64,000 nucleotides of DNA, taken from assembly GCF_000315445.1 (NCBI RefSeq), contig NZ_JH992962.1, positions 1 to 64,000 of the forward strand, read 5' to 3'. Numbering within the stretch: position 1 is the stretch's first letter; each line of letters begins with the position of its first letter. The stretch comes from Alloiococcus otitis ATCC 51267. Lineage in GTDB: Bacteria > Bacillota > Bacilli > Lactobacillales > Carnobacteriaceae_A. The notes under the pieces were generated by a model. That model made no database searches and had not been told where the DNA came from. It saw only the letters and a list, made by a program, of their open reading frames with translations. This document shows, in pieces, positions 1 to 64,000 of the stretch. The position numbers and the translations under genes were made by a program.

Positions 1-62
1 CTTGAAGTGGAAGTGTAGCGATACATGGAGCGGACAAGTACTAATCGGTCGAGGACTTAACC
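1..62 (+). rRNA. 23S ribosomal RNA, 3' end (partial)
   Basis: The window opens inside a 23S rRNA gene. The stretch carrying 'gcggacaagtactaatcggt' followed by 'cgaggacttaacc' is the conserved 3' terminal helix region of Firmicute 23S rRNA. The exact 3' end is estimated from that helix. The 16S and most of the 23S lie outside the window. About 70 bases separate it from the 5S gene and no tRNA is seen there. Confidence 0.93.
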
Positions 63-134
63 ACGCAAGTGAGTAAGTGAGATTTCGGTGGCGTTAGCGA
101 TTCAACTAGTCAGTTTTGAAGGAACAAGGCAAAA

Positions 135-254
135 TGTGTGGTGATGATGGCCAGAAGGACCCACCTGTTCCCATGCCGAACACAGTCGTTAAGCTTCTGA
201 GCGCCGAGGATAATGCAGGGCTTCCCTGTGTGAAAGCCGGACGTTGCCACGCAC
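135..254 (+). rRNA. 5S ribosomal RNA
   Basis: A complete 5S rRNA of about 120 bases. It shows the typical core 'ccacctgttcccatgccgaa' and 'cacagtcgttaagcttctg', and its ends pair (tgtgtgg with ccacgcaca). It follows the 23S 3' end directly, so this is the tail of an rrn operon. No tRNA genes follow before the terminators. A 63-residue reading frame on the opposite strand is a shadow of this gene. Confidence 0.95.
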
Positions 255-267
255 AATAAGCAAATCG

Positions 268-316
268 AAACCACCCAAACTGTTTGTCAAAGGACAATTG
301 GTTTGGGTGGTTTTCT
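268..316 (+). terminator. rrn operon terminator 1
   Basis: A 13-base stem (AAACCACCCAAAC with GTTTGGGTGGTTT) closes a 20-base loop and runs into T residues just after the 5S rRNA. This is a standard intrinsic terminator for the rRNA operon. Confidence 0.9.
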
Positions 317-331
317 GCTTATATAATATTT

Positions 332-364
332 AGTGCTGGTGGAACACCTCATCAGCACTTTTTA
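332..364 (+). terminator. rrn operon terminator 2
   Basis: A second hairpin of 10 base pairs (AGTGCTGGTG with CATCAGCACT, loop of 8) is followed by TTTTT. It lies 15 bases after the first terminator. Tandem terminators are common behind rRNA operons. Confidence 0.8.
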
Positions 365-729
365 ACTTTTGCAAGTGAAAAGTGCTTCTACAAGATATGA
401 CCTTTGTGAGAGATTCACCAGCGTCATTTTTTATTTGATGTTTTCGCCCTTTTTTCTTTTATGTATAAAAAACAAGTGAATTTCCCTTACGATATAGTCA
501 TCACAACATAAGAAAGGAGAAATTCACTTGCTAAATCTTATATAACCTGAAACTTGCAGCTATTGCAATCATCTATAAGCAACTTTTAAGGGAAAGCAAG
601 GTAGAGACCAACTACTTTTATTTAGGATCTTCTGCCCCAATGAAACTCATACAGTATACAATACGAGCCAATAGTAACATTAAATGATGATAGACTTAAC
701 TTTTTTGACCGGGAAAATAGCTAAAATTA
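365..729. other. Intergenic region between rrn terminators and erm
   Basis: No intact gene was recognised here. A perfect 12-base inverted repeat (CAAGTGAATTTC at 473-484 and GAAATTCACTTG at 519-530) flanks a segment ending in an AAAGGAG-like ribosome binding site. Behind it only broken short reading frames follow (about 530-690), one of about 42 codons near 560-687. This could be the remnant of a mobile element or of a lost gene, but no family could be named. The base composition is clearly more A+T-rich than in the core genes. Confidence 0.4.
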
Positions 730-1593
730 CTATAAGCGCTTTAATTTGGATTTTTTGATCCTTGGCCATCTGAACTTCGGCACATGTTGCTTCATGGTTT
801 CAAATATAAATCCCCATTGTTTTTCGGACAAATTTCCAACTGTAAGTTCCTTCTTCAGTTGAAGTCCCTTTTTTAAATGTCTAATTTGAGCTTTGGTAAA
901 TATACCCTCTAATGCTAAATCAATAGGTAACTTAGGTTTTTTCATTAGATAATCGGCTAAACCCCAAAAAATTAAGTAATCTTTATAAGCTACAATAGGT
1001 TTAGTTTTCCGAGTTATTTTGATTAATGCGGCATCAACTCTTGGTTTTGGCGAGAAATTATTTTTTGCAATTGTTTTAACATATTGAATATCGAACCACA
1101 TTTTCCATGCAACTACATATGAATCTTTAACAAAATTTGATTTAAATCTTTTGGCTGCTCCTTTTTCTATAATAATTAATCCGCTTTGAAGAGGGCTAGA
1201 AGGTTTAAAGAGAAGCATTTTCATAATCGGTGTTGTAATAGCAAATGGAATGTTTGAGACTACGATATAGGGCTTTCTGGGTAAGGATATTTTTAAAATG
1301 TCTTGTTGAATTATTTTTGTATTTTGCAATTCAAGTTGCTGTAGTTCGCTTATATATTTTTTATCGTTTTCAACTGCGAGAACCCTTCCTGCCTGATTAC
1401 TTAAAACTTTCGTAAGTGCCCCTTTACCAGCTCCCAATTCTAATACCAGGTCACTTTTTGAAATGTGAGCAAGGTTTACAATATCCTTTATCATTTTTTT
1501 ATTATGCAACATGTGCTGTCCGCTAAAGTTAGGTGAATTCCCATTTCTGAATTTTTTGCTGTGATACTTATTTTTTCTTTTTCTCTTTGTCAT
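730..1593 (-). CDS. erm: Erm-family 23S rRNA (adenine-N6)-dimethyltransferase
   Basis: The family transfers methyl groups from S-adenosylmethionine to A2058 of 23S rRNA and so blocks macrolides, lincosamides and streptogramin B. The 287-residue protein has the basic N-terminal tail, the segment SPNFSGQH (about 20-27), the SAM motif ELGAGKG (52-58) and the catalytic SNIPF motif (113-117). The long basic N-terminus and GQH segment resemble the ErmD/J/K-type lineage of Gram-positive bacteria more than ErmB or ErmC; this comparison is from memory. The gene is much more A+T-rich than the purine genes, stands alone, and lies between an rRNA operon and housekeeping genes, which suggests acquisition, though a resident lineage-specific copy is possible. 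A hairpin with a T-run between promoter and start suggests inducible control. No terminator was found downstream. Confidence 0.9.
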   Translation of the reverse strand: MTKRKRKNKYHSKKFRNGNSPNFSGQHMLHNKKMIKDIVNLAHISKSDLVLELGAGKGALTKVLSNQAGRVLAVENDKKYISELQQLELQNTKIIQQDILKISLPRKPYIVVSNIPFAITTPIMKMLLFKPSSPLQSGLIIIEKGAAKRFKSNFVKDSYVVAWKMWFDIQYVKTIAKNNFSPKPRVDAALIKITRKTKPIVAYKDYLIFWGLADYLMKKPKLPIDLALEGIFTKAQIRHLKKGLQLKKELTVGNLSEKQWGFIFETMKQHVPKFRWPRIKKSKLKRL

Positions 1594-1639
1594 TATCGAA
1601 ACTTCCTTTCTTTATTTAACTAGACTTGGCTCCGATAGC

Positions 1640-1670
1640 AAAAAAAGCCACAGACATAGGCGTCTGTGAC
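1640..1670 (-). promoter_or_regulatory. Attenuator-like hairpin in the erm leader
   Basis: Read on the minus strand, GTCACAGAC and GTCTGTGGC form a 9-pair stem followed directly by seven T residues. That is an intrinsic terminator placed about 50 bases upstream of the erm start and downstream of its likely promoter. ErmK-type genes are known to be controlled by drug-dependent transcription attenuation, so this hairpin is a candidate for the same role. A five-codon frame (MLFIF, 1725-1742, minus) behind AAAGG could be a leader peptide, but that is weak. Confidence 0.6.
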
Positions 1671-1785
1671 TTCTAGTAAACGAAATAAATTTTTTGCGTT
1701 AGGCAAAGAGAAATAATGCAGATTTCAAAAAATAAACAGCAAAATACCTTTATAATTTAAAAAAGCAGAATTCGTTACTCATAAC

Positions 1786-1791
1786 ATTATA
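1786..1791 (-). promoter_or_regulatory. Candidate -10 box of the erm promoter
   Basis: A perfect TATAAT on the minus strand lies about 190 bases before the erm start, so a long leader would be transcribed. The -35 region is poor: TTGAAA lies only 14 bases upstream, and TGGTTG sits at 17 bases. The position is plausible but not proven. Confidence 0.45.
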
Positions 1792-2069
1792 AAAGAAAGT
1801 TTGACTTTCAACCATTCTTTTATCTATAAAATGTGTTATTGAAAATTGTTAAAAAATGAGCAGACTTATCCCGTTTACTCTGTAGGAATTAACAGAGCCT
1901 TCGAACATATTAAATTAGTTGTTCAAAGTACGGATAACAAAAATTCCACTCATAGTTTTCAACAATCCTCCTTAGGTTAATTGCAAATGATGCACTAGTA
2001 GAATAGCATAATAAATATCTAATTTCAATGAAAAAAGAGCTGATCAGCTTGCCATTAGTAAAAGAAAAA
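1792..2069. other. A+T-rich intergenic region upstream of erm
   Basis: No gene or RNA was recognised. The region is A+T-rich and lies between the erm promoter and the terminator of the channel-like gene. Only very short frames are present on either strand. Confidence 0.4.
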
Positions 2070-2110
2070 GCTAGTAAGTCCTACCCACTATAGGTAGGAA
2101 ACTTACTAGC
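2070..2110 (-). terminator. Terminator of the channel-like gene
   Basis: A long stem (GCTAGTAAGT..CTACC with GTAGG..ACTTACTAGC) lies 23 bases after the stop codon of the 2133-3392 gene and has a T-rich tail in the minus direction. A-rich sequence on the other side could let it act both ways. Confidence 0.8.
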
Positions 2111-2132
2111 TATTTTTGTTTATGAGTTAAAC

Positions 2133-3392
2133 TTAGTTTTGATTGTCATTGTCTTTGTTTTCTTTGTCAATTTGGTCATCAGCTTTTTCAAGTTGACGGC
2201 GGGCAAAATCGCGACCACCAAGACCAAAGGCTAGGGCAAAGGCAATTGCAATAGCACCAATTAAGAAGAAGAATGCAACGTTAACAATGTTTGTTGCAAA
2301 GTTCAATTGGTCTAAAATCATGAATGCAGCGAGACCATAAACAAGACCTTTAACGAGGCTGGTTGCCAAGTGACTTGAAGTAGCTTTACTGATAAGAGAA
2401 GATAGGAATTCTCCGAGTAGGAAAGCCACAAGAGCTAAGATACCAGCTACTAATACGCTTGGAATGTAGGCAATAATTGCAGCACCAACAGCGTTTAGGA
2501 TGGTCAAGTTAAGGGATGAGATGGCTTCAACAACGAAGAGTAAGCCAACAACCACGGCAACAACTTGGCCAATTAATTTAGCAAGGTCAAGGTTAACATT
2601 GACTTTACTGTTTAGGGCTTCAGAGTATTTATTTAAACCAGTGCCTCTTAACAAGTCAGTTAAGATTTGGCTGACAAATCGAGCAGCTACGAAACCAACA
2701 CCAAGTAGGATAGCTGCCACAATAATATTAGGAATAGCTGATAGGATAGTATTGAGTAGTAGGGCAATCGGCCGACCGATTGATTGAATGTTTAGCGTTT
2801 CAATAGCTACCAGTAAGATTGGAAGCAAGACGAGGATGTATACTAAGGTAGATAGGGTTTTGGTTAGGGATAAGCTTGAGTCTTCAGCTTGACTACTGTC
2901 GTCACTGCCACCGTTTAAGAATCGGTTCAAGTAAGAGTCAACATTGGTTGCAACCAAGAAGTTGTAAGTCAAGTTACGAACAAATTTAGCTGCAAACACG
3001 CCAAGGATGACAACAACAATAGCCCCGATAATATTAGGGAGGAAGTCCAAGGCTGTGTTAATCATGTTAGCGATGGGTTGGCCAATGGTTTCCAAGCCAA
3101 AGGTTGCAAAAATGCCAGGCAAGAAGAGTACCCATACAAGGTAGTAAACAACTTGGCCGAGTGCATTGACGGTTTGCTGGCCATCTGCCTTGGTACTGGC
3201 AAATTTCCAGTCTACCAATTTAGCATCCAACTTCACTGCTGTAAGACCTTTGGTGACTGCTTTCTTGAATAGAAAGGCAATCAACCAGGCAATGAGCAAG
3301 AGGATGATGCCGCCTAGCAAGGACCCGATGACTGAAAACAGCCCGGCCCCCAGGCTTTCAAATAACGATAAAATTCCATTCATTTTATCCAC
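2133..3392 (-). CDS. Mechanosensitive ion channel-like membrane protein (conserved TM-helix repeats)
   Basis: A 419-residue, very hydrophobic protein with a weakly repeated architecture. At least four blocks of paired membrane helices (about 15-45, 75-150, 175-245, 270-330, 340-400) contain the recurring pattern 'PNIIxAxxxxxxGxxxAxxV'. This matches the conserved-TM-helix family related to small-conductance mechanosensitive channels (CmpX-like). The cytoplasmic beta domain of classical MscS is not evident. The C-terminus is hydrophilic and charged. The likely role is an osmotic or membrane-tension response. The gene is monocistronic, with a terminator downstream and a TAAGGAG-like site at its start. 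Confidence 0.75.
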   Translation of the reverse strand: MDKMNGILSLFESLGAGLFSVIGSLLGGIILLLIAWLIAFLFKKAVTKGLTAVKLDAKLVDWKFASTKADGQQTVNALGQVVYYLVWVLFLPGIFATFGLETIGQPIANMINTALDFLPNIIGAIVVVILGVFAAKFVRNLTYNFLVATNVDSYLNRFLNGGSDDSSQAEDSSLSLTKTLSTLVYILVLLPILLVAIETLNIQSIGRPIALLLNTILSAIPNIIVAAILLGVGFVAARFVSQILTDLLRGTGLNKYSEALNSKVNVNLDLAKLIGQVVAVVVGLLFVVEAISSLNLTILNAVGAAIIAYIPSVLVAGILALVAFLLGEFLSSLISKATSSHLATSLVKGLVYGLAAFMILDQLNFATNIVNVAFFFLIGAIAIAFALAFGLGGRDFARRQLEKADDQIDKENKDNDNQN

Positions 3393-3726
3393 TCCTTATA
3401 ATTTTTTTAACTACCGTTTTATTATAAAGATAATAAGAATACAAAACAAATGTATAAGGTCAAAGGAAAGGATTTTTACGAAATTTATACTCTTTTGTTA
3501 CAGATCTAATCATAACCCAATGAAAAGAGGCCTGTTATAGGGATTTTTTATAAGTTTAACTTGTGAATAATGAAAAATAGTAATGAGAATCGTCGATAAA
3601 TATAATTAATGTTATATTTATTTATCTAATAGCTGTGATTAATTATTTGCTAAAAAAGTTTATAAATGATGAGGACTAGCAAGTTGAAAATCAAATGTGA
3701 CAGAAAAATGATGTCTGTTTTTATAA
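3393..3726. other. Intergenic region between divergent channel and ccpN genes
   Basis: A+T-rich, non-coding sequence holding the promoter region of the minus-strand channel gene and the upstream part of the ccpN promoter. No RNA gene or further hairpin of note was seen. Confidence 0.4.
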
Positions 3727-3772
3727 ATATGTCATAATATATATTGACTTAACCATAATTATGACATATTAT
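3727..3772 (+). promoter_or_regulatory. ccpN promoter with paired CcpN-like operators
   Basis: The promoter has TTGACT (3744-3749), a 17-base spacer and TATTAT (3767-3772). Around it lies a perfect 12-base inverted repeat, ATATGTCATAAT at 3727-3738 and ATTATGACATAT at 3758-3769. The box contains TATGTCATAAT, which differs at one position from the CcpN consensus TRTGHYATAYW as I recall it for Bacillus subtilis. The boxes lie 31 bases apart, about three helical turns, and the second overlaps the -10 element. This suggests autorepression by the product of the next gene. Confidence 0.65.
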
Positions 3773-3810
3773 ATAATTGTTTAATATGTTATATTGCAAA
3801 GGAGGAGCCA

Positions 3811-4440
3811 ATGAAGCTAAGTGACCGGCAGAAAAAAATTATTAACTTGGTTAAAGAACATGAGCCGATTACGGGAGACCAAATTTCGGACAAGCTAGGC
3901 CTGTCTAAGCCGACTATTCGGCCTGATCTCTCACTTCTGTCCTCAGCTGAGATCTTGATTGCCAAACCCAAGGTCGGCTACTTGTACAACCAGCATTATG
4001 TCACTCCTTTTATCATCAGTGACATGGCCCAGCGTCCGGTAGAAGAAGTCATGAAGGTTCCCATCATTGTAGACAAGGAAACTCCTATTATAGAGGCCAT
4101 CAACCGAGTCTTCCTAGAAGATGCAGGTTCTCTTTATGTGGCAGATAAGAGCCAGCTATTGGGGATTGTCTCCCGCAAGGACCTCCTGAAAGCAGCTATG
4201 ATGGGCACAGATGCCCAGCAGTTGACTGTGAGTTTTGTCATGAGCCGGGCACCTAATTTGGTCACGGTTAACCACACTGATTCCTTGGCAGCTGCCTGTA
4301 AAAAATTGGTCCTCCATAAGGTTAATAGCCTGCCCGTTTTGGAGTATGACCAAGAGACTGGCCAGGAAAAAATTGTCGGCAAACTGTCCAAGACGGTTAT
4401 AACCAATGTCTTTTACTCGATTTTAGAAGGTGAACAATAA
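3811..4440 (+). CDS. ccpN: CcpN-type transcriptional repressor (HTH plus two CBS domains)
   Basis: The protein of 209 residues has an N-terminal winged helix-turn-helix (about 1-60, 'GLSKPTIRPDLS') and a CBS domain pair (about 75-205). In B. subtilis CcpN represses gluconeogenic genes and senses the ATP/ADP state through its CBS domains. The start is supported by AAGGAGG 7 bases upstream. The gene is 12 bases from the PPDK regulatory protein gene, the same ccpN-yqfL pairing as in Bacillus, and ppdK follows. This makes the three genes one unit controlling flux between pyruvate and phosphoenolpyruvate. The upstream inverted repeat suggests autoregulation. Confidence 0.9.
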   Translation: MKLSDRQKKIINLVKEHEPITGDQISDKLGLSKPTIRPDLSLLSSAEILIAKPKVGYLYNQHYVTPFIISDMAQRPVEEVMKVPIIVDKETPIIEAINRVFLEDAGSLYVADKSQLLGIVSRKDLLKAAMMGTDAQQLTVSFVMSRAPNLVTVNHTDSLAAACKKLVLHKVNSLPVLEYDQETGQEKIVGKLSKTVITNVFYSILEGEQ

Positions 4441-4452
4441 GGAGGTAGCAAG

Positions 4453-5271
4453 GTGACCGAATTATCCATTTATGTCTTATCGGATTCAATCGGGGACACG
4501 GCCCAGCAAGTGGTCCGGTCCATTACCGCTCAATTTCCCCAAGTTAATTTCAAATTGCGGCGTTTTTCAAATGTCCTAACTAAGAAAGCTATTGACCAGA
4601 TTTTTAAGTTGATGGACCCGGCTAAAAGTAACCTGGTCTTTTACACCTTTGTCGAAGAGAGCCTGGCCGACTATATGAAGGTTCAACTGAACCAGGTTGG
4701 CATTCGGGGGATTGATATCGTAAGCCCTGGCCTCCAGGCGATAGAGCTTTTAACAGGACAGGAGCCAGATAAGGAGGCTGGCCGGATCCGGAAAACGGAT
4801 GATGAATATTTTGACCGGATCAAGGCCATTGAATTTGCTGTCCGCTATGACGATGGTCAGGGACCTCATGGTATTTTAAAGGCTGACTTGACTTTGATTG
4901 GGGTTTCTCGTACTTCCAAGACCCCCTTGTCCATGTACTTGGCCAACAAAGGTTATAAGGTAGCCAACATCCCCCTTTTCCCAGAGAATAAACCGCCCAA
5001 AGAGCTCTTCCAAGTTTCGCCTTCAAAGGTAGTGGGTTTGACCAATAGTGTCAACTACCTGAACCAGGTTCGGAAGGAGCGGTTGAAGTCTTATGGCATG
5101 TCCACCCAGTCCCGGTATGTTGACAAAAAGCGAATTTTAGAAGAACTCCAGTACGGGGAAGAAATCATGAAGCAAATCGGTTGTTTAAAGATAAATGTTG
5201 AAAGTAAGGCCATTGAAGAAACCGCTGCCGAGATCCTCCAGTACCTAGAAGGACTCCAGCAAAAAAGATAA
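4453..5271 (+). CDS. yqfL: Pyruvate, phosphate dikinase regulatory protein (kinase/pyrophosphorylase)
   Basis: The family (DUF299) inactivates PPDK by ADP-dependent phosphorylation of the threonine next to the catalytic histidine, and reactivates it by phosphate-dependent dephosphorylation. The 272-residue protein carries the P-loop-like GVSRTSKTPLS at 150-160 and the N-terminal VLSDSIGDTA signature. The start is GTG, preceded by AAGGAGG. The gene stands directly before ppdK (24-base gap), whose TSH motif is the expected target. Its target could instead be a PEP synthase in other organisms; the adjacent ppdK makes PPDK the natural substrate here. Confidence 0.92.
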   Translation: MTELSIYVLSDSIGDTAQQVVRSITAQFPQVNFKLRRFSNVLTKKAIDQIFKLMDPAKSNLVFYTFVEESLADYMKVQLNQVGIRGIDIVSPGLQAIELLTGQEPDKEAGRIRKTDDEYFDRIKAIEFAVRYDDGQGPHGILKADLTLIGVSRTSKTPLSMYLANKGYKVANIPLFPENKPPKELFQVSPSKVVGLTNSVNYLNQVRKERLKSYGMSTQSRYVDKKRILEELQYGEEIMKQIGCLKINVESKAIEETAAEILQYLEGLQQKR

Positions 5272-5295
5272 AAAGCAAAGACAAGGGAGTTTAGT

Positions 5296-7911
5296 ATGCA
5301 ATTAGTTTACAACTTTAAAGAAGGTAACCGTAACATGAAAGCCCTTTTAGGTGGGAAGGGGGCTAACCTAGCTGAGATGACCAGCCTTGGCTTGAATGTC
5401 CCACCGGGCTTTACCCTAACTACTGAAGCTTGCCAGCGTTACAACCAGGACCCAGAATCTGGCTTGTGGAAGGAATTAAAGGACGGGGTTTTAGAAGAAG
5501 TTAAAAAGCTGGAAGCGGAAACAGGTAAAGGCTTTGGTGATGAGACCCATCCCCTCCTCTTTTCAGTCCGGTCCGGGGCGGCTGAATCCATGCCAGGTAT
5601 GATGGATACAGTTTTAAACTTAGGCTTGAATGACCAATCAGTGGCAGGACTGGCTAAGTCGACTGAAAATGACCGCTTTGCCTATGACAGTTACCGCCGT
5701 TTTATCCAAATGTTTGCTGATGTTGTCAAGGGCGTCCCCCTAGCTCAATTTGAGTACCTCCTAGAAGAGCGCAAAGAAAGCAAGGGGGTAGAAGAAGATA
5801 CAGACCTAGATGCCCAAGATATGGTCCAGCTTGTCCAAGCTTACAAGGTGTGCTACCAAGAAACGGTAGGGGAAAGCTTCCCACAAGACCCCATGGACCA
5901 ATTGTTTGAGGCAGTGGAAGCCGTTTTTGCCTCTTGGAACAACGACAGGGCTGTTTTATACCGGGAAATCAATGAAATTACAGGCCTTTTAGGGACAGCT
6001 GTCAACGTTCAAACCATGGTATTTGGCAATATGGGGCCGGATTCGGGAACTGGGGTCATGTTTACCCGGAACCCAGCAAATGGTCAGAGAGAACTTTTCG
6101 GCGAATACTTGATCAATGCCCAAGGGGAGGATGTGGTAGCCGGTGTCCGGACTCCGAAAGCGATTGCCAGTTTAAATGACGACATGCCAGACCTCTATCA
6201 AGAATTAGAGACTGTGGCTCAAAAGTTGGAAAGTCATTATTTAGACATGCAAGATATTGAATTCACTATTGAAAATAGAAATTTATACCTGCTTCAAACC
6301 CGGACTGGTAAGCGGACCGCCCAGGCTGCTATCAAGATTGCCAATGACCTCTTCAAGGAAGGGCTTATCACGGCCGAAGACAGTGTTACCAAGCTAACCA
6401 GCCAGCAACTGGAGACCCTTATGCACCCCACCTTTGACCCGGAAGCCCTAGACCAAGCAGACCAAATTGGTCATGGCCTAGCTGCCTCACCAGGAGCAGC
6501 AGTTGGCCGGGTTTGCTTTTCAGTTGAGGCAGTTGAAAGCACTGTCCAGGCAGGGGATTCTGCTATTTTAGTCCGCCGGGAAACCTCGCCTGAAGATTTG
6601 GCAGGCATGGTTAAGGCTACTGGTGTTTTAACCTCTAGAGGAGGGATGACCTCCCACGCTGCAGTCGTTGCTCGGGGGATGGGCAAGTGTTGTGTGGCAG
6701 GTTGTTCAGATATAAAAGTGGACGGCGACCACGGGACCTTCACCTACCAGGGGGGGCAAGTCCAAGAAGGGGACTATATTTCCATCGATGGCTCCACTGG
6801 TTCAGTCTACCAAGGCCAAGTTGCCATGAGTGGTGCCTTGATGGATGACCAGTATGATGCCTTTATGGATCGAGTTAATGATGCTAAAAGAATGGCAGTC
6901 CGAACCAATGCAGATACACCAAAAGATGTCCAAGCCGCTTTAGACTTTGGGGCGGAAGGAATCGGTCTAGTCCGGACTGAGCATATGTTCTTTGGCCAAG
7001 GCCGAATTAGCGAGGTGCGGAAGATGATCCTAGCCAAGTCAAGGGAAGACCGGCAAGTTTATGTGGACCGCCTCTACCAATTCCAGAAAGAGGACTTTGT
7101 CGGCATCTACCAGGTAACCCAGTCCCTACCCGTTACTGTCCGTTTACTAGACCCACCTCTCCACGAATTTTTACCCCATGAAAACCAGGCTATCCAGGCA
7201 ATTGCCCAGGACATGGATTTAACCCAGGAAGAAGTGGCCAAGCGGATCGAGGTCCTACAAGAAGTCAACCCCATGCTAGGTCACCGGGGAGTTCGGCTGG
7301 GGATTAGCTATCCTGAAGTCACTGCCATGCAAGTTTCTGCCATCATCGATGCGGCTATTGAAGTCAAACAAGACAAGGGCTATGATATTAAGCCCGAAAT
7401 TATGGTGCCTTTGGTAGGCCAAATCCCAGAATTCAAACAGGTTAAGGACCAAATTGAAGTTCTGGTCCAAGGCCGGCTGGAAGAGGCCGAAATTGACCTG
7501 GACTATAGCATTGGAACCATGATTGAAATCCCACGGGCTTGCTTGATTGCTGACCAATTGGCCCAGGAAGCTGACTTCTTTAGCTTTGGGACCAATGACT
7601 TAACCCAGATGACTTTCGGTTATTCCCGGGATGATGCAGGAAGTTTTATCCCAACTTATATCGAAAATGACATTATGGAAGAAGATCCCTTTAAGACTAT
7701 TGATCAAGAAGGTGTTGGGGCTATGGTTAAGCTTGCTGTCGACAAGGCTCGGTCCGTTAAGCCAGACATTAAGTTAGGTATCTGCGGGGAGCATGGGGGA
7801 GATGCCAAGTCCATCCATTTCTTTGATTCCTTAGGTTTAGATTATGTATCTTGTTCACCCTACCGTGTTCCAATTGCTCGTTTAGCAGCAGCCCAGGCCA
7901 GTCAAGAGTAA
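5296..7911 (+). CDS. ppdK: Pyruvate, phosphate dikinase
   Basis: The enzyme interconverts pyruvate, ATP and phosphate with phosphoenolpyruvate, AMP and pyrophosphate. The 871-residue length is normal. The N-terminal nucleotide-binding domain starts with 'GGKGANLAEM'. The swivelling phosphohistidine domain has GGMTSHAAVVAR with Thr452, Ser453 and catalytic His454. The C-terminal PEP/pyruvate barrel ends with 'CGEHGGD'. Thr452 is the expected regulatory site for the preceding gene's product. The gene is last in the ccpN unit and ends at a strong terminator. With the class III fbp at 57247 it supports a gluconeogenic capacity. Confidence 0.96.
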   Translation: MQLVYNFKEGNRNMKALLGGKGANLAEMTSLGLNVPPGFTLTTEACQRYNQDPESGLWKELKDGVLEEVKKLEAETGKGFGDETHPLLFSVRSGAAESMPGMMDTVLNLGLNDQSVAGLAKSTENDRFAYDSYRRFIQMFADVVKGVPLAQFEYLLEERKESKGVEEDTDLDAQDMVQLVQAYKVCYQETVGESFPQDPMDQLFEAVEAVFASWNNDRAVLYREINEITGLLGTAVNVQTMVFGNMGPDSGTGVMFTRNPANGQRELFGEYLINAQGEDVVAGVRTPKAIASLNDDMPDLYQELETVAQKLESHYLDMQDIEFTIENRNLYLLQTRTGKRTAQAAIKIANDLFKEGLITAEDSVTKLTSQQLETLMHPTFDPEALDQADQIGHGLAASPGAAVGRVCFSVEAVESTVQAGDSAILVRRETSPEDLAGMVKATGVLTSRGGMTSHAAVVARGMGKCCVAGCSDIKVDGDHGTFTYQGGQVQEGDYISIDGSTGSVYQGQVAMSGALMDDQYDAFMDRVNDAKRMAVRTNADTPKDVQAALDFGAEGIGLVRTEHMFFGQGRISEVRKMILAKSREDRQVYVDRLYQFQKEDFVGIYQVTQSLPVTVRLLDPPLHEFLPHENQAIQAIAQDMDLTQEEVAKRIEVLQEVNPMLGHRGVRLGISYPEVTAMQVSAIIDAAIEVKQDKGYDIKPEIMVPLVGQIPEFKQVKDQIEVLVQGRLEEAEIDLDYSIGTMIEIPRACLIADQLAQEADFFSFGTNDLTQMTFGYSRDDAGSFIPTYIENDIMEEDPFKTIDQEGVGAMVKLAVDKARSVKPDIKLGICGEHGGDAKSIHFFDSLGLDYVSCSPYRVPIARLAAAQASQE

Positions 7912-7934
7912 AAATTTTCATTAATATAAGTCCA

Positions 7935-7967
7935 AGTCCAGTCGGTTCAACCGGCTGGACTTTTTTA
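7935..7967 (+). terminator. ppdK terminator
   Basis: The stem AAGTCCAGTCGGTT pairs with ACCGGCTGGACTT and is followed by a T-run, 23 bases after the ppdK stop codon. Confidence 0.9.
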
Positions 7968-7990
7968 CTTCTACATTTATCAGCTTTCAA

Positions 7991-8144
7991 TTATCCCAAA
8001 CAATGTTTGTTATTTGAGATAATTTGCTTGTTTTCTCAAACTACAGCTGTTATTTGAGAAATATGGTCTATTTTTCTCAAACAACAACTGTTATACGAGA
8101 ATTTTCCAGTATTTTTCTCAAACATCAGTCGTTATATGAGAATT
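7991..8144. repeat. Tandem array of four short palindromes
   Basis: Four hairpin units occur in a row, centred near 8006, 8046, 8088 and 8128, about 40-42 bases apart. Each has an arm TTTTCTCAAAC (or TTATCCCAAAC) and a complementary arm GTTATTTGAGAA with small changes. The arms show compensating or tolerated substitutions, so a structure rather than a protein is kept. The array lies between the ppdK terminator and the purine operon promoter. Its function is unknown. Confidence 0.8.
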
Positions 8145-8198
8145 CTGAATTTCCTTCAGGCGAGCTTAAATTCAACACTAGAGTAGGCAGACTACTTA

Positions 8199-8211
8199 AA
8201 TGTTCGTTAAT
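8199..8211. promoter_or_regulatory. Possible PurR box (single, one mismatch)
   Basis: AATGTTCGTTAAT fits the reverse complement of the Firmicute PurBox consensus AWWWCCGAACWWT at 12 of 13 positions. It lies 108 bases before purS. No second box at the usual spacing was found, so PurR control is only a suggestion. Confidence 0.35.
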
Positions 8212-8257
8212 TAACCAAAATGAATAAAATAAAAAGCATAACATTTGGCTTTTATGG

Positions 8258-8288
8258 TTGAAAAACGGATAATTAATGGTAGTATAAA
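8258..8288 (+). promoter_or_regulatory. Likely purine operon promoter
   Basis: TTGAAA (8258-8263) is followed by TAGTAT at 16 bases (8280-8285) or TATAAA at 19 bases (8283-8288). The start of transcription would lie close to the purS ribosome binding site. No purine riboswitch was seen in the leader. Confidence 0.45.
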
Positions 8289-8318
8289 TGTATAATTCGT
8301 AATTAGGGGTGGAAAAAC

Positions 8319-8567
8319 GTGTACCTACTTAATTTAAATGTTGTCTACTTAGAATCAGTTGTTAACCCAGAAGCCGAAAGAGTCAAGGAAGCCTTGAAAC
8401 GACAGGGCGAAGACCAAGTGAAAGATATTAAAATAGGTCGGACCTACCAGGTTGAGCTCGAAGCAGACAGTGAAGAAGCAGCCCAAGCTTATGGGCATGC
8501 CTTAGCTGAAGGCTTATTAGTTAACAAAGCCATGGAAGACTACACACTTTCAATTGAGGAGGCTTAA
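8319..8567 (+). CDS. purS: Phosphoribosylformylglycinamidine synthase subunit PurS
   Basis: PurS is the small bridging subunit of the three-part FGAM synthetase (PurS-PurQ-PurL) of Firmicutes. The 82-residue protein matches the family in length and in the 'VKDIKIGRTYQVELEA' core and the 'AEGLLVNKAMEDYTL' end. The start is GTG behind AGGGGTGGA. It is the first gene of the purine operon, and purQ begins 2 bases after its stop codon. PurS normally links the glutaminase to the synthetase, so its presence shows the complex architecture is kept although PurQ looks catalytically dead. Confidence 0.93.
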   Translation: MYLLNLNVVYLESVVNPEAERVKEALKRQGEDQVKDIKIGRTYQVELEADSEEAAQAYGHALAEGLLVNKAMEDYTLSIEEA

Positions 8568-8569
8568 GG

Positions 8570-9220
8570 GTGAAAGCAGCTGTTATTACTTATCCGGGAA
8601 CAAGCGGAGGGCAAACTAGCCGGGACTTGCTTGAAAAATTAGGTTTTGAAGTGGATATGGTCAAATCAAGTGACCGCTTGGACCAAGACCTAGACTTATT
8701 ACTTCTTGCTGACGGCAGTGCCTATGGCGGAGCCGTTAGACCTGGTGCTATTGCTAGTCTTGACCCTATCAGCCAAGACATTAAGGACTTTGCTGACCAA
8801 GGCAAGGTCGTCATCGGCCTCGGCAATGGTTTTCAAATTTTGACCGAGTTAAACTTATTGCCCGGTTATTTTATGAAAAACCCCAACTTGTCCTACATCA
8901 GCAAGATGGTAAAAGTAGAGACCAAGCCAGACTACCTAGTGACAGACCATAATCCAATCGACCTTTTTATCTCTAACAAGCAGGCTAGCTACCGGCTTAG
9001 TGATCAAGACTTGAGTCAACTTGAAGCAAATGACCAGGTTCTAATGACTTACCAGGATGACGAGACAAATTCAAGCCATGCCATAGCCGGTGTCACCAAT
9101 AAGGAAAACAATGTCTTTGGTCTTATGCCGCTATTGGACCGCCACCAGGACAAAGACATCACTTCTGACTTGGGGCTTAGATTAACCCGAGACATCCTCA
9201 AAGAGAAAGGATTGGTCTAA
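8570..9220 (+). CDS. purQ: FGAM synthase subunit PurQ with degenerate glutaminase site
   Basis: PurQ normally hydrolyses glutamine and passes ammonia to PurL. The 216-residue protein aligns along its length with the class I glutaminase PurQ (start MKAAVITYPG, 'GAIAS', 'GNGFQILTEL', 'IAGVTNKENNVFGLMP'). The nucleophile motif GVCNGFQ of the family is GLGNGFQ here, with Gly85 in place of Cys. The PHPER motif holding the catalytic His and Glu reads PLLDR (187-191). The first glycine motif PGG is ADG and the HGEG segment is absent. The frame is intact, begins at GTG, and overlaps the purL start by one base. It probably survives as a structural subunit. Loss of glutaminase activity is an inference from missing residues. 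Confidence 0.9.
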   Translation: MKAAVITYPGTSGGQTSRDLLEKLGFEVDMVKSSDRLDQDLDLLLLADGSAYGGAVRPGAIASLDPISQDIKDFADQGKVVIGLGNGFQILTELNLLPGYFMKNPNLSYISKMVKVETKPDYLVTDHNPIDLFISNKQASYRLSDQDLSQLEANDQVLMTYQDDETNSSHAIAGVTNKENNVFGLMPLLDRHQDKDITSDLGLRLTRDILKEKGLV

Positions 9221-11436
9221 TGAAATTACAAGCTATGACTGCCCAAGAAGTAAAAGATTCCAAGACCTACTTGGAATGGGGCTTGTCTGAAGATGAATAC
9301 CAAGAAATCACCAAGCAAATTGGCCGCCTTCCCAACTACACTGAAACAGGCATTTACTCTGGCATGTGGTCAGAACACTGCTCTTATAAAAGTTCAGCCT
9401 CCATCTTGCGGAACTTTTATACCCAGGGCGACCAAGTTGTCCAAGGCCCAGGCGAAGGGGCAGGAACACTTGATATTGGAGACGGACAAGGGGTCGTTTT
9501 TAAAATGGAAAGTCACAACTCCCCATCAGCCGTCGAACCCTATGAAGGGGCAGCAACGGGTGTAGGCGGGGTCGTCCGTGACGTCTTCTCCATTGGGGCC
9601 CAACCCATTGCCCTAGTCGATTCTCTCCGCTTTGGTCCTTTAACCGACAGCCATGAGCAAAAGCTGGTTTCCCAGGCCATCAAAGGGATAGCTGACTACG
9701 GGAACATTTTAGGTATTCCAAGTCTTGCTGGTGAGTTGAAATTTGATCCAGCCTACCGAAAAACTCCTTTAATCAACGCCATGTGTGTAGGCTTGGTAGA
9801 TGTTGACAAAATGCACAAGGGGCTAGCCTCTGGGGTTGGCAACAAGCTCCTATACGTTGGGGCGACAACTGGTCGTGACGGCATCCACGGGGCTTCCTTC
9901 TCAAGTAAGGAAGTCACTGATGAAGGTCAAGGTTCAGCAGTCCAGGCAGGGGACCCCCACAAGGAAGAAGTTCTTATCGATGCCTATATGACCATGTTGG
10001 ACCGTTATCAAGATGGCATCATTGGCATGCAAGATATGGGAGCAGCTGGTTTAGTTTCTTCTAGCTCCGAAATGGTCGAAAAAGCTGGCCTTGGCTTGTC
10101 TCTAGACATGGACCAGGTGCCTATGCGGGAAAAAGACATGACAGCCTACGAATTATTATTGTCCGAGTCCCAAGAGCGGATGCTCTTGTGTGTCAAACCA
10201 GACTATGTGGAAGACATTAGCCAAATTTTCTGGCAAGCTGGATTAGAAGCCAGTGTCATTGGTGAAGTGACTGAAGGTGACCGCTACCAAGTCTTCCAGC
10301 AGGGTGAAAAGGTTGTAGACTTACCGGTTAAAAGCCTGGCTTCAGGTGTGCCGGAATTAACTTATGAAGCTAAGCAACCAGAATGGATGGCTTCAGACCA
10401 GGATGACGACTACAAACCTGTAATTTCTTCAATTGAAGAAGCCAGCTTAAGCATTCTCGCTTCTGATGATTTCTCCAGCAAGCAATCCGTCTTTAACCAG
10501 TTTGACTCTCTGGCTAAGAACCAAACCCTCCGCCAACCTGGGTCAGATAGTGGACTTGTTCGAATTCCAAATACCGACAAGGCAGTTGCCCTAACTGCTG
10601 ACGGCAACAGTCGCTATGTATACTTGAACCCGGAAGTCGGTGGGCAAATTGCAGTAAGTGAAGCGGCCCGCAATATTGTTGCCAGTGGGGCCAAACCCTT
10701 GGGCATGACAGACGGATTGAATTACGGGAATATCAATAATCTAGAAGTTTACTACAGCTTTGAACAATCTTGCTTGGGCATCAGCCAGGCATGTGAGGTC
10801 TTAGATACTCCCGTTGTATCAGGCAATGTATCTTTAAACAATGGACCATTTGACACCCCTATCTACCCTAGCCCAATTGTCGGTATGGTTGGTTTACTCA
10901 AAGACTACCGTAAAATCCTGGCCAATCAATTTACCAGTGCCGGCCAGGCTATCTACTTGCTTGGCGAGACTGGGGCCGATTTTGCCGGCAGTTTGATCCA
11001 AAAAATTCAAGAAGATCGAATCTTTGGCTCTCCACGCATCAATCTTTACCAAGAAAAACAAAACCAAGATTTTGTTTTGACCGCTAATGACCAGGGCTTG
11101 TTGGAGGTGAGCCACGACTTGTCAGAAGGGGGACTTTTTGTCCACTTGCTAAAAATGGCTTTTGGCACTGATTATGCCTTTGACCTAGATAGTGACTTGA
11201 CCAAGGAAGACCTCTTTAGTGAGACCCAGTCCCGCTTTATTCTTGCAGTGGATGCAAGCAAGCAGGCTGACTTTGAAGCTCTTGTCCAAGAAGCGGACGT
11301 TAAGGTTCAAAAAATTGGCCAAACCAAAGAAGCTGACCAAATCAAAGTGAATTTAGCAGATGGAACACGGGAAGAATTGTCCAAGAAAGAACTAGAAATT
11401 ATCTGGTCCCAAGCTTTTGACCAGAAATTTGACTAA
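9220..11436 (+). CDS. purL: Phosphoribosylformylglycinamidine synthase subunit PurL
   Basis: PurL makes FGAM from FGAR, ATP and ammonia. The 738-residue length is that of the small Firmicute PurL that works with PurS and PurQ. The motif MWSEHCSYKSS (about residues 47-57) with the conserved His is intact, as are 'VFKMESHNSPSAVEP' and 'GMQDMGAAGL'. The start codon overlaps the purQ stop (TAATG), which suggests translational coupling. The synthetase site looks normal, so it could accept free ammonia if PurQ cannot supply it. Confidence 0.96.
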   Translation: MKLQAMTAQEVKDSKTYLEWGLSEDEYQEITKQIGRLPNYTETGIYSGMWSEHCSYKSSASILRNFYTQGDQVVQGPGEGAGTLDIGDGQGVVFKMESHNSPSAVEPYEGAATGVGGVVRDVFSIGAQPIALVDSLRFGPLTDSHEQKLVSQAIKGIADYGNILGIPSLAGELKFDPAYRKTPLINAMCVGLVDVDKMHKGLASGVGNKLLYVGATTGRDGIHGASFSSKEVTDEGQGSAVQAGDPHKEEVLIDAYMTMLDRYQDGIIGMQDMGAAGLVSSSSEMVEKAGLGLSLDMDQVPMREKDMTAYELLLSESQERMLLCVKPDYVEDISQIFWQAGLEASVIGEVTEGDRYQVFQQGEKVVDLPVKSLASGVPELTYEAKQPEWMASDQDDDYKPVISSIEEASLSILASDDFSSKQSVFNQFDSLAKNQTLRQPGSDSGLVRIPNTDKAVALTADGNSRYVYLNPEVGGQIAVSEAARNIVASGAKPLGMTDGLNYGNINNLEVYYSFEQSCLGISQACEVLDTPVVSGNVSLNNGPFDTPIYPSPIVGMVGLLKDYRKILANQFTSAGQAIYLLGETGADFAGSLIQKIQEDRIFGSPRINLYQEKQNQDFVLTANDQGLLEVSHDLSEGGLFVHLLKMAFGTDYAFDLDSDLTKEDLFSETQSRFILAVDASKQADFEALVQEADVKVQKIGQTKEADQIKVNLADGTREELSKKELEIIWSQAFDQKFD

Positions 11437-11470
11437 GACAAGTTGACCTAAAAAGAAAGGAGCCCAGCTT

Positions 11471-13915
11471 TTGTTTGCTATTTGGAACCACCCCCAAGCA
11501 GGCCAGGTAAGCCAGTTTGCCTTGCTCAACCTGCAACACCGGGGCCAACAAGGGGCAGGTATTACAGTTTTTGACCAGGAAAAAGGGACCTGGTTGACCC
11601 ACAAGGGACCTGGCTTGGTCAATGAGGTTTTCGAACACAAGGAAACCCTTGATCGCTTAGCTGGTAATTGTGCCCTGGGGTCTGTCCACTACTCTTCCCA
11701 AAAACAACTCCAAGACCAAACTGATATTAACCCTATCCGGTTTTCATTTTTAGATGAATCCTTTGCTATCGCTTTTTCAGGCCATATCGTCAACGCCAAA
11801 AGTTTGCGGCAGGAGATGGAAAACCAAGGAAGTATCTTTTACTCGAATTCGGACGGGGAGGTCTTTGCCCACCTGATCCGCCACAGCAAGGAAGAGTCCA
11901 TGGTAGATAAAATCAAAGAAGCCTGCCAGGCTGTTAAGGGTGGCTATTCCGTTAGCTTGCTAACCGAAGAAGGGATTTATGCCTTTGTCGACCCAGCAGG
12001 CTTGCGCCCCCTTGTGGTGGGTCAGCTGAACCAGGCAAACCCATCCTACCTAGTGACAAGCGAGTCTTGTGCCTTGAAGGGCTTGGGAGCTGACCAGGTC
12101 TATGAATTAGGTCCTGGACAAGGAGTCTTTATCGATGACTCAGGCTACCAGGTCTTTAACCATGCTGACCACCCGGGCCCCAACAAGGTAGAAGCTATGG
12201 AGTATATCTACTTTGCCCGGCCGGACTCCACGATAGCTGGTGTCAATGTCTATCTGGCCCGTAAAAACATGGGTCGCTACCTGGCCAAGGAAGATGAAGG
12301 CACCCAGGGCGACTTGGTCATGGGGGTCCCTAATTCCTCTTTAATCGCTGCCAGTGGTTATGCTGGAGAAAAGGGGATTTCTTACGACCTAGGCTTGGTA
12401 AAAAACCAATACGTGGGTCGGACCTTTATCGAACCCAGCCAAGAGTTGCGAGAGCTGGGCGTCAAAAACAAACTGTCGGTGATCAGCCAGGCAGTTGAAG
12501 GTAAGGATATTATCTTAATCGATGACTCTATCGTTAGGGGGACAACCAGCAAGCGGATTGTCAAACTCCTCAAAGAGGCAGGGGCCAGCAAGGTTCACTT
12601 GCGGATCTCCTCACCCCCTATCCTCTTCCCTAATTATTACGGGATCGACATGTCAACGTCCAAGGAATTAATTGCTCAAAACCGGACTATCCAAGAAATG
12701 ACTGATTATATCGGTTGTGATTCCCTAGCCTTCCTATCGATCTCGGCCCTTAAGCAATCTGTCCAGGACTATAACCCGGACATCGACTTGTCCCTTTCTA
12801 TTTTTAACGGGGACTACCATGAAGGCTTGGGCGACCACCAAGACTATTTAAAAAACAACCTGTCAAGCAAATGGCCCAATTACAAGAAGGAGGAAGCCAT
12901 GTCTGATTTATACAAGGAAGCCGGCGTAGATATCGAAAAAGGATATGAATCAGTTGACCGCATTAAAAGTCACATCGACAAGACCTTGAACAAGAACGTC
13001 CTAAGCCAACTCGGAGGCTTTGCCGGCAGCTATTCCCTGAAAGACTTTGACTTTGACCACCCTGTCTTGGTTTCTGGAACAGATGGAGTAGGGACCAAGA
13101 TTCTATTGGCCCAGCAGGCAGACAAGCATGACACCATCGGGATAGACTGTGTGGCCATGTGCGTTAATGATGTCCTTGCCCAGGGTGCCAAGCCCCTCTT
13201 TTTCTTAGACTACCTAGCCCTTGGTCAAAATAAACCAGACCGGGTTGAAAAAATTGTCGCTGGTGTGGCCCAAGGATGCCAAGAGGGGAACATGGCCTTA
13301 ATTGGGGGCGAAACTGCCGAAATGCCGGATATGTATGACTTAGACGAATATGACCTGGCCGGTTTTGCCCTAGGAATTGCCGACAAGGACCAGATGATGG
13401 ACCCCAACCAGGTCAAAGCAGGCGACTACCTCCTAGGTCTACCAAGTTCAGGCCTCCATTCCAATGGTTTCTCCCTTGTCCGCAAGCTCTTTTTTAAAGA
13501 CCGTGACTATGCTTTTGACCATAAATTGAGAAATGGCAAGACCTTAATCGAAGAATTACTAGAACCCACTCGGATTTATGTCAAAGAGGTCTTACCCCTT
13601 ATTCAAGCTGACTTATTATCCGGCATTGCCCATATTACTGGTGGGGGCTTTTTTGAAAATGTTCCCCGCATGCTACCAGACCAATTAAGTGCTGTGATTG
13701 ATACCAGCCAAATTCCTAAAAAAGAAATTTTCACCCTCTTAAGTGACCTGTCTGGTATGAGCCGGGAAGACCTATATGGGACCTTTAACATGGGGGTTGG
13801 CATGGTCTTAGCGGTTAGTCCCGACAAGAAAGACCAGGTCCTGGACCAAGTCCAAGAGGCCTTTGTCCTCGGACAGGTAAGTGACAAAAAAGATGAAAAA
13901 CTTGTTTTGAAATAG
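11471..13915 (+). CDS. purFM: PurF-PurM fusion: amidophosphoribosyltransferase (degenerate glutaminase) plus AIR synthetase
   Basis: One 814-residue frame joins PurF (1-476) and PurM (from Met477, 12899). The PurF part has a class II amidotransferase fold ('LQHRGQQGAGI', 22-32) and an intact PRPP loop DDSIVRGTTS (351-360). The N-terminal CGVFGIWG motif is reduced to MFAIWN: no Cys precedes it, the frame starts at TTG behind AAAGGAG, and a stop lies at 11444. The glutamine-site Arg (HVRY) is His73 (SVHY) and the Asn of HNG is Ser103 (FSG). No cluster-ligand Cys is present at the C-terminus. The PurM part has 'SGTDGVGTK' and 'GGGFFENVPRM'. An AAGGAGG site (12887-12893) is kept 5 bases before Met477, so free PurM may also be made. 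Between the two parts lies no stop codon. Confidence 0.93.
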   Translation: MFAIWNHPQAGQVSQFALLNLQHRGQQGAGITVFDQEKGTWLTHKGPGLVNEVFEHKETLDRLAGNCALGSVHYSSQKQLQDQTDINPIRFSFLDESFAIAFSGHIVNAKSLRQEMENQGSIFYSNSDGEVFAHLIRHSKEESMVDKIKEACQAVKGGYSVSLLTEEGIYAFVDPAGLRPLVVGQLNQANPSYLVTSESCALKGLGADQVYELGPGQGVFIDDSGYQVFNHADHPGPNKVEAMEYIYFARPDSTIAGVNVYLARKNMGRYLAKEDEGTQGDLVMGVPNSSLIAASGYAGEKGISYDLGLVKNQYVGRTFIEPSQELRELGVKNKLSVISQAVEGKDIILIDDSIVRGTTSKRIVKLLKEAGASKVHLRISSPPILFPNYYGIDMSTSKELIAQNRTIQEMTDYIGCDSLAFLSISALKQSVQDYNPDIDLSLSIFNGDYHEGLGDHQDYLKNNLSSKWPNYKKEEAMSDLYKEAGVDIEKGYESVDRIKSHIDKTLNKNVLSQLGGFAGSYSLKDFDFDHPVLVSGTDGVGTKILLAQQADKHDTIGIDCVAMCVNDVLAQGAKPLFFLDYLALGQNKPDRVEKIVAGVAQGCQEGNMALIGGETAEMPDMYDLDEYDLAGFALGIADKDQMMDPNQVKAGDYLLGLPSSGLHSNGFSLVRKLFFKDRDYAFDHKLRNGKTLIEELLEPTRIYVKEVLPLIQADLLSGIAHITGGGFFENVPRMLPDQLSAVIDTSQIPKKEIFTLLSDLSGMSREDLYGTFNMGVGMVLAVSPDKKDQVLDQVQEAFVLGQVSDKKDEKLVLK
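12887..12901 (+). promoter_or_regulatory. Internal ribosome binding site and start for the PurM part
   Basis: AAGGAGG at 12887-12893 stands 5 bases before an in-frame ATG at 12899. From this ATG a 338-residue PurM of normal length would be made. The site suggests that the fused frame once was two genes, purF and purM, and that purM may still be translated separately. Confidence 0.7.
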
Positions 13916-13926
13916 GGGGTTATAAA

Positions 13927-14508
13927 ATGAACATTGCCCTCTTTGCTTCAGGTCGGGGAAGTAATGTCCAGGCTATCTTGGACCAAACCCAACCTGACCA
14001 TGTCCCAGTCCAGGCCCAGTGCCTGGTCTGTAATGATCCCGACGCCCCTGCTATTGACCTGGCCAAGGACTACAGTTTGCCTTGCCTTGTCCTGCCTTCT
14101 AAAGGGATTAGTCGGTCAGACTGGGAGGCAGAGGTCTTGGCTTATTTGAGTCAGTATGAGATCGACTATATTGTCCTAGCCGGCTTCATGCGTTTACTTA
14201 GCCCAAACTTTATTGACCATTTCAAGGACCGGATTCTTAACATCCACCCCTCCCTCCTGCCCAAGTACCCAGGAACCAAGAGCATTGAAGAAGCTTACGA
14301 CAACCAGGAAAAAGAAACAGGGGTCACCATCTTTTATGTCGATGCCGGGGTGGATACCGGCCGAATCATCGACCAGAGAAGGGTCAAGCTTGACCCTGAC
14401 TGGTCCCTAGCAGACTTGGAAGACCAGATCCACCGAGTCGAACATGAAATGTACACGCAAGTCTTGATCCAACTCGCCCAAGAAGGAGAGGATGTAAATG
14501 ACAGATAG
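13927..14508 (+). CDS. purN: Phosphoribosylglycinamide formyltransferase PurN
   Basis: PurN transfers the formyl group of 10-formyltetrahydrofolate to GAR. The 193-residue protein has the N-terminal nucleotide motif ALFASGRGSNVQ, the catalytic 'LNIHPSLLPKYPG' with Asn and His, and 'TIFYVDAGVDTG' with the conserved Asp. It lies 11 bases after purFM and overlaps purH by 11 bases. The folate genes at 31606-34532 could supply its cofactor. Confidence 0.95.
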   Translation: MNIALFASGRGSNVQAILDQTQPDHVPVQAQCLVCNDPDAPAIDLAKDYSLPCLVLPSKGISRSDWEAEVLAYLSQYEIDYIVLAGFMRLLSPNFIDHFKDRILNIHPSLLPKYPGTKSIEEAYDNQEKETGVTIFYVDAGVDTGRIIDQRRVKLDPDWSLADLEDQIHRVEHEMYTQVLIQLAQEGEDVNDR

Positions 14509-16099
14509 CGACAAGCGCTTTGCCCTATTGAGTTTATCAGACAAGGAAGGTCTTCCCTCTCTGGCCCAGGCCTTTGTGGATGCCGGTATTCACTTAATGG
14601 CAACAGGGGGGACCTACCGAACCCTTAAGGAGGCAGACTTGCCCGTCCAAGCGGTTGAGGACTTTACCGGAGTCAAGGAAATGCTGGATGGCCGGGTCAA
14701 AACCCTGCATCCAAAAATCCATGGCGGCCTCTTAGCCGACCGCAGCAAGCCAGACCACCTTGCCACCATGGCCGACCAAGCCATTCCCGATATTGCTTTT
14801 CTGGTGGTCAACCTCTACCCCTTTGCGGAAGTGGTGGCCCAGGATGCTTCAAATGTCGACCGGGCCATTGAAAATATCGACATCGGAGGACCAACCATGT
14901 TGCGGTCCGCTGCTAAAAACCATGCCAGTCTGACTGTTTTAACGGACAAGCGGGACTACCCCCTTGTTATAGAGGAGCTAAAAGACCAAGGGCAAACCTC
15001 TCAATCTACAAGAAGTTACTTAGCTAGCAAGGTCTTCCAACTGACTGCCCACTATGACCAAGAAATTGCTAACTACCTTGCCCAGGCCAAGCAAGGCCAG
15101 GTGTCTGACCAAGGCCAGGACTGGCCCTTTATCAGCCAGACTTATAACTTGAAAGCCAGCCTTCCTTACGGGGAAAACAACCAGCAAAAAGCCTGGTTCT
15201 ACACAGACGGCCAGGCTAGCCGGTCAACCATTGCTGGAGCCAAGCAGCTAAATGGCAAGGCCCTATCTTTCAACAACATTAAAGATGCTGATGTGGCCAT
15301 TAATATGCTAGCCGACTTTCCTGACCAAGCTACTGCGATTGCCATCAAGCACATGACACCATGTGGGGTTGGTCGAGGGGACGATATCCACCAAGCCTTT
15401 GACCGCTGTTACCAGGCTGATTCCAAGTCGATCTACGGTGGAATTGTTTCATTTAACCAAGTAGTCGATGAAGGATTGGCCCAAAGCCTGTCCAAGATTT
15501 TCTTAGAGATTATTGTGGCACCAGGCTTTACCGACTCTGCCTTGGCCATTTTAACCAAGAAGAAAAAACTCCGCCTGCTTGAAATTGACCTACCGGAAAA
15601 AAACCAGGCAGGACTCCAGCAGGTATCGGTGTCTGGCGGTTTACTTATCCAAGAACCCGACCAGTCAACTGAGCTGGACTTTCCTTCCGGGCAAAAGCCA
15701 AGCCAGTGGACCTATTATGGGGAGGACCAGTATAGCCAGGAAGAACTCCAGACCATGGCCTTTTTAATGAAGGTGGTCAAGTACGTGAAAAGTAATGCCA
15801 TTGTGGTTGGAGCTGGCCAAATGACCTTAGGCGTTGGTGGTGGCCAGCCTAACCGGGTCAATTCAGCCCAGATCGCCCTGGAAGAGATGCAGGCCAAGAA
15901 CTTACAGGCTGATGGTAAAATCTTCCTGGCCAGTGATGCCTTTATTCCCATGCGGGATACGGTAGACTTGGCCAGCCAATATGGGGTAGATGTTATTGTC
16001 CAGCCTGGAGGGTCCATCCATGATGATGATGTGATAGCCGCTTGCCAGGAAAAAGGCATTGACCTGGTCATGACCGGCTACCGCCACTTTAAGCACTAA
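14498..16099 (+). CDS. purH: Bifunctional AICAR transformylase / IMP cyclohydrolase PurH
   Basis: PurH carries out the last two steps to IMP. The N-terminal MGS-like cyclohydrolase domain (about 1-150) has 'MATGGTYRTLKEA' and 'HPKIHGGLLADR'. The transformylase domain follows with 'AIKHMTPCGVG' and ends 'SIHDDDVIAACQEKG'. At 533 residues it is slightly longer than the usual 510-520. It overlaps purN and is followed by purD after 23 bases. No oddity in catalytic motifs was noticed. Confidence 0.95.
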   Translation: MTDSDKRFALLSLSDKEGLPSLAQAFVDAGIHLMATGGTYRTLKEADLPVQAVEDFTGVKEMLDGRVKTLHPKIHGGLLADRSKPDHLATMADQAIPDIAFLVVNLYPFAEVVAQDASNVDRAIENIDIGGPTMLRSAAKNHASLTVLTDKRDYPLVIEELKDQGQTSQSTRSYLASKVFQLTAHYDQEIANYLAQAKQGQVSDQGQDWPFISQTYNLKASLPYGENNQQKAWFYTDGQASRSTIAGAKQLNGKALSFNNIKDADVAINMLADFPDQATAIAIKHMTPCGVGRGDDIHQAFDRCYQADSKSIYGGIVSFNQVVDEGLAQSLSKIFLEIIVAPGFTDSALAILTKKKKLRLLEIDLPEKNQAGLQQVSVSGGLLIQEPDQSTELDFPSGQKPSQWTYYGEDQYSQEELQTMAFLMKVVKYVKSNAIVVGAGQMTLGVGGGQPNRVNSAQIALEEMQAKNLQADGKIFLASDAFIPMRDTVDLASQYGVDVIVQPGGSIHDDDVIAACQEKGIDLVMTGYRHFKH

Positions 16100-16122
16100 A
16101 AACAGAACAAGGAGGGATGAAG

Positions 16123-17370
16123 ATGTCAAAGAGGATATTGATTGTTGGGTCAGGTGGCAGAGAACACGCTATTGCCAAGGCTTTGGACCAAAGCCCGCAA
16201 GTTGACCGTATCTACCTGGCTCCCGGCAATCCCGGTGTATTAGCCAACACCCAAAAGACCCAGTTAGTAGCTATCGACCCAGGGGACTTTGACTCTTTAC
16301 TAGGCCTGGTTGACCAAGAAGAAATTGACTGGACCATTGTAGGGCCGGAGAAGGTCTTGGAAGCGGGCATAGTAGATGCCTTCCGGCAAGCGGGTCAAAC
16401 CATTGTTGGACCGAGTCAAGCGGCCACCCAAATAGAAAGCTCCAAGTATTTTGCCAAACAAGTTATGGCCCAAGCTGGGGTAGCCACTGGCAGCTTTCGG
16501 CTTTTTAACCAGGACAAGCGGGATGAAGTTGAAGATTATATTACTAGCCTTCCCCTTCCCATCGTCCTTAAAAAGGATGGCCTAGCCTCTGGCAAGGGTG
16601 TTTATATCTGCCAGACCCATGAGGAAGCCCTGTCTAAGGCCCAAGACTTGTTAGATACACCTGACCAAGATTTAATTGTTGAAGAATTTTTAGATGGGGA
16701 AGAATTTTCCCACTTTGCCCTAGTCAACGAATCTCACGTTATCTCCCTCGGCTTGGCCCGGGACCACAAAAGAGCCTATGACGGGGGCAAGGGGCCTAAC
16801 ACTGGTGGTATGGGGGCCTACTCGCCAGTTACCGACCAGGACCAGGCCTTAAGTCAGGAAATTGTGGACCAAATTGTCCAGCCAGTTGCTGACCAAATGA
16901 AAGACTTGGGCCAGCCCTTTACTGGTGTTCTCTTCACTGGGTTGATGCGGGTGAATGGTCAGTTTTATGTGATTGAATTCAATGCTCGGTTCGGCGACCC
17001 TGAGACCCAGGTTCTCTTGCCCCGGCTTGAAACTGACCTGGTAGACTTACTCCAAGCCCACCTCAACCAGGCAGAAGCCCAAGTTGACTACCGGCCAGGT
17101 AGCAGCCTGGGTGTCATCCTGGCTTCGGCTGGCTATCCCGGCCAAGTGGATGACGGCAAGGACTTGAATTGGGCCGGTGAAGTGGACCAGGCCAACTTGG
17201 TTTATTCTGGTGTCGCAGAAAACCAAGGCCAGCTGGTGACCAAGGGCGGTCGGATTTTGATGGTCCAAGCCATGGACGCTTCCCTCCAAGCAAGTCGCCA
17301 GCAAGTCTATGACATTTTAGCCAAGCAAGATGTCGAAGGCAGTTTTTACCGTAAAGATATTGGTTTATAA
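16123..17370 (+). CDS. purD: Phosphoribosylamine-glycine ligase PurD
   Basis: PurD joins phosphoribosylamine and glycine to GAR using ATP. The protein has 'ILIVGSGGREHAIA' at the start, an ATP-grasp domain with 'VLKKDGLASGKGV', 'GPNTGGMGAYSP' and 'VIEFNARFGDPETQ'. Of two nearby ATG codons, the second (16123) lies 6 bases after AAGGAGGG and is chosen; the first directly abuts the ribosome binding site. That gives 415 residues, close to the family norm. Confidence 0.95.
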   Translation: MSKRILIVGSGGREHAIAKALDQSPQVDRIYLAPGNPGVLANTQKTQLVAIDPGDFDSLLGLVDQEEIDWTIVGPEKVLEAGIVDAFRQAGQTIVGPSQAATQIESSKYFAKQVMAQAGVATGSFRLFNQDKRDEVEDYITSLPLPIVLKKDGLASGKGVYICQTHEEALSKAQDLLDTPDQDLIVEEFLDGEEFSHFALVNESHVISLGLARDHKRAYDGGKGPNTGGMGAYSPVTDQDQALSQEIVDQIVQPVADQMKDLGQPFTGVLFTGLMRVNGQFYVIEFNARFGDPETQVLLPRLETDLVDLLQAHLNQAEAQVDYRPGSSLGVILASAGYPGQVDDGKDLNWAGEVDQANLVYSGVAENQGQLVTKGGRILMVQAMDASLQASRQQVYDILAKQDVEGSFYRKDIGL

Positions 17371-17388
17371 AGTATAGGAGGTCTTAAA

Positions 17389-17874
17389 ATGGAAAAAGTT
17401 GCAGTGATTATGGGTAGTAAATCAGATTGGGACCAGATGAAACCAGCTTGCGACCAATTAGATGAGCTGGGGATTGACTACCACAAGAGCGTTATTTCGG
17501 CCCACCGGATGACCGATGAGATGAATAGCTTTAGTAAAGAAGCAAGAGACAAGGGAGTTAAGGTTATTATTGCCGGTGCGGGCGGGGCTGCCCACCTACC
17601 GGGTATGGTTGCCGCTTCAACCACCCTGCCAGTCATCGGCGTTCCCATTAAAAGCTCAACCCTCAATGGGATCGACTCCCTCTTATCCATCGTCCAAATG
17701 CCGAAGGGTGTTCCCGTAGCCACTATGGCAATCGGACCAAGTGGGGCCCGTAATGCCGGAATCATGGCGGCTAAAATTTTATCCATTGAAGATGAAAACA
17801 TCCACCAAAAACTAGTCGACTTGTCCGAAACAATGAAACAAAATTCAATTGAAAGTAGTGATCAACTTGACTAA
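17389..17874 (+). CDS. purE: N5-carboxyaminoimidazole ribonucleotide mutase PurE (class I)
   Basis: PurE converts N5-CAIR made by PurK to CAIR. The 161-residue protein shows the class I motifs 'MGSKSDWDQM', 'SAHRMTDEM' and 'GAGGAAHLPGM'. AGGAGG lies 9 bases before the ATG. The following purK start overlaps its end. Presence of PurK agrees with class I assignment. Confidence 0.96.
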   Translation: MEKVAVIMGSKSDWDQMKPACDQLDELGIDYHKSVISAHRMTDEMNSFSKEARDKGVKVIIAGAGGAAHLPGMVAASTTLPVIGVPIKSSTLNGIDSLLSIVQMPKGVPVATMAIGPSGARNAGIMAAKILSIEDENIHQKLVDLSETMKQNSIESSDQLD

Positions 17875-19015
17875 TGAACCATTATTGCCAGGATCTACCA
17901 TTGGTATACTAGGCGCCGGCCAACTTGGAAAAATGTTGACCCAATCAGCTCAAAAAATGGGCTACCATGTCCATGTCTTTGATACCAAAGAAGCCTGCAC
18001 CTTCCCTATCGCTCACAAGAGTGTCTTGGGGGACTTTAGCGACAAGGACCAAGTCTTGAACTTTGCCCAAGAAGTGGACAGCTTGACTTATGAATTTGAA
18101 AACATCAATGCTGAAGTTTTAGAAGACTTGTCTAACCAAGATTACTTTATCCAAGGGGCTAAATTGCTGACCATCTCCAAAAACCGCTTGCGGGAGAAAA
18201 AATGGTTAAATGCCATCGGGACCCCAACAGTCCCTTACCGCCCTGTCAATAACTTGGACGAGCTCAACCAGGCTTCAGCTGACTTAGGCCTGCCCATAGT
18301 CTTGAAAACAGTCGAATTAGGCTATGACGGCAAGGGCCAAGTTTTGATCAAAGACGAAAGTGATTTAACCGACCAAGCCGATGACATTAAGTCCATCCTA
18401 GACAGCGGTGGCGTAGCAGAAGCCTTTTGCGACTTCGACTACGAAGCTTCTGTGATTGTGGCCCGCAACCCTCAAGGGGAAATTGAGTGCTTCCCACCAA
18501 CTGTCAATATCCACCGGGCTGGGATCTTGTGTGCTAGTTATTCTTCTAGCCAGCTCAAAGAAGAATTGTTTGATGATATTAAAGCTGTGGCAACAACCAT
18601 CGCCAAAGAATCCGACTTGGTAGGGGTTTGCGGTGTTGAGTTGTTTGTCACTAAAGACCAAGAACTCATTGTCAATGAGATTGCACCTCGGCCACACAAC
18701 TCCGGCCACTATTCCATTGAAGCCTGCAATTTATCCCAATTTGACCAACATATTCTAGCCATTACCAACCGTGAATTGATCGAACCTAGACTGGTCCAAC
18801 CCACCCTGTCTGTTAATATCTTGGGTCAGCACCTTGACCACTTGGGAGAATTAGTGGCAAAATTCCCTCAAGCTATAGTCCACATCTACGACAAGGGCGA
18901 GGGTCGGACCCAACGGAAAATGGGCCACTTCACCCTATCATTTGAAAGTGAAGACCAAATTGCAGAAACATTGAAGGATCCATTCTTACAAGACTGGTTC
19001 GACCAAGTTGGCTAA
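17867..19015 (+). CDS. purK: N5-carboxyaminoimidazole ribonucleotide synthase PurK
   Basis: PurK is an ATP-grasp enzyme that carboxylates AIR with bicarbonate. Motifs are 'GILGAGQLGKML', 'VLKTVELGYDGKGQ' and 'NEIAPRPHNSGHY'. The start is uncertain: the frame opens at TTG 17849, and the TTG at 17867 gives the family-like beginning MTNEPLLPGSTIGILG. Both overlap the end of purE, suggesting coupled translation. From 17867 the protein has 382 residues. Confidence 0.93.
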   Translation: MTNEPLLPGSTIGILGAGQLGKMLTQSAQKMGYHVHVFDTKEACTFPIAHKSVLGDFSDKDQVLNFAQEVDSLTYEFENINAEVLEDLSNQDYFIQGAKLLTISKNRLREKKWLNAIGTPTVPYRPVNNLDELNQASADLGLPIVLKTVELGYDGKGQVLIKDESDLTDQADDIKSILDSGGVAEAFCDFDYEASVIVARNPQGEIECFPPTVNIHRAGILCASYSSSQLKEELFDDIKAVATTIAKESDLVGVCGVELFVTKDQELIVNEIAPRPHNSGHYSIEACNLSQFDQHILAITNRELIEPRLVQPTLSVNILGQHLDHLGELVAKFPQAIVHIYDKGEGRTQRKMGHFTLSFESEDQIAETLKDPFLQDWFDQVG

Positions 19016-19042
19016 GAGAAAATAAGAGCTAGGAGGATTGCC

Positions 19043-19732
19043 ATGGCACTAGAATACAAGGGAAAAACCAAGGATGTTTATTCTATCGATGACGAAAAAG
19101 TTCGCTTGATTTTTAAAGATGATATGACCGGCAAGGACGGCAAGTTCGACCCAGGTGAAAACCAGGCAGATATTGTTGTGGAAGGGGCTGGCGCTTCTAG
19201 CTTGGCCTTGACCACCCACTTCTTCCAATTACTCGATGAAAAGAATATTCCAAGCCACTATATCTCTTCCAACTTGGAAGAAGGGTCAATGGACGTTAGA
19301 CGGGCCAATATTTTTGGCAAGGGCTTGGAAATCATTTGCCGGTTCAAGGCTACAGGAAGTTTCCTTAGACGGTATGATGACTACATCAGTGAAGGCGATG
19401 ACCTGGATGCCTACACAGAAGTCTCCTTGAAAAATGATGAAAAAGGTGACCCCTTCATCTCCAAGGAAGGCCTGATTCAGCTAGGCATTTTAACTGGCCA
19501 AGAATATGACCAGATTATCAATTTGACCAAGCAAATTTCTAGATTGGTAAAAGAGGAATTGGCTCAAAAAGGCTTGGAACTTTACGACATTAAATTGGAA
19601 TTTGGCCGGGATGCTAAAAGCCAAGACCTTATTCTGATCGATGAAATATCTGGGGGCAATATGCGGGTCTATAAGGACGGCCAGTATTTATTCCCCTTGG
19701 ACATCAACCAATATGTCCTAAACGGCAAGTAG
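19043..19732 (+). CDS. purC: SAICAR synthase PurC
   Basis: PurC joins CAIR and aspartate. The 229-residue protein starts 'YKGKTKDVYSIDDEKVRLIF' and contains 'EFGRDAKSQDLILIDEIS', both typical. The ATG follows TAGGAGG. It closes the purine operon. purB, the next enzyme of the pathway, is not in the window. In B. subtilis purE, purK and purC stand at the operon start, so the order here is rearranged. Confidence 0.95.
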   Translation: MALEYKGKTKDVYSIDDEKVRLIFKDDMTGKDGKFDPGENQADIVVEGAGASSLALTTHFFQLLDEKNIPSHYISSNLEEGSMDVRRANIFGKGLEIICRFKATGSFLRRYDDYISEGDDLDAYTEVSLKNDEKGDPFISKEGLIQLGILTGQEYDQIINLTKQISRLVKEELAQKGLELYDIKLEFGRDAKSQDLILIDEISGGNMRVYKDGQYLFPLDINQYVLNGK

Positions 19733-19819
19733 GTCTGACTTTTAACCTTAAAGGCTTGAAAAATGGGTAGGAAAGTCGCTAAGATAGTAAAAACAAGCAA
19801 AAGACAATTTAGGAGGTAA

Positions 19820-21307
<1,488 letters not shown>

Positions 21308-21340
21308 ACTTAGTTAAGTTAAACCTTCCTAGATAAATGA

Positions 21341-21408
21341 AAAATCCAGTTCCCAACTGGACTAGCATTTGCTGCTAGCCAGGTTTAAGGGAACTGGATT
21401 TTTTGTCT
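21341..21408. terminator. Bidirectional terminator between guaB and brnQ
   Basis: The 14-base stem AAAATCCAGTTCCC pairs with GGGAACTGGATTTT. It has T-rich tails in both directions and stands between two convergent genes. Confidence 0.9.
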
Positions 21409-21427
21409 TCAATTTTAGTGTTTTTGT

Positions 21428-22756
21428 TTAGTGTTCTTGACTGAAGCTAACAGTTGGTTGGTTAACTAACTTGCCGACTAGGTAGCCAACCAAAAAGCCG
21501 ATAACCAGGATAGGAAGCCATTCCAACTCGCTTTCAAAGAATGGTTGGCTGGTGATCCAAGACCAAGAAACAAATTTTTGCCGGTAAAGCAGTCCCAATA
21601 GGCTGGAAATAAAGACCAAGACCAAAGGGAGGTGAAAGGCAATTTTTGGCAATGGGAGGTAGTTGCTAACCAAAAGCAAGAAGACGGAGGACATGGCTAC
21701 TGGATAGATGAGGGAAAGGACAGGAACAGATGTTTCAATGATGGTATCCAAACCTTGGTTAGCCAAGACAAAGGAAATCAAGGTAAAGATGACGGCAAAG
21801 GTATTGTAGGAAATGTTAGGGAGCAAAGAGTTAAAGTACTCTGCACAGGCTGAAATCAAACCGGATGAGGTTGTTAGGCAGGCAACTAAAACAACCAAGC
21901 CAAGCAAGATAACTCCTGCACTACCCAAGGCTTCAGAGGACAGGTATTGCAACATGGCAGCCCCTAGGTTTTGGTCTAGTGGGAGCTCATTGGAAATCAG
22001 AACATTGTTACCAATCCAGGCAAGTGACCCGTAAACCAAACTGAGCAAGAGGGCAGCAATAAGGGAAGCCTTCACCGTCCCTTTGAAAATTTCGTGGTTG
22101 TCAGAGATCCCCATCCCCTTAATGGCGTTAATGACCAGGATAGCAAAGGCGATAGCTGCGATAGCATCCATGGTTAGGTAGCCTTCGGTAAAGCCGTAAG
22201 CAAAAGCTCCTCCGTCGCCAAAGTTATTAATGCTAGAAGAGCCATCGTAACTGGTGGCGAGAAAGATAACACGAACGACAACGATGGTGACGGTAGCTAG
22301 CAATATTGGGGTCAGGTAGTTCCCAATGTTATTAGCTAAGTTGTCCGGGTTGAGGGCTAAGTATAAAGTGGCAGCAAAAAAGATAATTGAGGTAATCAGT
22401 AGGGCCAGGCCTGTATTCTCACTTAAGAAAGGCAAGACTCCTAATTCATAAGCTGTTGTAGCTGTTCTTGGAACGGCAAAGAATGGGCCGATGGTCAAGT
22501 AAATAACCACTAACAGAACAACTGAGAAGACGGGGTTGATCTTCTTGAGAGCCTCACGGTAGCCCCCGCTTGATAAAGCTCCGGTGGCTGTCCCAATTAA
22601 AGGCAAGCCAACCCCTGTTAAAACAAATCCAATAATGGCTGGCCAGAAGAAATCTCCGGCATTGAAGCCCACAACTGGTGGGAAAATCAAGTTACCAGCC
22701 CCAAAATACATTGCAAATAGCATAAAACCGACTGTGATGACTTGTCGCCACTTCAT
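21428..22756 (-). CDS. brnQ: Branched-chain amino acid transporter, BrnQ family
   Basis: BrnQ carriers take up leucine, isoleucine and valine with sodium or protons. The 442-residue protein has about 12 membrane segments and the N-terminal signature 'FMLFAMYFGAGNLIFPP' of the family. AAGGAGG precedes the ATG. The 513-base upstream region contains a palindrome and a possible structured element, but no T-box specifier was recognised. Confidence 0.92.
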   Translation of the reverse strand: MKWRQVITVGFMLFAMYFGAGNLIFPPVVGFNAGDFFWPAIIGFVLTGVGLPLIGTATGALSSGGYREALKKINPVFSVVLLVVIYLTIGPFFAVPRTATTAYELGVLPFLSENTGLALLITSIIFFAATLYLALNPDNLANNIGNYLTPILLATVTIVVVRVIFLATSYDGSSSINNFGDGGAFAYGFTEGYLTMDAIAAIAFAILVINAIKGMGISDNHEIFKGTVKASLIAALLLSLVYGSLAWIGNNVLISNELPLDQNLGAAMLQYLSSEALGSAGVILLGLVVLVACLTTSSGLISACAEYFNSLLPNISYNTFAVIFTLISFVLANQGLDTIIETSVPVLSLIYPVAMSSVFLLLVSNYLPLPKIAFHLPLVLVFISSLLGLLYRQKFVSWSWITSQPFFESELEWLPILVIGFLVGYLVGKLVNQPTVSFSQEH

Positions 22757-23223
22757 ACTTATTCCTCCTTCTTATAATTATGTTCTTAAGGATATCACAA
22801 AAAAATAAAGATGAAAAGAGTAAATATGAATAAAGTTATCATATTTCCCATTGAAAACTTATGGCGAGATTTGAAAGACGGATAAGGCTTGGCCTGACAT
22901 GGTCCAATTGACTGTCGTATTTTTGTTTACAAAAATAAAATATTGTAAACTAGAATAAAATGGATTTTTAAGCGGATTTTTTTAACATATTTTCCTAATG
23001 AAAATTGAAAAATAGATTCTTGAGAAATAAAAAGCCCACTAAAACAATATCAGGTAAGCAGATATATTACAGGATAAGAGGTTGAAATAGGTTACCTACA
23101 TTTTGCCAATTGAAACCAGCCTAACATTCAAATGAGAATGACAGGTTTGGACTACTAGGCTGAAATCAAAATGTTTGCTATTTTAACAGGGATCAAAAGT
23201 CATGTTTGATATTCAAGTGAGTA
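22757..23223. other. Long intergenic region upstream of brnQ
   Basis: No gene was recognised. A perfect inverted repeat GTTTACAA (22925-22932) / TTGTAAAC (22943-22950) looks like an operator. Further on, ACATTTTG (23098-23105) pairs with CAAAATGT (23167-23174) and AGCCTA (23118-23123) with TAGGCT (23156-23161), giving a nested stem of about 77 bases. It could be an untranslated RNA element or a relic repeat. A T-box was looked for and not found. Confidence 0.4.
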
Positions 23224-23260
23224 AAAGCTGGTCCGGGGTAAAATACACGAACCAGCCTTT
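23224..23260 (-). terminator. ridA terminator
   Basis: In the minus direction GCTGGTTCG pairs with CGGACCAGC and is followed by TTTT, 10 bases after the ridA stop codon. Confidence 0.75.
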
Positions 23261-23269
23261 ATCTTCTAT

Positions 23270-23650
23270 CTATTCGCCCACTTCAGCAATAACTTCAATT
23301 TCTACTAGGCCACCTTTTGGCAAGTCTTTGACCGCAAAAGCACTCCGGGCTGGGTAGGGTTCCTGGAAATAGTCAGTGTAAATGTCGTTGACGGGACCAA
23401 AGTCCTTGATGTCAGCCAACAAGACCAAAACCTTGACCACATTGCCAAAGGTCAGGCCTTGGCTTTCCAATAAGGCCTTTATATTGGCGAAGGCCTGGTG
23501 GGTTTGGGCTTCAAGTCCCTCTTTTAAGTCGCCTGTTTTGGGGTCTAGGCCAAGTTGACCAGACAAGTAGACCAGGTTACCTGTTTGGATGCCTTGGGAG
23601 TAGGGGCCCAAGGCTGCAGGAGCTTGGTCTGTTTTGATTTCTTTCATCAT
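23270..23650 (-). CDS. ridA: RidA family enamine/imine deaminase
   Basis: RidA hydrolyses reactive enamines and imines made by PLP enzymes. The 126-residue protein has 'ALGPYSQGIQTGNLVYLSGQ' near the start, and 'YPARSAFAVKDLPKGGLVEI' with the conserved Arg. Two ATG codons stand in a row; the ribosome binding site AGGAGG suits either. It is the last gene of a small minus-strand cluster but is separated from the HesB-like gene by a terminator. Confidence 0.93.
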   Translation of the reverse strand: MMKEIKTDQAPAALGPYSQGIQTGNLVYLSGQLGLDPKTGDLKEGLEAQTHQAFANIKALLESQGLTFGNVVKVLVLLADIKDFGPVNDIYTDYFQEPYPARSAFAVKDLPKGGLVEIEVIAEVGE

Positions 23651-23685
23651 ACATCCTCCTATTGTTTTACTAGGTCAAGTATATA

Positions 23686-23728
23686 GAAAAAACCTGGCAG
23701 ATGCACCCTTAAAAAAGTCTCTGCCAGG
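23686..23728 (-). terminator. Terminator after the HesB-like gene
   Basis: In the minus direction CCTGGCAGA pairs with TCTGCCAGG across an 18-base loop and is followed by a T-run. It lies 20 bases after the stop codon of the 23749-24051 gene. Confidence 0.85.
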
Positions 23729-23748
23729 CTCTTTATTTAAAAACTATT

Positions 23749-24051
23749 TTATTCACTTGTCTTAAAGTGGTAGATGGGTCCCGCACCGTCCGGATCTATG
23801 TCGACTTCTAAGTCATAGGGGTTGAAGAACCAGGCATCATCACGAGCTGCAAAATAGGTGCGATCATTGGCCTGGTCCTGGGCTAAAATGTCATGTTTAG
23901 CTGGGTCTTGAATTTTTATTCCTACTGAAAAGCCTTCATGGACTTCCGTTTGGCCATAGACCTTGCCAAAAAATTGCACACCTTGTCCTTCTTTGGGTCC
24001 GAGTTCACTTTCGAACCATTGAACAGCTGCAGGGGATACTTTTAATTCCAT
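23749..24051 (-). CDS. HesB/YneR-like small protein (IscA fold, no cysteines)
   Basis: The 100-residue protein resembles the YneR branch of the HesB/IscA-like family ('AVQWFESELG', 'EGFSVGIKIQDP', 'WFFNPYDLEVD'). It has no cysteine at all, so it is unlikely to be an iron-sulfur carrier like IscA. The function of the YneR group is not known to me. Its start overlaps the end of the upstream oxidoreductase gene by 10 bases, so the two are translated together and may act together. Confidence 0.8.
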   Translation of the reverse strand: MELKVSPAAVQWFESELGPKEGQGVQFFGKVYGQTEVHEGFSVGIKIQDPAKHDILAQDQANDRTYFAARDDAWFFNPYDLEVDIDPDGAGPIYHFKTSE

Positions 24052-25178
24052 TTCTTGGACTCCTCTCCTTTATCAACCGGAATCCATCCTGACTGGTCAG
24101 TAATCATCTGCCAGAGGGGGTCCGGTATGGCTAATTTGTCTTGGTCGTTTAAATGAATTGCCTGGGCAATATGAGCCTGGTCATCTTGAATTTTTTGGGG
24201 CCAGTTGGGGTCAATCAAGAGCTGGCGGCCCACTGCAACCAAGTCACCACTTTTTAAGGCCAGCTGGGCATCCTGGCCATCTCTAACTTTGCCGACATTA
24301 ATCAAGGGCACCCGGCCAGCGATATGCTGGTAGATTAACTGAGGCAGGTCCTCAATCTGGTTATCTTCGACAAAGAAAGAAGCCTGCTGGTAGTGGCGGA
24401 CAGACAAGTGGACATAATCAATTTTAGCAGAAATCAGGTGATCAATAAATCGCAAACTGTCTTCAATGCGAATGCCTGGCGCTTCCACTTCTTCAGGACT
24501 CAGCCGGTAACCAATTAAAAAGTCCTCCTTATCCATATCTTGGACTGTTTTTTGGACCTCCTTGATGACCCGGGTCGAAAACTCAAAACGATTTTCCAGA
24601 CTATTCCCCCAATCATCTGTTCTTTGGTTGGAGTGGGGGGAAAAGAATTGCTGGAGGAGGTAGGTATTGGCCCCGTGGAGTTCTACCCCGTCAAAACCCG
24701 CTTGCATGGCCCGTCTACTAGCTTGTCCAAAGTTAGTGATCAGGTCTTCAATATCTTCTTCCTTTAAAGCCTTAGGCTGGTGGGCCCAAGGACGGTTGGC
24801 TTTGACAGGGGAAGGGGCAAGGATGGCTTGGTTTTCGTTATAGTTGGTCCGGGCCATCCGTCCACCATGGTAAATTTGCAAAATAGCCTTGGCTCCTTCT
24901 TTTTTGATGGCTGAAGCTAGGCGGTGAAGACTTGGGATGTTGGAATCTCGGGCAGCTGATATCCCGTTGGCGAAGGCCTGTCCCTCTGGTGAAATGTAAG
25001 CACCAGAAGTAATCACCATCCCCAAATGACTCGACCGAGCCTGGTAGTAGTCGATTTCCTGGTCAGATACTGTTCCATCTTCCAGGCTGGAATTAATGGT
25101 CATAGGAGCCATGACGAGTCGGTTTTGCAATTTAGTTTTATGGTTGATTTGAAAGGGTGTGAATAATTCATTTGTCAT
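24042..25178 (-). CDS. NADH:flavin oxidoreductase, old yellow enzyme family
   Basis: The 378-residue protein is an FMN-binding TIM barrel of the old yellow enzyme type ('NRLVMAPMT', 'GMVITSGAYISPEGQ', 'GFDGVELHGANTYLLQQFF', 'LVAVGRQLLIDP'). Such enzymes reduce activated alkenes or related compounds with NAD(P)H; the natural substrate cannot be told from sequence. No C-terminal ferredoxin-reductase-like extension is present. It is followed, with overlap, by the HesB-like gene. A second member occurs at 60281-61504. Confidence 0.9.
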   Translation of the reverse strand: MTNELFTPFQINHKTKLQNRLVMAPMTINSSLEDGTVSDQEIDYYQARSSHLGMVITSGAYISPEGQAFANGISAARDSNIPSLHRLASAIKKEGAKAILQIYHGGRMARTNYNENQAILAPSPVKANRPWAHQPKALKEEDIEDLITNFGQASRRAMQAGFDGVELHGANTYLLQQFFSPHSNQRTDDWGNSLENRFEFSTRVIKEVQKTVQDMDKEDFLIGYRLSPEEVEAPGIRIEDSLRFIDHLISAKIDYVHLSVRHYQQASFFVEDNQIEDLPQLIYQHIAGRVPLINVGKVRDGQDAQLALKSGDLVAVGRQLLIDPNWPQKIQDDQAHIAQAIHLNDQDKLAIPDPLWQMITDQSGWIPVDKGEESKKWN

Positions 25179-25420
25179 ATTTATGCTCCCTAGTCTAACA
25201 TTAATATCATTGTTAATTAATATTATAAAATATAATAGGAAGAAGCAAAAGTAAAAGGCAAGGGTCTTGACTTTTTTTGATTTGGGTAAAGCTTCAATCC
25301 GACATTTTTAAAAGGGGAGCTTTAGGGAATTTATCATGTTCTTTTTCTTGCCTAATCATTACTGAAATCAGCTAGGTGAACTGGTATAATAAGGTTATTA
25401 CGATAAAAAAGGGTGACTAG

Positions 25421-25963
25421 ATGTCTAAGCAAAGAGGTTTCGAACTTGTAAGTAAATATGAGGGCCAAGGACTTAACCTGCCCCAGCGTGCCAGCAAGGC
25501 TTCTGCCGGCTATGACTTGGAGGCGGCCGTTGACGTCAGCCTTCCTTCAATCTGGCAGGTCCTCTTAGCCAATGGTGGTTTAAACCAGGCAGTGTCTTTG
25601 GGTCACTTACCGGAAGAAAACGAAGAATTTTTGGCCTCGACCCTAGTGCCGACCGGTGTCAAGGCCTTTATGCCAAATGATGAGTACTTGCTTTTAGCCA
25701 ACCGGTCTTCTAACCCCATGAAGCGCCAGTTAGCCTTGCCCAATGGGATAGGCGTTATTGATGCAGACTATTACAACAACGCCAATAATGAAGGGGAGAT
25801 CTTTGTCCAATTGATTAATTACGGTCTAAAACCCTATCAAATAAAAAAAGGGGACCGGATAGCCCAGGCTATTTTTACCCCCTACCGGAAAGTAGATGAG
25901 ACCGGGATAGATTTAGGTGACCGGACAGGCGGCTTTGGGTCCAGTGGTTACAGTAAGAACTAG
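25421..25963 (+). CDS. dut: dUTP diphosphatase (trimeric dUTPase family)
   Basis: The enzyme hydrolyses dUTP to dUMP and keeps uracil out of DNA. The five family motifs can be seen: ASAGYDLEA, NRSSNPMK, 'GVIDADYY', GDRIAQAIF and RTGGFGSSGY. At 180 residues it is longer than the usual 140-150, with an insertion of about 25-30 residues between motifs 1 and 2. The gene precedes radA, a common Lactobacillales order. TATAAT at 25385-25390 may be its -10 box. Confidence 0.92.
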   Translation: MSKQRGFELVSKYEGQGLNLPQRASKASAGYDLEAAVDVSLPSIWQVLLANGGLNQAVSLGHLPEENEEFLASTLVPTGVKAFMPNDEYLLLANRSSNPMKRQLALPNGIGVIDADYYNNANNEGEIFVQLINYGLKPYQIKKGDRIAQAIFTPYRKVDETGIDLGDRTGGFGSSGYSKN

Positions 25964-26021
25964 CATCGATTTTGAATAAAACGTGTGTGATGTTTGTTAC
26001 CTTGAAGTTGGGAGGAATAAT

Positions 26022-27389
26022 GTGGCTAAAAAACAAAAAACCATCTTCGTTTGCCAGGAATGCGGGGCTGAATCTCCCAAGTATTTGGGGCGGTGCCCGT
26101 CTTGTGGCAAGTGGAACACCCTAGTGGAAGAGCGAGTTCAAGACCGGGCTGACACGCGAAACCGGCTTAATTTTAGTGGCAAACGGGCCAAAGCAGCCCC
26201 CATTAACGAAGTCGAAATTGAAAAAGAGGACCGGATCCAAGTCCCCTTTGCCGAATTTAACCGGGTCTTAGGGGGTGGAGTGGTCCCAGGCTCCCTGGTC
26301 TTGATCGGGGGCGATCCCGGAATTGGCAAGTCTACCTTGTTACTACAGATTTCTGCCTTTTTGAATAATATCGGGGGCTTGGTCCTTTATGTGACGGGTG
26401 AGGAGAGTGCCAGCCAGATTAAGATGCGGGCTGAACGTTTAGACTTGGTGGAGAATAATTTCTACCTTTATGCTGAAACAGACTTGTCAGCCATAGAAGA
26501 AACAGTCGAAGAAATCCGACCTAACTTCTTAATTATCGATTCCATCCAGACCATGCACCACCCGGATATCGACAGTGCAGCTGGTTCAGTTTCCCAAGTT
26601 CGGGAATCCACTGCCAGCTTGATGAAGATTGCCAAGTCCAATGACATTGCGACTTTTATCGTGGGACATGTCACCAAGGAAGGCAATATTGCAGGGCCCC
26701 GGATGCTAGAGCACATGGTTGATACGGTTCTTTACTTCGAAGGAGACCAGCACCAGACTTTCCGGATTTTGCGGGCGGTCAAGAACCGCTTTGGGTCGAC
26801 CAATGAAATTGCCATTTTTGAAATGAACGAAAAAGGCCTCAAGGAAGTCCAAAATCCTTCCAAACTTTTCTTGGAAGAACGCTTGGCAGGGGCTAATGGG
26901 TCAGCAGTCGTGGCTGCCATGGAAGGGACCCGTCCGATCTTGGTGGAGATCCAGTCCTTGATCACCCCAACCGCCTTTGGTAATGCCAAGCGGACTGCCA
27001 GTGGTTTAGATTACTCCCGGGTCTCCCTCCTGATGGCGGTTTTGGAGAAGCGGGCTGGCTTACTCCTACAAAATTACGATGCCTACCTCAAGGCAGCTGG
27101 GGGAGTCAAGTTAGATGAGCCGGCGATTGACCTTTCCATTGCCGTGAGCATTGCTTCCAGCTACAAGGAAGAAGAAACGGACCCAACCGACTGCTTTATC
27201 GGAGAAATTGGATTAACCGGGGAATTGCGCCGGGTTTCGAAAATTGAACAAAGAGTCACTGAAGCAGCTAAACTTGGCTTCAAACGCGTTTTTATCCCCA
27301 AAAATAACCAAGAGGGTTGGACCTATCCCAAAGAAATCCAAGTCATCCCCTGCCGGACTATTGGCCAGGTCCTGCAAGTTATTTTCTAA
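26022..27389 (+). CDS. radA: DNA repair protein RadA
   Basis: RadA (Sms) helps process recombination intermediates. It has an N-terminal zinc finger 'CQECG..CPSCGKW', the Walker A motif [12 protein letters not shown], the RadA-specific KNRFG motif ('[11 protein letters not shown]') and a C-terminal Lon-protease-like domain. The frame extends upstream to GTG 25983, but the GTG at 26022 sits 6 bases after GGGAGG and gives a normal 455-residue protein, so it was chosen. RadA starts the conserved radA-yacL-gltX-cysS block; disA, found here in Bacillus, is absent as in other Lactobacillales. Confidence 0.95.
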
Positions 27390-27493
27390 AGTAAATTAGG
27401 TTGATTTTTCACAAGGAGTCTAGGACGATTTTTCACAAAACGAACTCGAATTAACCCCAAAAGGCTCATTTCAGTCTTTACTAGGCTTATGAA

Positions 27494-27522
27494 TTGTTTT
27501 TATGACCTCTTTTCTTTATAAT
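27494..27522 (+). promoter_or_regulatory. Promoter of the betaine-type binding protein gene
   Basis: TTGTTT (27494-27499), a 17-base spacer and a perfect TATAAT (27517-27522) lie about 50 bases before the start of the lipoprotein gene, so it has its own promoter within the radA-yacL interval. Confidence 0.6.
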
Positions 27523-27570
27523 TAAGCTTGTGTTAACCGTCCGCTCAAAAACATGGGGAGAATGAAAACT

Positions 27571-28482
27571 ATGATTAAATTGAACAAGCAGTTGACACGT
27601 TTTGCATCAATTGCCCTGGCTGCCGGAGTTCTAGTGGCCTGCGGTGAAGAAGAAGCAGAAGACCAGTTGGTGGATGGAGACCAGATTGAGATCGCTGTCC
27701 TAAACTGGGAAGAAACGATTGCTGCAACCAACGTGATTGGCAATGTACTAGAAGACATTGGCTATGATGTGACGACGACAACAGTTGATGTGGCTGTCCT
27801 GTGGCAAGCCCTTGCTGATGGTGAAACCGATGCTTCAGTTTCAGCTTGGTTACCTATTACCCACGGTGCTTTAGAGGAAGAATATGGGGACCAGATTGAA
27901 AACTTAGGCGCTCACATTGAAGGAGCTAAGGTTGGCTTAGCCGTTCCAACATACATGGAAGGGCTTGAATCCATCGAAGACTTGACAGATGAAGCGGGTC
28001 AAGAAGTGACCGGTATTGAACCCGGATCTGGTATCATGGATTCTGCTGAAAATGCCATGGAGACCTATGACAATTTAGCAGACTGGAACCTACAAAATGC
28101 TTCAACTGGAGCCATGCTGTCAGAATTACGGACCAGCATTGACAATGAAGAAGAAATTGTCATTACAGGCTGGAACCCTCACTGGATGTTCCAAGAATAT
28201 GACTTAAAGTATTTAGATGACCCAGAAGGTGCCTTTGGTGGAGAAGAATCCATCATTACGCAAGTCCGTCAAGGCTTCCAAGATGACCACCCCATTGCTT
28301 ACTCTGTCTTAGATAACTTTGAATGGGAAATGGATGACATCGAAAGCGTGGTTCAAGAAATGGCTGAAACGGATGACCCAGAAGGTGCAGCTGAAAGCTG
28401 GATTGAAGCGAACCAGGACCGGATAGATGAATGGCTTGAAGAGGCTAGACAACTAGCCCAAGAACAATCGGAAGACCAGTAG
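27571..28482 (+). CDS. opuAC: Glycine betaine/proline-type ABC transporter substrate-binding lipoprotein
   Basis: The 303-residue protein is an OpuAC-like binding protein for quaternary amines such as glycine betaine. It begins with a signal peptide and the lipobox 'LVAC' (Cys about residue 24), then 'IAVLNWEETIAATNVIGNVL', 'SAWLPITHG' and 'VITGWNPHWMF' with the aromatic residues of the ligand cage. The mature part is strikingly acidic. No permease or ATPase gene is adjacent, so partners must be elsewhere. Three ATG codons are close together; the third (27571) has GGGGAG 10 bases upstream. It interrupts the otherwise conserved radA-yacL neighbourhood. Confidence 0.88.
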   Translation: MIKLNKQLTRFASIALAAGVLVACGEEEAEDQLVDGDQIEIAVLNWEETIAATNVIGNVLEDIGYDVTTTTVDVAVLWQALADGETDASVSAWLPITHGALEEEYGDQIENLGAHIEGAKVGLAVPTYMEGLESIEDLTDEAGQEVTGIEPGSGIMDSAENAMETYDNLADWNLQNASTGAMLSELRTSIDNEEEIVITGWNPHWMFQEYDLKYLDDPEGAFGGEESIITQVRQGFQDDHPIAYSVLDNFEWEMDDIESVVQEMAETDDPEGAAESWIEANQDRIDEWLEEARQLAQEQSEDQ

Positions 28483-28513
28483 ATTCAAGTAAAGTAGCTT
28501 AAATAATGTGAAA

Positions 28514-28550
28514 GAATAGCGTAGGTTGTGCAGCCTACGCTATTCCTCTT
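28514..28550 (+). terminator. Terminator after the binding protein gene
   Basis: GAATAGCGTAGG pairs perfectly with CCTACGCTATTC around an 8-base loop. The T-tail is short and interrupted by C. Confidence 0.75.
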
Positions 28551-28797
28551 TAGCAGCCAGTTTTCTTTGAGTTAAGAAGGGACAAGGCTTCTAATAGCTA
28601 AAAGTCTTTCAAAATGGTTTAATGGGCCGGTTAAATTGATTATAATGTAAAGTATCAGGTTGGCCTGAGCTGAATTAAACCGACTTGTCCAAGTGACCTG
28701 AGGGCTGACTTTAGTCTTTACTCTAGCATGGAGGAGTCCCAGGACAAATGATGATCCATTAGCAATACTTAAAATTGAGGAAAAGGAGGGATGTCCT
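28551..28797. other. Intergenic region upstream of yacL
   Basis: Non-coding sequence with a TATAAT at 28641-28646 that could be the yacL -10 box; its -35 region is poor. AAAGGAGGG precedes the yacL start. Nothing else was recognised. Confidence 0.4.
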
Positions 28798-29931
28798 ATG
28801 AGGAAACTCATCATCCTATTATTTATTTTCGTGGGGGGTAGTATAGGTTTTAACAACTTTACCGACCTCCTCGACAGTCTTCCTCCCATGTCCATACCAA
28901 CAATTATCTACAATCCTTGGTTGGGCATGGTCTTAGGGGCTGGCATCTTTTTTATTGTTTCGCTCTTTATAGTAGATCCCATCTTGAAGGGGTTAAAACG
29001 ACTAACTCGGTTTCTAACCGATTTAAGTTTGTCTTACTTGCTTTGTGGAAGTTTGGGGCTTGTTTTTGGTCTTATTATTTCATGGTTAATTAATTTTTCC
29101 CTCCAAACTTTCAATATCCCCCTCTTAAATGAAGTGGTTTCGGCTGTGATTACCTTCACCTTAGCTTATGTCGGTTTTTATATCGGGACCAGTTACCATC
29201 AAGAAGTGGCTGACTTCTTAAAGAACCAGCAAGATCGACGGAAGGACCAGGAACCTGACCAGGCAGGAGAGACGGGGCATTTTTTGAAATACAAGGTCTT
29301 AGACACTAGTGTGATTATCGATGGCCGTATCTTAGGTATTATACGGTCAGGTTTTTTGGAAGGGGTTTTTGTCATCTCCAAATATGTCCTCCAGGAACTC
29401 CAGTATATTGCGGATTCACCGGATAGCTTAAAAAGAAGTCACGGTAGGAGGGGCTTGGATATTTTAAACGAGCTTCAAGATGACGACCAGATCCAGGTTG
29501 AAATGGATGACCAGGATTTTGAAGATGAAGCAGAAGTCGACCTGAAGTTAGTTCGACTAGCCCAAAACCTGAAGGGGGCCGTTATTACTAATGACTATAA
29601 CTTAAACAAGGTAGCCCAATTCCAGCAGGTGCCTGTTTTGAATATCAATGAATTGGCCAATCAAGTTAAACCCGCCATTATCCCAGGCGAGGAGATGCGG
29701 GTCACCATTGTCAAAAAGGGTACCGAAAGACAGCAAGGCGTGGCATATTTGGAAAATGGAACCATGGTAGTAGTAGAAGATGGCAAGCACTATATTAACC
29801 AGTCCCTAGATGTAGTGGTAACCTCATCACTGCAGACCAATGCGGGCCGGATGATTTTTGCCGATATTGCCGACCCTGCCAATGTTGGGGACCCAGAATT
29901 TGGCCAGGACCAAAGCCCGGCAGACAGTTAG
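28798..29931 (+). CDS. yacL: YacL-type PIN/TRAM domain membrane protein
   Basis: The 377-residue protein has four membrane segments in the first 140 residues, then a PIN nuclease domain ('YKVLDTSVIIDGRI', 'NDYNLNKVAQ' with conserved acidic residues) and a C-terminal TRAM domain ('VKKGTERQQGVAYLENGTMVVVE'). This is the conserved YacL family found next to radA and gltX in Firmicutes. It probably acts as a membrane-bound RNase, but its substrate is not known to me. Confidence 0.9.
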   Translation: MRKLIILLFIFVGGSIGFNNFTDLLDSLPPMSIPTIIYNPWLGMVLGAGIFFIVSLFIVDPILKGLKRLTRFLTDLSLSYLLCGSLGLVFGLIISWLINFSLQTFNIPLLNEVVSAVITFTLAYVGFYIGTSYHQEVADFLKNQQDRRKDQEPDQAGETGHFLKYKVLDTSVIIDGRILGIIRSGFLEGVFVISKYVLQELQYIADSPDSLKRSHGRRGLDILNELQDDDQIQVEMDDQDFEDEAEVDLKLVRLAQNLKGAVITNDYNLNKVAQFQQVPVLNINELANQVKPAIIPGEEMRVTIVKKGTERQQGVAYLENGTMVVVEDGKHYINQSLDVVVTSSLQTNAGRMIFADIADPANVGDPEFGQDQSPADS

Positions 29932-30104
29932 ACCCTGTTTTTATGGGCCAGAAATAAATTGGTCCATCCTGCTTGCTTTTAACCTTGATCGGATGAATGA
30001 TAAAGACAATTATGGTAAGCTAGTAGGGGTAAGCTAAAAGACCTGAATTAATTATTTTAATAGTTGAAAATACAAACTGTGATGAATGAAAAGGAGATAA
30101 AGTC

Positions 30105-31571
30105 ATGTCAGATAAGATCCGCGTCCGTTATGCCCCAAGCCCTACAGGACACTTGCATATAGGGAATGCCCGGACAGCCTTGTTTAACTATCTATTTGCC
30201 CGCCATAATGGTGGCGATTTTATTATTCGGACGGAAGATACCGACCAGAAGCGCCATGTTGAAACCGGTGAAGCGAGCCAATTTACCTACTTAAAATGGT
30301 TGGGTATCGACTGGGATGAAGGGTCAGATATCGGAGGCGATTACGGTCCATACCGTCAATCTGAACGATTTGACCTTTATAACCAATACATTGACGACTT
30401 GCTTGACCGCGACTTAGCCTATAAGTGCTATGCAACCGCCGAAGAGTTAGAAGAAATGAGAGATAAGCAGCGGGCTCAGGGGATTGCCCCCCACTATGAT
30501 GGTCGCCATGCCCATTTGACCAAAGAAGAACAAGAGGCCTTTGAAGCGGAGGGCAGAGACCCTGTTATCCGTATCCGGGTGCCAGAAGACCAGGTCTACC
30601 GCTTTGACGACATGGTGAAAGGGGAGGTCAGCTTTGATGCCAAAGACATTGGCGGGGACTTTGTTATCCGTAAGGTGGATGGGTCTCCAACCTACAACTT
30701 TGCCGTAGCAGTAGATGACCACGAAATGGCCATTAGCCATGTCCTAAGAGGGGACGACCATGTTTCCAATACCCCTAAACAATTAGTGGTTTACGATGCT
30801 TTCGGCTGGGAGCCTCCAGTCTTTGGCCACATGACCCTGATTATCAATGCCGAAACCGGCAAAAAATTAAGTAAACGGGACGAAAGTATCCTGCAATTTA
30901 TCGAGCAATACAAGGACTTAGGCTATACCCCTCAAGCCTTGTTTAACTTCATTGCCCTCCTCGGCTGGTCACCTAAGGGCGAAGAAGAAATCTTCTCTAG
31001 AGAAGAATTTATCGATATGTTTGATACAGACCGGTTGAATACCTCTCCGGCAGCCTTTGACGAGAAGAAATTGGACTGGATTTCCAACCAATATATTAAA
31101 AACCTGGAAGATGAGGCAGTCTTAGACCTAGCCAAACCCCACTTGGAAGAAGCTGGCCTTTATGATCCGGACAAGAAAGACTGGTTTGTTAAGCTAGCCG
31201 GTCTCTACAAGGAACAAATGAGCTACGGCAAGGAATTGCTTGACCTAGCCTCCCTTTTCTTCGGGCAAGAGATCAGCTACGGCCCTGAAGAAAAAGAAGT
31301 CTTGGACGGTGAAACTGTCGGTCAGGTCCTCAAGTCCTTTAAAGAACACTTAAGTGAAGTGGAACCCTTTGAAAAAGATCCAATCTTTAAAGCTATCAAA
31401 GCTGTGCAAAAAGAAACCGGGGTCAAGGGTCGCAATCTCTTTATGCCGATTCGGGTGGCAACTACTGGTGAACAACACGGACCAGAGCTTCCTTTAGCCA
31501 TCGAACTAATTGGCTATGACCAAACCCAAGCCCATCTTGACCAGGCCCTTTCCTATGTGGAAGGCCAGTAA
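30105..31571 (+). CDS. gltX: Glutamyl-tRNA synthetase
   Basis: Class I tRNA synthetase charging tRNA-Glu, and in most Firmicutes also tRNA-Gln for later amidation. The 488-residue protein shows the HIGH motif '[14 protein letters not shown]', the KMSKS-like KKLSKRDES and the anticodon-binding C-terminal half. AAGGAG precedes the ATG. No T-box was found in the 173-base gap after yacL. Its position between yacL and cysS is conserved. Confidence 0.96.
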
Positions 31572-31605
31572 AAAGGCAAATCTCTAATAGAAAGCAAGTG
31601 GATGA

Positions 31606-32895
31606 ATGCAGTATGCAGAACTTCTTGACCTCCTGCCCCTACAAGAACAAGGGAAGATGGATTTGGGGCTAGCAACCATGACCCAGGTGATGGACTTATT
31701 GGGCAAGCCCCAAGACCAGGTCCCCATGGTTCATATCGCTGGCACCAATGGCAAGGGGTCGGCCGCAGCCTTTACAGAGCGAATACTCAGGGAGGCTGGC
31801 TACAAGGTCGGCTTGTATATTTCCCCTTCCCTAGTGGAATTTAATGAACGGATCCAAATCAATGGCCAAGCCACAAGTGATGACCAGCTGCTCAAGGCAG
31901 TCAAGACCCTAAGCCAGGCCTTAGAAGGCACATCCCTTTGCCTGACTGAATTTGAACTTTTTACTGCCCTGGCCTTTTTGACCTTCCAGGACCAGGCTTG
32001 TGATATAGCCGTTGTAGAGGTCGGATTAGGAGGACGGTTAGATGCAACCAATGTGATAAGCCGTCCTGCCGTGACTGCCATTACCAAGATTGGCATGGAC
32101 CACACCGCTTTTTTAGGGGATAGCCTGCCAGAAATAGCTGGTGAGAAGGCCGCCATCGCCAAGCCTGGCTCGCCCATGGTGGTTTATCCCCAGGGTTCAG
32201 AAGTGACTCGGGTGATCCAAGACCAGGCGGACCGGGTAGGTGCCCCTCTGACCCTGATTTCTCAATCCGACCTGACTTATAGCCTGACTTCCGACCTCTT
32301 GCAAGACTTTGAATACAAGCAGGTTCCTTACCGCATTTCACTTTTAGAAGATTATCAAATTTACAACGCCCTAGTGGCAATCGAAATCTGTTTTGCCTTA
32401 CAGGAGGCTGGCTGGCAGATTAGTCCTAATTCCATTAAGCAAGGCCTGGTTGAGACTCGCTGGCCCGGCCGTTTTGAAATTATGGCCTCTCATCCGACCG
32501 TGATCGTTGATGGGTCTCATAATGAAGACGGCCTGCAGGCTCTCTTGGCTAACCTAGACCGCTACTTTCCAGAACAAAAAAGGATTGGGATCGTAGGCAT
32601 GTTGGCCGACAAGGATGTTGATGCCGCCCTAGCCCCTTTAACCAAAAGCTTTGACCGGCTTTATACGGTGACACCCGATTCGCCACGGGGGATGGTAGCC
32701 TCTCAAATGAAAGAAAAACTGACCGAAATGGTGTCGCCTTCTACTCGGGTCATAGCTTGTGAAGATTATAACCAAGCCCTAGACCTGGCAAGTCAAGTAG
32801 CCAGAGGGGATGACCTCATTGTCGTTTTTGGAAGTTTTTATATTGTTGGCAAGTTTAGACAGCTGATTTTAGCAAGAAGAAATGGGGAAGTTTAA
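31606..32895 (+). CDS. folC: Folylpolyglutamate synthase / dihydrofolate synthase
   Basis: FolC adds glutamate to dihydropteroate and to folates. The 429-residue Mur-ligase-like protein has the P-loop HIAGTNGKGS (about 44-53), 'KVGLYISPSLVEFNERI' and 'VVEVGLGGRLDATNVI'. The stop codon is directly followed by the folE start. It opens a folate set placed between gltX and cysS. Confidence 0.95.
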   Translation: MQYAELLDLLPLQEQGKMDLGLATMTQVMDLLGKPQDQVPMVHIAGTNGKGSAAAFTERILREAGYKVGLYISPSLVEFNERIQINGQATSDDQLLKAVKTLSQALEGTSLCLTEFELFTALAFLTFQDQACDIAVVEVGLGGRLDATNVISRPAVTAITKIGMDHTAFLGDSLPEIAGEKAAIAKPGSPMVVYPQGSEVTRVIQDQADRVGAPLTLISQSDLTYSLTSDLLQDFEYKQVPYRISLLEDYQIYNALVAIEICFALQEAGWQISPNSIKQGLVETRWPGRFEIMASHPTVIVDGSHNEDGLQALLANLDRYFPEQKRIGIVGMLADKDVDAALAPLTKSFDRLYTVTPDSPRGMVASQMKEKLTEMVSPSTRVIACEDYNQALDLASQVARGDDLIVVFGSFYIVGKFRQLILARRNGEV

Positions 32896-33453
32896 TTGGT
32901 AGACTACCAGAGAATTGAAAAAGCAGTAGAGGAAATATTAAGAGCAGTAGGCGAAGATCCTGGACGTGAAGGACTACTTGAGACACCCAAGCGGGTAGCT
33001 AAAATGTATGCTGAACGTTTTGCTGGTCTGGAAAAAGATCCAGCAGTCCACACTCAAAAATATTTCCACGAAGACAATGAACTTGTTTTGGTCAAAGATA
33101 TTGAGTTCGACTCTACTTGTGAGCACCACCTCCTACCTATCATTGGCAAGGCCCATGTGGCTTATAAACCCAAGGATGGTCGCGTGATTGGTCTCTCCAA
33201 GCTTGCTCGGATTCTAGAAGATGTGACCAAGCGCCCCCAACTTCAAGAGCGGATTACCAACCAAGTTGCCGATGTTATTATGGACAATCTAGAGCCCGAA
33301 GGTGTTTTTGTCGTGGTGGAAGGTGAACATATGTGCATGTCCATCCGTGGCATCAAAAAGCGTGGCTCCATCACTGTGACCAAGGCGGAAAGAGGAGTCT
33401 TCCGGCAAGACAAGGAACTCAAAAAAGAAGTCTTGGACATGATTAAGGAATAA
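32896..33453 (+). CDS. folE: GTP cyclohydrolase I
   Basis: FolE converts GTP to dihydroneopterin triphosphate, the first step of folate synthesis. The 185-residue protein has '[20 protein letters not shown]', the zinc-binding TCEHHLLP and '[12 protein letters not shown]'. The start is TTG immediately after folC. It ends at a terminator, separating it from folB. The pathway draws on the purine pool made by the upstream pur and gua genes. Confidence 0.95.
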
Positions 33454-33517
33454 GTTTTTGCTTAGGGGAGAATGACGGATTCATCCTGCTTGGGCAAAGA
33501 CAGGCTGGAAAAGGAAA

Positions 33518-33550
33518 GGAGTCAATTCCCCTTGGTATTGACTCTTTTTT
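33518..33550 (+). terminator. folE terminator
   Basis: AGTCAAT pairs with ATTGACT around a 10-base loop and is followed by CTTTTTT. The stem is short but the T-run is good. Confidence 0.65.
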
Positions 33551-33581
33551 AAAATAAGTGGCTTGAGGAAAGAGGAATAAG

Positions 33582-33953
33582 ATGGATAAAAGAGATAAGA
33601 TACGCTTGCAAGGCATGACCTTTCATGGCCACCACGGTTTGATGGAGGCCGAAACCAAGTTAGGACAGATTTTCAAAGTCGACCTTGTCCTGGTAACCGA
33701 CCTCAAGTTGGCGGGTCAAACAGACAAAATGGGACACAGTATCCACTACGGGGAAGTTTATGACTTGGTTAAGTCCATTGTGGAAGGGACCCCCTTTAAA
33801 CTCTTGGAGTCCTTGGCGGAAAACCTGGCCCAGGAAGTTCTCCAGACCTTTAACCAGGTTGAGGAGGTCTTGGTCCGGGTCAATAAACCCCAGGCCCCGA
33901 TTCCTGGTGTCTTTGACAATGTAGCGGTGGAAATCACCCGGGCCCGTCACTAG
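33582..33953 (+). CDS. folB: Dihydroneopterin aldolase
   Basis: FolB cleaves dihydroneopterin to hydroxymethyl-dihydropterin. The 123-residue length and motifs 'GMTFHGHHGLMEAE', 'HSIHYGEVYDLVK', 'LLESLAENLA' and 'VRVNKPQAPIPG' are typical. It is followed after 48 bases by folK, the next enzyme. folP is not seen nearby. Confidence 0.94.
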   Translation: MDKRDKIRLQGMTFHGHHGLMEAETKLGQIFKVDLVLVTDLKLAGQTDKMGHSIHYGEVYDLVKSIVEGTPFKLLESLAENLAQEVLQTFNQVEEVLVRVNKPQAPIPGVFDNVAVEITRARH

Positions 33954-34001
33954 TTTAGTGCTAAGACCAGACAAGCTTGAAGCGGTAAGGAGGAATATAG
34001 A

Positions 34002-34532
34002 GTGAAGGATGTTATGATCGGACTCGGTTCTAATATGGAGACTAAGTTGGCTTACTTAAACCAGGCCTTGGCCAAAATAAATAGCCTAGACCAGGTAGCA
34101 GTCAAGCAAGTTTCAAAGGTTTACCAGACTGAACCGGTGGGCTACAAGGACCAGGACGATTTTTACAATATGGTTGCTGGCCTTGAAATTGAACCAGGCA
34201 AGCCCCCCTTGGACCTCTTAGAAGACTTGCTGGCGATTGAGGCAGACCTGGACAGGAAGCGGACCATTAAAAATGGCCCCCGAACCATTGACTTGGATGT
34301 CTTGCTGGTGGAGGGTCAAGAAATTGACCATCCCAAGCTCCAAGTTCCCCACCCAAGGCTCCAGGACCGGGCCTTTGTCTTGGTCCCCTTGGCTGAGTTG
34401 GACCCCAACTACCTGGTTCCTGGCATAGATAAGACAGTTGCGGACTTGTTGGCTTCTTTAAACCAAACCGACCTAGCAGGGGTGGAGGCTTTGGGTCAGT
34501 TGACGGACCTATTAGAAGACCGTGAGGCTTGA
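34002..34532 (+). CDS. folK: 2-amino-4-hydroxy-6-hydroxymethyldihydropteridine pyrophosphokinase
   Basis: FolK activates the pterin for FolP. The 176-residue protein has 'IGLGSNMETKLAYLNQAL', 'TEPVGYKDQDDFYNMVAGLE' and 'NGPRTIDLDVLLVEG' with the metal-binding aspartates. The start is GTG behind AAGGAGG. The next gene is a dehydrogenase rather than folP, so the set is incomplete here. Confidence 0.94.
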   Translation: MKDVMIGLGSNMETKLAYLNQALAKINSLDQVAVKQVSKVYQTEPVGYKDQDDFYNMVAGLEIEPGKPPLDLLEDLLAIEADLDRKRTIKNGPRTIDLDVLLVEGQEIDHPKLQVPHPRLQDRAFVLVPLAELDPNYLVPGIDKTVADLLASLNQTDLAGVEALGQLTDLLEDREA

Positions 34533-34566
34533 CCTTTAAAAAGCCAAGCATGGGAGGATAGAAACA

Positions 34567-35538
34567 ATGACTAAAGAAGAGATTGTAGTCTTAGACGGAT
34601 CTTATGCTAACCCGGGTGACTTGTCTTGGGACTTTTTAGAGGATTATGGCCAGGTGACTATCTATCAGGATACTCCCCACGACCAGGTTCAAGTGATCAA
34701 GGACCGGGTTGGGGAGGCCAGTGTGGTTATCACCAACAAGGTTCCCTTGGGAGAAGAGCTTTTAAGAGACTGCCCACAGTTAAAATATATTATCGTTTCC
34801 GCAACGGGCTACAACAATGTCGACTTGCCAGTTGCTAAAGACTTGGGTATTTTAGTCTCCAATATCCCCGCTTACAGTAGTGCTTCGGTTGCCCAGCACT
34901 GCTTGGCCCTTTTGCTCTACTTAACTAACCAGGTCGACCACTACAGCCAGGCAGTCGGCCAGGGTCGCTGGCAGGAGGAAGGCTGGACTTTTTATGACCA
35001 GGACTACCCTATCCAGGAGCTAGACGGTAAGACCTTGGGCGTGGTGGGCTTTGGGTCGATTGGCCAGGCCTTTGCCCGAATTTGCCGGGCATTAGGCATG
35101 AATGTTTTAGCCTACAACCGGAGTCAAAGCCCCATTGGCCAAGAACTTGCTCGCTATGTTTCCTTGGAAGACCTACTTGCCAAGTCTGATGTGATCAGCC
35201 TCCACCTCCCCTTGACGGATCAGACCTGGCATATTATCGACAACCAAGCACTTTCACAAGTGAAGGATGGGGTCATTTTACTGAATACTGCCAGGGGTCC
35301 CTTGCTTGACCCACAAGCTCTGGCTGATGCCCTGAAAGATGGCCGGGTCAAAGCAGCTGGGATTGACGTCTTGGACCAAGAACCCATGCCCCGTGACCAC
35401 CCTTTAGAGGGTTTGGCTAATTGTATCCTGACCCCACACATTGCCTGGGCTAGCCAGGAAAGTCGCCAGCGACTTTTAGAGAAGATCGACCACAATTTAG
35501 CGGCCTACCAAGCGGGTCAACCCATCAACTTGGTTTAA
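34567..35538 (+). CDS. D-2-hydroxyacid dehydrogenase (NAD-dependent)
   Basis: A 323-residue enzyme of the D-isomer-specific 2-hydroxyacid dehydrogenase family. The NAD motif GVVGFGSIGQAFA lies in the central Rossmann domain; the catalytic Arg is in 'LNTARGPLLD', Glu in 'DVLDQEPMP' and His in 'TPHIAWAS'. The set HIAW and general pattern resemble glycerate dehydrogenases (hydroxypyruvate reductases), but the substrate cannot be fixed. GGGAGG precedes the ATG, and a second family member follows 24 bases later. Confidence 0.88.
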   Translation: MTKEEIVVLDGSYANPGDLSWDFLEDYGQVTIYQDTPHDQVQVIKDRVGEASVVITNKVPLGEELLRDCPQLKYIIVSATGYNNVDLPVAKDLGILVSNIPAYSSASVAQHCLALLLYLTNQVDHYSQAVGQGRWQEEGWTFYDQDYPIQELDGKTLGVVGFGSIGQAFARICRALGMNVLAYNRSQSPIGQELARYVSLEDLLAKSDVISLHLPLTDQTWHIIDNQALSQVKDGVILLNTARGPLLDPQALADALKDGRVKAAGIDVLDQEPMPRDHPLEGLANCILTPHIAWASQESRQRLLEKIDHNLAAYQAGQPINLV

Positions 35539-35562
35539 GTTATAGAAGGAAAGGTGACGAAG

Positions 35563-36519
35563 ATGAAAGTATCCCTCCTTGAACCCCTCAATGTTTCCCA
35601 GAACCTAATTGACCGCCTAGCCCAGCCCATTAAGGACCTAGGGCATGACTTTGTCTATTATTCAGACCAAACCAGTGACCCCGAGGAATTGGCAGACCGG
35701 ACGGGGGATTCTGATATCGTTATGATTGCCAACACCCCCTACCCTAAACAAGCCTTTAGTCAGGCAGACAAGTTGCAACTGATCAATGTGGCCTTTACCG
35801 GTATTGACCATGTAGACCAGGAGGCCGCCCGGGAGAAAGGGATTAAGATTGCCAATGCAGCCGGTTATTCAGACCAATCTGTCGCAGAACACGTTATTGG
35901 TCTCATCCTGGACCTCTACCGCCAGATTTCATGGGGCAACCAAGCCATCCGCCAAAGTAACTTTCCTGGCCCCAGCCAGGGTAGGGTTCTGGCGGGCAAG
36001 ACCGTGGGAATCATAGGGACTGGCAATATTGGCCTGAAAACTGCTAGCTTACTTAAGGCCTTCGGTGTTCAATTTTTAGCCTATAGTCGGACTGAAAAAG
36101 ACCAAGCCAAGGCCATGGGAGTAAAATATGTTTCCTTGGAAAGATTGCTGGAAGAAAGTGATATTGTTACCGTCCACCTCCCCCATAATGACCAAACCCA
36201 AGGCCTCCTATCTAAGGACAAACTGGCCTTGATGAAAGACACTGCTATTTTGATCAATTGTGCCCGGGGGCCCATTGTGGATAACGATGGCCTAGCAGAC
36301 CTTCTCAACCAAGGCCAACTAGCTGGTGCTGGGATTGACGTTTTTGATAGGGAGCCCCCTTTGCCAGAAGACTATAAACTCCTCCAGGCCCAAAACACCA
36401 TCTTAACCCCCCATGTGGCCTATTTAACTGACCAGGCCATGGTTAACCGGGCTAAGATCGTTTTTGATACCACATTGGCCTATTTAAAGGGGGAGGAAAA
36501 GAATATCCAGCTTGGCTAG
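35563..36519 (+). CDS. Second D-2-hydroxyacid dehydrogenase
   Basis: A paralogous 318-residue enzyme with the NAD motif GIIGTGNIGLKTA, the catalytic Arg in 'LINCARGPIVD', Glu in 'DVFDREPPLP' and His in 'LTPHVAYLT'. It is clearly diverged from the previous gene, so the two are likely to use different substrates. The frame opens at GTG 35554, but ATG 35563 has AAGG 9 bases upstream and is preferred. It is followed by cysS after about 60 bases. Confidence 0.87.
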   Translation: MKVSLLEPLNVSQNLIDRLAQPIKDLGHDFVYYSDQTSDPEELADRTGDSDIVMIANTPYPKQAFSQADKLQLINVAFTGIDHVDQEAAREKGIKIANAAGYSDQSVAEHVIGLILDLYRQISWGNQAIRQSNFPGPSQGRVLAGKTVGIIGTGNIGLKTASLLKAFGVQFLAYSRTEKDQAKAMGVKYVSLERLLEESDIVTVHLPHNDQTQGLLSKDKLALMKDTAILINCARGPIVDNDGLADLLNQGQLAGAGIDVFDREPPLPEDYKLLQAQNTILTPHVAYLTDQAMVNRAKIVFDTTLAYLKGEEKNIQLG

Positions 36520-36578
36520 GGAACTTAGTCCATTATTGCTATAATGGTTTTGAATTTAAATGATTGGAGGCTTGTTTA

Positions 36579-38006
36579 ATGATTAAAGTCTATAATACTT
36601 TGACCAATAAAAAAGAACCCTTTAAAACCATTGAAGAAGGCAAGGTGACCATGTATGTCTGTGGGCCGACTGTTTACAACTATATTCATATTGGGAATGC
36701 TCGGTCAGCTGTTGCCTTTGATACCATCCGCAAATACTTAGAATACCGGGGCTACCAGGTCAAGTATGTCTCAAATTTTACCGACGTGGACGACAAGATT
36801 ATCAAGGCTGCCCAGGACATGAACTTGGAACCCAGCCAAGTAACAAGCCAGTTTATTGATGCCTTTTTCGAAGACACAGAGGCCTTAAATGTTAGACGGG
36901 CGGATGCCCATCCTACAGTTACCGAAAATATAGACAATATTATAGACTTCAACCAAGTCTTAATTGACAAGGGCTATGCTTATGAATCTGAAGGGGATGT
37001 CTACTACCGAACCCGGAAATTTAAAGACTACGGCAAGTTAAGCGGGATTTCGGTTGACCAACTCGCTAGTGGTGCCAGCAACCGCTTAGATGAGGCTGAC
37101 CGGGATAAAAAAGAAGACCCACTAGACTTTGCCTTGTGGAAGCAGGCCAAGCCAGGGGAAATTTACTGGGATTCTCCTTGGGGGCAAGGTCGACCAGGCT
37201 GGCATATTGAATGCTCGGTTATGGCCAGCCAAGAATTAGGCGATACCATTGATATCCACGCAGGAGGCCAGGATCTACAATTCCCCCACCATGAAAATGA
37301 AATCGCCCAGTCTGAAGGCAAAAGTGGCCAAGCCTTTGCCAATTACTGGCTCCACAACGGCTTTGTCACCATGAACGACGAAAAGATGTCCAAGTCCTTG
37401 GGCAACTTTAAACTGGTCCACGACTTGAGAAAAATCCATAATCCCCAAACCCTTCGCTTTTTCCTAGCCTCGGCCCACTACCGCAGACCCATCAATTATT
37501 CCGAAGAGGCCATACATGAAGCCAAGCAAAATTTGAACCGTATTAAGACAGCCTTGGCCAATGCCCGCCACCGTTTGCAGACAGCCCAGGGTACTTTGCA
37601 AGAAGACCAAGAAGATATCACAGCTTGGCAAAATCTTAAGGATAGCTTTATCCAGGATATGGACGACGACTTCCAGGCTCAAAACGGAATAGCAGACCTT
37701 TATGAAATGATCGCTAGTCTCAACCGCTATATTGCTAGAGACCAGGTATCTAAGCAGGTAATTGACCTTTACCTGGAAGACTTAAAAGCCATCCTCTATA
37801 TCTTCGGGGTAGAAGATGTTGAAGCAGAAGAGGATTTATTAGATGGGGAAATCGAAGCCCTCATCGAAGAGCGCCAGCAAGCTCGAGCTGACCGTAACTT
37901 TGACCGGGCTGATGAAATCAGGGATGACCTCCGTGACCGGGGGATTATCTTAGAAGATACCCCTCATGGTGTGCGTTGGAAACGGGAGTCTCGGGATGAA
38001 GAATAA
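36579..38006 (+). CDS. cysS: Cysteinyl-tRNA synthetase
   Basis: Class I tRNA synthetase with the HIGH motif '[11 protein letters not shown]', the zinc-binding 'CGPTVYN' and 'IECSVMA', '[10 protein letters not shown]' and KMSKS in '[12 protein letters not shown]'. A frame continues upstream to 36564, but ATG 36579 lies 8 bases after GGAGG and gives the family start MIKVYNTLT. It has 475 residues. The mrnC start lies inside its last codons. Confidence 0.95.
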
Positions 38007-38394
38007 GGATGTCCAACTCTTAAACGGACTAGCCCTGGCTTATATGGGGGATGCGGTTTACGATCTATATATCAGACGCTACTTACTGGAGAAAGGATCG
38101 ACCAAACCTAACCGTCTCCACCAAAGCGCAACCCACTATGTTTCAGCCAAGGCCCAGGCAAGGCTCATTGACCAGGCCTTGGACCAAGACCTTTTGACGT
38201 CTGAGGAGCTTGGAATTTTTAAAAGAGGCCGGAATGCTAAGAGCCACTCCAAGGCCAAAAATGCTAGCCAGGCAGACTACAATAAATCTTCTGGCTTTGA
38301 AGCGGTTATGGGCTATCTTTATTTAACTGGCCAAGAAGGACGGCTGGAAGAATTAATTAACTGGTGTATCCAGACTGTAGAAGTAGACCTCTAG
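37996..38394 (+). CDS. mrnC: Mini-ribonuclease III
   Basis: MrnC matures 23S rRNA in Firmicutes. It is an RNase III catalytic domain without the RNA-binding domain ('[19 protein letters not shown]', '[19 protein letters not shown]', '[13 protein letters not shown]' with the acidic site residues). The 132-residue length is normal. The ATG at 37996 overlaps cysS by 11 bases, the conserved cysS-mrnC coupling. A longer frame from 37966 would only add residues encoded inside cysS. Confidence 0.93.
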
Positions 38395-38437
38395 GGGGAG
38401 CCTTGCCCTTGCTGTTCAAGTAATTTTCAAGGCTGCC

Positions 38438-38795
38438 TGCCCTTGCTCAACTGACTTTTTGACAATGCCCGTCCTAGTTTACTTGAGTCTGGAACCATTC
38501 CCGTCGTTTAATAAAGCCCGGATGCTGTCCGTCGTTTTTCAGTTTAGCCGGATCATGTCCTTGTTGTTTAATAAAGCTCTGCGACTGGCCCGTTGTCGTT
38601 TAACTAAGTTGCAAACTATGTTCGCTGATGTTTAATAAAGATTTACGAGTGGTCCGTTGTTTTTCAGTTTAGCCGGATCAATCCATTGTTGCTTAATAAA
38701 GCTCTACGACTTGCCTGTCGTTTTTTTAAATGAGCCTCGAACCATGATCGCAGTTAAACAAAGCCCCACATTGCCCGTCGTTTTTCAATTATTGG
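38438..38795. repeat. Degenerate tandem array, about 12 units of ~31 bases
   Basis: Units begin near 38438, 38470, 38502, 38530, 38561, 38591, 38624, 38655, 38685, 38716, 38750 and 38776. The common pattern is CGTYGTTTAATAAAGCYC with a variable tail ending in GGCC or GTCC. Alternate units (CGTYGTTTTTCAGTTTAGCC at 38530 and 38655) recur 125 bases apart, a higher-order repeat. It fills the gap between mrnC and rlmB up to the rlmB ribosome binding site. No constant repeat with unique spacers exists, so it is not CRISPR. Confidence 0.75.
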
Positions 38796-38804
38796 GAGGA
38801 AACC

Positions 38805-39551
38805 ATGACCAAGCAAGAAAGTGAAATCGTATTTGGCCGCCATCCAGTCCTGGAAGCCTTGAAGTCAGGCCGGCAAGTTAACAAGGTCTTTATCCAGGAT
38901 GGGGCGGGAGCACAAGCCTTGAAGGAAATCCACCATTTTGCCAAGGAGAAAAAAATCCAGGTCAGTTTTGCCCCTAAAAACAAGCTGGACCAGCTTGTTT
39001 CAGGCCAAAACCACCAGGGGGTCGTCTTAACTGCCAGCCCCGTAGCCTATGCTAGTATCGACGACCTCTATAAAGTGGCCAGGGACAAGGAAGAAGACCC
39101 CTTCTTTTTAATCTTGGATGGAATAGAAGATCCTCATAATTTAGGTTCCATTTTGCGGACAGCTGACGCTAGCGGGGTCCATGGCCTCATCATTCCTAAC
39201 CGCCGGGCAGTTGGCTTAACCGCAACAGTTTCCAAGGCTTCGACCGGTGCCATTGAACATGTCCCGGTTGCCCGGGTCAGCAATATCAACCAAACCATCA
39301 AAAAATTGAAGGACGATGGCTTTTGGATTTTTGGAACGGATGTAGAAGGAGAAGACTACCGGCAATGGAACGTCTCAGGACCCATCGCCTTGGTGGTAGG
39401 CAATGAGGGACAAGGCATTTCCCATCTGGTCAAGGAAAATGTGGACCAAATGCTTACTATTCCTATGACCGGGCATGTCCAAAGTTTGAACGCCAGCGTT
39501 GCTTCTGCCATCTTAATGTATGAAGTCTACCGAAAACGAAAACCTCAATAA
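38805..39551 (+). CDS. rlmB: 23S rRNA (guanosine-2'-O)-methyltransferase RlmB
   Basis: RlmB methylates G2251 of 23S rRNA. The SpoU-type 248-residue protein starts 'IVFGRHPVLEALKSGRQVNK' and has the knot motifs 'DGIEDPHNLGSILRTADASG', 'VVGNEGQGIS' and 'IPMTGHVQSLNASVA'. GGGAGG lies 7 bases before the ATG. The position after mrnC is conserved in Firmicutes (yacO). A terminator follows. Confidence 0.95.
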   Translation: MTKQESEIVFGRHPVLEALKSGRQVNKVFIQDGAGAQALKEIHHFAKEKKIQVSFAPKNKLDQLVSGQNHQGVVLTASPVAYASIDDLYKVARDKEEDPFFLILDGIEDPHNLGSILRTADASGVHGLIIPNRRAVGLTATVSKASTGAIEHVPVARVSNINQTIKKLKDDGFWIFGTDVEGEDYRQWNVSGPIALVVGNEGQGISHLVKENVDQMLTIPMTGHVQSLNASVASAILMYEVYRKRKPQ

Positions 39552-39558
39552 GATAGTC

Positions 39559-39597
39559 AACCCCCAACTTGCAGGGAGATGTAAGTTGGGGGTTTTA
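39559..39597 (+). terminator. rlmB terminator
   Basis: AACCCCCAACTT pairs with AAGTTGGGGGTT around a 12-base loop, followed by TTTT, 8 bases after the rlmB stop codon. Confidence 0.9.
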
Positions 39598-39732
39598 GTT
39601 TGATGAGAAGGGAGCTAGTAGTCGATTTTGAAATTTTGTGTAGGTTAAGACTAAGCTAGTAAGGTAAATAAAGGTGAATAACTGAAGGGCGCCAATCGGG
39701 TAACCATACGGTACTTTCGGGGTTGAAAGGAG

Positions 39733-39858
39733 CAATTGCTGAAGCAATAAAGGAGTTCTGGAGCAAGAAGACGACAATTGCTCAGCTATAAGCGAGTTAT
39801 GGGACAACAAGGTGACCAATTGTAGCTCGATAAACGAGTTAGTCGCTAGGAGGGCCGC
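39733..39858. repeat. Three-unit 42-base tandem repeat
   Basis: CAATTG recurs at 39733, 39775 and 39817, exactly 42 bases apart, each followed by a GCT/AGC-rich stretch, ATAA and CGAGTT. Because 42 is a multiple of three, a 128-codon frame (39595-39981, minus) stays open through it; that frame lacks a good ribosome binding site and looks like a by-product. The array lies between the rlmB and ppk terminators. Confidence 0.7.
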
Positions 39859-39913
39859 AAGTAAAATAAAGTGGAGGCCTTCAAAGCAAAGTGCGGGCCA
39901 AAGTCGGCATAGA

Positions 39914-39944
39914 AAAACAGCTACCGCACCGCGGTAGCTGTTTG
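39914..39944 (-). terminator. ppk terminator
   Basis: AAACAGCTACCGC pairs with GCGGTAGCTGTTT with a very small loop and a T-run in the minus direction, about 45 bases after the ppk stop codon. Confidence 0.88.
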
Positions 39945-39987
39945 AAAATTGACTAAGGCTGGCGAGGCCAAATTTTATCAATAAGTT

Positions 39988-42126
39988 TTACCGGAGTAAT
40001 TTTTCAGAGAGGCGGGCGAACCAATTTTTCCGTTCTTTTTCTTTCCGCTCTTTTTTGAGATTTTGGGATTTTTTCAAGAGGGAGTTTTGGACACTAATTG
40101 CTTCTTCGCCTTCTTTGGGTTGCTCTTGGCTGTAATTACCGTCACTGTCCAGGACCCAAGCCTTGGTATTGTCACTCAGGTAAAGGTCTAAGAGGTCGAT
40201 AATGTGCTGGGCCCAGTTCTTGTCCATGACTGGGAAAGCTAGTTCTACCCGACGAATCATATTCCGGGTCATCATATCGGCAGAAGAAAGATAGAGTTTT
40301 TCTTGGCCATTTTGGTAGAAGTAATAGATCCGGCTATGTTCTAAGAAGCGGCCGACTATGGATCGAACTGTGATATTTTCACTCACACCCTTGACTCCAG
40401 GAATTAAGCAGCAAATCCCTCGAACGATTAGGTCGATTTTGACCCCTTCCTGGCTGGCTTCAAAGAGCTTCAAGATGATGACCTTGTCTGTTAAGGAGTT
40501 CATCTTGGCAATAATGTGGCCGTTGCCATGTTTTTTGTGGGAGGCAATTTCATTGTTAATTTTTTCGATAAAGGTGTCCCGGATTTCAAAGGGGGAAACA
40601 TGGAGGTGGTTGTAGTCGGGCTGTTCAGAATAACCACTCAGGTAGTTAAAGAACTTAGCCACATCTTCGGTTAAGTCTGGTTGGCTGGTAATGATCCCCA
40701 TGTCGGTATAGAGGTTGGCGGTTTTTTCGTTGTAGTTACCGGTCCCTAGATGGGCATAACGGCGGAAGCCATTAGGGGTTTTCTTAACCACTAGGGTTGC
40801 CTTACTGTGGGTTTTTAACTCCTCCATACCGTAGATGATGTGGACTCCAGCTTCCTCGAGTTCCTTAGCCCAGTGGACATTGTTAGCTTCATCAAAACGG
40901 GCTTTGAGTTCTACCAGAGCGGTTACTTTAATCCCTCTTTTGGCTGCTTTTTTCATGGCAGCTACCAGCGGGGAATCCTTGGAGACCCGGTAAAGGGTCA
41001 TCTTAATGGCAATGGTGTTGGGGTCGTCGGCTGATTTTTCAATCATCTCGATGATGGGTTTGAAGGAATCGTAAGGGTGGTGGAGGAAGATATCCTGCTT
41101 GTCAGCCACATCAAAAACCGACCGTCTGATTAAAACGGGTGGGTAGGTTGGGCTGAAAGGCTCAAAGGTCAGGTCTGGGTGAACGTCTTCCAAGAGGTCG
41201 TAGAGGTCCATTAGAAAGGTCAAGTCTAGAGGACCATCTAGGGCATAAACGTCACGTTCTAGGAGATCCAACTCTTCCATTAAAAAGGCAACATCGTCGG
41301 CATAGCGAGGGTCGGCGTCCCGGGTATCAACTTCTAAGCGGACAGCCATCCCGTTCTTCCGCCGTTCAATGTAGTCTTCAATAACAGATAAGAGGTCTTC
41401 CGCTCCTTGCTCTTGTAGTTCTAAGTCAGCATTCCGGGTGATACGGAAAAAGAAAGAATACTGGACTTGGAAGCCCTTGAAGAGGGCATCGATGTTTTGC
41501 CGGATAATATCTTCAATCAAGACATATTTTTCTTCACCATTCAACTTGATCTGCTGGATTCGGTCTAAGAGAGACGGAACTGGCACAATAGCGATAAAAG
41601 GATTGCCGTCTCGCTCAAGTTTGACGAAAATATGGATCAGGCCGTCATTCAGATGGGGGAAGGGGCGGTAAGCATCAATGCCGTAGGGGGTGATGCCTGG
41701 TTGGATATTTTCAGCGAAATAATCCCGCAAGGCCTGGCTGTCTAAGCCTTCAAGTAGCTGGGTTTCTGGTGCCTTGACGCCAGCTTCTTTGAGCTCGGCC
41801 ATTTTTTTCTTGTAGAGGCCATATTGGTATTTGACATTTTTTTCATTGCGACTAGCAATTTCGTCTAATTGTCTATTGGGAGACCATTGCTTTTTGGTAT
41901 CCGGATCTGTAACCCCTAATTTTGATTGGTCTTGGAGACCAGCCACCCTAACTCGGACAAATTCATCCAGGTTGGAAGACCCGATGGAAATAAATTTCAA
42001 TTGTTCAAGCAAGGGGTTGCGGTCATCTTCGGCTTGGGCGATAACCCGTTCATTGAAATCTAACCATGATAACTCACGGTTCTCAAAATACTTTGGATCA
42101 CTAAAATCAACCCTTTGGGAAACCAT
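39988..42126 (-). CDS. ppk: Polyphosphate kinase
   Basis: Ppk makes inorganic polyphosphate from ATP, reversibly. The 712-residue protein begins 'YFENRELSWLDFNERVIAQA' and has the two phospholipase-D-like halves, with active-site His in 'LKTHSKATLVV' and 'YAHLGTGNYNEKTA', and 'LVELKARFDEANN'. The C-terminus adds a basic tail. It follows ppx in the same direction, separated by 130 bases with several small hairpins, so both are probably one operon. Confidence 0.95.
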   Translation of the reverse strand: MVSQRVDFSDPKYFENRELSWLDFNERVIAQAEDDRNPLLEQLKFISIGSSNLDEFVRVRVAGLQDQSKLGVTDPDTKKQWSPNRQLDEIASRNEKNVKYQYGLYKKKMAELKEAGVKAPETQLLEGLDSQALRDYFAENIQPGITPYGIDAYRPFPHLNDGLIHIFVKLERDGNPFIAIVPVPSLLDRIQQIKLNGEEKYVLIEDIIRQNIDALFKGFQVQYSFFFRITRNADLELQEQGAEDLLSVIEDYIERRKNGMAVRLEVDTRDADPRYADDVAFLMEELDLLERDVYALDGPLDLTFLMDLYDLLEDVHPDLTFEPFSPTYPPVLIRRSVFDVADKQDIFLHHPYDSFKPIIEMIEKSADDPNTIAIKMTLYRVSKDSPLVAAMKKAAKRGIKVTALVELKARFDEANNVHWAKELEEAGVHIIYGMEELKTHSKATLVVKKTPNGFRRYAHLGTGNYNEKTANLYTDMGIITSQPDLTEDVAKFFNYLSGYSEQPDYNHLHVSPFEIRDTFIEKINNEIASHKKHGNGHIIAKMNSLTDKVIILKLFEASQEGVKIDLIVRGICCLIPGVKGVSENITVRSIVGRFLEHSRIYYFYQNGQEKLYLSSADMMTRNMIRRVELAFPVMDKNWAQHIIDLLDLYLSDNTKAWVLDSDGNYSQEQPKEGEEAISVQNSLLKKSQNLKKERKEKERKNWFARLSEKLLR

Positions 42127-42149
42127 CTATCATAACTCCTTATAAAGTG

Positions 42150-42231
42150 TATTGGGAGATTTTAATCTCCCTCGATGCCCCCCTTTAGAGGGGCCATGCC
42201 CTTTCATTATAAGCTATTATGGGCTTATAAG
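42150..42231 (-). other. Hairpin cluster between ppx and ppk
   Basis: Three short inverted repeats follow one another: GGGAGATTTTAATCTCCC (42150-42167), CCCCCTTTAGAGGGG near 42180 and TTATAAGC..GGCTTATAA near 42211-42231. None has a convincing T-run toward ppk. They may be RNA processing or stabilising elements between the two polyphosphate genes. Confidence 0.45.
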
Positions 42232-42256
42232 CTAATAATTACAATTTCTTAGCTAC

Positions 42257-43816
42257 TTACTGGTCATCCTGGGCATCGATAAAATGAATGTCAACCTTGT
42301 CGCCGATGACCCGCTCTAGATGGTTGCGTTGCTTTTCGGCCCGGTAACGTTCGGCGATGATATTGCCCTTATATCTAACGGTCAGATTATAACCTTCTTT
42401 TCCTTTTTCTAGGGCGATGTTTTCGACCGTATTAACATGGGAGTCGTTGAGAGCTTCAGCAAATTTGGCTAGAGAGCCTAGACAGAGGATCATGTCTAAC
42501 TCATCTTGAGTGAACCAGTCGCTGGTCGACTTGGTGTACTGGTGGAAGAGGGACTTGTTCTTATAACTTGCAATCAAGGCCAATTTCACCCGGTCTTTAT
42601 GGGTAAAGCCCTTTAAGTTGGTGTTGGAGATCAGGTAGAAGGTGTGTTGGGATTCGGCCTTGTCTTCGATCACCTTGCCTAGGTAGTAAAGGGCTGCCCC
42701 AAAGTGGGCGAATTCAACGTCTAAGATAGAGGGGTGGAGGATGTCCAAGTCAGCTAAAACATCCAGTAGCCGGCTCATAATATTCATGCGTTGGCTAGCC
42801 GGCAAGTCCATCATCCGGTACTGCTTGGCCATCCGGTAGACTGTTTGCTGTTGGATAAAGTGCAAAGAGTAGGGGTGGTAGGGCAGCTGGTTGATGTATT
42901 CAATAATGAGACCTTCTCGGATCCCGTAGCTGGAGACAACAAAGGCCGTCGCACCCATAGCCTTAAATAATTCAAGGAAGACGAGGGTAGCGGGAATGAT
43001 AATATCCCGGCGGTCAGAGGACAAACCGTCCAAGTCTGATAGGTCTTTAAAGGAGGTCTCAGCAAAGGTACGAAAGACCTGGTCCAAGCCTGCCTGGTCC
43101 ATTGAGTAGCCGTGAATACCTGCCAGTGGATAGTCCTCCTGGTGCTGGTAAACTTCCGCAATATTTCGGGCTGATCCTCCAATCCCAATCAGGGGCACCT
43201 GGCAGTCTTTTAGCCAAGGGAATTCCTGGAATTGGTCGGCGACCCACTTACTGGCCTTTTTGATGGCCTTGGCATCATTGTGGTCCTTGTCTTGGAAAAA
43301 ATGTTGTTTTAAGCTGACAGTCCCAAAGGGAAAACTATGGCTGGCCCGGACTTGCTTGTCCTTAAAGAGGGTTAATTCGGTAGAACCACCACCGATGTCA
43401 ATGCTGATCCCATCTTGGATAGGGAGGGTGTGGCGGACAGCATAGTTACCGTAGTAGGCTTCTTTTTTCTCAGAAAGTAGTTCCAAGTCGACTCCAGTTT
43501 TCTCCTTAACCCGCTGCAGGATCCGGATGGCGTTGTCGGATTGTCGGATGGCAGCTGTGGCGATGGGGATGAGCTGCTTAATCTGGTAGAGCTTGGCAAT
43601 ATCAGCGTAATTTTTTAGGATGTCGATTAAGAGGTCAACCCCCTGGTCAGACATCATGGTCCCATCTAGGTACTGGGCTAGTCGTGCTGGGTTTTTAATG
43701 TTTAAAATCTCTCTAAAACTATTGACAGCATCGATTTCAAAGATGACCAGGCGGATGGTGTTAGACCCGACATCAATCAAGCCGATGCGGTTAGCTTGCT
43801 TGTTTTGATGAACCAA
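42257..43816 (-). CDS. ppx: Exopolyphosphatase, Ppx/GppA family
   Basis: Ppx removes phosphate from polyphosphate ends; GppA-like members also act on pppGpp. The 519-residue protein has the actin-fold N-terminus 'IGLIDVGSNTIRLVIF', the phosphate loop 'SIDIGGGSTELTLF' and a C-terminal HD-like helical part (about 310-500). The start is TTG with GGAG 8 bases upstream. The ppx-ppk pairing sets polyphosphate level by opposing activities. GppA activity cannot be ruled out. Confidence 0.9.
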   Translation of the reverse strand: MVHQNKQANRIGLIDVGSNTIRLVIFEIDAVNSFREILNIKNPARLAQYLDGTMMSDQGVDLLIDILKNYADIAKLYQIKQLIPIATAAIRQSDNAIRILQRVKEKTGVDLELLSEKKEAYYGNYAVRHTLPIQDGISIDIGGGSTELTLFKDKQVRASHSFPFGTVSLKQHFFQDKDHNDAKAIKKASKWVADQFQEFPWLKDCQVPLIGIGGSARNIAEVYQHQEDYPLAGIHGYSMDQAGLDQVFRTFAETSFKDLSDLDGLSSDRRDIIIPATLVFLELFKAMGATAFVVSSYGIREGLIIEYINQLPYHPYSLHFIQQQTVYRMAKQYRMMDLPASQRMNIMSRLLDVLADLDILHPSILDVEFAHFGAALYYLGKVIEDKAESQHTFYLISNTNLKGFTHKDRVKLALIASYKNKSLFHQYTKSTSDWFTQDELDMILCLGSLAKFAEALNDSHVNTVENIALEKGKEGYNLTVRYKGNIIAERYRAEKQRNHLERVIGDKVDIHFIDAQDDQ

Positions 43817-44064
43817 AATAGGGACTCCAATCTATTTTATACTTAAGACTATCATACTAAAAACAGCCATTACTTGTCTAAGTAAAACCGTTTTCAAATT
43901 AAGCTTTTGAGATCCGACTAAACGAGACTGTCCAGTTGGCAATTCTAGGTCAGTCGAGTAGCCTGGGCTGACTTAAAAGGTAAAATATGGTATACTAATC
44001 AATTGCAAAGGAATAGCCAAGACTCCCTGCAAAGCCAACTATACAGAAAGGGGGATCTGGTCAG
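43817..44064. promoter_or_regulatory. Divergent promoter region ppx / uvrC
   Basis: The 248-base gap serves two divergent genes. TATACT at 43991-43996 is a likely -10 box for uvrC, with a weak -35 region. AAAGGGGG precedes the uvrC start. No LexA-like operator was recognised with confidence. Confidence 0.4.
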
Positions 44065-45861
44065 ATGGCTAATGAAAGAGTCGAAAATAAGCTAAAAGTC
44101 TTACCCGGCAAGCCGGGCTGCTATTTGATGAAGGATAAGGACGGGCATATTATCTACATCGGCAAGGCCAAAAACTTGAAGAACCGAGTCCGGTCTTACT
44201 TTAAGAGTAGTCATACCGGGAAAACAGCCCGCTTGGTGAGTGAAATAGCCGATTTTGAATACATTTTAACCGGTTCAGACAAGGAGGCTCTCTTACTTGA
44301 AGTATCCCTGATCCAAAAACACAAGCCCCAGTATAATATCCTCCTAAAATATGGGACGACCTACCCTTACTTGAAGATTACCAATGAACGGGACCCCAGA
44401 TTGGTGATCGATTCAGAGATCAAAAAAGATGGTGCCAAGTACTTTGGCCCTTATCCTAATGTGGGGGCTGCCATGCAGACCCAGCAACTCCTGCACAAGA
44501 TTTACCCCTTAAGACGGTGTCCCAAAAACCAAAAAAGACCCTGCCTCTACTACCACATGGGGCAGTGTATTGGGCCTTGTGACCATGAGGTTTCCAAGGA
44601 AGAGTACAAGGACCAAATTGCCAAGATTGAGTCCTTTCTCAAAGGAAATGTGAAAGATATCAAGACCGACTTGAAGCAAAAAATGGACGATGCAGCCGCA
44701 AACTTGAACTATGAAGCGGCAGCTGAATTCAGGGACCAAATTTCCTATATCGAAACAACAGTCGAGAAGCAGGCTATTGTCTCCAACGACTTTGTGGAGC
44801 GGGACTTCTTCAACTTTTACATGGACAAGGGCTGGATTTCTATCCAAGTTTTCTTTGTTCGCCAGGCTACCCTGATCAAAAGGGAAGCCGCCATGTTTCC
44901 TTGCTACGACCCGCCTGAAGAGGAATTGATGAGTTTTATTGTCCAGTATTACCAAGAGAAGAACAACTTGTTGCCTAAAGAAATTTTTGTTCCGCCAGGC
45001 TTAGACTTGGACCTCTTGGCTGATATCTTGGACACTAAACTCCATGTCCCCCAAAGAGGGGAGAAAAAACACCTCTTAGACCTTGCTTATAAAAACTCCA
45101 AGCAGGCTCTACAAGAGCGCTTTAACCTCATTGAAATGAAGCAAAGAAAAACCACAGGAGCTGTGAAAGACCTGTCCCAAGCCTTGGGTCTACCCTACCT
45201 TAAACACATTGAAGCCTTTGACCACTCCAACATCCAAGGTACTAATCCCGTTTCGGCCATGGTTGCCTTTAAGGATGGCAAGGAAGACAAGCAAAACTAC
45301 CGCAAGTACAAGGTCAAGACGGTTGAAGGGGCTAATGAGGCAGCCACAACTACCGAGGTCATTCGCAGACGGTTTACCCGGCTCTTGAAAGAAGGCAAGG
45401 CCCTGCCTGACTTGGTCTTAATGGACGGAGGAAAGGTCCAAGTGAATGCCGCTGTCGATGTTATCCACCATGAACTTGGTCAGTCTACCCCAGTGGCCGG
45501 CATGGTTAAGGATGATAAGCATAAGACAGCCGGATTGATCTTTGGCGAAAACTTAGACCCCGTTCCCCTCGACCCAAGAAGCCAGGCTTTCTATTTGGTC
45601 CAACGCATACAGGATGAAGTCCACCGCTTTGCCATTTCCTTTCACCGCAATGTCCGAAGTAAAAACTCCTTTAGTTCGGAACTGGACCAAATCACAGGGG
45701 TAGGCCCCAAAACCAGGACCAAGCTCCTCCGCCACTTCCGGTCTATGAAAAGACTAAAAGAAGCAAGCCTTGATGACATTCGGGAATTGGGGATCAACCG
45801 AAAAGTTGCCCAAAGAATTATCGACTTTTTACACGAAAAAGATAAGGAAGAAGTCAAGTAA
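44065..45861 (+). CDS. uvrC: UvrABC system protein C (excinuclease subunit)
   Basis: UvrC makes both incisions in nucleotide excision repair. The 598-residue protein has the GIY-YIG domain at the start ('GCYLMKDKDGHIIYIGKAKNLKNRVRSYF' region, residues about 15-45), a zinc-like CPKNQKRPCLYYHMGQCIGPC cysteine cluster (four Cys), a UVR motif near 200-235, the RNase H-like domain ('HIEAFDHSNIQGTNPVSAMV') and C-terminal helix-hairpin-helix motifs ('ITGVGPKTRTKLL'). It stands alone between ppx and a terminator. Confidence 0.96.
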   Translation: MANERVENKLKVLPGKPGCYLMKDKDGHIIYIGKAKNLKNRVRSYFKSSHTGKTARLVSEIADFEYILTGSDKEALLLEVSLIQKHKPQYNILLKYGTTYPYLKITNERDPRLVIDSEIKKDGAKYFGPYPNVGAAMQTQQLLHKIYPLRRCPKNQKRPCLYYHMGQCIGPCDHEVSKEEYKDQIAKIESFLKGNVKDIKTDLKQKMDDAAANLNYEAAAEFRDQISYIETTVEKQAIVSNDFVERDFFNFYMDKGWISIQVFFVRQATLIKREAAMFPCYDPPEEELMSFIVQYYQEKNNLLPKEIFVPPGLDLDLLADILDTKLHVPQRGEKKHLLDLAYKNSKQALQERFNLIEMKQRKTTGAVKDLSQALGLPYLKHIEAFDHSNIQGTNPVSAMVAFKDGKEDKQNYRKYKVKTVEGANEAATTTEVIRRRFTRLLKEGKALPDLVLMDGGKVQVNAAVDVIHHELGQSTPVAGMVKDDKHKTAGLIFGENLDPVPLDPRSQAFYLVQRIQDEVHRFAISFHRNVRSKNSFSSELDQITGVGPKTRTKLLRHFRSMKRLKEASLDDIRELGINRKVAQRIIDFLHEKDKEEVK

Positions 45862-45891
45862 GTTGGCTAGGTCTCATTTTCTTAAAGCAAT

Positions 45892-45948
45892 TAAAAAAAC
45901 GCTCCCTTAGAGAAGGTATCCCTTCCCCTAAGGAGGGCGTTTTTTTCT
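45892..45948. terminator. Bidirectional terminator between uvrC and yxjI-like gene
   Basis: AAAAAACGCTCCCTTAG pairs with CTAAGGAGGGCGTTTTTT, with an inner hairpin. It has T-runs on both sides and lies between convergent genes. Confidence 0.9.
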
Positions 45949-46060
45949 TGCTTGTTTTAATCTAGGGCACCGGCTTGGCGGAGGGTGGTTTAATTATAGG
46001 GGAAGGCTTTTTAGATCTTTTATTCTTTATCTAAGTCCCAGGTTGGTTTAAGACCAATTT

Positions 46061-46591
46061 TTAGATTTGCTCTTGTAAAATTTGGTCAGGCTTTTTGGCC
46101 CGTTTTTTTTCCTGTGATTTGCCTTGGGCGTAATGGTCGATTAAAACGGCCAAGACACAGCACAGGGGGGCATCTTCGGGATTGGTGATTTCCAAGCTGC
46201 AAAACTCCCCGAAAGTTGTCACAGCTTTTTCCACAGTCATAATGGTTTTGAATTTTCGCTTGACCTTGTAACTTCTTTTTAAATAGTTGCCTGATGCCTT
46301 CCAGCCAAGCTTGGAAACAGTGTAGACTGGCTGAGCCAAGAGTCGGGGGCGTTTTTTAATAATAGCCACTGTGTGCCCGTTCATCTTGGCCTTAAATTTA
46401 GGGTAGACAGAAAGGGTTACTTGCTTCACCTCCACTAGGCAGTGGCCAGCCATAGTGTAGAGGAAAATTTTGTCGTTCCGCCTACCCCAGCTTCCTTCTA
46501 CCACAAAAAGGTCTCGGTTGGACGGGGTCTTGACGATTCTCTGATTAGCCAGGTAGGGACTTTTTTCTTTCATGTAGAGTTGAACAACCAT
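46061..46591 (-). CDS. LURP-one-related / YxjI-like protein
   Basis: The 176-residue protein has the tubby-like beta-barrel pattern of the LURP-one-related family (YxjI in Bacillus): 'YLANQRIVKTPSNRDLFVVEGSWGRR', repeated strand pairs and 'LLAQPVYTVSKLGW', then 'ALCCVLAVLIDHYAQ'-like end (read 'APLCCVLAVLIDHY'). The molecular role of bacterial members is unclear, with lipid or membrane-associated functions suggested for the fold. GGAGC lies before the ATG. It is monocistronic. Confidence 0.75.
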   Translation of the reverse strand: MVVQLYMKEKSPYLANQRIVKTPSNRDLFVVEGSWGRRNDKIFLYTMAGHCLVEVKQVTLSVYPKFKAKMNGHTVAIIKKRPRLLAQPVYTVSKLGWKASGNYLKRSYKVKRKFKTIMTVEKAVTTFGEFCSLEITNPEDAPLCCVLAVLIDHYAQGKSQEKKRAKKPDQILQEQI

Positions 46592-46667
46592 GGTGATGCT
46601 CCTTAAGACTTGAAACGATCTCTCTTCCTAGTATACCACTACTAGGCCAAGCTATGGAATCCAAAAT

Positions 46668-46709
46668 AAAAACTTCCACCACCAAGTGAGAAAAACTGGT
46701 GGTGGAAGT
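46668..46709 (-). terminator. Terminator after the yvrJ-like gene
   Basis: ACTTCCACCACCA pairs perfectly with TGGTGGTGGAAGT; in the minus direction it ends in TTTTTA. It closes the HAD-pdxK-yvrJ run of genes. Confidence 0.88.
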
Positions 46710-46736
46710 CTGAATTGAGCAGGCGGTCTTGGCTAG

Positions 46737-46913
46737 CTATTTGCTGGTTTCTTGGTCTTGGCTGATCACTTGACTTAAGTCGTGGATTGCCTTGACCAAG
46801 TTGTCTACCTTGGCTTCCATCCGGTGAAGGAGGAAGAGGGTAATGAAGATGGGGAAGCCAATATTGCTAATGGCATCTACCAGCGCCTGCAAAAGATCAA
46901 TATTTACCATCAT
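46737..46913 (-). CDS. YvrJ family small membrane protein
   Basis: A 58-residue protein too short for many gene callers. It starts MMVNIDLLQALVDAISN, has one hydrophobic segment 'IGFPIFITLFLLHRMEAKVD' and a hydrophilic helical tail. 'IGFPI..FLL.R.E.K.D.L' is the pattern of the YvrJ family, whose function I do not know. Two ATG codons in a row lie 8 bases after AAAGGA. It is 60 bases downstream of pdxK and followed by a strong terminator, which supports it as a real last gene of that run. Confidence 0.8.
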   Translation of the reverse strand: MMVNIDLLQALVDAISNIGFPIFITLFLLHRMEAKVDNLVKAIHDLSQVISQDQETSK

Positions 46914-46973
46914 TGTGAAATTCCTTTCTTATCCCCACAGAAGATAACGAAGGAAATTCATGACTTGTTACGG

Positions 46974-47798
46974 TTAATTGTCTTGGTTTAGACGGTGGGC
47001 ACTGTGAAAGACAGGAGAAACGTGTTTGTTGTAGTCCAGGCCGTAAATAATTCCGTCAGTGACAAAGTCTTTGGCTTTTTTCACTGCTTCAAGTGGGCTT
47101 AAGCCATTGGCATAACCAGCTGTAATAGCTGCCGCATAGGTACAACCGGCCCCGTGGTTGGCCCCATTATCGATTTTGTCTGCTTCAAAGGTGGTAAATT
47201 CATTACCGTCATAGAATAGGTCAGTGGCCTTGTCACCTTCAATGTCAGTACCACCCTTGATGACGACATAGTCAGCTCCTCTGTCATGGATGATTTTGGC
47301 AGATTCTTTCATTTGGTCTAGGGTGGTTGGCTTGTCGACATCAGCTAACTGTCCAGCTTCGAAGAGGTTAGGAGTGACAATCTTAGCTAGAGGTAAGAGT
47401 TGGTCCCGCAAGCCTATCGCTAACTCTGGGTTTAAGACTTCATCGTCACCCTTGCAGACCATAACTGGGTCTAGGACAAATTTGTCCTCTAACTGGTGGT
47501 CCTTGATGATTTTTTCAATCAGGTCGATCTGTTCCTTGTTAGGGATCATACCAGTTTTGAAGGCGTCGACCCCATCTTCTTTGGATAAAACAGTGGTAAT
47601 TTGGTTTTCTAGGGTTTCCAGTGGGATAGGAGAGACGATGTGCTTCCAGTCTTCTGGTCTCATGGAAGCAACCGTTGTGAGGGAAGCGATCCCGTAAGTG
47701 CCGTATTCGGCAAAAGTTTTCAAGTCGGCAGCAATCCCGGCTCCCCCACTAGCATCGTTACCAGCAATAGTCCAAGTTGTTTTTGCATCGATTGACAT
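46974..47798 (-). CDS. pdxK: Pyridoxine/hydroxymethylpyrimidine kinase (PdxK/ThiD family)
   Basis: A ribokinase-fold enzyme phosphorylating vitamin B6 vitamers or hydroxymethylpyrimidine. The 274-residue protein has 'TIAGNDASGGAGIAADLKTF', 'VLDPVMVCKG', and the anion hole 'NGANHGAGCTYAAAI' with catalytic residues. ThiD and the Firmicute PdxK share this form, so the substrate is not certain; no thiamine genes are nearby. AGGAGG precedes the ATG. It is preceded by the HAD gene in the same direction. Confidence 0.88.
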   Translation of the reverse strand: MSIDAKTTWTIAGNDASGGAGIAADLKTFAEYGTYGIASLTTVASMRPEDWKHIVSPIPLETLENQITTVLSKEDGVDAFKTGMIPNKEQIDLIEKIIKDHQLEDKFVLDPVMVCKGDDEVLNPELAIGLRDQLLPLAKIVTPNLFEAGQLADVDKPTTLDQMKESAKIIHDRGADYVVIKGGTDIEGDKATDLFYDGNEFTTFEADKIDNGANHGAGCTYAAAITAGYANGLSPLEAVKKAKDFVTDGIIYGLDYNKHVSPVFHSAHRLNQDN

Positions 47799-47880
47799 AA
47801 AATAGCCTCCTATATATAAAATGATTCACAAGTTCATGATACTGCTTACATAGAATCATTTCAAGGAAATGCAATCTAGC

Positions 47881-48768
47881 TTAAAGCTTGGCCTGGTCGA
47901 TTTCACCTTTGAGGACCAGGTTGATGATATGGGCCACCCCGTCTTGGCTGTTGGACTTGGTTTGGTATTTGGCAACAGCCTTGGCCTCAGGCACAGCATT
48001 TGCCATGGCTGTCCCGTAATCCGCCCAGTCTAGCATGGATAAGTCATTGATGTTGTCGCCAATAGTTAGGACTTCTGAAGGCTTGTAGCCCTTCAGCTTA
48101 GCATATTCACTGACCGCTTGCCCCTTGCTGGCGCGGATGTGGTTAATTTCCATGTTTTTACGGCTTGAGGCAGTAATGGATATATTGTCTATTTCTTTTT
48201 CTAATCGTTTTTGAACTTTTTCTAACTTGTTAGATCCAGATGTCGAAAAAACAGCGATTTTCAAGATGATTTGGTCATCATCTTCTAAAAGAGTGTTATA
48301 TGACTCGACAAAGTTAATCCGGTTTTGGTCAACCATGTCGGTAATGTAAGACCGGATGGCTTCCTCATCAATGTCCTGGTTGATATCGGTAAAGGTGTCG
48401 AAGGCATGGTCGATGAAGGCCTGCTTGTCATTGGTATAAGGGCCGTCAAAGGTAATAAGTTCATAGTAAATAGGGGTTTGGTCAAAAATCTCCATCATCT
48501 TTCGGACATCATCCTTGGCCAGGCCTCTAACATATTGGAGCTCTTGCTGGTCATTGTAATAGGTGGCCCCATTTTGTCCGATAAAGGGGCAGGTAATGCC
48601 CTTTTCTTCAGCCATGGTGTAGCCTGACTTGAAAGACCGGCCTGTCGCGATAACAAAGTCAATCCCCGCTGCTTGGGCATCTTTAATGGCGGCTACATTG
48701 GCGGCAGAGAGCCCAACTTGTTCATTGAGTAGGGTTCCGTCCATGTCTGAAACAATTAGTTTAATCAT
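47881..48768 (-). CDS. Cof-type HAD-IIB family phosphatase
   Basis: A 295-residue haloacid dehalogenase hydrolase of the Cof type. The motif I is 'VSDMDGTLLNEQ', motif II Thr is in 'FVIATGRSF', motif III Lys in 'ASKGQAVSEYAKLKG' and motif IV 'LTIGDNINDLSMLDWA'. Such enzymes dephosphorylate sugar phosphates or cofactors such as pyridoxal phosphate. Its placement 82 bases before pdxK fits a link to vitamin B6, but that is only context. Confidence 0.88.
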   Translation of the reverse strand: MIKLIVSDMDGTLLNEQVGLSAANVAAIKDAQAAGIDFVIATGRSFKSGYTMAEEKGITCPFIGQNGATYYNDQQELQYVRGLAKDDVRKMMEIFDQTPIYYELITFDGPYTNDKQAFIDHAFDTFTDINQDIDEEAIRSYITDMVDQNRINFVESYNTLLEDDDQIILKIAVFSTSGSNKLEKVQKRLEKEIDNISITASSRKNMEINHIRASKGQAVSEYAKLKGYKPSEVLTIGDNINDLSMLDWADYGTAMANAVPEAKAVAKYQTKSNSQDGVAHIINLVLKGEIDQAKL

Positions 48769-49097
48769 ATGCCTATCTCCTTTATAGCTTTCTGTTTGTA
48801 TATTATCAGAAAAGCAAGACCAATACGACGATTAACATAAAAATGACCTAAAACTAACAGGTCTTGGCCAGAGAGGAAAAGACTCCTTTAATATAACGAA
48901 TGTTGCACAGCTAAGAAAAAGACTTTTTTGGCCTTGGTCTATTCCAGACTTCTCAGTGCTATCTTGGGAAGGACCAGGGCGAAAAGGCATCAGCTGCCCC
49001 CTGGTTAATCCAACTGTCTCGTCTTCAGCAAGGACCAGGGGCAAAACTTGTCGCCCGGCGACTGAGCCTTTACAATAGAGAAGAAAAGAGGGATGTT
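48769..49097. other. Intergenic region upstream of ung
   Basis: Divergent promoter region of the HAD gene and ung. A short inverted repeat GACCT/AGGTC lies near 48845-48862. A stretch AAGGACCAGGG occurs at about 48971 and again at about 49029. No gene or known regulatory RNA was recognised. Confidence 0.4.
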
Positions 49098-49784
49098 ATG
49101 ACAATTCCAATTCACAATGAATGGGAGCCGGTTTTAGACCGGGCTAGCCAAACTGAAAGTTACCAGCAATTAAGAGAATTTTTGAAAAAAGAATACTTTA
49201 ACCACCAAGTCTATCCTGCCATGGAAGACTTGTGGAATGCCTTTGACCTGACTGACTATGATGAGGTCAAGGCTGTGATCCTGGGCCAAGATCCCTATCA
49301 CGGGCCCAACCAGGCTCATGGACTGGCCTTTTCCGTCAAACCTGGCCAGGAGCTTCCTCCGTCATTACAAAATATCTATAAGGAACTCCAAGATGACTTG
49401 GGTTGTTCTATCCCCAACCATGGCTGCCTCAATGCCTGGGCCAAGGAGGGGGTCTTGCTCCTCAATACTGTTTTAACTGTCCGGGCCCACCAGGCTCATT
49501 CCCACCGGGGTAAGGGCTGGGAAGACTTGACCGACCAGGTGATCCAGGCCCTCAACCAACGGGACAAGCCCCTGGTTTTTATCCTTTGGGGGAGGGCAGC
49601 CCGAAATAAGAAAAACATGATTGACACCAGCAAGCATGGGGTAGTCGAAAGCCCCCACCCCAGCCCCTTATCAGCTTACCGCGGCTTTTTTGGGTCCCGG
49701 CCCTTTTCTAAAACCAACCAATTTTTACAAGACCATGGCCAAACCCCCATTAACTGGCAAATCCCAGACCAGCCAGTTGATTAA
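49098..49784 (+). CDS. ung: Uracil-DNA glycosylase
   Basis: Ung removes uracil from DNA. The 228-residue protein has the catalytic water-activating motif 'ILGQDPYHGPNQAHGLAFS', the leucine-loop 'ESPHPSPLSAYRGFFGSRPF' and 'VFILWGRAARNK'. Together with the dut gene at 25421 it limits uracil in DNA. It is followed by pta, a frequent Firmicute arrangement. Confidence 0.96.
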   Translation: MTIPIHNEWEPVLDRASQTESYQQLREFLKKEYFNHQVYPAMEDLWNAFDLTDYDEVKAVILGQDPYHGPNQAHGLAFSVKPGQELPPSLQNIYKELQDDLGCSIPNHGCLNAWAKEGVLLLNTVLTVRAHQAHSHRGKGWEDLTDQVIQALNQRDKPLVFILWGRAARNKKNMIDTSKHGVVESPHPSPLSAYRGFFGSRPFSKTNQFLQDHGQTPINWQIPDQPVD

Positions 49785-49878
49785 AGGGTCTGCTTAGTTA
49801 TCCAACAGAATTTACTGTCATTTTTTTAAAATTTTGTTAAAATAAAAGTATCAAATGGAAACTTACGGAGGGATAGAT

Positions 49879-50862
49879 TTGGAAATTATTGAAAGCTTGA
49901 AAGATAAGGTCAAGGGTAAAGGCGTTCGCATTGTCTTCCCAGAAGCCCTTGACGAACGGATTTTGCAAGCGGTAGTTAGGCTTAAAAAAGAAGGCCTCAT
50001 TACCCCAATTCTCTTGGGAAACCCTAACCAAGTAAATGCAAAAGCTAAGGAATTTGGCTTCAACATTGATGGTTTGACTATCTTGGACCCAGAAAATTAT
50101 GACGAATTCGACGACTTGGTAGCGTCTTTTGTGGAAAGACGAAAAGGAAAAGCCACAGAAGAAGATGCCAAAAAAATCCTAAAAGATGTCAACTACTTCG
50201 GCACCATGCTCGTTTACACAGACCGGGCAGATGGCTTGGTTTCTGGTGCGGTCCACTCTACAGGGGACACGGTCAGACCGGCCTTGCAAATTATCAAGAC
50301 CAAAGAAGGGGTTAGCCGGACATCTGGTGCCTTCTTGATGCTGAGAGGTCGAGGCCAAGAGCGTTACATCTTTGCGGACTGTGCGATTAACCCAGACCCA
50401 GACAAGGATGTCTTAGCAGAAATTGCCATTGAAAGTGCTAAGACTGCTAAAATGTTTGACATCGACCCGAAAGTTGCCCTCTTAAGTTTCTCTACCAAGG
50501 GATCTGCTGGTGGTGACCAGGTTGACAAGGTGGCCCAAGCCAGTGAAATCGTCAAAGAAAAAGACCCAGACCTGGCAGTTGATGGGGAACTTCAATTTGA
50601 TGCAGCCTTTGTCAATACCGTTGCCAAACAAAAAGCACCTGACTCTGATGTAGCAGGTGAAGCCAATGTATTTGTCTTCCCAGAACTTCAATCTGGCAAT
50701 ATTGGCTACAAGATTGCCCAACGCTTCGGTAACTTTGAAGCGATTGGCCCAGTCTTGCAAGGTTTGAACAAGCCTATTTCAGACCTGTCTCGCGGATGCA
50801 GTAGTGAGGATGTTTACAACTTATCCTTGGTTACCGCAACCCAAGCCATTGCAGAAGATTAA
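49879..50862 (+). CDS. pta: Phosphate acetyltransferase
   Basis: Pta interconverts acetyl-CoA and acetyl phosphate in mixed-acid fermentation. Motifs include 'VRIVFPEALDERILQA', 'DGLVSGAVHSTGDTVRPAL' and 'GGDQVDKVAQASEIVKEK'. The frame opens at ATG 49855, but the TTG at 49879 lies 6 bases after GGAGGG and gives a 327-residue protein of normal length, so TTG is taken as the start. Confidence 0.95.
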   Translation: MEIIESLKDKVKGKGVRIVFPEALDERILQAVVRLKKEGLITPILLGNPNQVNAKAKEFGFNIDGLTILDPENYDEFDDLVASFVERRKGKATEEDAKKILKDVNYFGTMLVYTDRADGLVSGAVHSTGDTVRPALQIIKTKEGVSRTSGAFLMLRGRGQERYIFADCAINPDPDKDVLAEIAIESAKTAKMFDIDPKVALLSFSTKGSAGGDQVDKVAQASEIVKEKDPDLAVDGELQFDAAFVNTVAKQKAPDSDVAGEANVFVFPELQSGNIGYKIAQRFGNFEAIGPVLQGLNKPISDLSRGCSSEDVYNLSLVTATQAIAED

Positions 50863-50874
50863 GCCAATCAAAAA

Positions 50875-50914
50875 GACCAGTCCGGTTCATGATGAACTGG
50901 GCTGGTTTTTTTAC
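50875..50914. terminator. Bidirectional terminator between pta and thrE-like genes
   Basis: ACCAGTCCGGTTCA pairs with TGAACTGGGCTGGT and is followed by a T-run; the A-run before it allows action in the other direction. It lies between convergent genes. Confidence 0.88.
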
Positions 50915-50934
50915 TTAGACTAGTTATTGCAGGC

Positions 50935-51402
50935 TTATGAAAAATACCGTCTGCCTTGCTGGATAATCGACTTGGGTGAAAGGACTTGGAAGATGGCAGT
51001 GTTGACGGTCAAACCAAGGGCGATGGCACCAGCAATAATAAAGGTATCGATGAAGTAACCAGTGGCCAAGAAGTATTCCCCGGTGACAAAGGACCGCATG
51101 GCATTGTAAGCCGATCCACCAGGGACGATGGGGATAATGGCAGGAATAGAAAAGACGGTCACGGGCAGGCCATACTTACGGGCTGCTAACTGGCTGGAGA
51201 GGGCGATGACTAGGGAGGCTAGGCCTGCTCCAACGAAGAGTTCGGACCCAAAAATGTTGATTAAGAGATAGTAGGGGGCCCAACCCACTGCCCCGATAAT
51301 AGCATTGGCCAGCAAGACGCGTCGGGGTACATTGTATAAGATGGCAAAGCCCAAAGAGGCAATACCAGCTGCAATCATGGTGGTTAAAATATTATTGTAC
51401 AT
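50935..51402 (-). CDS. Threonine/serine exporter, small subunit (YjjB/DUF3815 type)
   Basis: A 155-residue membrane protein with four to five helices ('VFSIPAIIPIVPGGSAYNAMRS' signature). It matches the C-terminal half of ThrE-type exporters, which in many Firmicutes is encoded separately. It starts 12 bases after the end of the large subunit gene. The pair likely forms one transporter, exporting threonine/serine or related organic acids. Confidence 0.85.
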   Translation of the reverse strand: MYNNILTTMIAAGIASLGFAILYNVPRRVLLANAIIGAVGWAPYYLLINIFGSELFVGAGLASLVIALSSQLAARKYGLPVTVFSIPAIIPIVPGGSAYNAMRSFVTGEYFLATGYFIDTFIIAGAIALGLTVNTAIFQVLSPKSIIQQGRRYFS

Positions 51403-51414
51403 CTTCGTTCCCTC

Positions 51415-52179
51415 CTATATGACTGACAAGATTAAGGCGATGCCGATTCCGATGGCCGCAGCTGTCATGGCTGCCTTGGACAGGCCTCCCACCCCAGCTA
51501 GGAGGTGACCGGCCATTAGGTCACGTAATCCGTTGGTGATGGCTACCCCAGGCACCAGGGTCATGACGGAACTTAAGATAATCACGTCGCGGTTAACCCC
51601 TAGCCCTAAAGAAACAGCCAGGGATGCAAGGAGTCCGACAATGGAGGCAGCGATGAGTTCAGCAAAGAAAGAGACATTGGTGATTTGGGAAACATACTCA
51701 AAGACCGCCTGGGCAATCCCGCCTAAGACAAAGGCGATGGGGACACTAATAAAGGGTCCGTCAAATAAGAGGACAAAGGCACCGGTTCCCATGGCTGAGA
51801 AGAAGATAGATGTCAGTGGTTTGTACTCATTAACATCGAGCTGCATGCGGTAGAGCATGACCCGGACTTCATTCGCTGACTTGGGATTTTTAGATAAGTC
51901 ACGCGACAATTGGTTAATCATGGAAATCATTTCTAAGTTGGTTTCCCGGTCACTAACTCGGGCTAGCTGGGTCACCTCATCGTCAAATTGGTCGCTTGCG
52001 GTGACAATAATGGCTGTAGGCACCACAAAGACACTGACATCATTGATGCCCAGACTCATTCCGATCCGGTAGATGGTATCCTCCACCCGGTAGGTCTCTG
52101 CCCCATTGGAAAGCATCAACCGGCCTACTTCAACACAAACACTGACGGATTCCTTTAGGTCGTTTTGAATTGTTGTCAC
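51415..52179 (-). CDS. Threonine/serine exporter, large subunit (YjjP/ThrE N-terminal type)
   Basis: The protein has a soluble N-terminal domain ('VGRLMLSNGAETYRVEDTIYRIG', about 13-35) and five membrane segments in the second half with 'LVPGVAITNGLRDLMAGHLLAG'. This is the DUF1212/ThrE pattern. The frame is open up to 52221, but the GTG at 52179 follows AAGGAGG by 7 bases and gives 254 residues, so it is preferred. It is translated just before the small subunit. Confidence 0.86.
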   Translation of the reverse strand: MTTIQNDLKESVSVCVEVGRLMLSNGAETYRVEDTIYRIGMSLGINDVSVFVVPTAIIVTASDQFDDEVTQLARVSDRETNLEMISMINQLSRDLSKNPKSANEVRVMLYRMQLDVNEYKPLTSIFFSAMGTGAFVLLFDGPFISVPIAFVLGGIAQAVFEYVSQITNVSFFAELIAASIVGLLASLAVSLGLGVNRDVIILSSVMTLVPGVAITNGLRDLMAGHLLAGVGGLSKAAMTAAAIGIGIALILSVI

Positions 52180-52408
52180 TTCACTACCTCCTTGTGGAAA
52201 GTCTATTCGATTATAAAGCAAAAGAATGGCCTTTTACAGGGGTAAGTGTTTTCAATTATAAAAAAATATTAACTTTATGTAAAAGTCCTAAGAAGCTAGC
52301 TGGGATATGTGGTCAGTCAAAGGACTACTTGCTTTTAGGGCCAGCAATTGCATTTTTCTTTCCATTCAAGGTATGATAGGGGAAAGCATTTGGGTAAGGA
52401 GATTGTAT

Positions 52409-52567
52409 ATGGTAAATTTCGGGTCACTTTTAAGGCAAGAACCAGGCTGGCAAGGCCTTCAAGCTAGGCTTGGAAGCCTTTTGGCAAAGTTTTTTGGACA
52501 GGCAAACCAGGCGAGTAAGCAAGCCGGACTAGTTGGCTTACTAAAAGAGAAAGAGGCTAAGGAATGA
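52409..52567 (+). CDS. Small hypothetical protein, coupled to the guanylate-kinase-like gene
   Basis: A 52-residue frame starting MVNFGSLLRQEPGWQGLQA, with AAGGAG 8 bases before the ATG. Its stop codon overlaps the next gene's start as ATGA, the pattern of translational coupling. The peptide looks like an amphipathic helix pair ('LLAKFFGQANQASKQAGLVG'), with a hydrophobic face and basic ends. I do not recognise a family. A role in membrane association or as a leader for the downstream gene is possible. Confidence 0.5.
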   Translation: MVNFGSLLRQEPGWQGLQARLGSLLAKFFGQANQASKQAGLVGLLKEKEAKE

Positions 52568-53121
52568 AAGACCAAGAAAGCAAGCCGAAAAAAATTATTA
52601 TCCTGGTTGGACCCAGTGGAAGTGGGAAAACCACCCTGGGCCGGGACTTGTCCGACAAAGGTTATAAAAAATTAGTTACCACAACCACCCGCAAGCCCAG
52701 ACCGGGGGAAGTGGATGGCAGGGACTACTATTTTAGGGATGAGGCCGACCTTGAACCTAGCGACTTTGTCGAGCAAACGACCTACAACAACCATACTTAC
52801 GGCCTGACCAAGGCGGAAATTGAGGCCTCCTTAAAGCAGTTTGATGTTGTCCATGTGTCTTTAGACCGCAATGGGGCCCAGGCCCTGAAAGAACTGTGGC
52901 CCAAGGAGTCAGTGGTTATTTTTATTGCTATATCGGAAGAAGTCATGGCTGAGCGGATGCTAAAGCGGGGAGAGAGCCAGGACTTGGTCGACCAAAGGCT
53001 GGACTATTGCCGGCGGACGGGGGAGCTAGAGCCACCAAGTCTTGCAGACTATGTGCTTGAAAACCAAGACCTAAAGGAGTCCTTGACCCGTATCCAAGCC
53101 ATTATCGAAAAAGAAATTTAA
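52564..53121 (+). CDS. Guanylate kinase-like protein
   Basis: A 185-residue P-loop protein with 'ILVGPSGSGKTTLGRDL', then 'TTTTRKPRPGEVDGRDYYF' like the GMP-binding segment of guanylate kinase, 'YGLTKAEIEASL' and the Arg-rich 'QRLDYCRRTGE'. It would convert GMP to GDP. It is shorter than housekeeping Gmk (about 205) and its mid-part diverges, so it may be a paralogue and the essential gmk may be elsewhere. It lies convergent to guaC, which also acts on GMP. Confidence 0.78.
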   Translation: MKDQESKPKKIIILVGPSGSGKTTLGRDLSDKGYKKLVTTTTRKPRPGEVDGRDYYFRDEADLEPSDFVEQTTYNNHTYGLTKAEIEASLKQFDVVHVSLDRNGAQALKELWPKESVVIFIAISEEVMAERMLKRGESQDLVDQRLDYCRRTGELEPPSLADYVLENQDLKESLTRIQAIIEKEI

Positions 53122-53154
53122 GCAAGTTTGTCTCTTCCTTTCAAATTACATAAA

Positions 53155-53184
53155 AGACTGGCTAGGATGGTCCTAGCCAGTCTC
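53155..53184. terminator. Bidirectional terminator between guanylate-kinase-like gene and guaC
   Basis: AGACTGGCTAGGA pairs with TCCTAGCCAGTCT around a 3-base loop. It stands between convergent genes; the T-tails are modest. Confidence 0.82.
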
Positions 53185-53199
53185 TTGCTAGCTCTAAAT

Positions 53200-54234
53200 T
53201 TAGGCTTGGTCGAAGTTGGAAGAGGCCAAGCTTTCAGGTATATCAATACCAGAGGCATTGTAATTTTCTCCGTTCATAATAGAATTTTTCACAATAACAT
53301 AGTCGACTTTACGGATGGCTTCCAGGTCCTTGCCACCTGCATAAGAGATGGAGGACTGGAGGTCTTCTTTCATTTCGGCCAGGGTATCGGCAATATCCCC
53401 CTTATAAGGGACCAACATTTTCTTGCCTTCGACATTTTTACGTTGGCCTTTTTGAGTGGCAGACGCACTGCCGAAGTATTCCTTGTAAAGAGACCCGTCG
53501 ATTTTAATCAGGTCACCAGGCGACTGGTCGTGGCCGGAGAACATGGACCCGATCATGACCATGCTGGCCCCAAAGCGGATGGACTTGGCAATGTCACCAT
53601 TAGTCCGGACCCCACCGTCTGCAATGAGGGGCTTGCGGGCCACCTTGGAGCAGGTGGAGACGGCTGAAAGTTGCCAGCCACCGGTCCCAAAGCCTGTCTT
53701 GAGTTTGGTGGTGCAGACCTTGCCCGGACCGATGCCGACCTTGGTAGCGTCAGCCCCGGCGTTTTCCAATTCCCGGACTGCCTCAGGGGTGCCGACATTC
53801 CCAGCGATTAAAAAGCTATCAGGCAGGTGTTTTTTAACCTGTTGGATCATTTGGATGACCATGTCAGAGTGTCCGTGGGCGACATCGATGGTAATGTATT
53901 CCGGCAGGTCTTGGTCTTTTGCCAGTTGTTCAACAAAGTCATACTCCCCAGGCTTAACTCCCAGGCTGATGGAGGCAAAAAGCCCTTGGTCATGCATACG
54001 ACGGATAAAAGGCTGGCGACTGTCTTCATCAAACCTGTGCATGACATAGAAAAAGCCATTTGCAGCTAGCCAAGAAGCCAGGCTTTCGTCGATAACGGTT
54101 TGCATATTGGCTGGGACGACCGGTAATTTAAAACGGCGGCCCCCCAACTCGACACTGGTGTCACATTCCGACCGACTTTTGACAATGGACTTGGCAGGTA
54201 TGAGTTGGATATCTTCGTAGTCAAAAACTTTCAT
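53200..54234 (-). CDS. guaC: GMP reductase
   Basis: GuaC reduces GMP to IMP with NADPH and ammonia release, returning guanine nucleotides to the adenine branch. The 344-residue barrel has '[19 protein letters not shown]', the active-site loop '[18 protein letters not shown]' with Cys, and '[10 protein letters not shown]'. CBS domains are absent, unlike in GuaB. It is slightly longer than the usual 325 residues, with an extended C-terminus. The ammonia it frees is of interest beside the apparently ammonia-dependent purine pathway. Confidence 0.94.
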
Positions 54235-54444
54235 ATTGGTATGAAACGCTCCTTATGGTTTTTGAGTTCAAGCGAAAACCGCATGCTTCAAGCTAAAGCA
54301 TACGGCAGGTTGATTTCTTTCCCCTGTAAATCATACGCAATATACTGGCTAAAGTCAAAGGCAAGCTGGACTTTGTTTTTAATTAATTCCTTATGCTGGT
54401 CTGGACTTTGGACTTTGGACTTGAATACAATCAATCCAAATAAA
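54235..54444. other. Intergenic region upstream of guaC
   Basis: Non-coding sequence with the guaC promoter region and AAGGAG 14 bases before its start. No purine riboswitch was seen. It leads into the tandem array. Confidence 0.4.
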
Positions 54445-54634
54445 GAAGTTTTGGAGTTGAAACTGGACAATAAATCAAAATAGGGAAGTTTTGGAGTTGA
54501 AACTGGACAATAAATAAAAATAAGGAAGTTTTGGAGTTAAAACTGGACAATAAATCAAAATAAGGAAGTTTTGAAGCTAAAACTGGACAATAAATTCAAA
54601 TAGGGAAGTTTTGCAGTTGAAAGGCGACAATGGG
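54445..54634. repeat. Tandem array, five 40-base units
   Basis: GAAGTTTTGGAGTTGAAACT and the following 20 bases recur at 54445, 54485, 54525, 54565 and 54605, exactly 40 bases apart. Units 1-4 are nearly identical; the fifth is partial and diverged. The unit contains GTTTTGGAG and AAACTGGACAATAAAT. It lies between guaC and the PAP2 gene. No protein frame runs through it. Confidence 0.9.
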
Positions 54635-54905
54635 CTAGCCAGCTCGGTCTTACTGAACCTGCATGAGAATCGGGGAGCTCAGAATCATTCATCTTTACGA
54701 AAAGCTTGACCCTTAAAACCTGTCTTCCTCTGGAAAAAGAAAAAGCCCACCTTATAACGCATGATGCTATATTGTGGGATTTACACATAGATTTGGACTT
54801 GACTATGGGGTGACTTAAATTCCAGGTAAATTTTTTTAAGAAGGCATGATATTTTGCCCTAAGTCCTGTAAAATAGGTGGGTATTCTATTGGAAAGAGTG
54901 AGTGT
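54635..54905. other. Intergenic region upstream of the PAP2 gene
   Basis: Non-coding sequence after the 40-base array. A weak GGAAAGAG lies before the PAP2 start. Nothing else was recognised. Confidence 0.35.
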
Positions 54906-55565
54906 ATGTCGCGAAAAAAATCCAGCTTTTGGACTTCCAGAAACACGGCCCTAGCTGCCATTATTTTTGCTATACCCTTTATTGTCTTGGCCTTCCTCTT
55001 GGCCTATAACCAGCCTAGCCTCAGTCAAATAGACTATAATATTGGCAATTACCTCCATCAGTTCCGATCTCCAGACCGGACCAAGGTCATCATTGGCCTG
55101 ACTACTATTGGGGACGGCTGGTCGCAAACAGTCCTGACCCTGGTTATCAGCCTCCTCCTCTTTGCCCTTAAAGAATTTAAGGCAGGAATCTGGTATCTCT
55201 TCACCATGCTTGTTGGGGCTCAGTTATTGAACTCTTATATCAAAGACCTTTTTGCAAGGACCCGGCCAGACTACATTAACCACCTGGTATTTGAAAATTC
55301 CTATGCCTTCCCGAGTGGCCACGCCATGGGGACCATGATCCTCTTTGCCGGCCTAGCCTTTTTAGTCTACCGGCTATACCGGGCCCACCACCCCGTCTTT
55401 AAGGGATTGGTAGTCGTCCTTTGCCTTAGCTTGACCCTTTCTATTGGCTTAAGTCGGATCTATTTGGGGGTCCACTATCCTTCCGATGTCCTAGCCGGTT
55501 GGTCCTTGGGTGCTGGCTTTCTTTTCCTATCTATCGCTGCTTTTGGTCTTTGGGCTACCGATTAA
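54906..55565 (+). CDS. PAP2 family phosphatase (membrane)
   Basis: A 219-residue membrane phosphatase with five to six helices. The three-part acid phosphatase signature is complete: 'KDLFARTRP', PSGHAMG and 'SRIYLGVHYPSDVLAG'. Such enzymes dephosphorylate lipid phosphates, for example phosphatidylglycerol phosphate or undecaprenyl pyrophosphate. An upstream extension to 54846 is open, but ATG 54906 has a GGAAAGAG-like site and gives the usual short basic N-terminus. Confidence 0.9.
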   Translation: MSRKKSSFWTSRNTALAAIIFAIPFIVLAFLLAYNQPSLSQIDYNIGNYLHQFRSPDRTKVIIGLTTIGDGWSQTVLTLVISLLLFALKEFKAGIWYLFTMLVGAQLLNSYIKDLFARTRPDYINHLVFENSYAFPSGHAMGTMILFAGLAFLVYRLYRAHHPVFKGLVVVLCLSLTLSIGLSRIYLGVHYPSDVLAGWSLGAGFLFLSIAAFGLWATD

Positions 55566-55591
55566 AAGCCCACTGTTAAAATTTCAAACTA

Positions 55592-55638
55592 AAAGCCCCT
55601 GTCCGGATTCCCTTCTAGCATGCGGACGGGGGCCTTTT
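55592..55638 (+). terminator. PAP2 gene terminator
   Basis: GCCCCTGTCCG pairs with CGGACGGGGGC with a 17-base loop, followed by a T-run, 27 bases after the stop codon. Confidence 0.85.
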
Positions 55639-55695
55639 TAAGGTTCTATAATTTTTAGGGTTGGTGGGATGGGATTGGCCCACCAATCCTCTTTT

Positions 55696-55896
55696 TTAAT
55701 TAAATAGGGTGGTCATTAAAAAAGTGACCACACCAAAGCAAATGGCGGTTAGGCCCATCCCCCTGATATCTTTGACCAACAAGGATAGGATGCCCAAAAT
55801 AAGGGCCAGGTAACCAGCCTGGGTGTTTTGCAGGCCCAGACCCAGTAAACCTGCTATAAGGGCCAACCAGCCGAGTATCATCCAGATATATTTCAT
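55696..55896 (-). CDS. Small membrane protein of unknown function
   Basis: A 66-residue, very hydrophobic protein with two membrane helices ('WMILGWLALIAGLLGLGL' and 'LTAICFGVVTFLMTTLF'). The ATG chosen (55896) follows AAAAGGGGTGAGAGG. The longer frame upstream would overlap the promoter region of the next gene. I recognise no defined family beyond small two-helix membrane proteins of Gram-positive bacteria. Confidence 0.65.
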   Translation of the reverse strand: MKYIWMILGWLALIAGLLGLGLQNTQAGYLALILGILSLLVKDIRGMGLTAICFGVVTFLMTTLFN

Positions 55897-56047
55897 CCTC
55901 TCACCCCTTTTGTTTTCCTTCAAGTTTAGTATACATGGAGTCCCAGCAGATGAAAAGGGCTTCATAACAAAACTTTATAAGTCAGCTTGCCTGCCTTGTC
56001 CTTTCTTAGCGGGCCAGCTAGGTGATACAATAAGAGGGAGGAGGAAG

Positions 56048-56740
56048 ATGTCCATGCAAACCCTAGTCATTGTATCCCATCCAGAAATTGAAGCTTCTAA
56101 TAGCCAGCAGTTCTTAAAAGAAGCGGTCGCAAACCAGGAGGGGGTTAGCTACCACCACCTGGAGTCCGCCTATCCTGATGGTCAGATTGACATTAAAGCT
56201 GAGCAAAACTTGCTGAAAGACTTTGACCGGATTATCTTCCAGTTCCCTTTCTATTGGTATTCTGCCCCTTCTATGCTCAAAAAATGGATAGACGAGGTGA
56301 TGGAAGAAGGGGTCACCTTTGGGACAGGGGGAAATTTACTAGAGGGGAAAGACTTAGGCCTGGTTCTTGTGATTGGGGTAGCCGAAAAAGAATACCAAGT
56401 CGGTGGCCGGGAGCACTTTACCATCAGTCAATTGACCACCCCCTACCAGGCTCTGGCTAATAAGTTAGGCATGACCTTTCTCACACCCTTGTCCATCTTC
56501 CAGTTCTACTACTTATCGGATAAAGAGCAAAAGATACTCTTGGTCGACTACCTCCAATACCTTACTTTAAAAGACTTCTCCTCCCTTCATTCCAGGGCCC
56601 ATTGGTTTATGGACCAGCTGGACAAGCTTGAAGGCCGGGTCAGTGAGGAAGCTGATAAATTTAGTCTCCAATCCATTCAAGATTTTATTGAAGACAACCA
56701 ACTTGAACTCGATGAAATGCAATTGCACTTAGACAAATAG
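56048..56740 (+). CDS. Flavodoxin-fold NAD(P)H oxidoreductase (quinone reductase/Kef-ancillary type)
   Basis: A 230-residue protein of the flavodoxin_2 family: 'TLVIVSHPEIEASNSQQFLKE', then 'RIIFQFPFYWYSAPSMLKKW' which binds FMN/FAD, and 'ITDVVxEGVTFG'-like segment read as 'EVMEEGVTFGTG'. Members reduce quinones with NAD(P)H or act as KefF-like partners. A potassium efflux gene is not nearby. ATG 56048 follows GGGAGGAGGAAG. A C-terminal acidic extension of about 40 residues is unusual. Confidence 0.82.
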   Translation: MSMQTLVIVSHPEIEASNSQQFLKEAVANQEGVSYHHLESAYPDGQIDIKAEQNLLKDFDRIIFQFPFYWYSAPSMLKKWIDEVMEEGVTFGTGGNLLEGKDLGLVLVIGVAEKEYQVGGREHFTISQLTTPYQALANKLGMTFLTPLSIFQFYYLSDKEQKILLVDYLQYLTLKDFSSLHSRAHWFMDQLDKLEGRVSEEADKFSLQSIQDFIEDNQLELDEMQLHLDK

Positions 56741-56763
56741 AAGCAGGCAAGGAGGTCTTAACC

Positions 56764-56946
56764 ATGTCCGACCAAGTGACCTGGTATTTAAAGCAATTAG
56801 ATGAATTAATCGAAAAAAGTCAAGACTACAAGGAAAAAGCCATCCTGGAAGGGACCAAAGACCTGATCCTGGACCAAGTCCACCGTCGCCAGCAAAATGA
56901 AGGTGAATTGGACGGTTCTCTTTGGTCCCCAGGAGAGTGGGGTTAA
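56764..56946 (+). CDS. Small hypothetical protein downstream of the oxidoreductase
   Basis: A 60-residue frame starting MSDQVTWYLKQLDELIEKSQ, with a perfect AAGGAGG 9 bases before its ATG. It is charged and probably helical in the first 45 residues. It begins 23 bases after the oxidoreductase stop codon, so it is likely in the same operon. I recognise no family. Confidence 0.6.
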   Translation: MSDQVTWYLKQLDELIEKSQDYKEKAILEGTKDLILDQVHRRQQNEGELDGSLWSPGEWG

Positions 56947-57079
56947 GTTTAAGGACCACCTTGCGACCTCATTAGACTAGTGCTGGCTACCAGACAAATG
57001 GGGTTAAGTCAGCCAGGCTTTCAGTCCCTGTTGACCGGTAAGTCACTAAAAATTGAATAGCTTGCTAAAGCTTTGTGTG

Positions 57080-57108
57080 GCCCAGCTGGATGTTAGCTGG
57101 GCTTTTTT
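57080..57108 (+). terminator. Terminator before fbp
   Basis: GCCCAGCT pairs with AGCTGGGC around a 7-base loop and is followed by six T residues. It ends the oxidoreductase transcript and separates it from fbp. Confidence 0.85.
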
Positions 57109-57246
57109 GGATAGTTTTTGGGGCTTGCTTTAAGGGAAAAGTCTGCTAGGATAGAGGTATGAAGAAAAGGTATTGTTAAAGAAATTCTTATATACAAGAC
57201 CTTGTAAGGGTTTAATCAAAAATTGGTATAGAAGAGGTGTCCAAGT

Positions 57247-59157
57247 TTGGAACACATAGATATGATGATAAAAGACCGCTTTCCCACTGAGGCTGATGTC
57301 ATTACGGAACTCATCAACCTCCAGGCCATCCAGCAATTGCCCAAGGGGACTGAAATGTACATCAGTGATATACACGGCGAATTTGAAGCCTTTGACCATA
57401 TTTTGCGGATCGGGTCGGGGAATGTAAAAGAGAAAATTATTGACCTTTTTGGCCAATCCTACGATGAAGACAAGGTCAACAAACTGGCCTTGTTTGTGGC
57501 CTACCCGGAATATGCCTTGGACCATGTCCGGCAAAAAGACCTGGAGGATAAGGACCAAGTCCGGAAATTGATCGAAGACTTGATCGGTGTCTTGCGTTTT
57601 GCCTCAGCCAAGTATACCCGGTCCAAGGTGCGGAAGGCCCTGCCAGCTGCCTACCGCTACGTGATTGAGGAACTCTTGTATGCCGACTACTCCCTTCCCC
57701 ATAAGCAAGCCTATGCCTACCAAATTATGGACCAGATTATGACCGTTGGGAAGTTGGAAGACTTCCTCAAACAACTGTCTTTCACCATCCAAGACCTGGT
57801 TATTGACCATATCCATATTGTAGGTGATATTTTTGACCGGGGCCCGGATGCTGACAAGGTGATGGACCGGATTATGGCCCTCCCCTCTGTTGATATCCAG
57901 TGGGGCAACCATGACATGATTTGGATTGGGGCTTACCTAGGGTCCTTGCCCTGTCTTTTGACCCTACTCCGGATCGCCGCCCGGTATAATTACCTATTTG
58001 ATATCGAGCGGTCTTATGGGATCAACCTCCGTCCTTTGTTCTCCTTTGCTAAGAAATACTACCAGGCCAACCCTGTTTTTACTCCTAAGGGTTTGACCGA
58101 CAAGGAGAAGGCTGAGGGAACGACTGAGATGGAGCAAGTCCACCAGGCACTGGCTATTATTCAATTTAAGCTGGAAGAGCAAGTTATCCACCGCCGGCCA
58201 GAATTTGACATGGGCCACCGTTTGTTACTGGAAAATATTGACTTCCAAAATGAGACTGTCCAGGTTGAAGGCCAGACTTACCCCATGGTGGGGTCCTGCT
58301 TCCAAACAGTTGACCCGGCCCATCCCAATGCCTTGACCTCGGATGAAGAAGAAGTGGTCGGGGAGTTGATTTACTCCTTCCAAAACTCCGAAAAAATGAA
58401 AAGACACATGGACTTTTTATTGAGCAAGGGGTCCAATTACCTCATTTACAACAAGCACCTCCTCTTCCATGCTTGCCTGCCCCTAGAAGACAATGGCGAC
58501 TTCATGGCCTTTCAGATAGGTGGTCAGTCTTACCAAGGACGGGCCTTGCTGGACTTTTTCGATGACAAGATCCAAGAGGCAGGCCAAGACAAAAACTCTT
58601 ACACTGACCTAGCAACTGACTTGATTTGGTACCTTTGGTGTGGGCCTAAGTCCCCTCTTTTTGGCAAAAGTAAGATGACAACCTTTGAAAGATACTTTAT
58701 TGAAGACAAGGCTACCCACAAGGAAGAAAAAAATGCCTACTTCAAGCTGAGAGACCGGGAAGAAATAGTAGACCAAGTCTTAAAAGAGTTTGGTTTAACG
58801 GATGAAATTTCGGCTGTCATTAATGGTCACACCCCAGTTAAGGTAAGAAAGGGGGAAGACCCTATTAAGGTGGACCGCAAGTTGTTTGTCATTGACGGAG
58901 GCCTCTCCAAGGCTTACCAGGGGTCGACTGGGATTGCCGGCTACTCCCTCTTGAATAACTCTTTTGGCTTTCAAGTTGTGACCCACCAGACCTTCACCTC
59001 AGTCCAGGACTTATTTAACCGGGGTAGTGACGGCTCTTATGTCAAACGGGTCATTGAAAGTGAGTTGGACCGGGTCAAAATTGCCGGGACCACCATTGGC
59101 AGTGACATCCAAAAGCAAATTGACGGCCTCCAAGCCCACTTAAAAAAATTTTATTAA
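57247..59157 (+). CDS. fbp: Fructose-1,6-bisphosphatase, class III
   Basis: The gluconeogenic phosphatase of Firmicutes. The 636-residue protein has the metallophosphoesterase motifs 'YISDIHGEFEAF', 'GDIFDRGPDADKVM', 'QWGNHDMIWIGA' and 'INGHTPVKVRKGEDPIK'. Length is normal for class III. The start is TTG behind AGAGGTG; an ATG lies five codons further. With ppdK and ccpN it makes up the gluconeogenic side of metabolism. No CcpN-like box was found upstream of it. Confidence 0.95.
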   Translation: MEHIDMMIKDRFPTEADVITELINLQAIQQLPKGTEMYISDIHGEFEAFDHILRIGSGNVKEKIIDLFGQSYDEDKVNKLALFVAYPEYALDHVRQKDLEDKDQVRKLIEDLIGVLRFASAKYTRSKVRKALPAAYRYVIEELLYADYSLPHKQAYAYQIMDQIMTVGKLEDFLKQLSFTIQDLVIDHIHIVGDIFDRGPDADKVMDRIMALPSVDIQWGNHDMIWIGAYLGSLPCLLTLLRIAARYNYLFDIERSYGINLRPLFSFAKKYYQANPVFTPKGLTDKEKAEGTTEMEQVHQALAIIQFKLEEQVIHRRPEFDMGHRLLLENIDFQNETVQVEGQTYPMVGSCFQTVDPAHPNALTSDEEEVVGELIYSFQNSEKMKRHMDFLLSKGSNYLIYNKHLLFHACLPLEDNGDFMAFQIGGQSYQGRALLDFFDDKIQEAGQDKNSYTDLATDLIWYLWCGPKSPLFGKSKMTTFERYFIEDKATHKEEKNAYFKLRDREEIVDQVLKEFGLTDEISAVINGHTPVKVRKGEDPIKVDRKLFVIDGGLSKAYQGSTGIAGYSLLNNSFGFQVVTHQTFTSVQDLFNRGSDGSYVKRVIESELDRVKIAGTTIGSDIQKQIDGLQAHLKKFY

Positions 59158-59261
59158 AAATCAGTCTCTAGCAGGAGTTCCTAAGCCAGGGCATTTGCTA
59201 TGATTCCTTTAGTAAAAACAACCAAAGTGCTGGAATAAGGGAAAGTAAAGGAGGCAGCAAG

Positions 59262-60215
59262 ATGGATGTCAAATGGAAAGGGCTAGTTACTTTCGGTCTA
59301 GCTACAATGAGTCTTGCCCTAACAGGGCTGACAGTTCGGGCCCAAGGTGAAATTGACACCAGTGTGGTCGATGAAGCTTGGGGTAAGCCTACTTATGTTT
59401 ATGGGGGAGGCCTGACTTCAGGCCAGGTAGAGGAAACAGCTGACTTGCTGGGGATCGACAACCGGGACAATGTCAATGAAAGTTCAGTTGAAGGTCAAGA
59501 CCTGCAAAAATACCTCAAGCAAGGGGTGGGGTCGACCTCCAGTATGATTTCGTCAGTCTTGGTCCAACGCCAAGCTGAGAACACCGGGGTAGAGGTCAAT
59601 ATTGTCACGCCAGACAATATCACCCGGATTTCCGACTACCAGTATGCCAATGCCGCCATCACTGCTGGTGTAGAGGATGCCCAAATTATGGTGGCAGCCA
59701 TCCGCCCAGTGACCGGTGAAAGTGCTCTAACCGGTGTCTACAAGGCTTTTGAACTGAATGGCGAAGACCTAGAAGGAGACCGGATGGAAGTGGCCCAGGA
59801 AGAGTTGGAAACGACCGAGCAAATTTCAAAGGGCCTGGACCAAGCAGACCAGGCTAAGTTAAACCAGGCCATAGCCGATATTAAGCGAGACTTGGCTGAA
59901 CTCAAGGACCGGGTGGATGGTCTTCCAAGCCAGGAAGATATCCAAGAAATCGTCAACCAAGCCTTGGCCAACCATAATTTAAGCCAAGTTGTCAGTCCAG
60001 AACAAGTGGACCAATTAATTGTCTTGTTTGTCAAATACCAAGAAACCTCGGCCATTGATTCTAACCAAGTCCTCCAGCAACTAGAACGTTACAGTCAGGA
60101 TTTGAAAGCCAAGGCCGGCGACCTCATTGAAGAAGCTGAAAACCGAGGCATTTTTGATGCCATCAGAGACTTTTTTAGACAATTGTGGCAGGCCTTGCAG
60201 GACCTCTTTAATTAG
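59262..60215 (+). CDS. Secreted DUF1002 family protein
   Basis: A 317-residue protein with a signal peptide ('LVTFGLATMSLALTGLTVRAQG', cleavage probably after Ala-Gln). The middle part with 'YVYGGGLTSGQVEETADLLGI' and 'ANAAITAGVEDAQIMVAAIRPVTGESALTG'-like segments (near 20-155) fits the DUF1002 (YpuA) family. The C-terminal half is helical and charged. Function is unknown. The gene is monocistronic with AAGGAGG upstream and a terminator downstream. Confidence 0.82.
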   Translation: MDVKWKGLVTFGLATMSLALTGLTVRAQGEIDTSVVDEAWGKPTYVYGGGLTSGQVEETADLLGIDNRDNVNESSVEGQDLQKYLKQGVGSTSSMISSVLVQRQAENTGVEVNIVTPDNITRISDYQYANAAITAGVEDAQIMVAAIRPVTGESALTGVYKAFELNGEDLEGDRMEVAQEELETTEQISKGLDQADQAKLNQAIADIKRDLAELKDRVDGLPSQEDIQEIVNQALANHNLSQVVSPEQVDQLIVLFVKYQETSAIDSNQVLQQLERYSQDLKAKAGDLIEEAENRGIFDAIRDFFRQLWQALQDLFN

Positions 60216-60231
60216 AAAGTAATTTAGCCAA

Positions 60232-60272
60232 AAAAGGACCAGGCTAGCTAAGTGTGCTAGCCTGGTCCTTTA
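60232..60272. terminator. Bidirectional terminator between DUF1002 gene and old yellow enzyme
   Basis: AAAGGACCAGGCTAGC pairs perfectly with GCTAGCCTGGTCCTTT around a 7-base loop. It serves two convergent genes. Confidence 0.92.
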
Positions 60273-60280
60273 TCATGGCC

Positions 60281-61504
60281 TTATTTAAATTCTTTAAAGT
60301 AGGAGGTGGGGTCTTGGTCGGCTAGGTCCCGGAGCTTGTTCCGGCTTTCTTCTGGGAGTGACCCACCAAAGTCCATAAATTCTACTAGGTCTTTGAAGGC
60401 TTTGTGGGGAATAGCCAAGTCATCCAACTTGTCTAGGTCAAGGCTAAGATCAATGTTTTCTTCTTGGCCAGCTTCTAGCTTGTTGACGAAGTCGGGTTCA
60501 GTGACAAAGGCTGATGATAGGCCAACCATATCAGCATTTTTCAAGGCTTGGAGAGCCTTATCTGGGGTGTTAATGCCACCAGTGGCAATAACGGGGACCC
60601 GGCCGTCTATATAGTCGTGGACGACCTTGTTGACGTATTGGCCCTGGTGCTGGTCTGCCCGAACCTTGTTGAGGTAGATGTCATGGCCCCATGAGGCGAT
60701 GGCATAGTAGTGGATAGTTGAGACTTCCTGCATGAGGTCAAAATATTGGTTGAATTCGTCCACTGTATAGCCAATTTGATTGCCCCGGGTTTCCTCTGGA
60801 GTTCCTCGGAAACCTAAAATAAAGTCTTTTTTACCAGACTGGTCAATAACCTTCTGGACGGCCGCCATAACTTCCACCCCAAACCGAGCTCGGTTCTCGA
60901 CAGATTGGGATCCGTATTCGTCGTCCCGTTGGTTGGAGAACTTGGAGAAGAATTGTTGGGGGAGGAGGCGTTGGGCATTGGAGATTTCTACCCCATCAAA
61001 GCCTGCTTCAATTGCCCGCCTGGTTGCTTGGGCGTACTGGTTAATGACATGGTCAATCTTCCGCTTAGACATGGCTAAAACATCGTGTTCAACCGGAGTT
61101 TTTAAATGCATGTAGCTGGGCCCATAGACCACCCCATAATCTTTTAAGGCGATTTTAGCAAAGCGACCAGCATGGGTTAATTGCAAGATGGCCTTGGCAC
61201 CGTCTTTCTTCATGGCTTCAGCCAGCTTGGACAGGCCGTAGACAAAGGAGTCGTCTCGGACACTGGGGCCGTATTCGAAGAGCTGGGCATAGTCTTCAAT
61301 ATAGGCTGCTGTGGTTACTTGGAGGGGGGCCGACTTGCTGCGGCGTTTGGCATAAGCAGTTTCTTCCTCCGTCACATAGCCCTCTTTGGAAGAAGCATTG
61401 GTGGTGATGGGGTTGAGGGAAAAACGATTAGTTAACTTGACGCCATTTGGGAGTTCAATGGCTTGGAACAAGGGGTCATATTTGCTTTTATTTTTTTGAG
61501 TCAT
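60281..61504 (-). CDS. NADH:flavin oxidoreductase, old yellow enzyme family (second copy)
   Basis: A 407-residue FMN barrel enzyme ('NRFSLNPITTNASSKEGYVT', 'GAKAILQLTHAGRF', 'GFDGVEISNAQRLLPQQFFS', 'VIATGGINTPDKALQAL'). It differs from the 24042-25178 copy and lies divergent from the macrodomain-sirtuin operon. From memory, old-yellow-enzyme genes occur in the extended SirTM lipoate operons of some Firmicutes, so it may belong functionally to that system. Its substrate is not known. Confidence 0.88.
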   Translation of the reverse strand: MTQKNKSKYDPLFQAIELPNGVKLTNRFSLNPITTNASSKEGYVTEEETAYAKRRSKSAPLQVTTAAYIEDYAQLFEYGPSVRDDSFVYGLSKLAEAMKKDGAKAILQLTHAGRFAKIALKDYGVVYGPSYMHLKTPVEHDVLAMSKRKIDHVINQYAQATRRAIEAGFDGVEISNAQRLLPQQFFSKFSNQRDDEYGSQSVENRARFGVEVMAAVQKVIDQSGKKDFILGFRGTPEETRGNQIGYTVDEFNQYFDLMQEVSTIHYYAIASWGHDIYLNKVRADQHQGQYVNKVVHDYIDGRVPVIATGGINTPDKALQALKNADMVGLSSAFVTEPDFVNKLEAGQEENIDLSLDLDKLDDLAIPHKAFKDLVEFMDFGGSLPEESRNKLRDLADQDPTSYFKEFK

Positions 61505-61835
61505 GCTATTCCTCCTAGTTGATTTCGTCCATGTTCACTATAACACATATTTTATAAAATAAAGAATAGGACCAGAGACTTGGATCGCCTTAGGTTAGTA
61601 AAGAAGTCAAGCATTTGTTATAATATTAACAGATTAAGCAAGCCTTGCCCTGACTGGCTTCAAGCAAGAGTCAGCTTGTGTGGGGGAGGCATGCGCTAAG
61701 GGCCTAAGAGTTTTAAGATAGTTCACAAAATCATGGACTAGCCTTTTCAGTAGCTGAACCAGCCCAGTGTAAAATTAGGCTCAATGGAACAAAATTGTAC
61801 TTATAACCAGTTGATACAGACTTTTAAGGAGCAAA
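61505..61835. promoter_or_regulatory. Divergent promoter region old yellow enzyme / macrodomain operon
   Basis: The 331-base gap must contain both promoters. TATAAT at 61619-61624 is a candidate -10 box on the plus strand but its -35 region is poor and it lies over 200 bases from the macrodomain start. No known operator was recognised. Confidence 0.4.
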
Positions 61836-62645
61836 ATGATGGAAGATGCTGTCCTAGCTGATAAATTAGATGGCTTAATCGCTGCTTTAGCCAAAGAAAA
61901 CCCGGTCTTAGAGTCCAAGTTCTCAACCTACCCTCACCGGGACTTGGCAGACAAGTTTCAACTTTACCGGGCTTTTTGCAATGAACGCCAGCCCAGATCG
62001 GTCAGTGATCAATTTGTCCAAGAAGAAGCTGAGGTTCTAGGAGAAGTGGCCAAGCGTAAGGGCAAGGTTGGCCTAGAGGATATAAAAAAAGCTGGTGGCC
62101 AACTAGATGACCAAGTCTATTTATGGCAGGGGGATATTACCCGCCTGTCCTTGGATGGGATCGTCAATGCAGCCAACAGCTATCTGTTGGGTTGCACCCT
62201 GGCCAACCACAACTGTATTGATAATGCCATCCATACCCAATCAGGGGTCCGGCTCAGACTGGCCTGCTATGACTTGATGCTAGACCAAGGACGCAAGGAA
62301 GCAGCAGGCAAGGCCAAGATCACCCCAGCTTTTAACTTGCCCAGTAAGGCTGTCCTCCACACAGTGGGCCCTTATATTGACCAAAGGGGAGTTACTCCCT
62401 TAAAAGAAAGACTCTTAGCCAGTTCTTACCGGACTTGCCTAGAAGTGGCTGAGGCCAACCAGCTGAAAGAACTGGCTTTCTGCTCGATTTCAACCGGGGA
62501 ATTCAACTATCCCAAAGACCAGGCCGCTCAGCTAGCCAGCCAGGTAGTCAAAGATTACTTGGCTGAAAGTGCTAGTGAGATAAATATTGTATTCAACGTC
62601 TTTCAAGATGAAGATGCCAAGCTCTACCGAGATATTTGGCAATAA
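61836..62645 (+). CDS. Zn-dependent macrodomain protein (ADP-ribosyl hydrolase)
   Basis: A 269-residue protein with an N-terminal helical part (about 1-90) and a macrodomain ('[19 protein letters not shown]'). The Zn-macro signature is visible as Cys120, His125 and Cys127 in '[15 protein letters not shown]'. Such enzymes remove ADP-ribose from proteins modified by the neighbouring SirTM sirtuin, notably a lipoylated GcvH-like protein. AAGGAG lies 6 bases before the ATG. The sirtuin gene follows within 26 bases. No gcvH-like gene is in the visible part of the operon. Confidence 0.9.
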
Positions 62646-62670
62646 AGTGAACAAAGAGGAGATGGACCAA

Positions 62671-63546
62671 GTGACAGAAACAGGTATTTGGACAGGCTTA
62701 GACCAGGCGAGTAGCCAGGCCAGCCAATTAGGCCAGCTAATTGACCAGGCAGATGCTATCCTGGTCGGAGCTGGCGCTGGCTTGTCAGCGGCTGCCGGCT
62801 TTACCTATTCGGGCGACCGCTTTACCCAGGCCTTTCCCGATTTTATCGCTAAGTATAACTTCTTTGACATGCTCCAGGCCTTCCTCGATGACTATGAAGA
62901 CTTGAGAGAATATTGGGCCTTCCAAAGTCGCTTTGCCTTGCTCAATTATTTTGACCAGGCAGTTGGCCAGGCCTATTTAGATTTAAAAGACATCTTAGAA
63001 GGCAAGGACTACCATGTGCTGACCACCAATGCTGACAATGCTTTTGAGGCAGGGGGGTTTGATATGGACAAGGTTTTCCGCATCCAGGGGGAATACGGCT
63101 TGTGGCAGTGCAGTCGTTTTTGCCACCAACAGACCTACCAGGATGAAGCCTTGACCCGGCAAATGGTGGACCAACAAGAAGACATGAAGGTGCCAGAAGA
63201 CCTCATTCCTTATTGCCCTAAATGCGGGGCTCCCTTAGAAGTTAATAAACGGGATGCAGTCCACGGCATGGTGGAAGACTCAAACTGGCACCAACAGGAA
63301 GAGCGTTACCGTGCCTTTTTGAAGGACCACCAGGAGGGGAAAATTGTATACTTAGAGATCGGCGTGGGGGTCACTACACCCCAATTTATCCGGAAACCCT
63401 TCCAAGATTTGACCAGCCAGAACCCCCAAGCCCTCTATGTGACCATGAACCAGAGACCTTACCGGATAAGTCCAAAAGTCAGGGAACAGGCTGTCCGGAT
63501 TACCGATGATATTAGTCAAGTCTTGCACACGATTTCCAATAGATAG
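62671..63546 (+). CDS. SirTM-class sirtuin (protein ADP-ribosyltransferase)
   Basis: A 291-residue class M sirtuin. It has the NAD motif [11 protein letters not shown] (33-43), '[13 protein letters not shown]' with Asn120, and RIQGEYG with Gln139 in the place of the catalytic His of deacetylating sirtuins. Cys147, Cys151, Cys182 and Cys185 form the zinc site. SirTM proteins mono-ADP-ribosylate a GcvH-like protein after lipoylation. The frame opens upstream inside the macrodomain gene; GTG 62671 sits 9 bases after GAGGAG and is preferred. The macrodomain and lipoate ligase genes on either side fit this role. Confidence 0.9.
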
Positions 63547-63557
63547 GAGTTAGATGA

Positions 63558-64000
63558 ATGTATTTAATTGAACCAATCCGCAATGGGGAATGGGTTTATG
63601 ACCAAGGCACGGCCATGGCGATCCAGGCTTACATCCGGGATGAAGTTTTCTTAGGGGAGGACATCATCTTCCCTTACCTGGTCAACCCTTCCATCCAGCT
63701 TGGTGTCAACCAAAATGCTTATGAGGAGGTTAACCAGCCCTTTATGGACGAAAACGATATCGGACTGGTCAGACGTGACACTGGTGGCGGCGCTATTTAC
63801 CTAGACGACCGGAATATGAGTTATTGCTACTTGATTAGTACGGATAATGCCAATGATGTTTACGGCAACTTCAAAAAATTGTATGACCCCATTATCCGGG
63901 TGTTGAAAAACATGGGTGTGGAAGGCTTAGAACAAAAAGGTCGAAATGACTTAACCTTAAATGGACGGAAAATTTCTGGGGCTGCCATGACTGTGGTCCA
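63558..64000 (+). CDS. lplA: Lipoate-protein ligase A (partial, runs off the window)
   Basis: The first 147 codons of a lipoate-protein ligase, cut by the window end. It starts MYLIEPIRNGEWVYDQG and has the lipoate-binding 'VRRDTGGGAIYLDD' and 'LNGRKISGAAM' with the catalytic Lys. The ATG chosen lies 8 bases after AGGAGT; an overlapping ATG at 63554 is out of frame. It follows sirTM by 11 bases. This matches the LplA2 position in SirTM operons. Confidence 0.92.
   Translation, partial: MYLIEPIRNGEWVYDQGTAMAIQAYIRDEVFLGEDIIFPYLVNPSIQLGVNQNAYEEVNQPFMDENDIGLVRRDTGGGAIYLDDRNMSYCYLISTDNANDVYGNFKKLYDPIIRVLKNMGVEGLEQKGRNDLTLNGRKISGAAMTVV

Follow-up and report, generated by a model that had tools for sequence, protein, structure and literature searches.

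In Bacillus subtilis the regulator CcpN acts at the sr1 promoter through two boxes, one located just upstream of the -35 element and the other in the spacer; it requires ATP and a slightly acid pH, and blocks promoter escape via the alpha subunit of RNA polymerase (PMC8464778). For lactic acid bacteria, a reconstruction from 2013 gives ccpN, ppdK and fbp as predicted CcpN targets in Lactobacillales (PMC3616900). Control of ccpN and ppdK by CcpN in this order was thus already predicted, and the locus described here is a further well-formed instance. In Listeria monocytogenes sigma-L is reported to raise ccpN and yqfL (PMC8066629), so that inputs besides CcpN are possible.

Gene cluster and promoter region of ccpN

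The sequence studied, here called the window, comprises positions 1-64,000 of contig NZ_JH992962.1 of Alloiococcus otitis ATCC 51267, whose assembly amounts to 1.8 Mb. It carries a cluster of ccpN, a gene for a YqfL-type PPDK regulatory protein (PDRP) and ppdK (Table 1). Gaps of 12 nt between ccpN and the PDRP gene and 24 nt between the latter and ppdK suggest that the three genes (3811-7911) are co-transcribed. The operon likely ends at a hairpin downstream of ppdK, a consensus match of a kind found 5 times in the scanned region and 6.6 times in shuffles.

The ccpN product scored below the curated equivalog cut-off of NF053704 (260 bits) while covering profile positions 1-206 of 208, and this remained its best-scoring family. 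Pfam HTH_11 was found at residues 6-57, followed by CBS in two stretches; the CBS part aligns with the YqzB chain 3fv6 across 70-208, and the position of the yqfL/PDRP gene directly behind ccpN agrees with the gene order of CcpN. The protein is therefore described as CcpN-like and predicted to work like CcpN. An AlphaFold model (mean pLDDT 90.9) places helix 33-45 after the turn that follows helix 22-29, and in this model the recognition helix starts at residue 33, with K33-P34. An alignment of 29 CcpN proteins shows no variation at G118, S121-D124 and G190, which would fit nucleotide sensing by the CBS part.

Table 1. Features of the window (strand + is the forward strand of the contig).
Feature	Position	Strand	Basis or remark
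Stretch of 62 bases	2-63		95% match to Listeria records
5S rRNA	137-252		
Erm-type 23S rRNA methyltransferase gene	730-1593	-	238.4 bits, NCBIfam Erm cut-off 212
Candidate CcpN box 1, TATGACATATT	3726-3736	-	exact consensus match; perfect inverted repeat with box 2; ends 7 nt before -35 TTGACT
Sigma-A-type promoter(s)	3744-3777	+	consensus matches only
Candidate CcpN box 2, TATGACATATT	3760-3770	+	exact consensus match; in spacer or overlapping -10
Probable CcpN box 3, TATGTTATATT	3785-3795	+	exact consensus match; weakest of the three
ccpN	3811-4440	+	winged HTH plus two CBS domains; NF053704 222.9 bits, E 2.7e-66
PDRP (YqfL-type PPDK regulatory protein) gene	4453-5271	+	NF003742 301.1 bits, above cut-off 225
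ppdK, pyruvate phosphate dikinase	5296-7911	+	TIGR01828 1332.7 bits, above cut-off 843.45
Terminator-like hairpin, 13 pairs, T run	7934-7962	+	consensus match only
fbp	57247-59157		

At the left end of the window, positions 1-252 probably form the end of an rRNA operon. An Erm-type gene lies between this end and ccpN, and a plasmid search with the window returned only a short match, located at the same left end.

In front of ccpN-PDRP-ppdK there is a perfect inverted repeat with arms AATATGTCATAAT (3726-3738) and ATTATGACATATT (3758-3770). A preliminary description of this DNA had given its sequence, position and perfection correctly, but the arms are 13 bp long and not 12. Each arm includes a 9-bp core, TATGTCATA and TATGACATA, with centres at 3732 and 3764; the offset of 31 bases given earlier is the start-to-start distance of the 12-mers, and the core centres are 32 bp apart. 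As the cores are palindromic except for the middle base, inverted and direct repeats are indistinguishable by the cores alone. The B. subtilis CcpN consensus is TRTGHYATAYW. Read outward, both arms match it without a mismatch; the single mismatch per arm previously counted stems from the other orientation. The core centres of boxes 2 and 3 are 25 bp apart, and box 3 would sit near the expected transcription start. In two relatives (L045 and L169) the box is followed, 21 bp downstream, by another with one mismatch.

Two promoters can be drawn in this region, namely TTGACT (3744-3749) and TATTAT (3767-3772), or TTAACC (3749-3754) and TATAAT (3772-3777), each with 17 nt between the elements. Box 1 closely precedes the -35 element, and box 2 overlaps the -10 element of the first option or sits in the spacer of the second. 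The arrangement, with one site in front of -35 and the other in the spacer, is that given for sr1 in PMC8464778. The register of box 2 relative to the -10 region is shared with Listeria, Carnobacteriaceae and others.

The repeat by itself is only moderately unlikely, since dinucleotide shuffling of the 418-bp intergenic stretch produced a perfect 13-bp inverted pair with a gap of up to 60 in 15 of 3000 trials. Exact matches to TRTGHYATAYW number three in the 64 kb, all within 70 bp at the ccpN promoter, against 0.9 expected, and 8 of 100 shuffles reach three. The paired pattern TATGHYATA-N15-30-TRTGHYATA is absent elsewhere in the 1.8-Mb assembly (reversed control, 0). The scan for further boxes that had been suggested thus found the pair unique to the ccpN promoter, but gave little or no excess for a box combined with TATAAT (73 matches, 61 in the reversed control). 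Single boxes with at most one mismatch were found 32 times genome-wide and 16 times in the control, and by a mechanical test 21 of 30 inspected matches fall inside an ORF of at least 80 codons.

A third exact copy of TATGTCATAAT, the only one in the genome away from the ccpN promoter (L015 1501-1511, that is G000:C3:154062-154072), overlaps a second box-like stretch and is closely followed by the ribosome site of a D-2-hydroxyacid dehydrogenase gene. This gene is a possible second CcpN target, but the match alone is not above chance, as about three such 11-mers are expected genome-wide by an estimate from rough base composition. The gene fbp was also considered as a second target and was rejected, no exact box being present in front of it.

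Related boxes upstream of ccpN in other bacteria

The locus set consisted of 80 loci, 60 further loci of the same order and the window, 141 in all, reduced to 136 by removing 5 duplicate upstream regions. Upstream stretches of 160 bp were used, or the whole intergenic stretch where loci were divergent. The gene orders were ccpN-PDRP-ppdK, ppdK followed by ccpN-PDRP, ppdK divergent from ccpN-PDRP, and ccpN-PDRP without ppdK; in many Clostridia the order was ccpN-ppdK, with PDRP missing between. Groups A-D were assigned by gene order, A and the Clostridia-rich D being separated by a hand list of record names.

A motif finder run for each gene-order group without the consensus as input gave a CcpN-like box as top motif in three of the four groups, namely TGTGTCATACTAT in 35 ccpN-first loci, TAAGACGTATTAT in 24 loci with ppdK before ccpN and AATGTGACACATA in 17 divergent loci. 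Conservation in relatives, which had been named as a check on the boxes, in this way supports the reading. For the 60 loci of the Clostridia-rich group the finder gave a motif resembling a ribosome site and not the CcpN box. Two patterns, an A-type box (TRTGHYAYAYW) and a G-type box (TDDKAYGYAYT), were drawn up after viewing the first locus set; the exact A-type box was present in 26 of the 60 Clostridia-rich loci, against 2.5 in shuffles.

Presence of the box was related to presence of ppdK, in counts that all ignore kinship. Among ccpN-first loci from this order, to which Halolactibacillus of the Bacillaceae was added, the A-type box occurred in 26/26 with ppdK behind and 2/9 without; in a held-out set of 40 loci the figures for ccpN-first loci were 4/4 and 1/4. 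In the Clostridia-rich group the exact A-type box was present in 26/56 loci with ppdK and 0/4 without, so that about half of the ppdK operons there lack it. For Bacilli outside the order, sampled at about one locus per genus, 73 rows less 6 superseded left 67 loci, with one ccpN-alone locus counted among those lacking ppdK, and a box was found in 22 of 25 ccpN operons with ppdK and 5 of 42 without. With the first twenty loci and six genomes retrieved a second time omitted, which leaves genomes first met after the test was fixed, the values were 16/19 and 4/28 (Fisher 2.4e-6, kinship ignored). Restriction of the Bacilli to loci with an upstream gap of at least 100 bp, by a crude ORF measure, gave 14/16 and 3/21, with equal mean G+C.

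CcpN and PPDK also occur together. Of 395 genomes of the order, 163 had both, 220 neither, 8 CcpN alone and 4 PPDK alone, so that 12 were discordant. Boxes track ppdK more than ccpN, and autocontrol therefore looks like a by-product of ppdK control. In the family of the window (f1, 25 genomes), CcpN at E below 1e-15 was met only in its own genome and G010, and PPDK in G000, G007, G010 and G016.

The physiology of the organism is compatible with ppdK as the controlled gene. ATP-PEPCK was not found in the genome (97% complete) and one GAPDH was found, with no second; the B. subtilis targets pckA and gapB are hence without counterpart, ppdK is a plausible target, and PPDK is likely the route from pyruvate to PEP.

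The spacing between boxes was surveyed over 60 adjacent distances in 116 loci. It was 28 bp in 18 of the 60, all Listeriaceae, and 20-21 or 32-33 bp in 17 of the remaining 42. A separation of about three helical turns is therefore common but not required. The placing of both boxes on one face of the helix, as proposed earlier, agrees with the distance at the window, but as a general rule it was rejected by the Listeriaceae. Outside the order, a palindrome AGTATATACTA precedes a box-like AGTATRNCA by 19-21 nt in 18 of 20 loci, a centre distance of about 32-33 bp as worked out by hand. The 160 bp before ccpN contain the palindrome in 20 of the 67 loci (L269, L270, L274, L288, L290, L292, L294-L301, L304, L314, L316, L317, L322 and L334), of which 16 have ppdK in the operon, and it may combine a promoter with a partner operator.

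Residue 33 of CcpN and position 7 of the boxes

Of the 209 columns of the CcpN alignment, residue 33 best separated the group with ppdK before ccpN from the other two, and residue 34 ranked third. Arginine at this position goes with A, and lysine with G, at operator position 7. With group D excluded from the counts, R33 loci of the first set had an A-type box in 40/46 and a G-type box in 4/46, while for K33 loci the values were 1/28 and 24/28; both loci with H33 had neither type. The held-out loci, drawn from the same genera as the first set, gave 12/13 A-type and 1/13 G-type for R33, 0/24 and 18/24 for K33, and 0/3 and 1/3 for H33.

A tree built from the CBS part of 116 loci shows 6 changes of residue 33 and 5 of box type. 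Among independent pairs on this tree, two agree, none opposes and one shows no difference; the result is not significant, the independent events being too few for the covariation to reach significance. The covariation thus supports CcpN as the binder of the boxes, as judged from sequence, and is no proof of it.

The window is the single K33 locus with A-type boxes among 52 (28 of the first set and 24 held out), combining K33-P34 with three A-type boxes. In the tree its CcpN, on a long branch, falls among 12 proteins; the other 11 are all R33, eight of these having only A-type boxes and three having A- and G-type boxes together. It would appear that either K33 alone does not set the operator base or the window is in transition.

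For genomes in which PPDK and ccpN are separated, the PPDK promoter itself was inspected. Where PDRP does not precede PPDK, a box of the matching type was present in 3/3 R33 or K33 genomes: an A-type box in G128 and G054 (R33) and two G-type boxes in G161 (K33). For the two H33 genomes, G390 has an A-type box at -100 and G102 has no box at the PPDK promoter. In G114 (K33), where PPDK stands behind a PDRP gene, no box was found in the stretch examined, directly upstream of PPDK. Four genomes have PPDK without CcpN; the PPDK promoter of one, G007, has no box, and the others are G016, G057 and G234, two of which belong to assemblies 71 and 85% complete. In family f9, eight loci with PPDK nearby (L348-L355) encode a CcpN whose residue 33 is V, I, L or M; upstream of PPDK the A-type box was found in 0/8 and the G-type in 2/8, and a further operator type is perhaps present.

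Interpretation and comparison with known systems

It is highly probable, on the comparisons above, that the two boxes, and probably the third near +1, are CcpN operators governing ccpN-PDRP-ppdK. The incomplete presence of the exact box in the Clostridia-rich group and the co-existence of K33 and A-type boxes in the window speak against it, as do the few independent events behind the covariation, the two H33 loci with neither box type, the lack of an exact box at fbp and the protein score below the CcpN equivalog cut-off. The departure of the window from the residue-33 rule would also favour the boxes serving as operators for a different regulator, one that by coincidence governs ppdK operons. 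This is unlikely, because the boxes match the CcpN consensus, were recovered with ccpN in three gene-order groups and outside the order, have a base type that goes with the CcpN recognition-helix residue, and were missing from the one CcpN-free PPDK promoter examined.

A box upstream of the -35 element could support activation, but the second, in the spacer or on the -10 element, occupies a repressing position; activation by CcpN is therefore very unlikely, as is the related case of CcpN controlling ccpN only with ppdK on an internal promoter, against which stand the short distances between the three genes and the rarity of boxes in Bacilli where ppdK is missing. A chance inverted repeat in AT-rich DNA can hardly be credited: pairs of this length do arise in shuffles at the frequency given above, but similar boxes lie at similar places in relatives.

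For these candidate operators, we infer binding, repression rather than activation, and cooperativity at this promoter. CcpN would bind the TATGACATA cores via its winged helix, the first core in front of -35 and the second in the spacer or on -10. By analogy with B. subtilis, the signal for the window CcpN may be ATP and pH, that is the energy state; the CBS domains would sense a glycolytic, high-ATP state, in which CcpN holds down the ccpN-PDRP-ppdK promoter. When gluconeogenesis is needed, CcpN would release the DNA, and PPDK (converting pyruvate to PEP), PDRP and CcpN itself would rise, with PDRP adjusting PPDK activity. The earlier proposal that CcpN represses its own operon including ppdK agrees with the comparative evidence and with the sr1-like layout, with the change that autocontrol appears secondary to control of ppdK.

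A wider reading is put forward only tentatively. CcpN of Lactobacillales might be a dedicated PPDK switch, kept or lost with ppdK, with the boxes moving with ppdK; the operator code might have turned over more than once via residue 33, and the K33 protein on A-type boxes in the window could be an intermediate or dual-specificity state before an operator change. In such a switch R33 might read ..CATA/..CACA and K33 might read ..CGTA.

The locus offers a testable rule on self-control by a central-metabolism repressor, expected where ppdK belongs to the same operon, and suggests how CcpN can remain useful in bacteria that lack gapB and pckA. Residue 33 and operator base 7 form a natural protein-DNA covariation set for a change of repressor specificity. 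In the part of the open literature searched, no mention was met of the tie between box and ppdK outside Lactobacillales or of the residue-33 covariation.

As in the prediction for Lactobacillales (PMC3616900), ccpN and ppdK are predicted CcpN targets here, whereas fbp lacks an exact box in this genome. EF1025 of Enterococcus faecalis resembles the window protein in having an HTH plus two CBS domains over 209 residues, and ppdK apparently adjoins its gene, a flanking primer being named ppdkF; it was studied as a DivIVA partner, and the available part of that paper describes no operator (PMC7028823). Compared with B. subtilis CcpN at sr1, gapB and pckA, as given in PMC8464778 and PMC7028823, the window has the two-site layout of sr1, a similar consensus and the HTH-CBS-CBS protein, but the predicted target here is the regulator's own gene cluster with ppdK.
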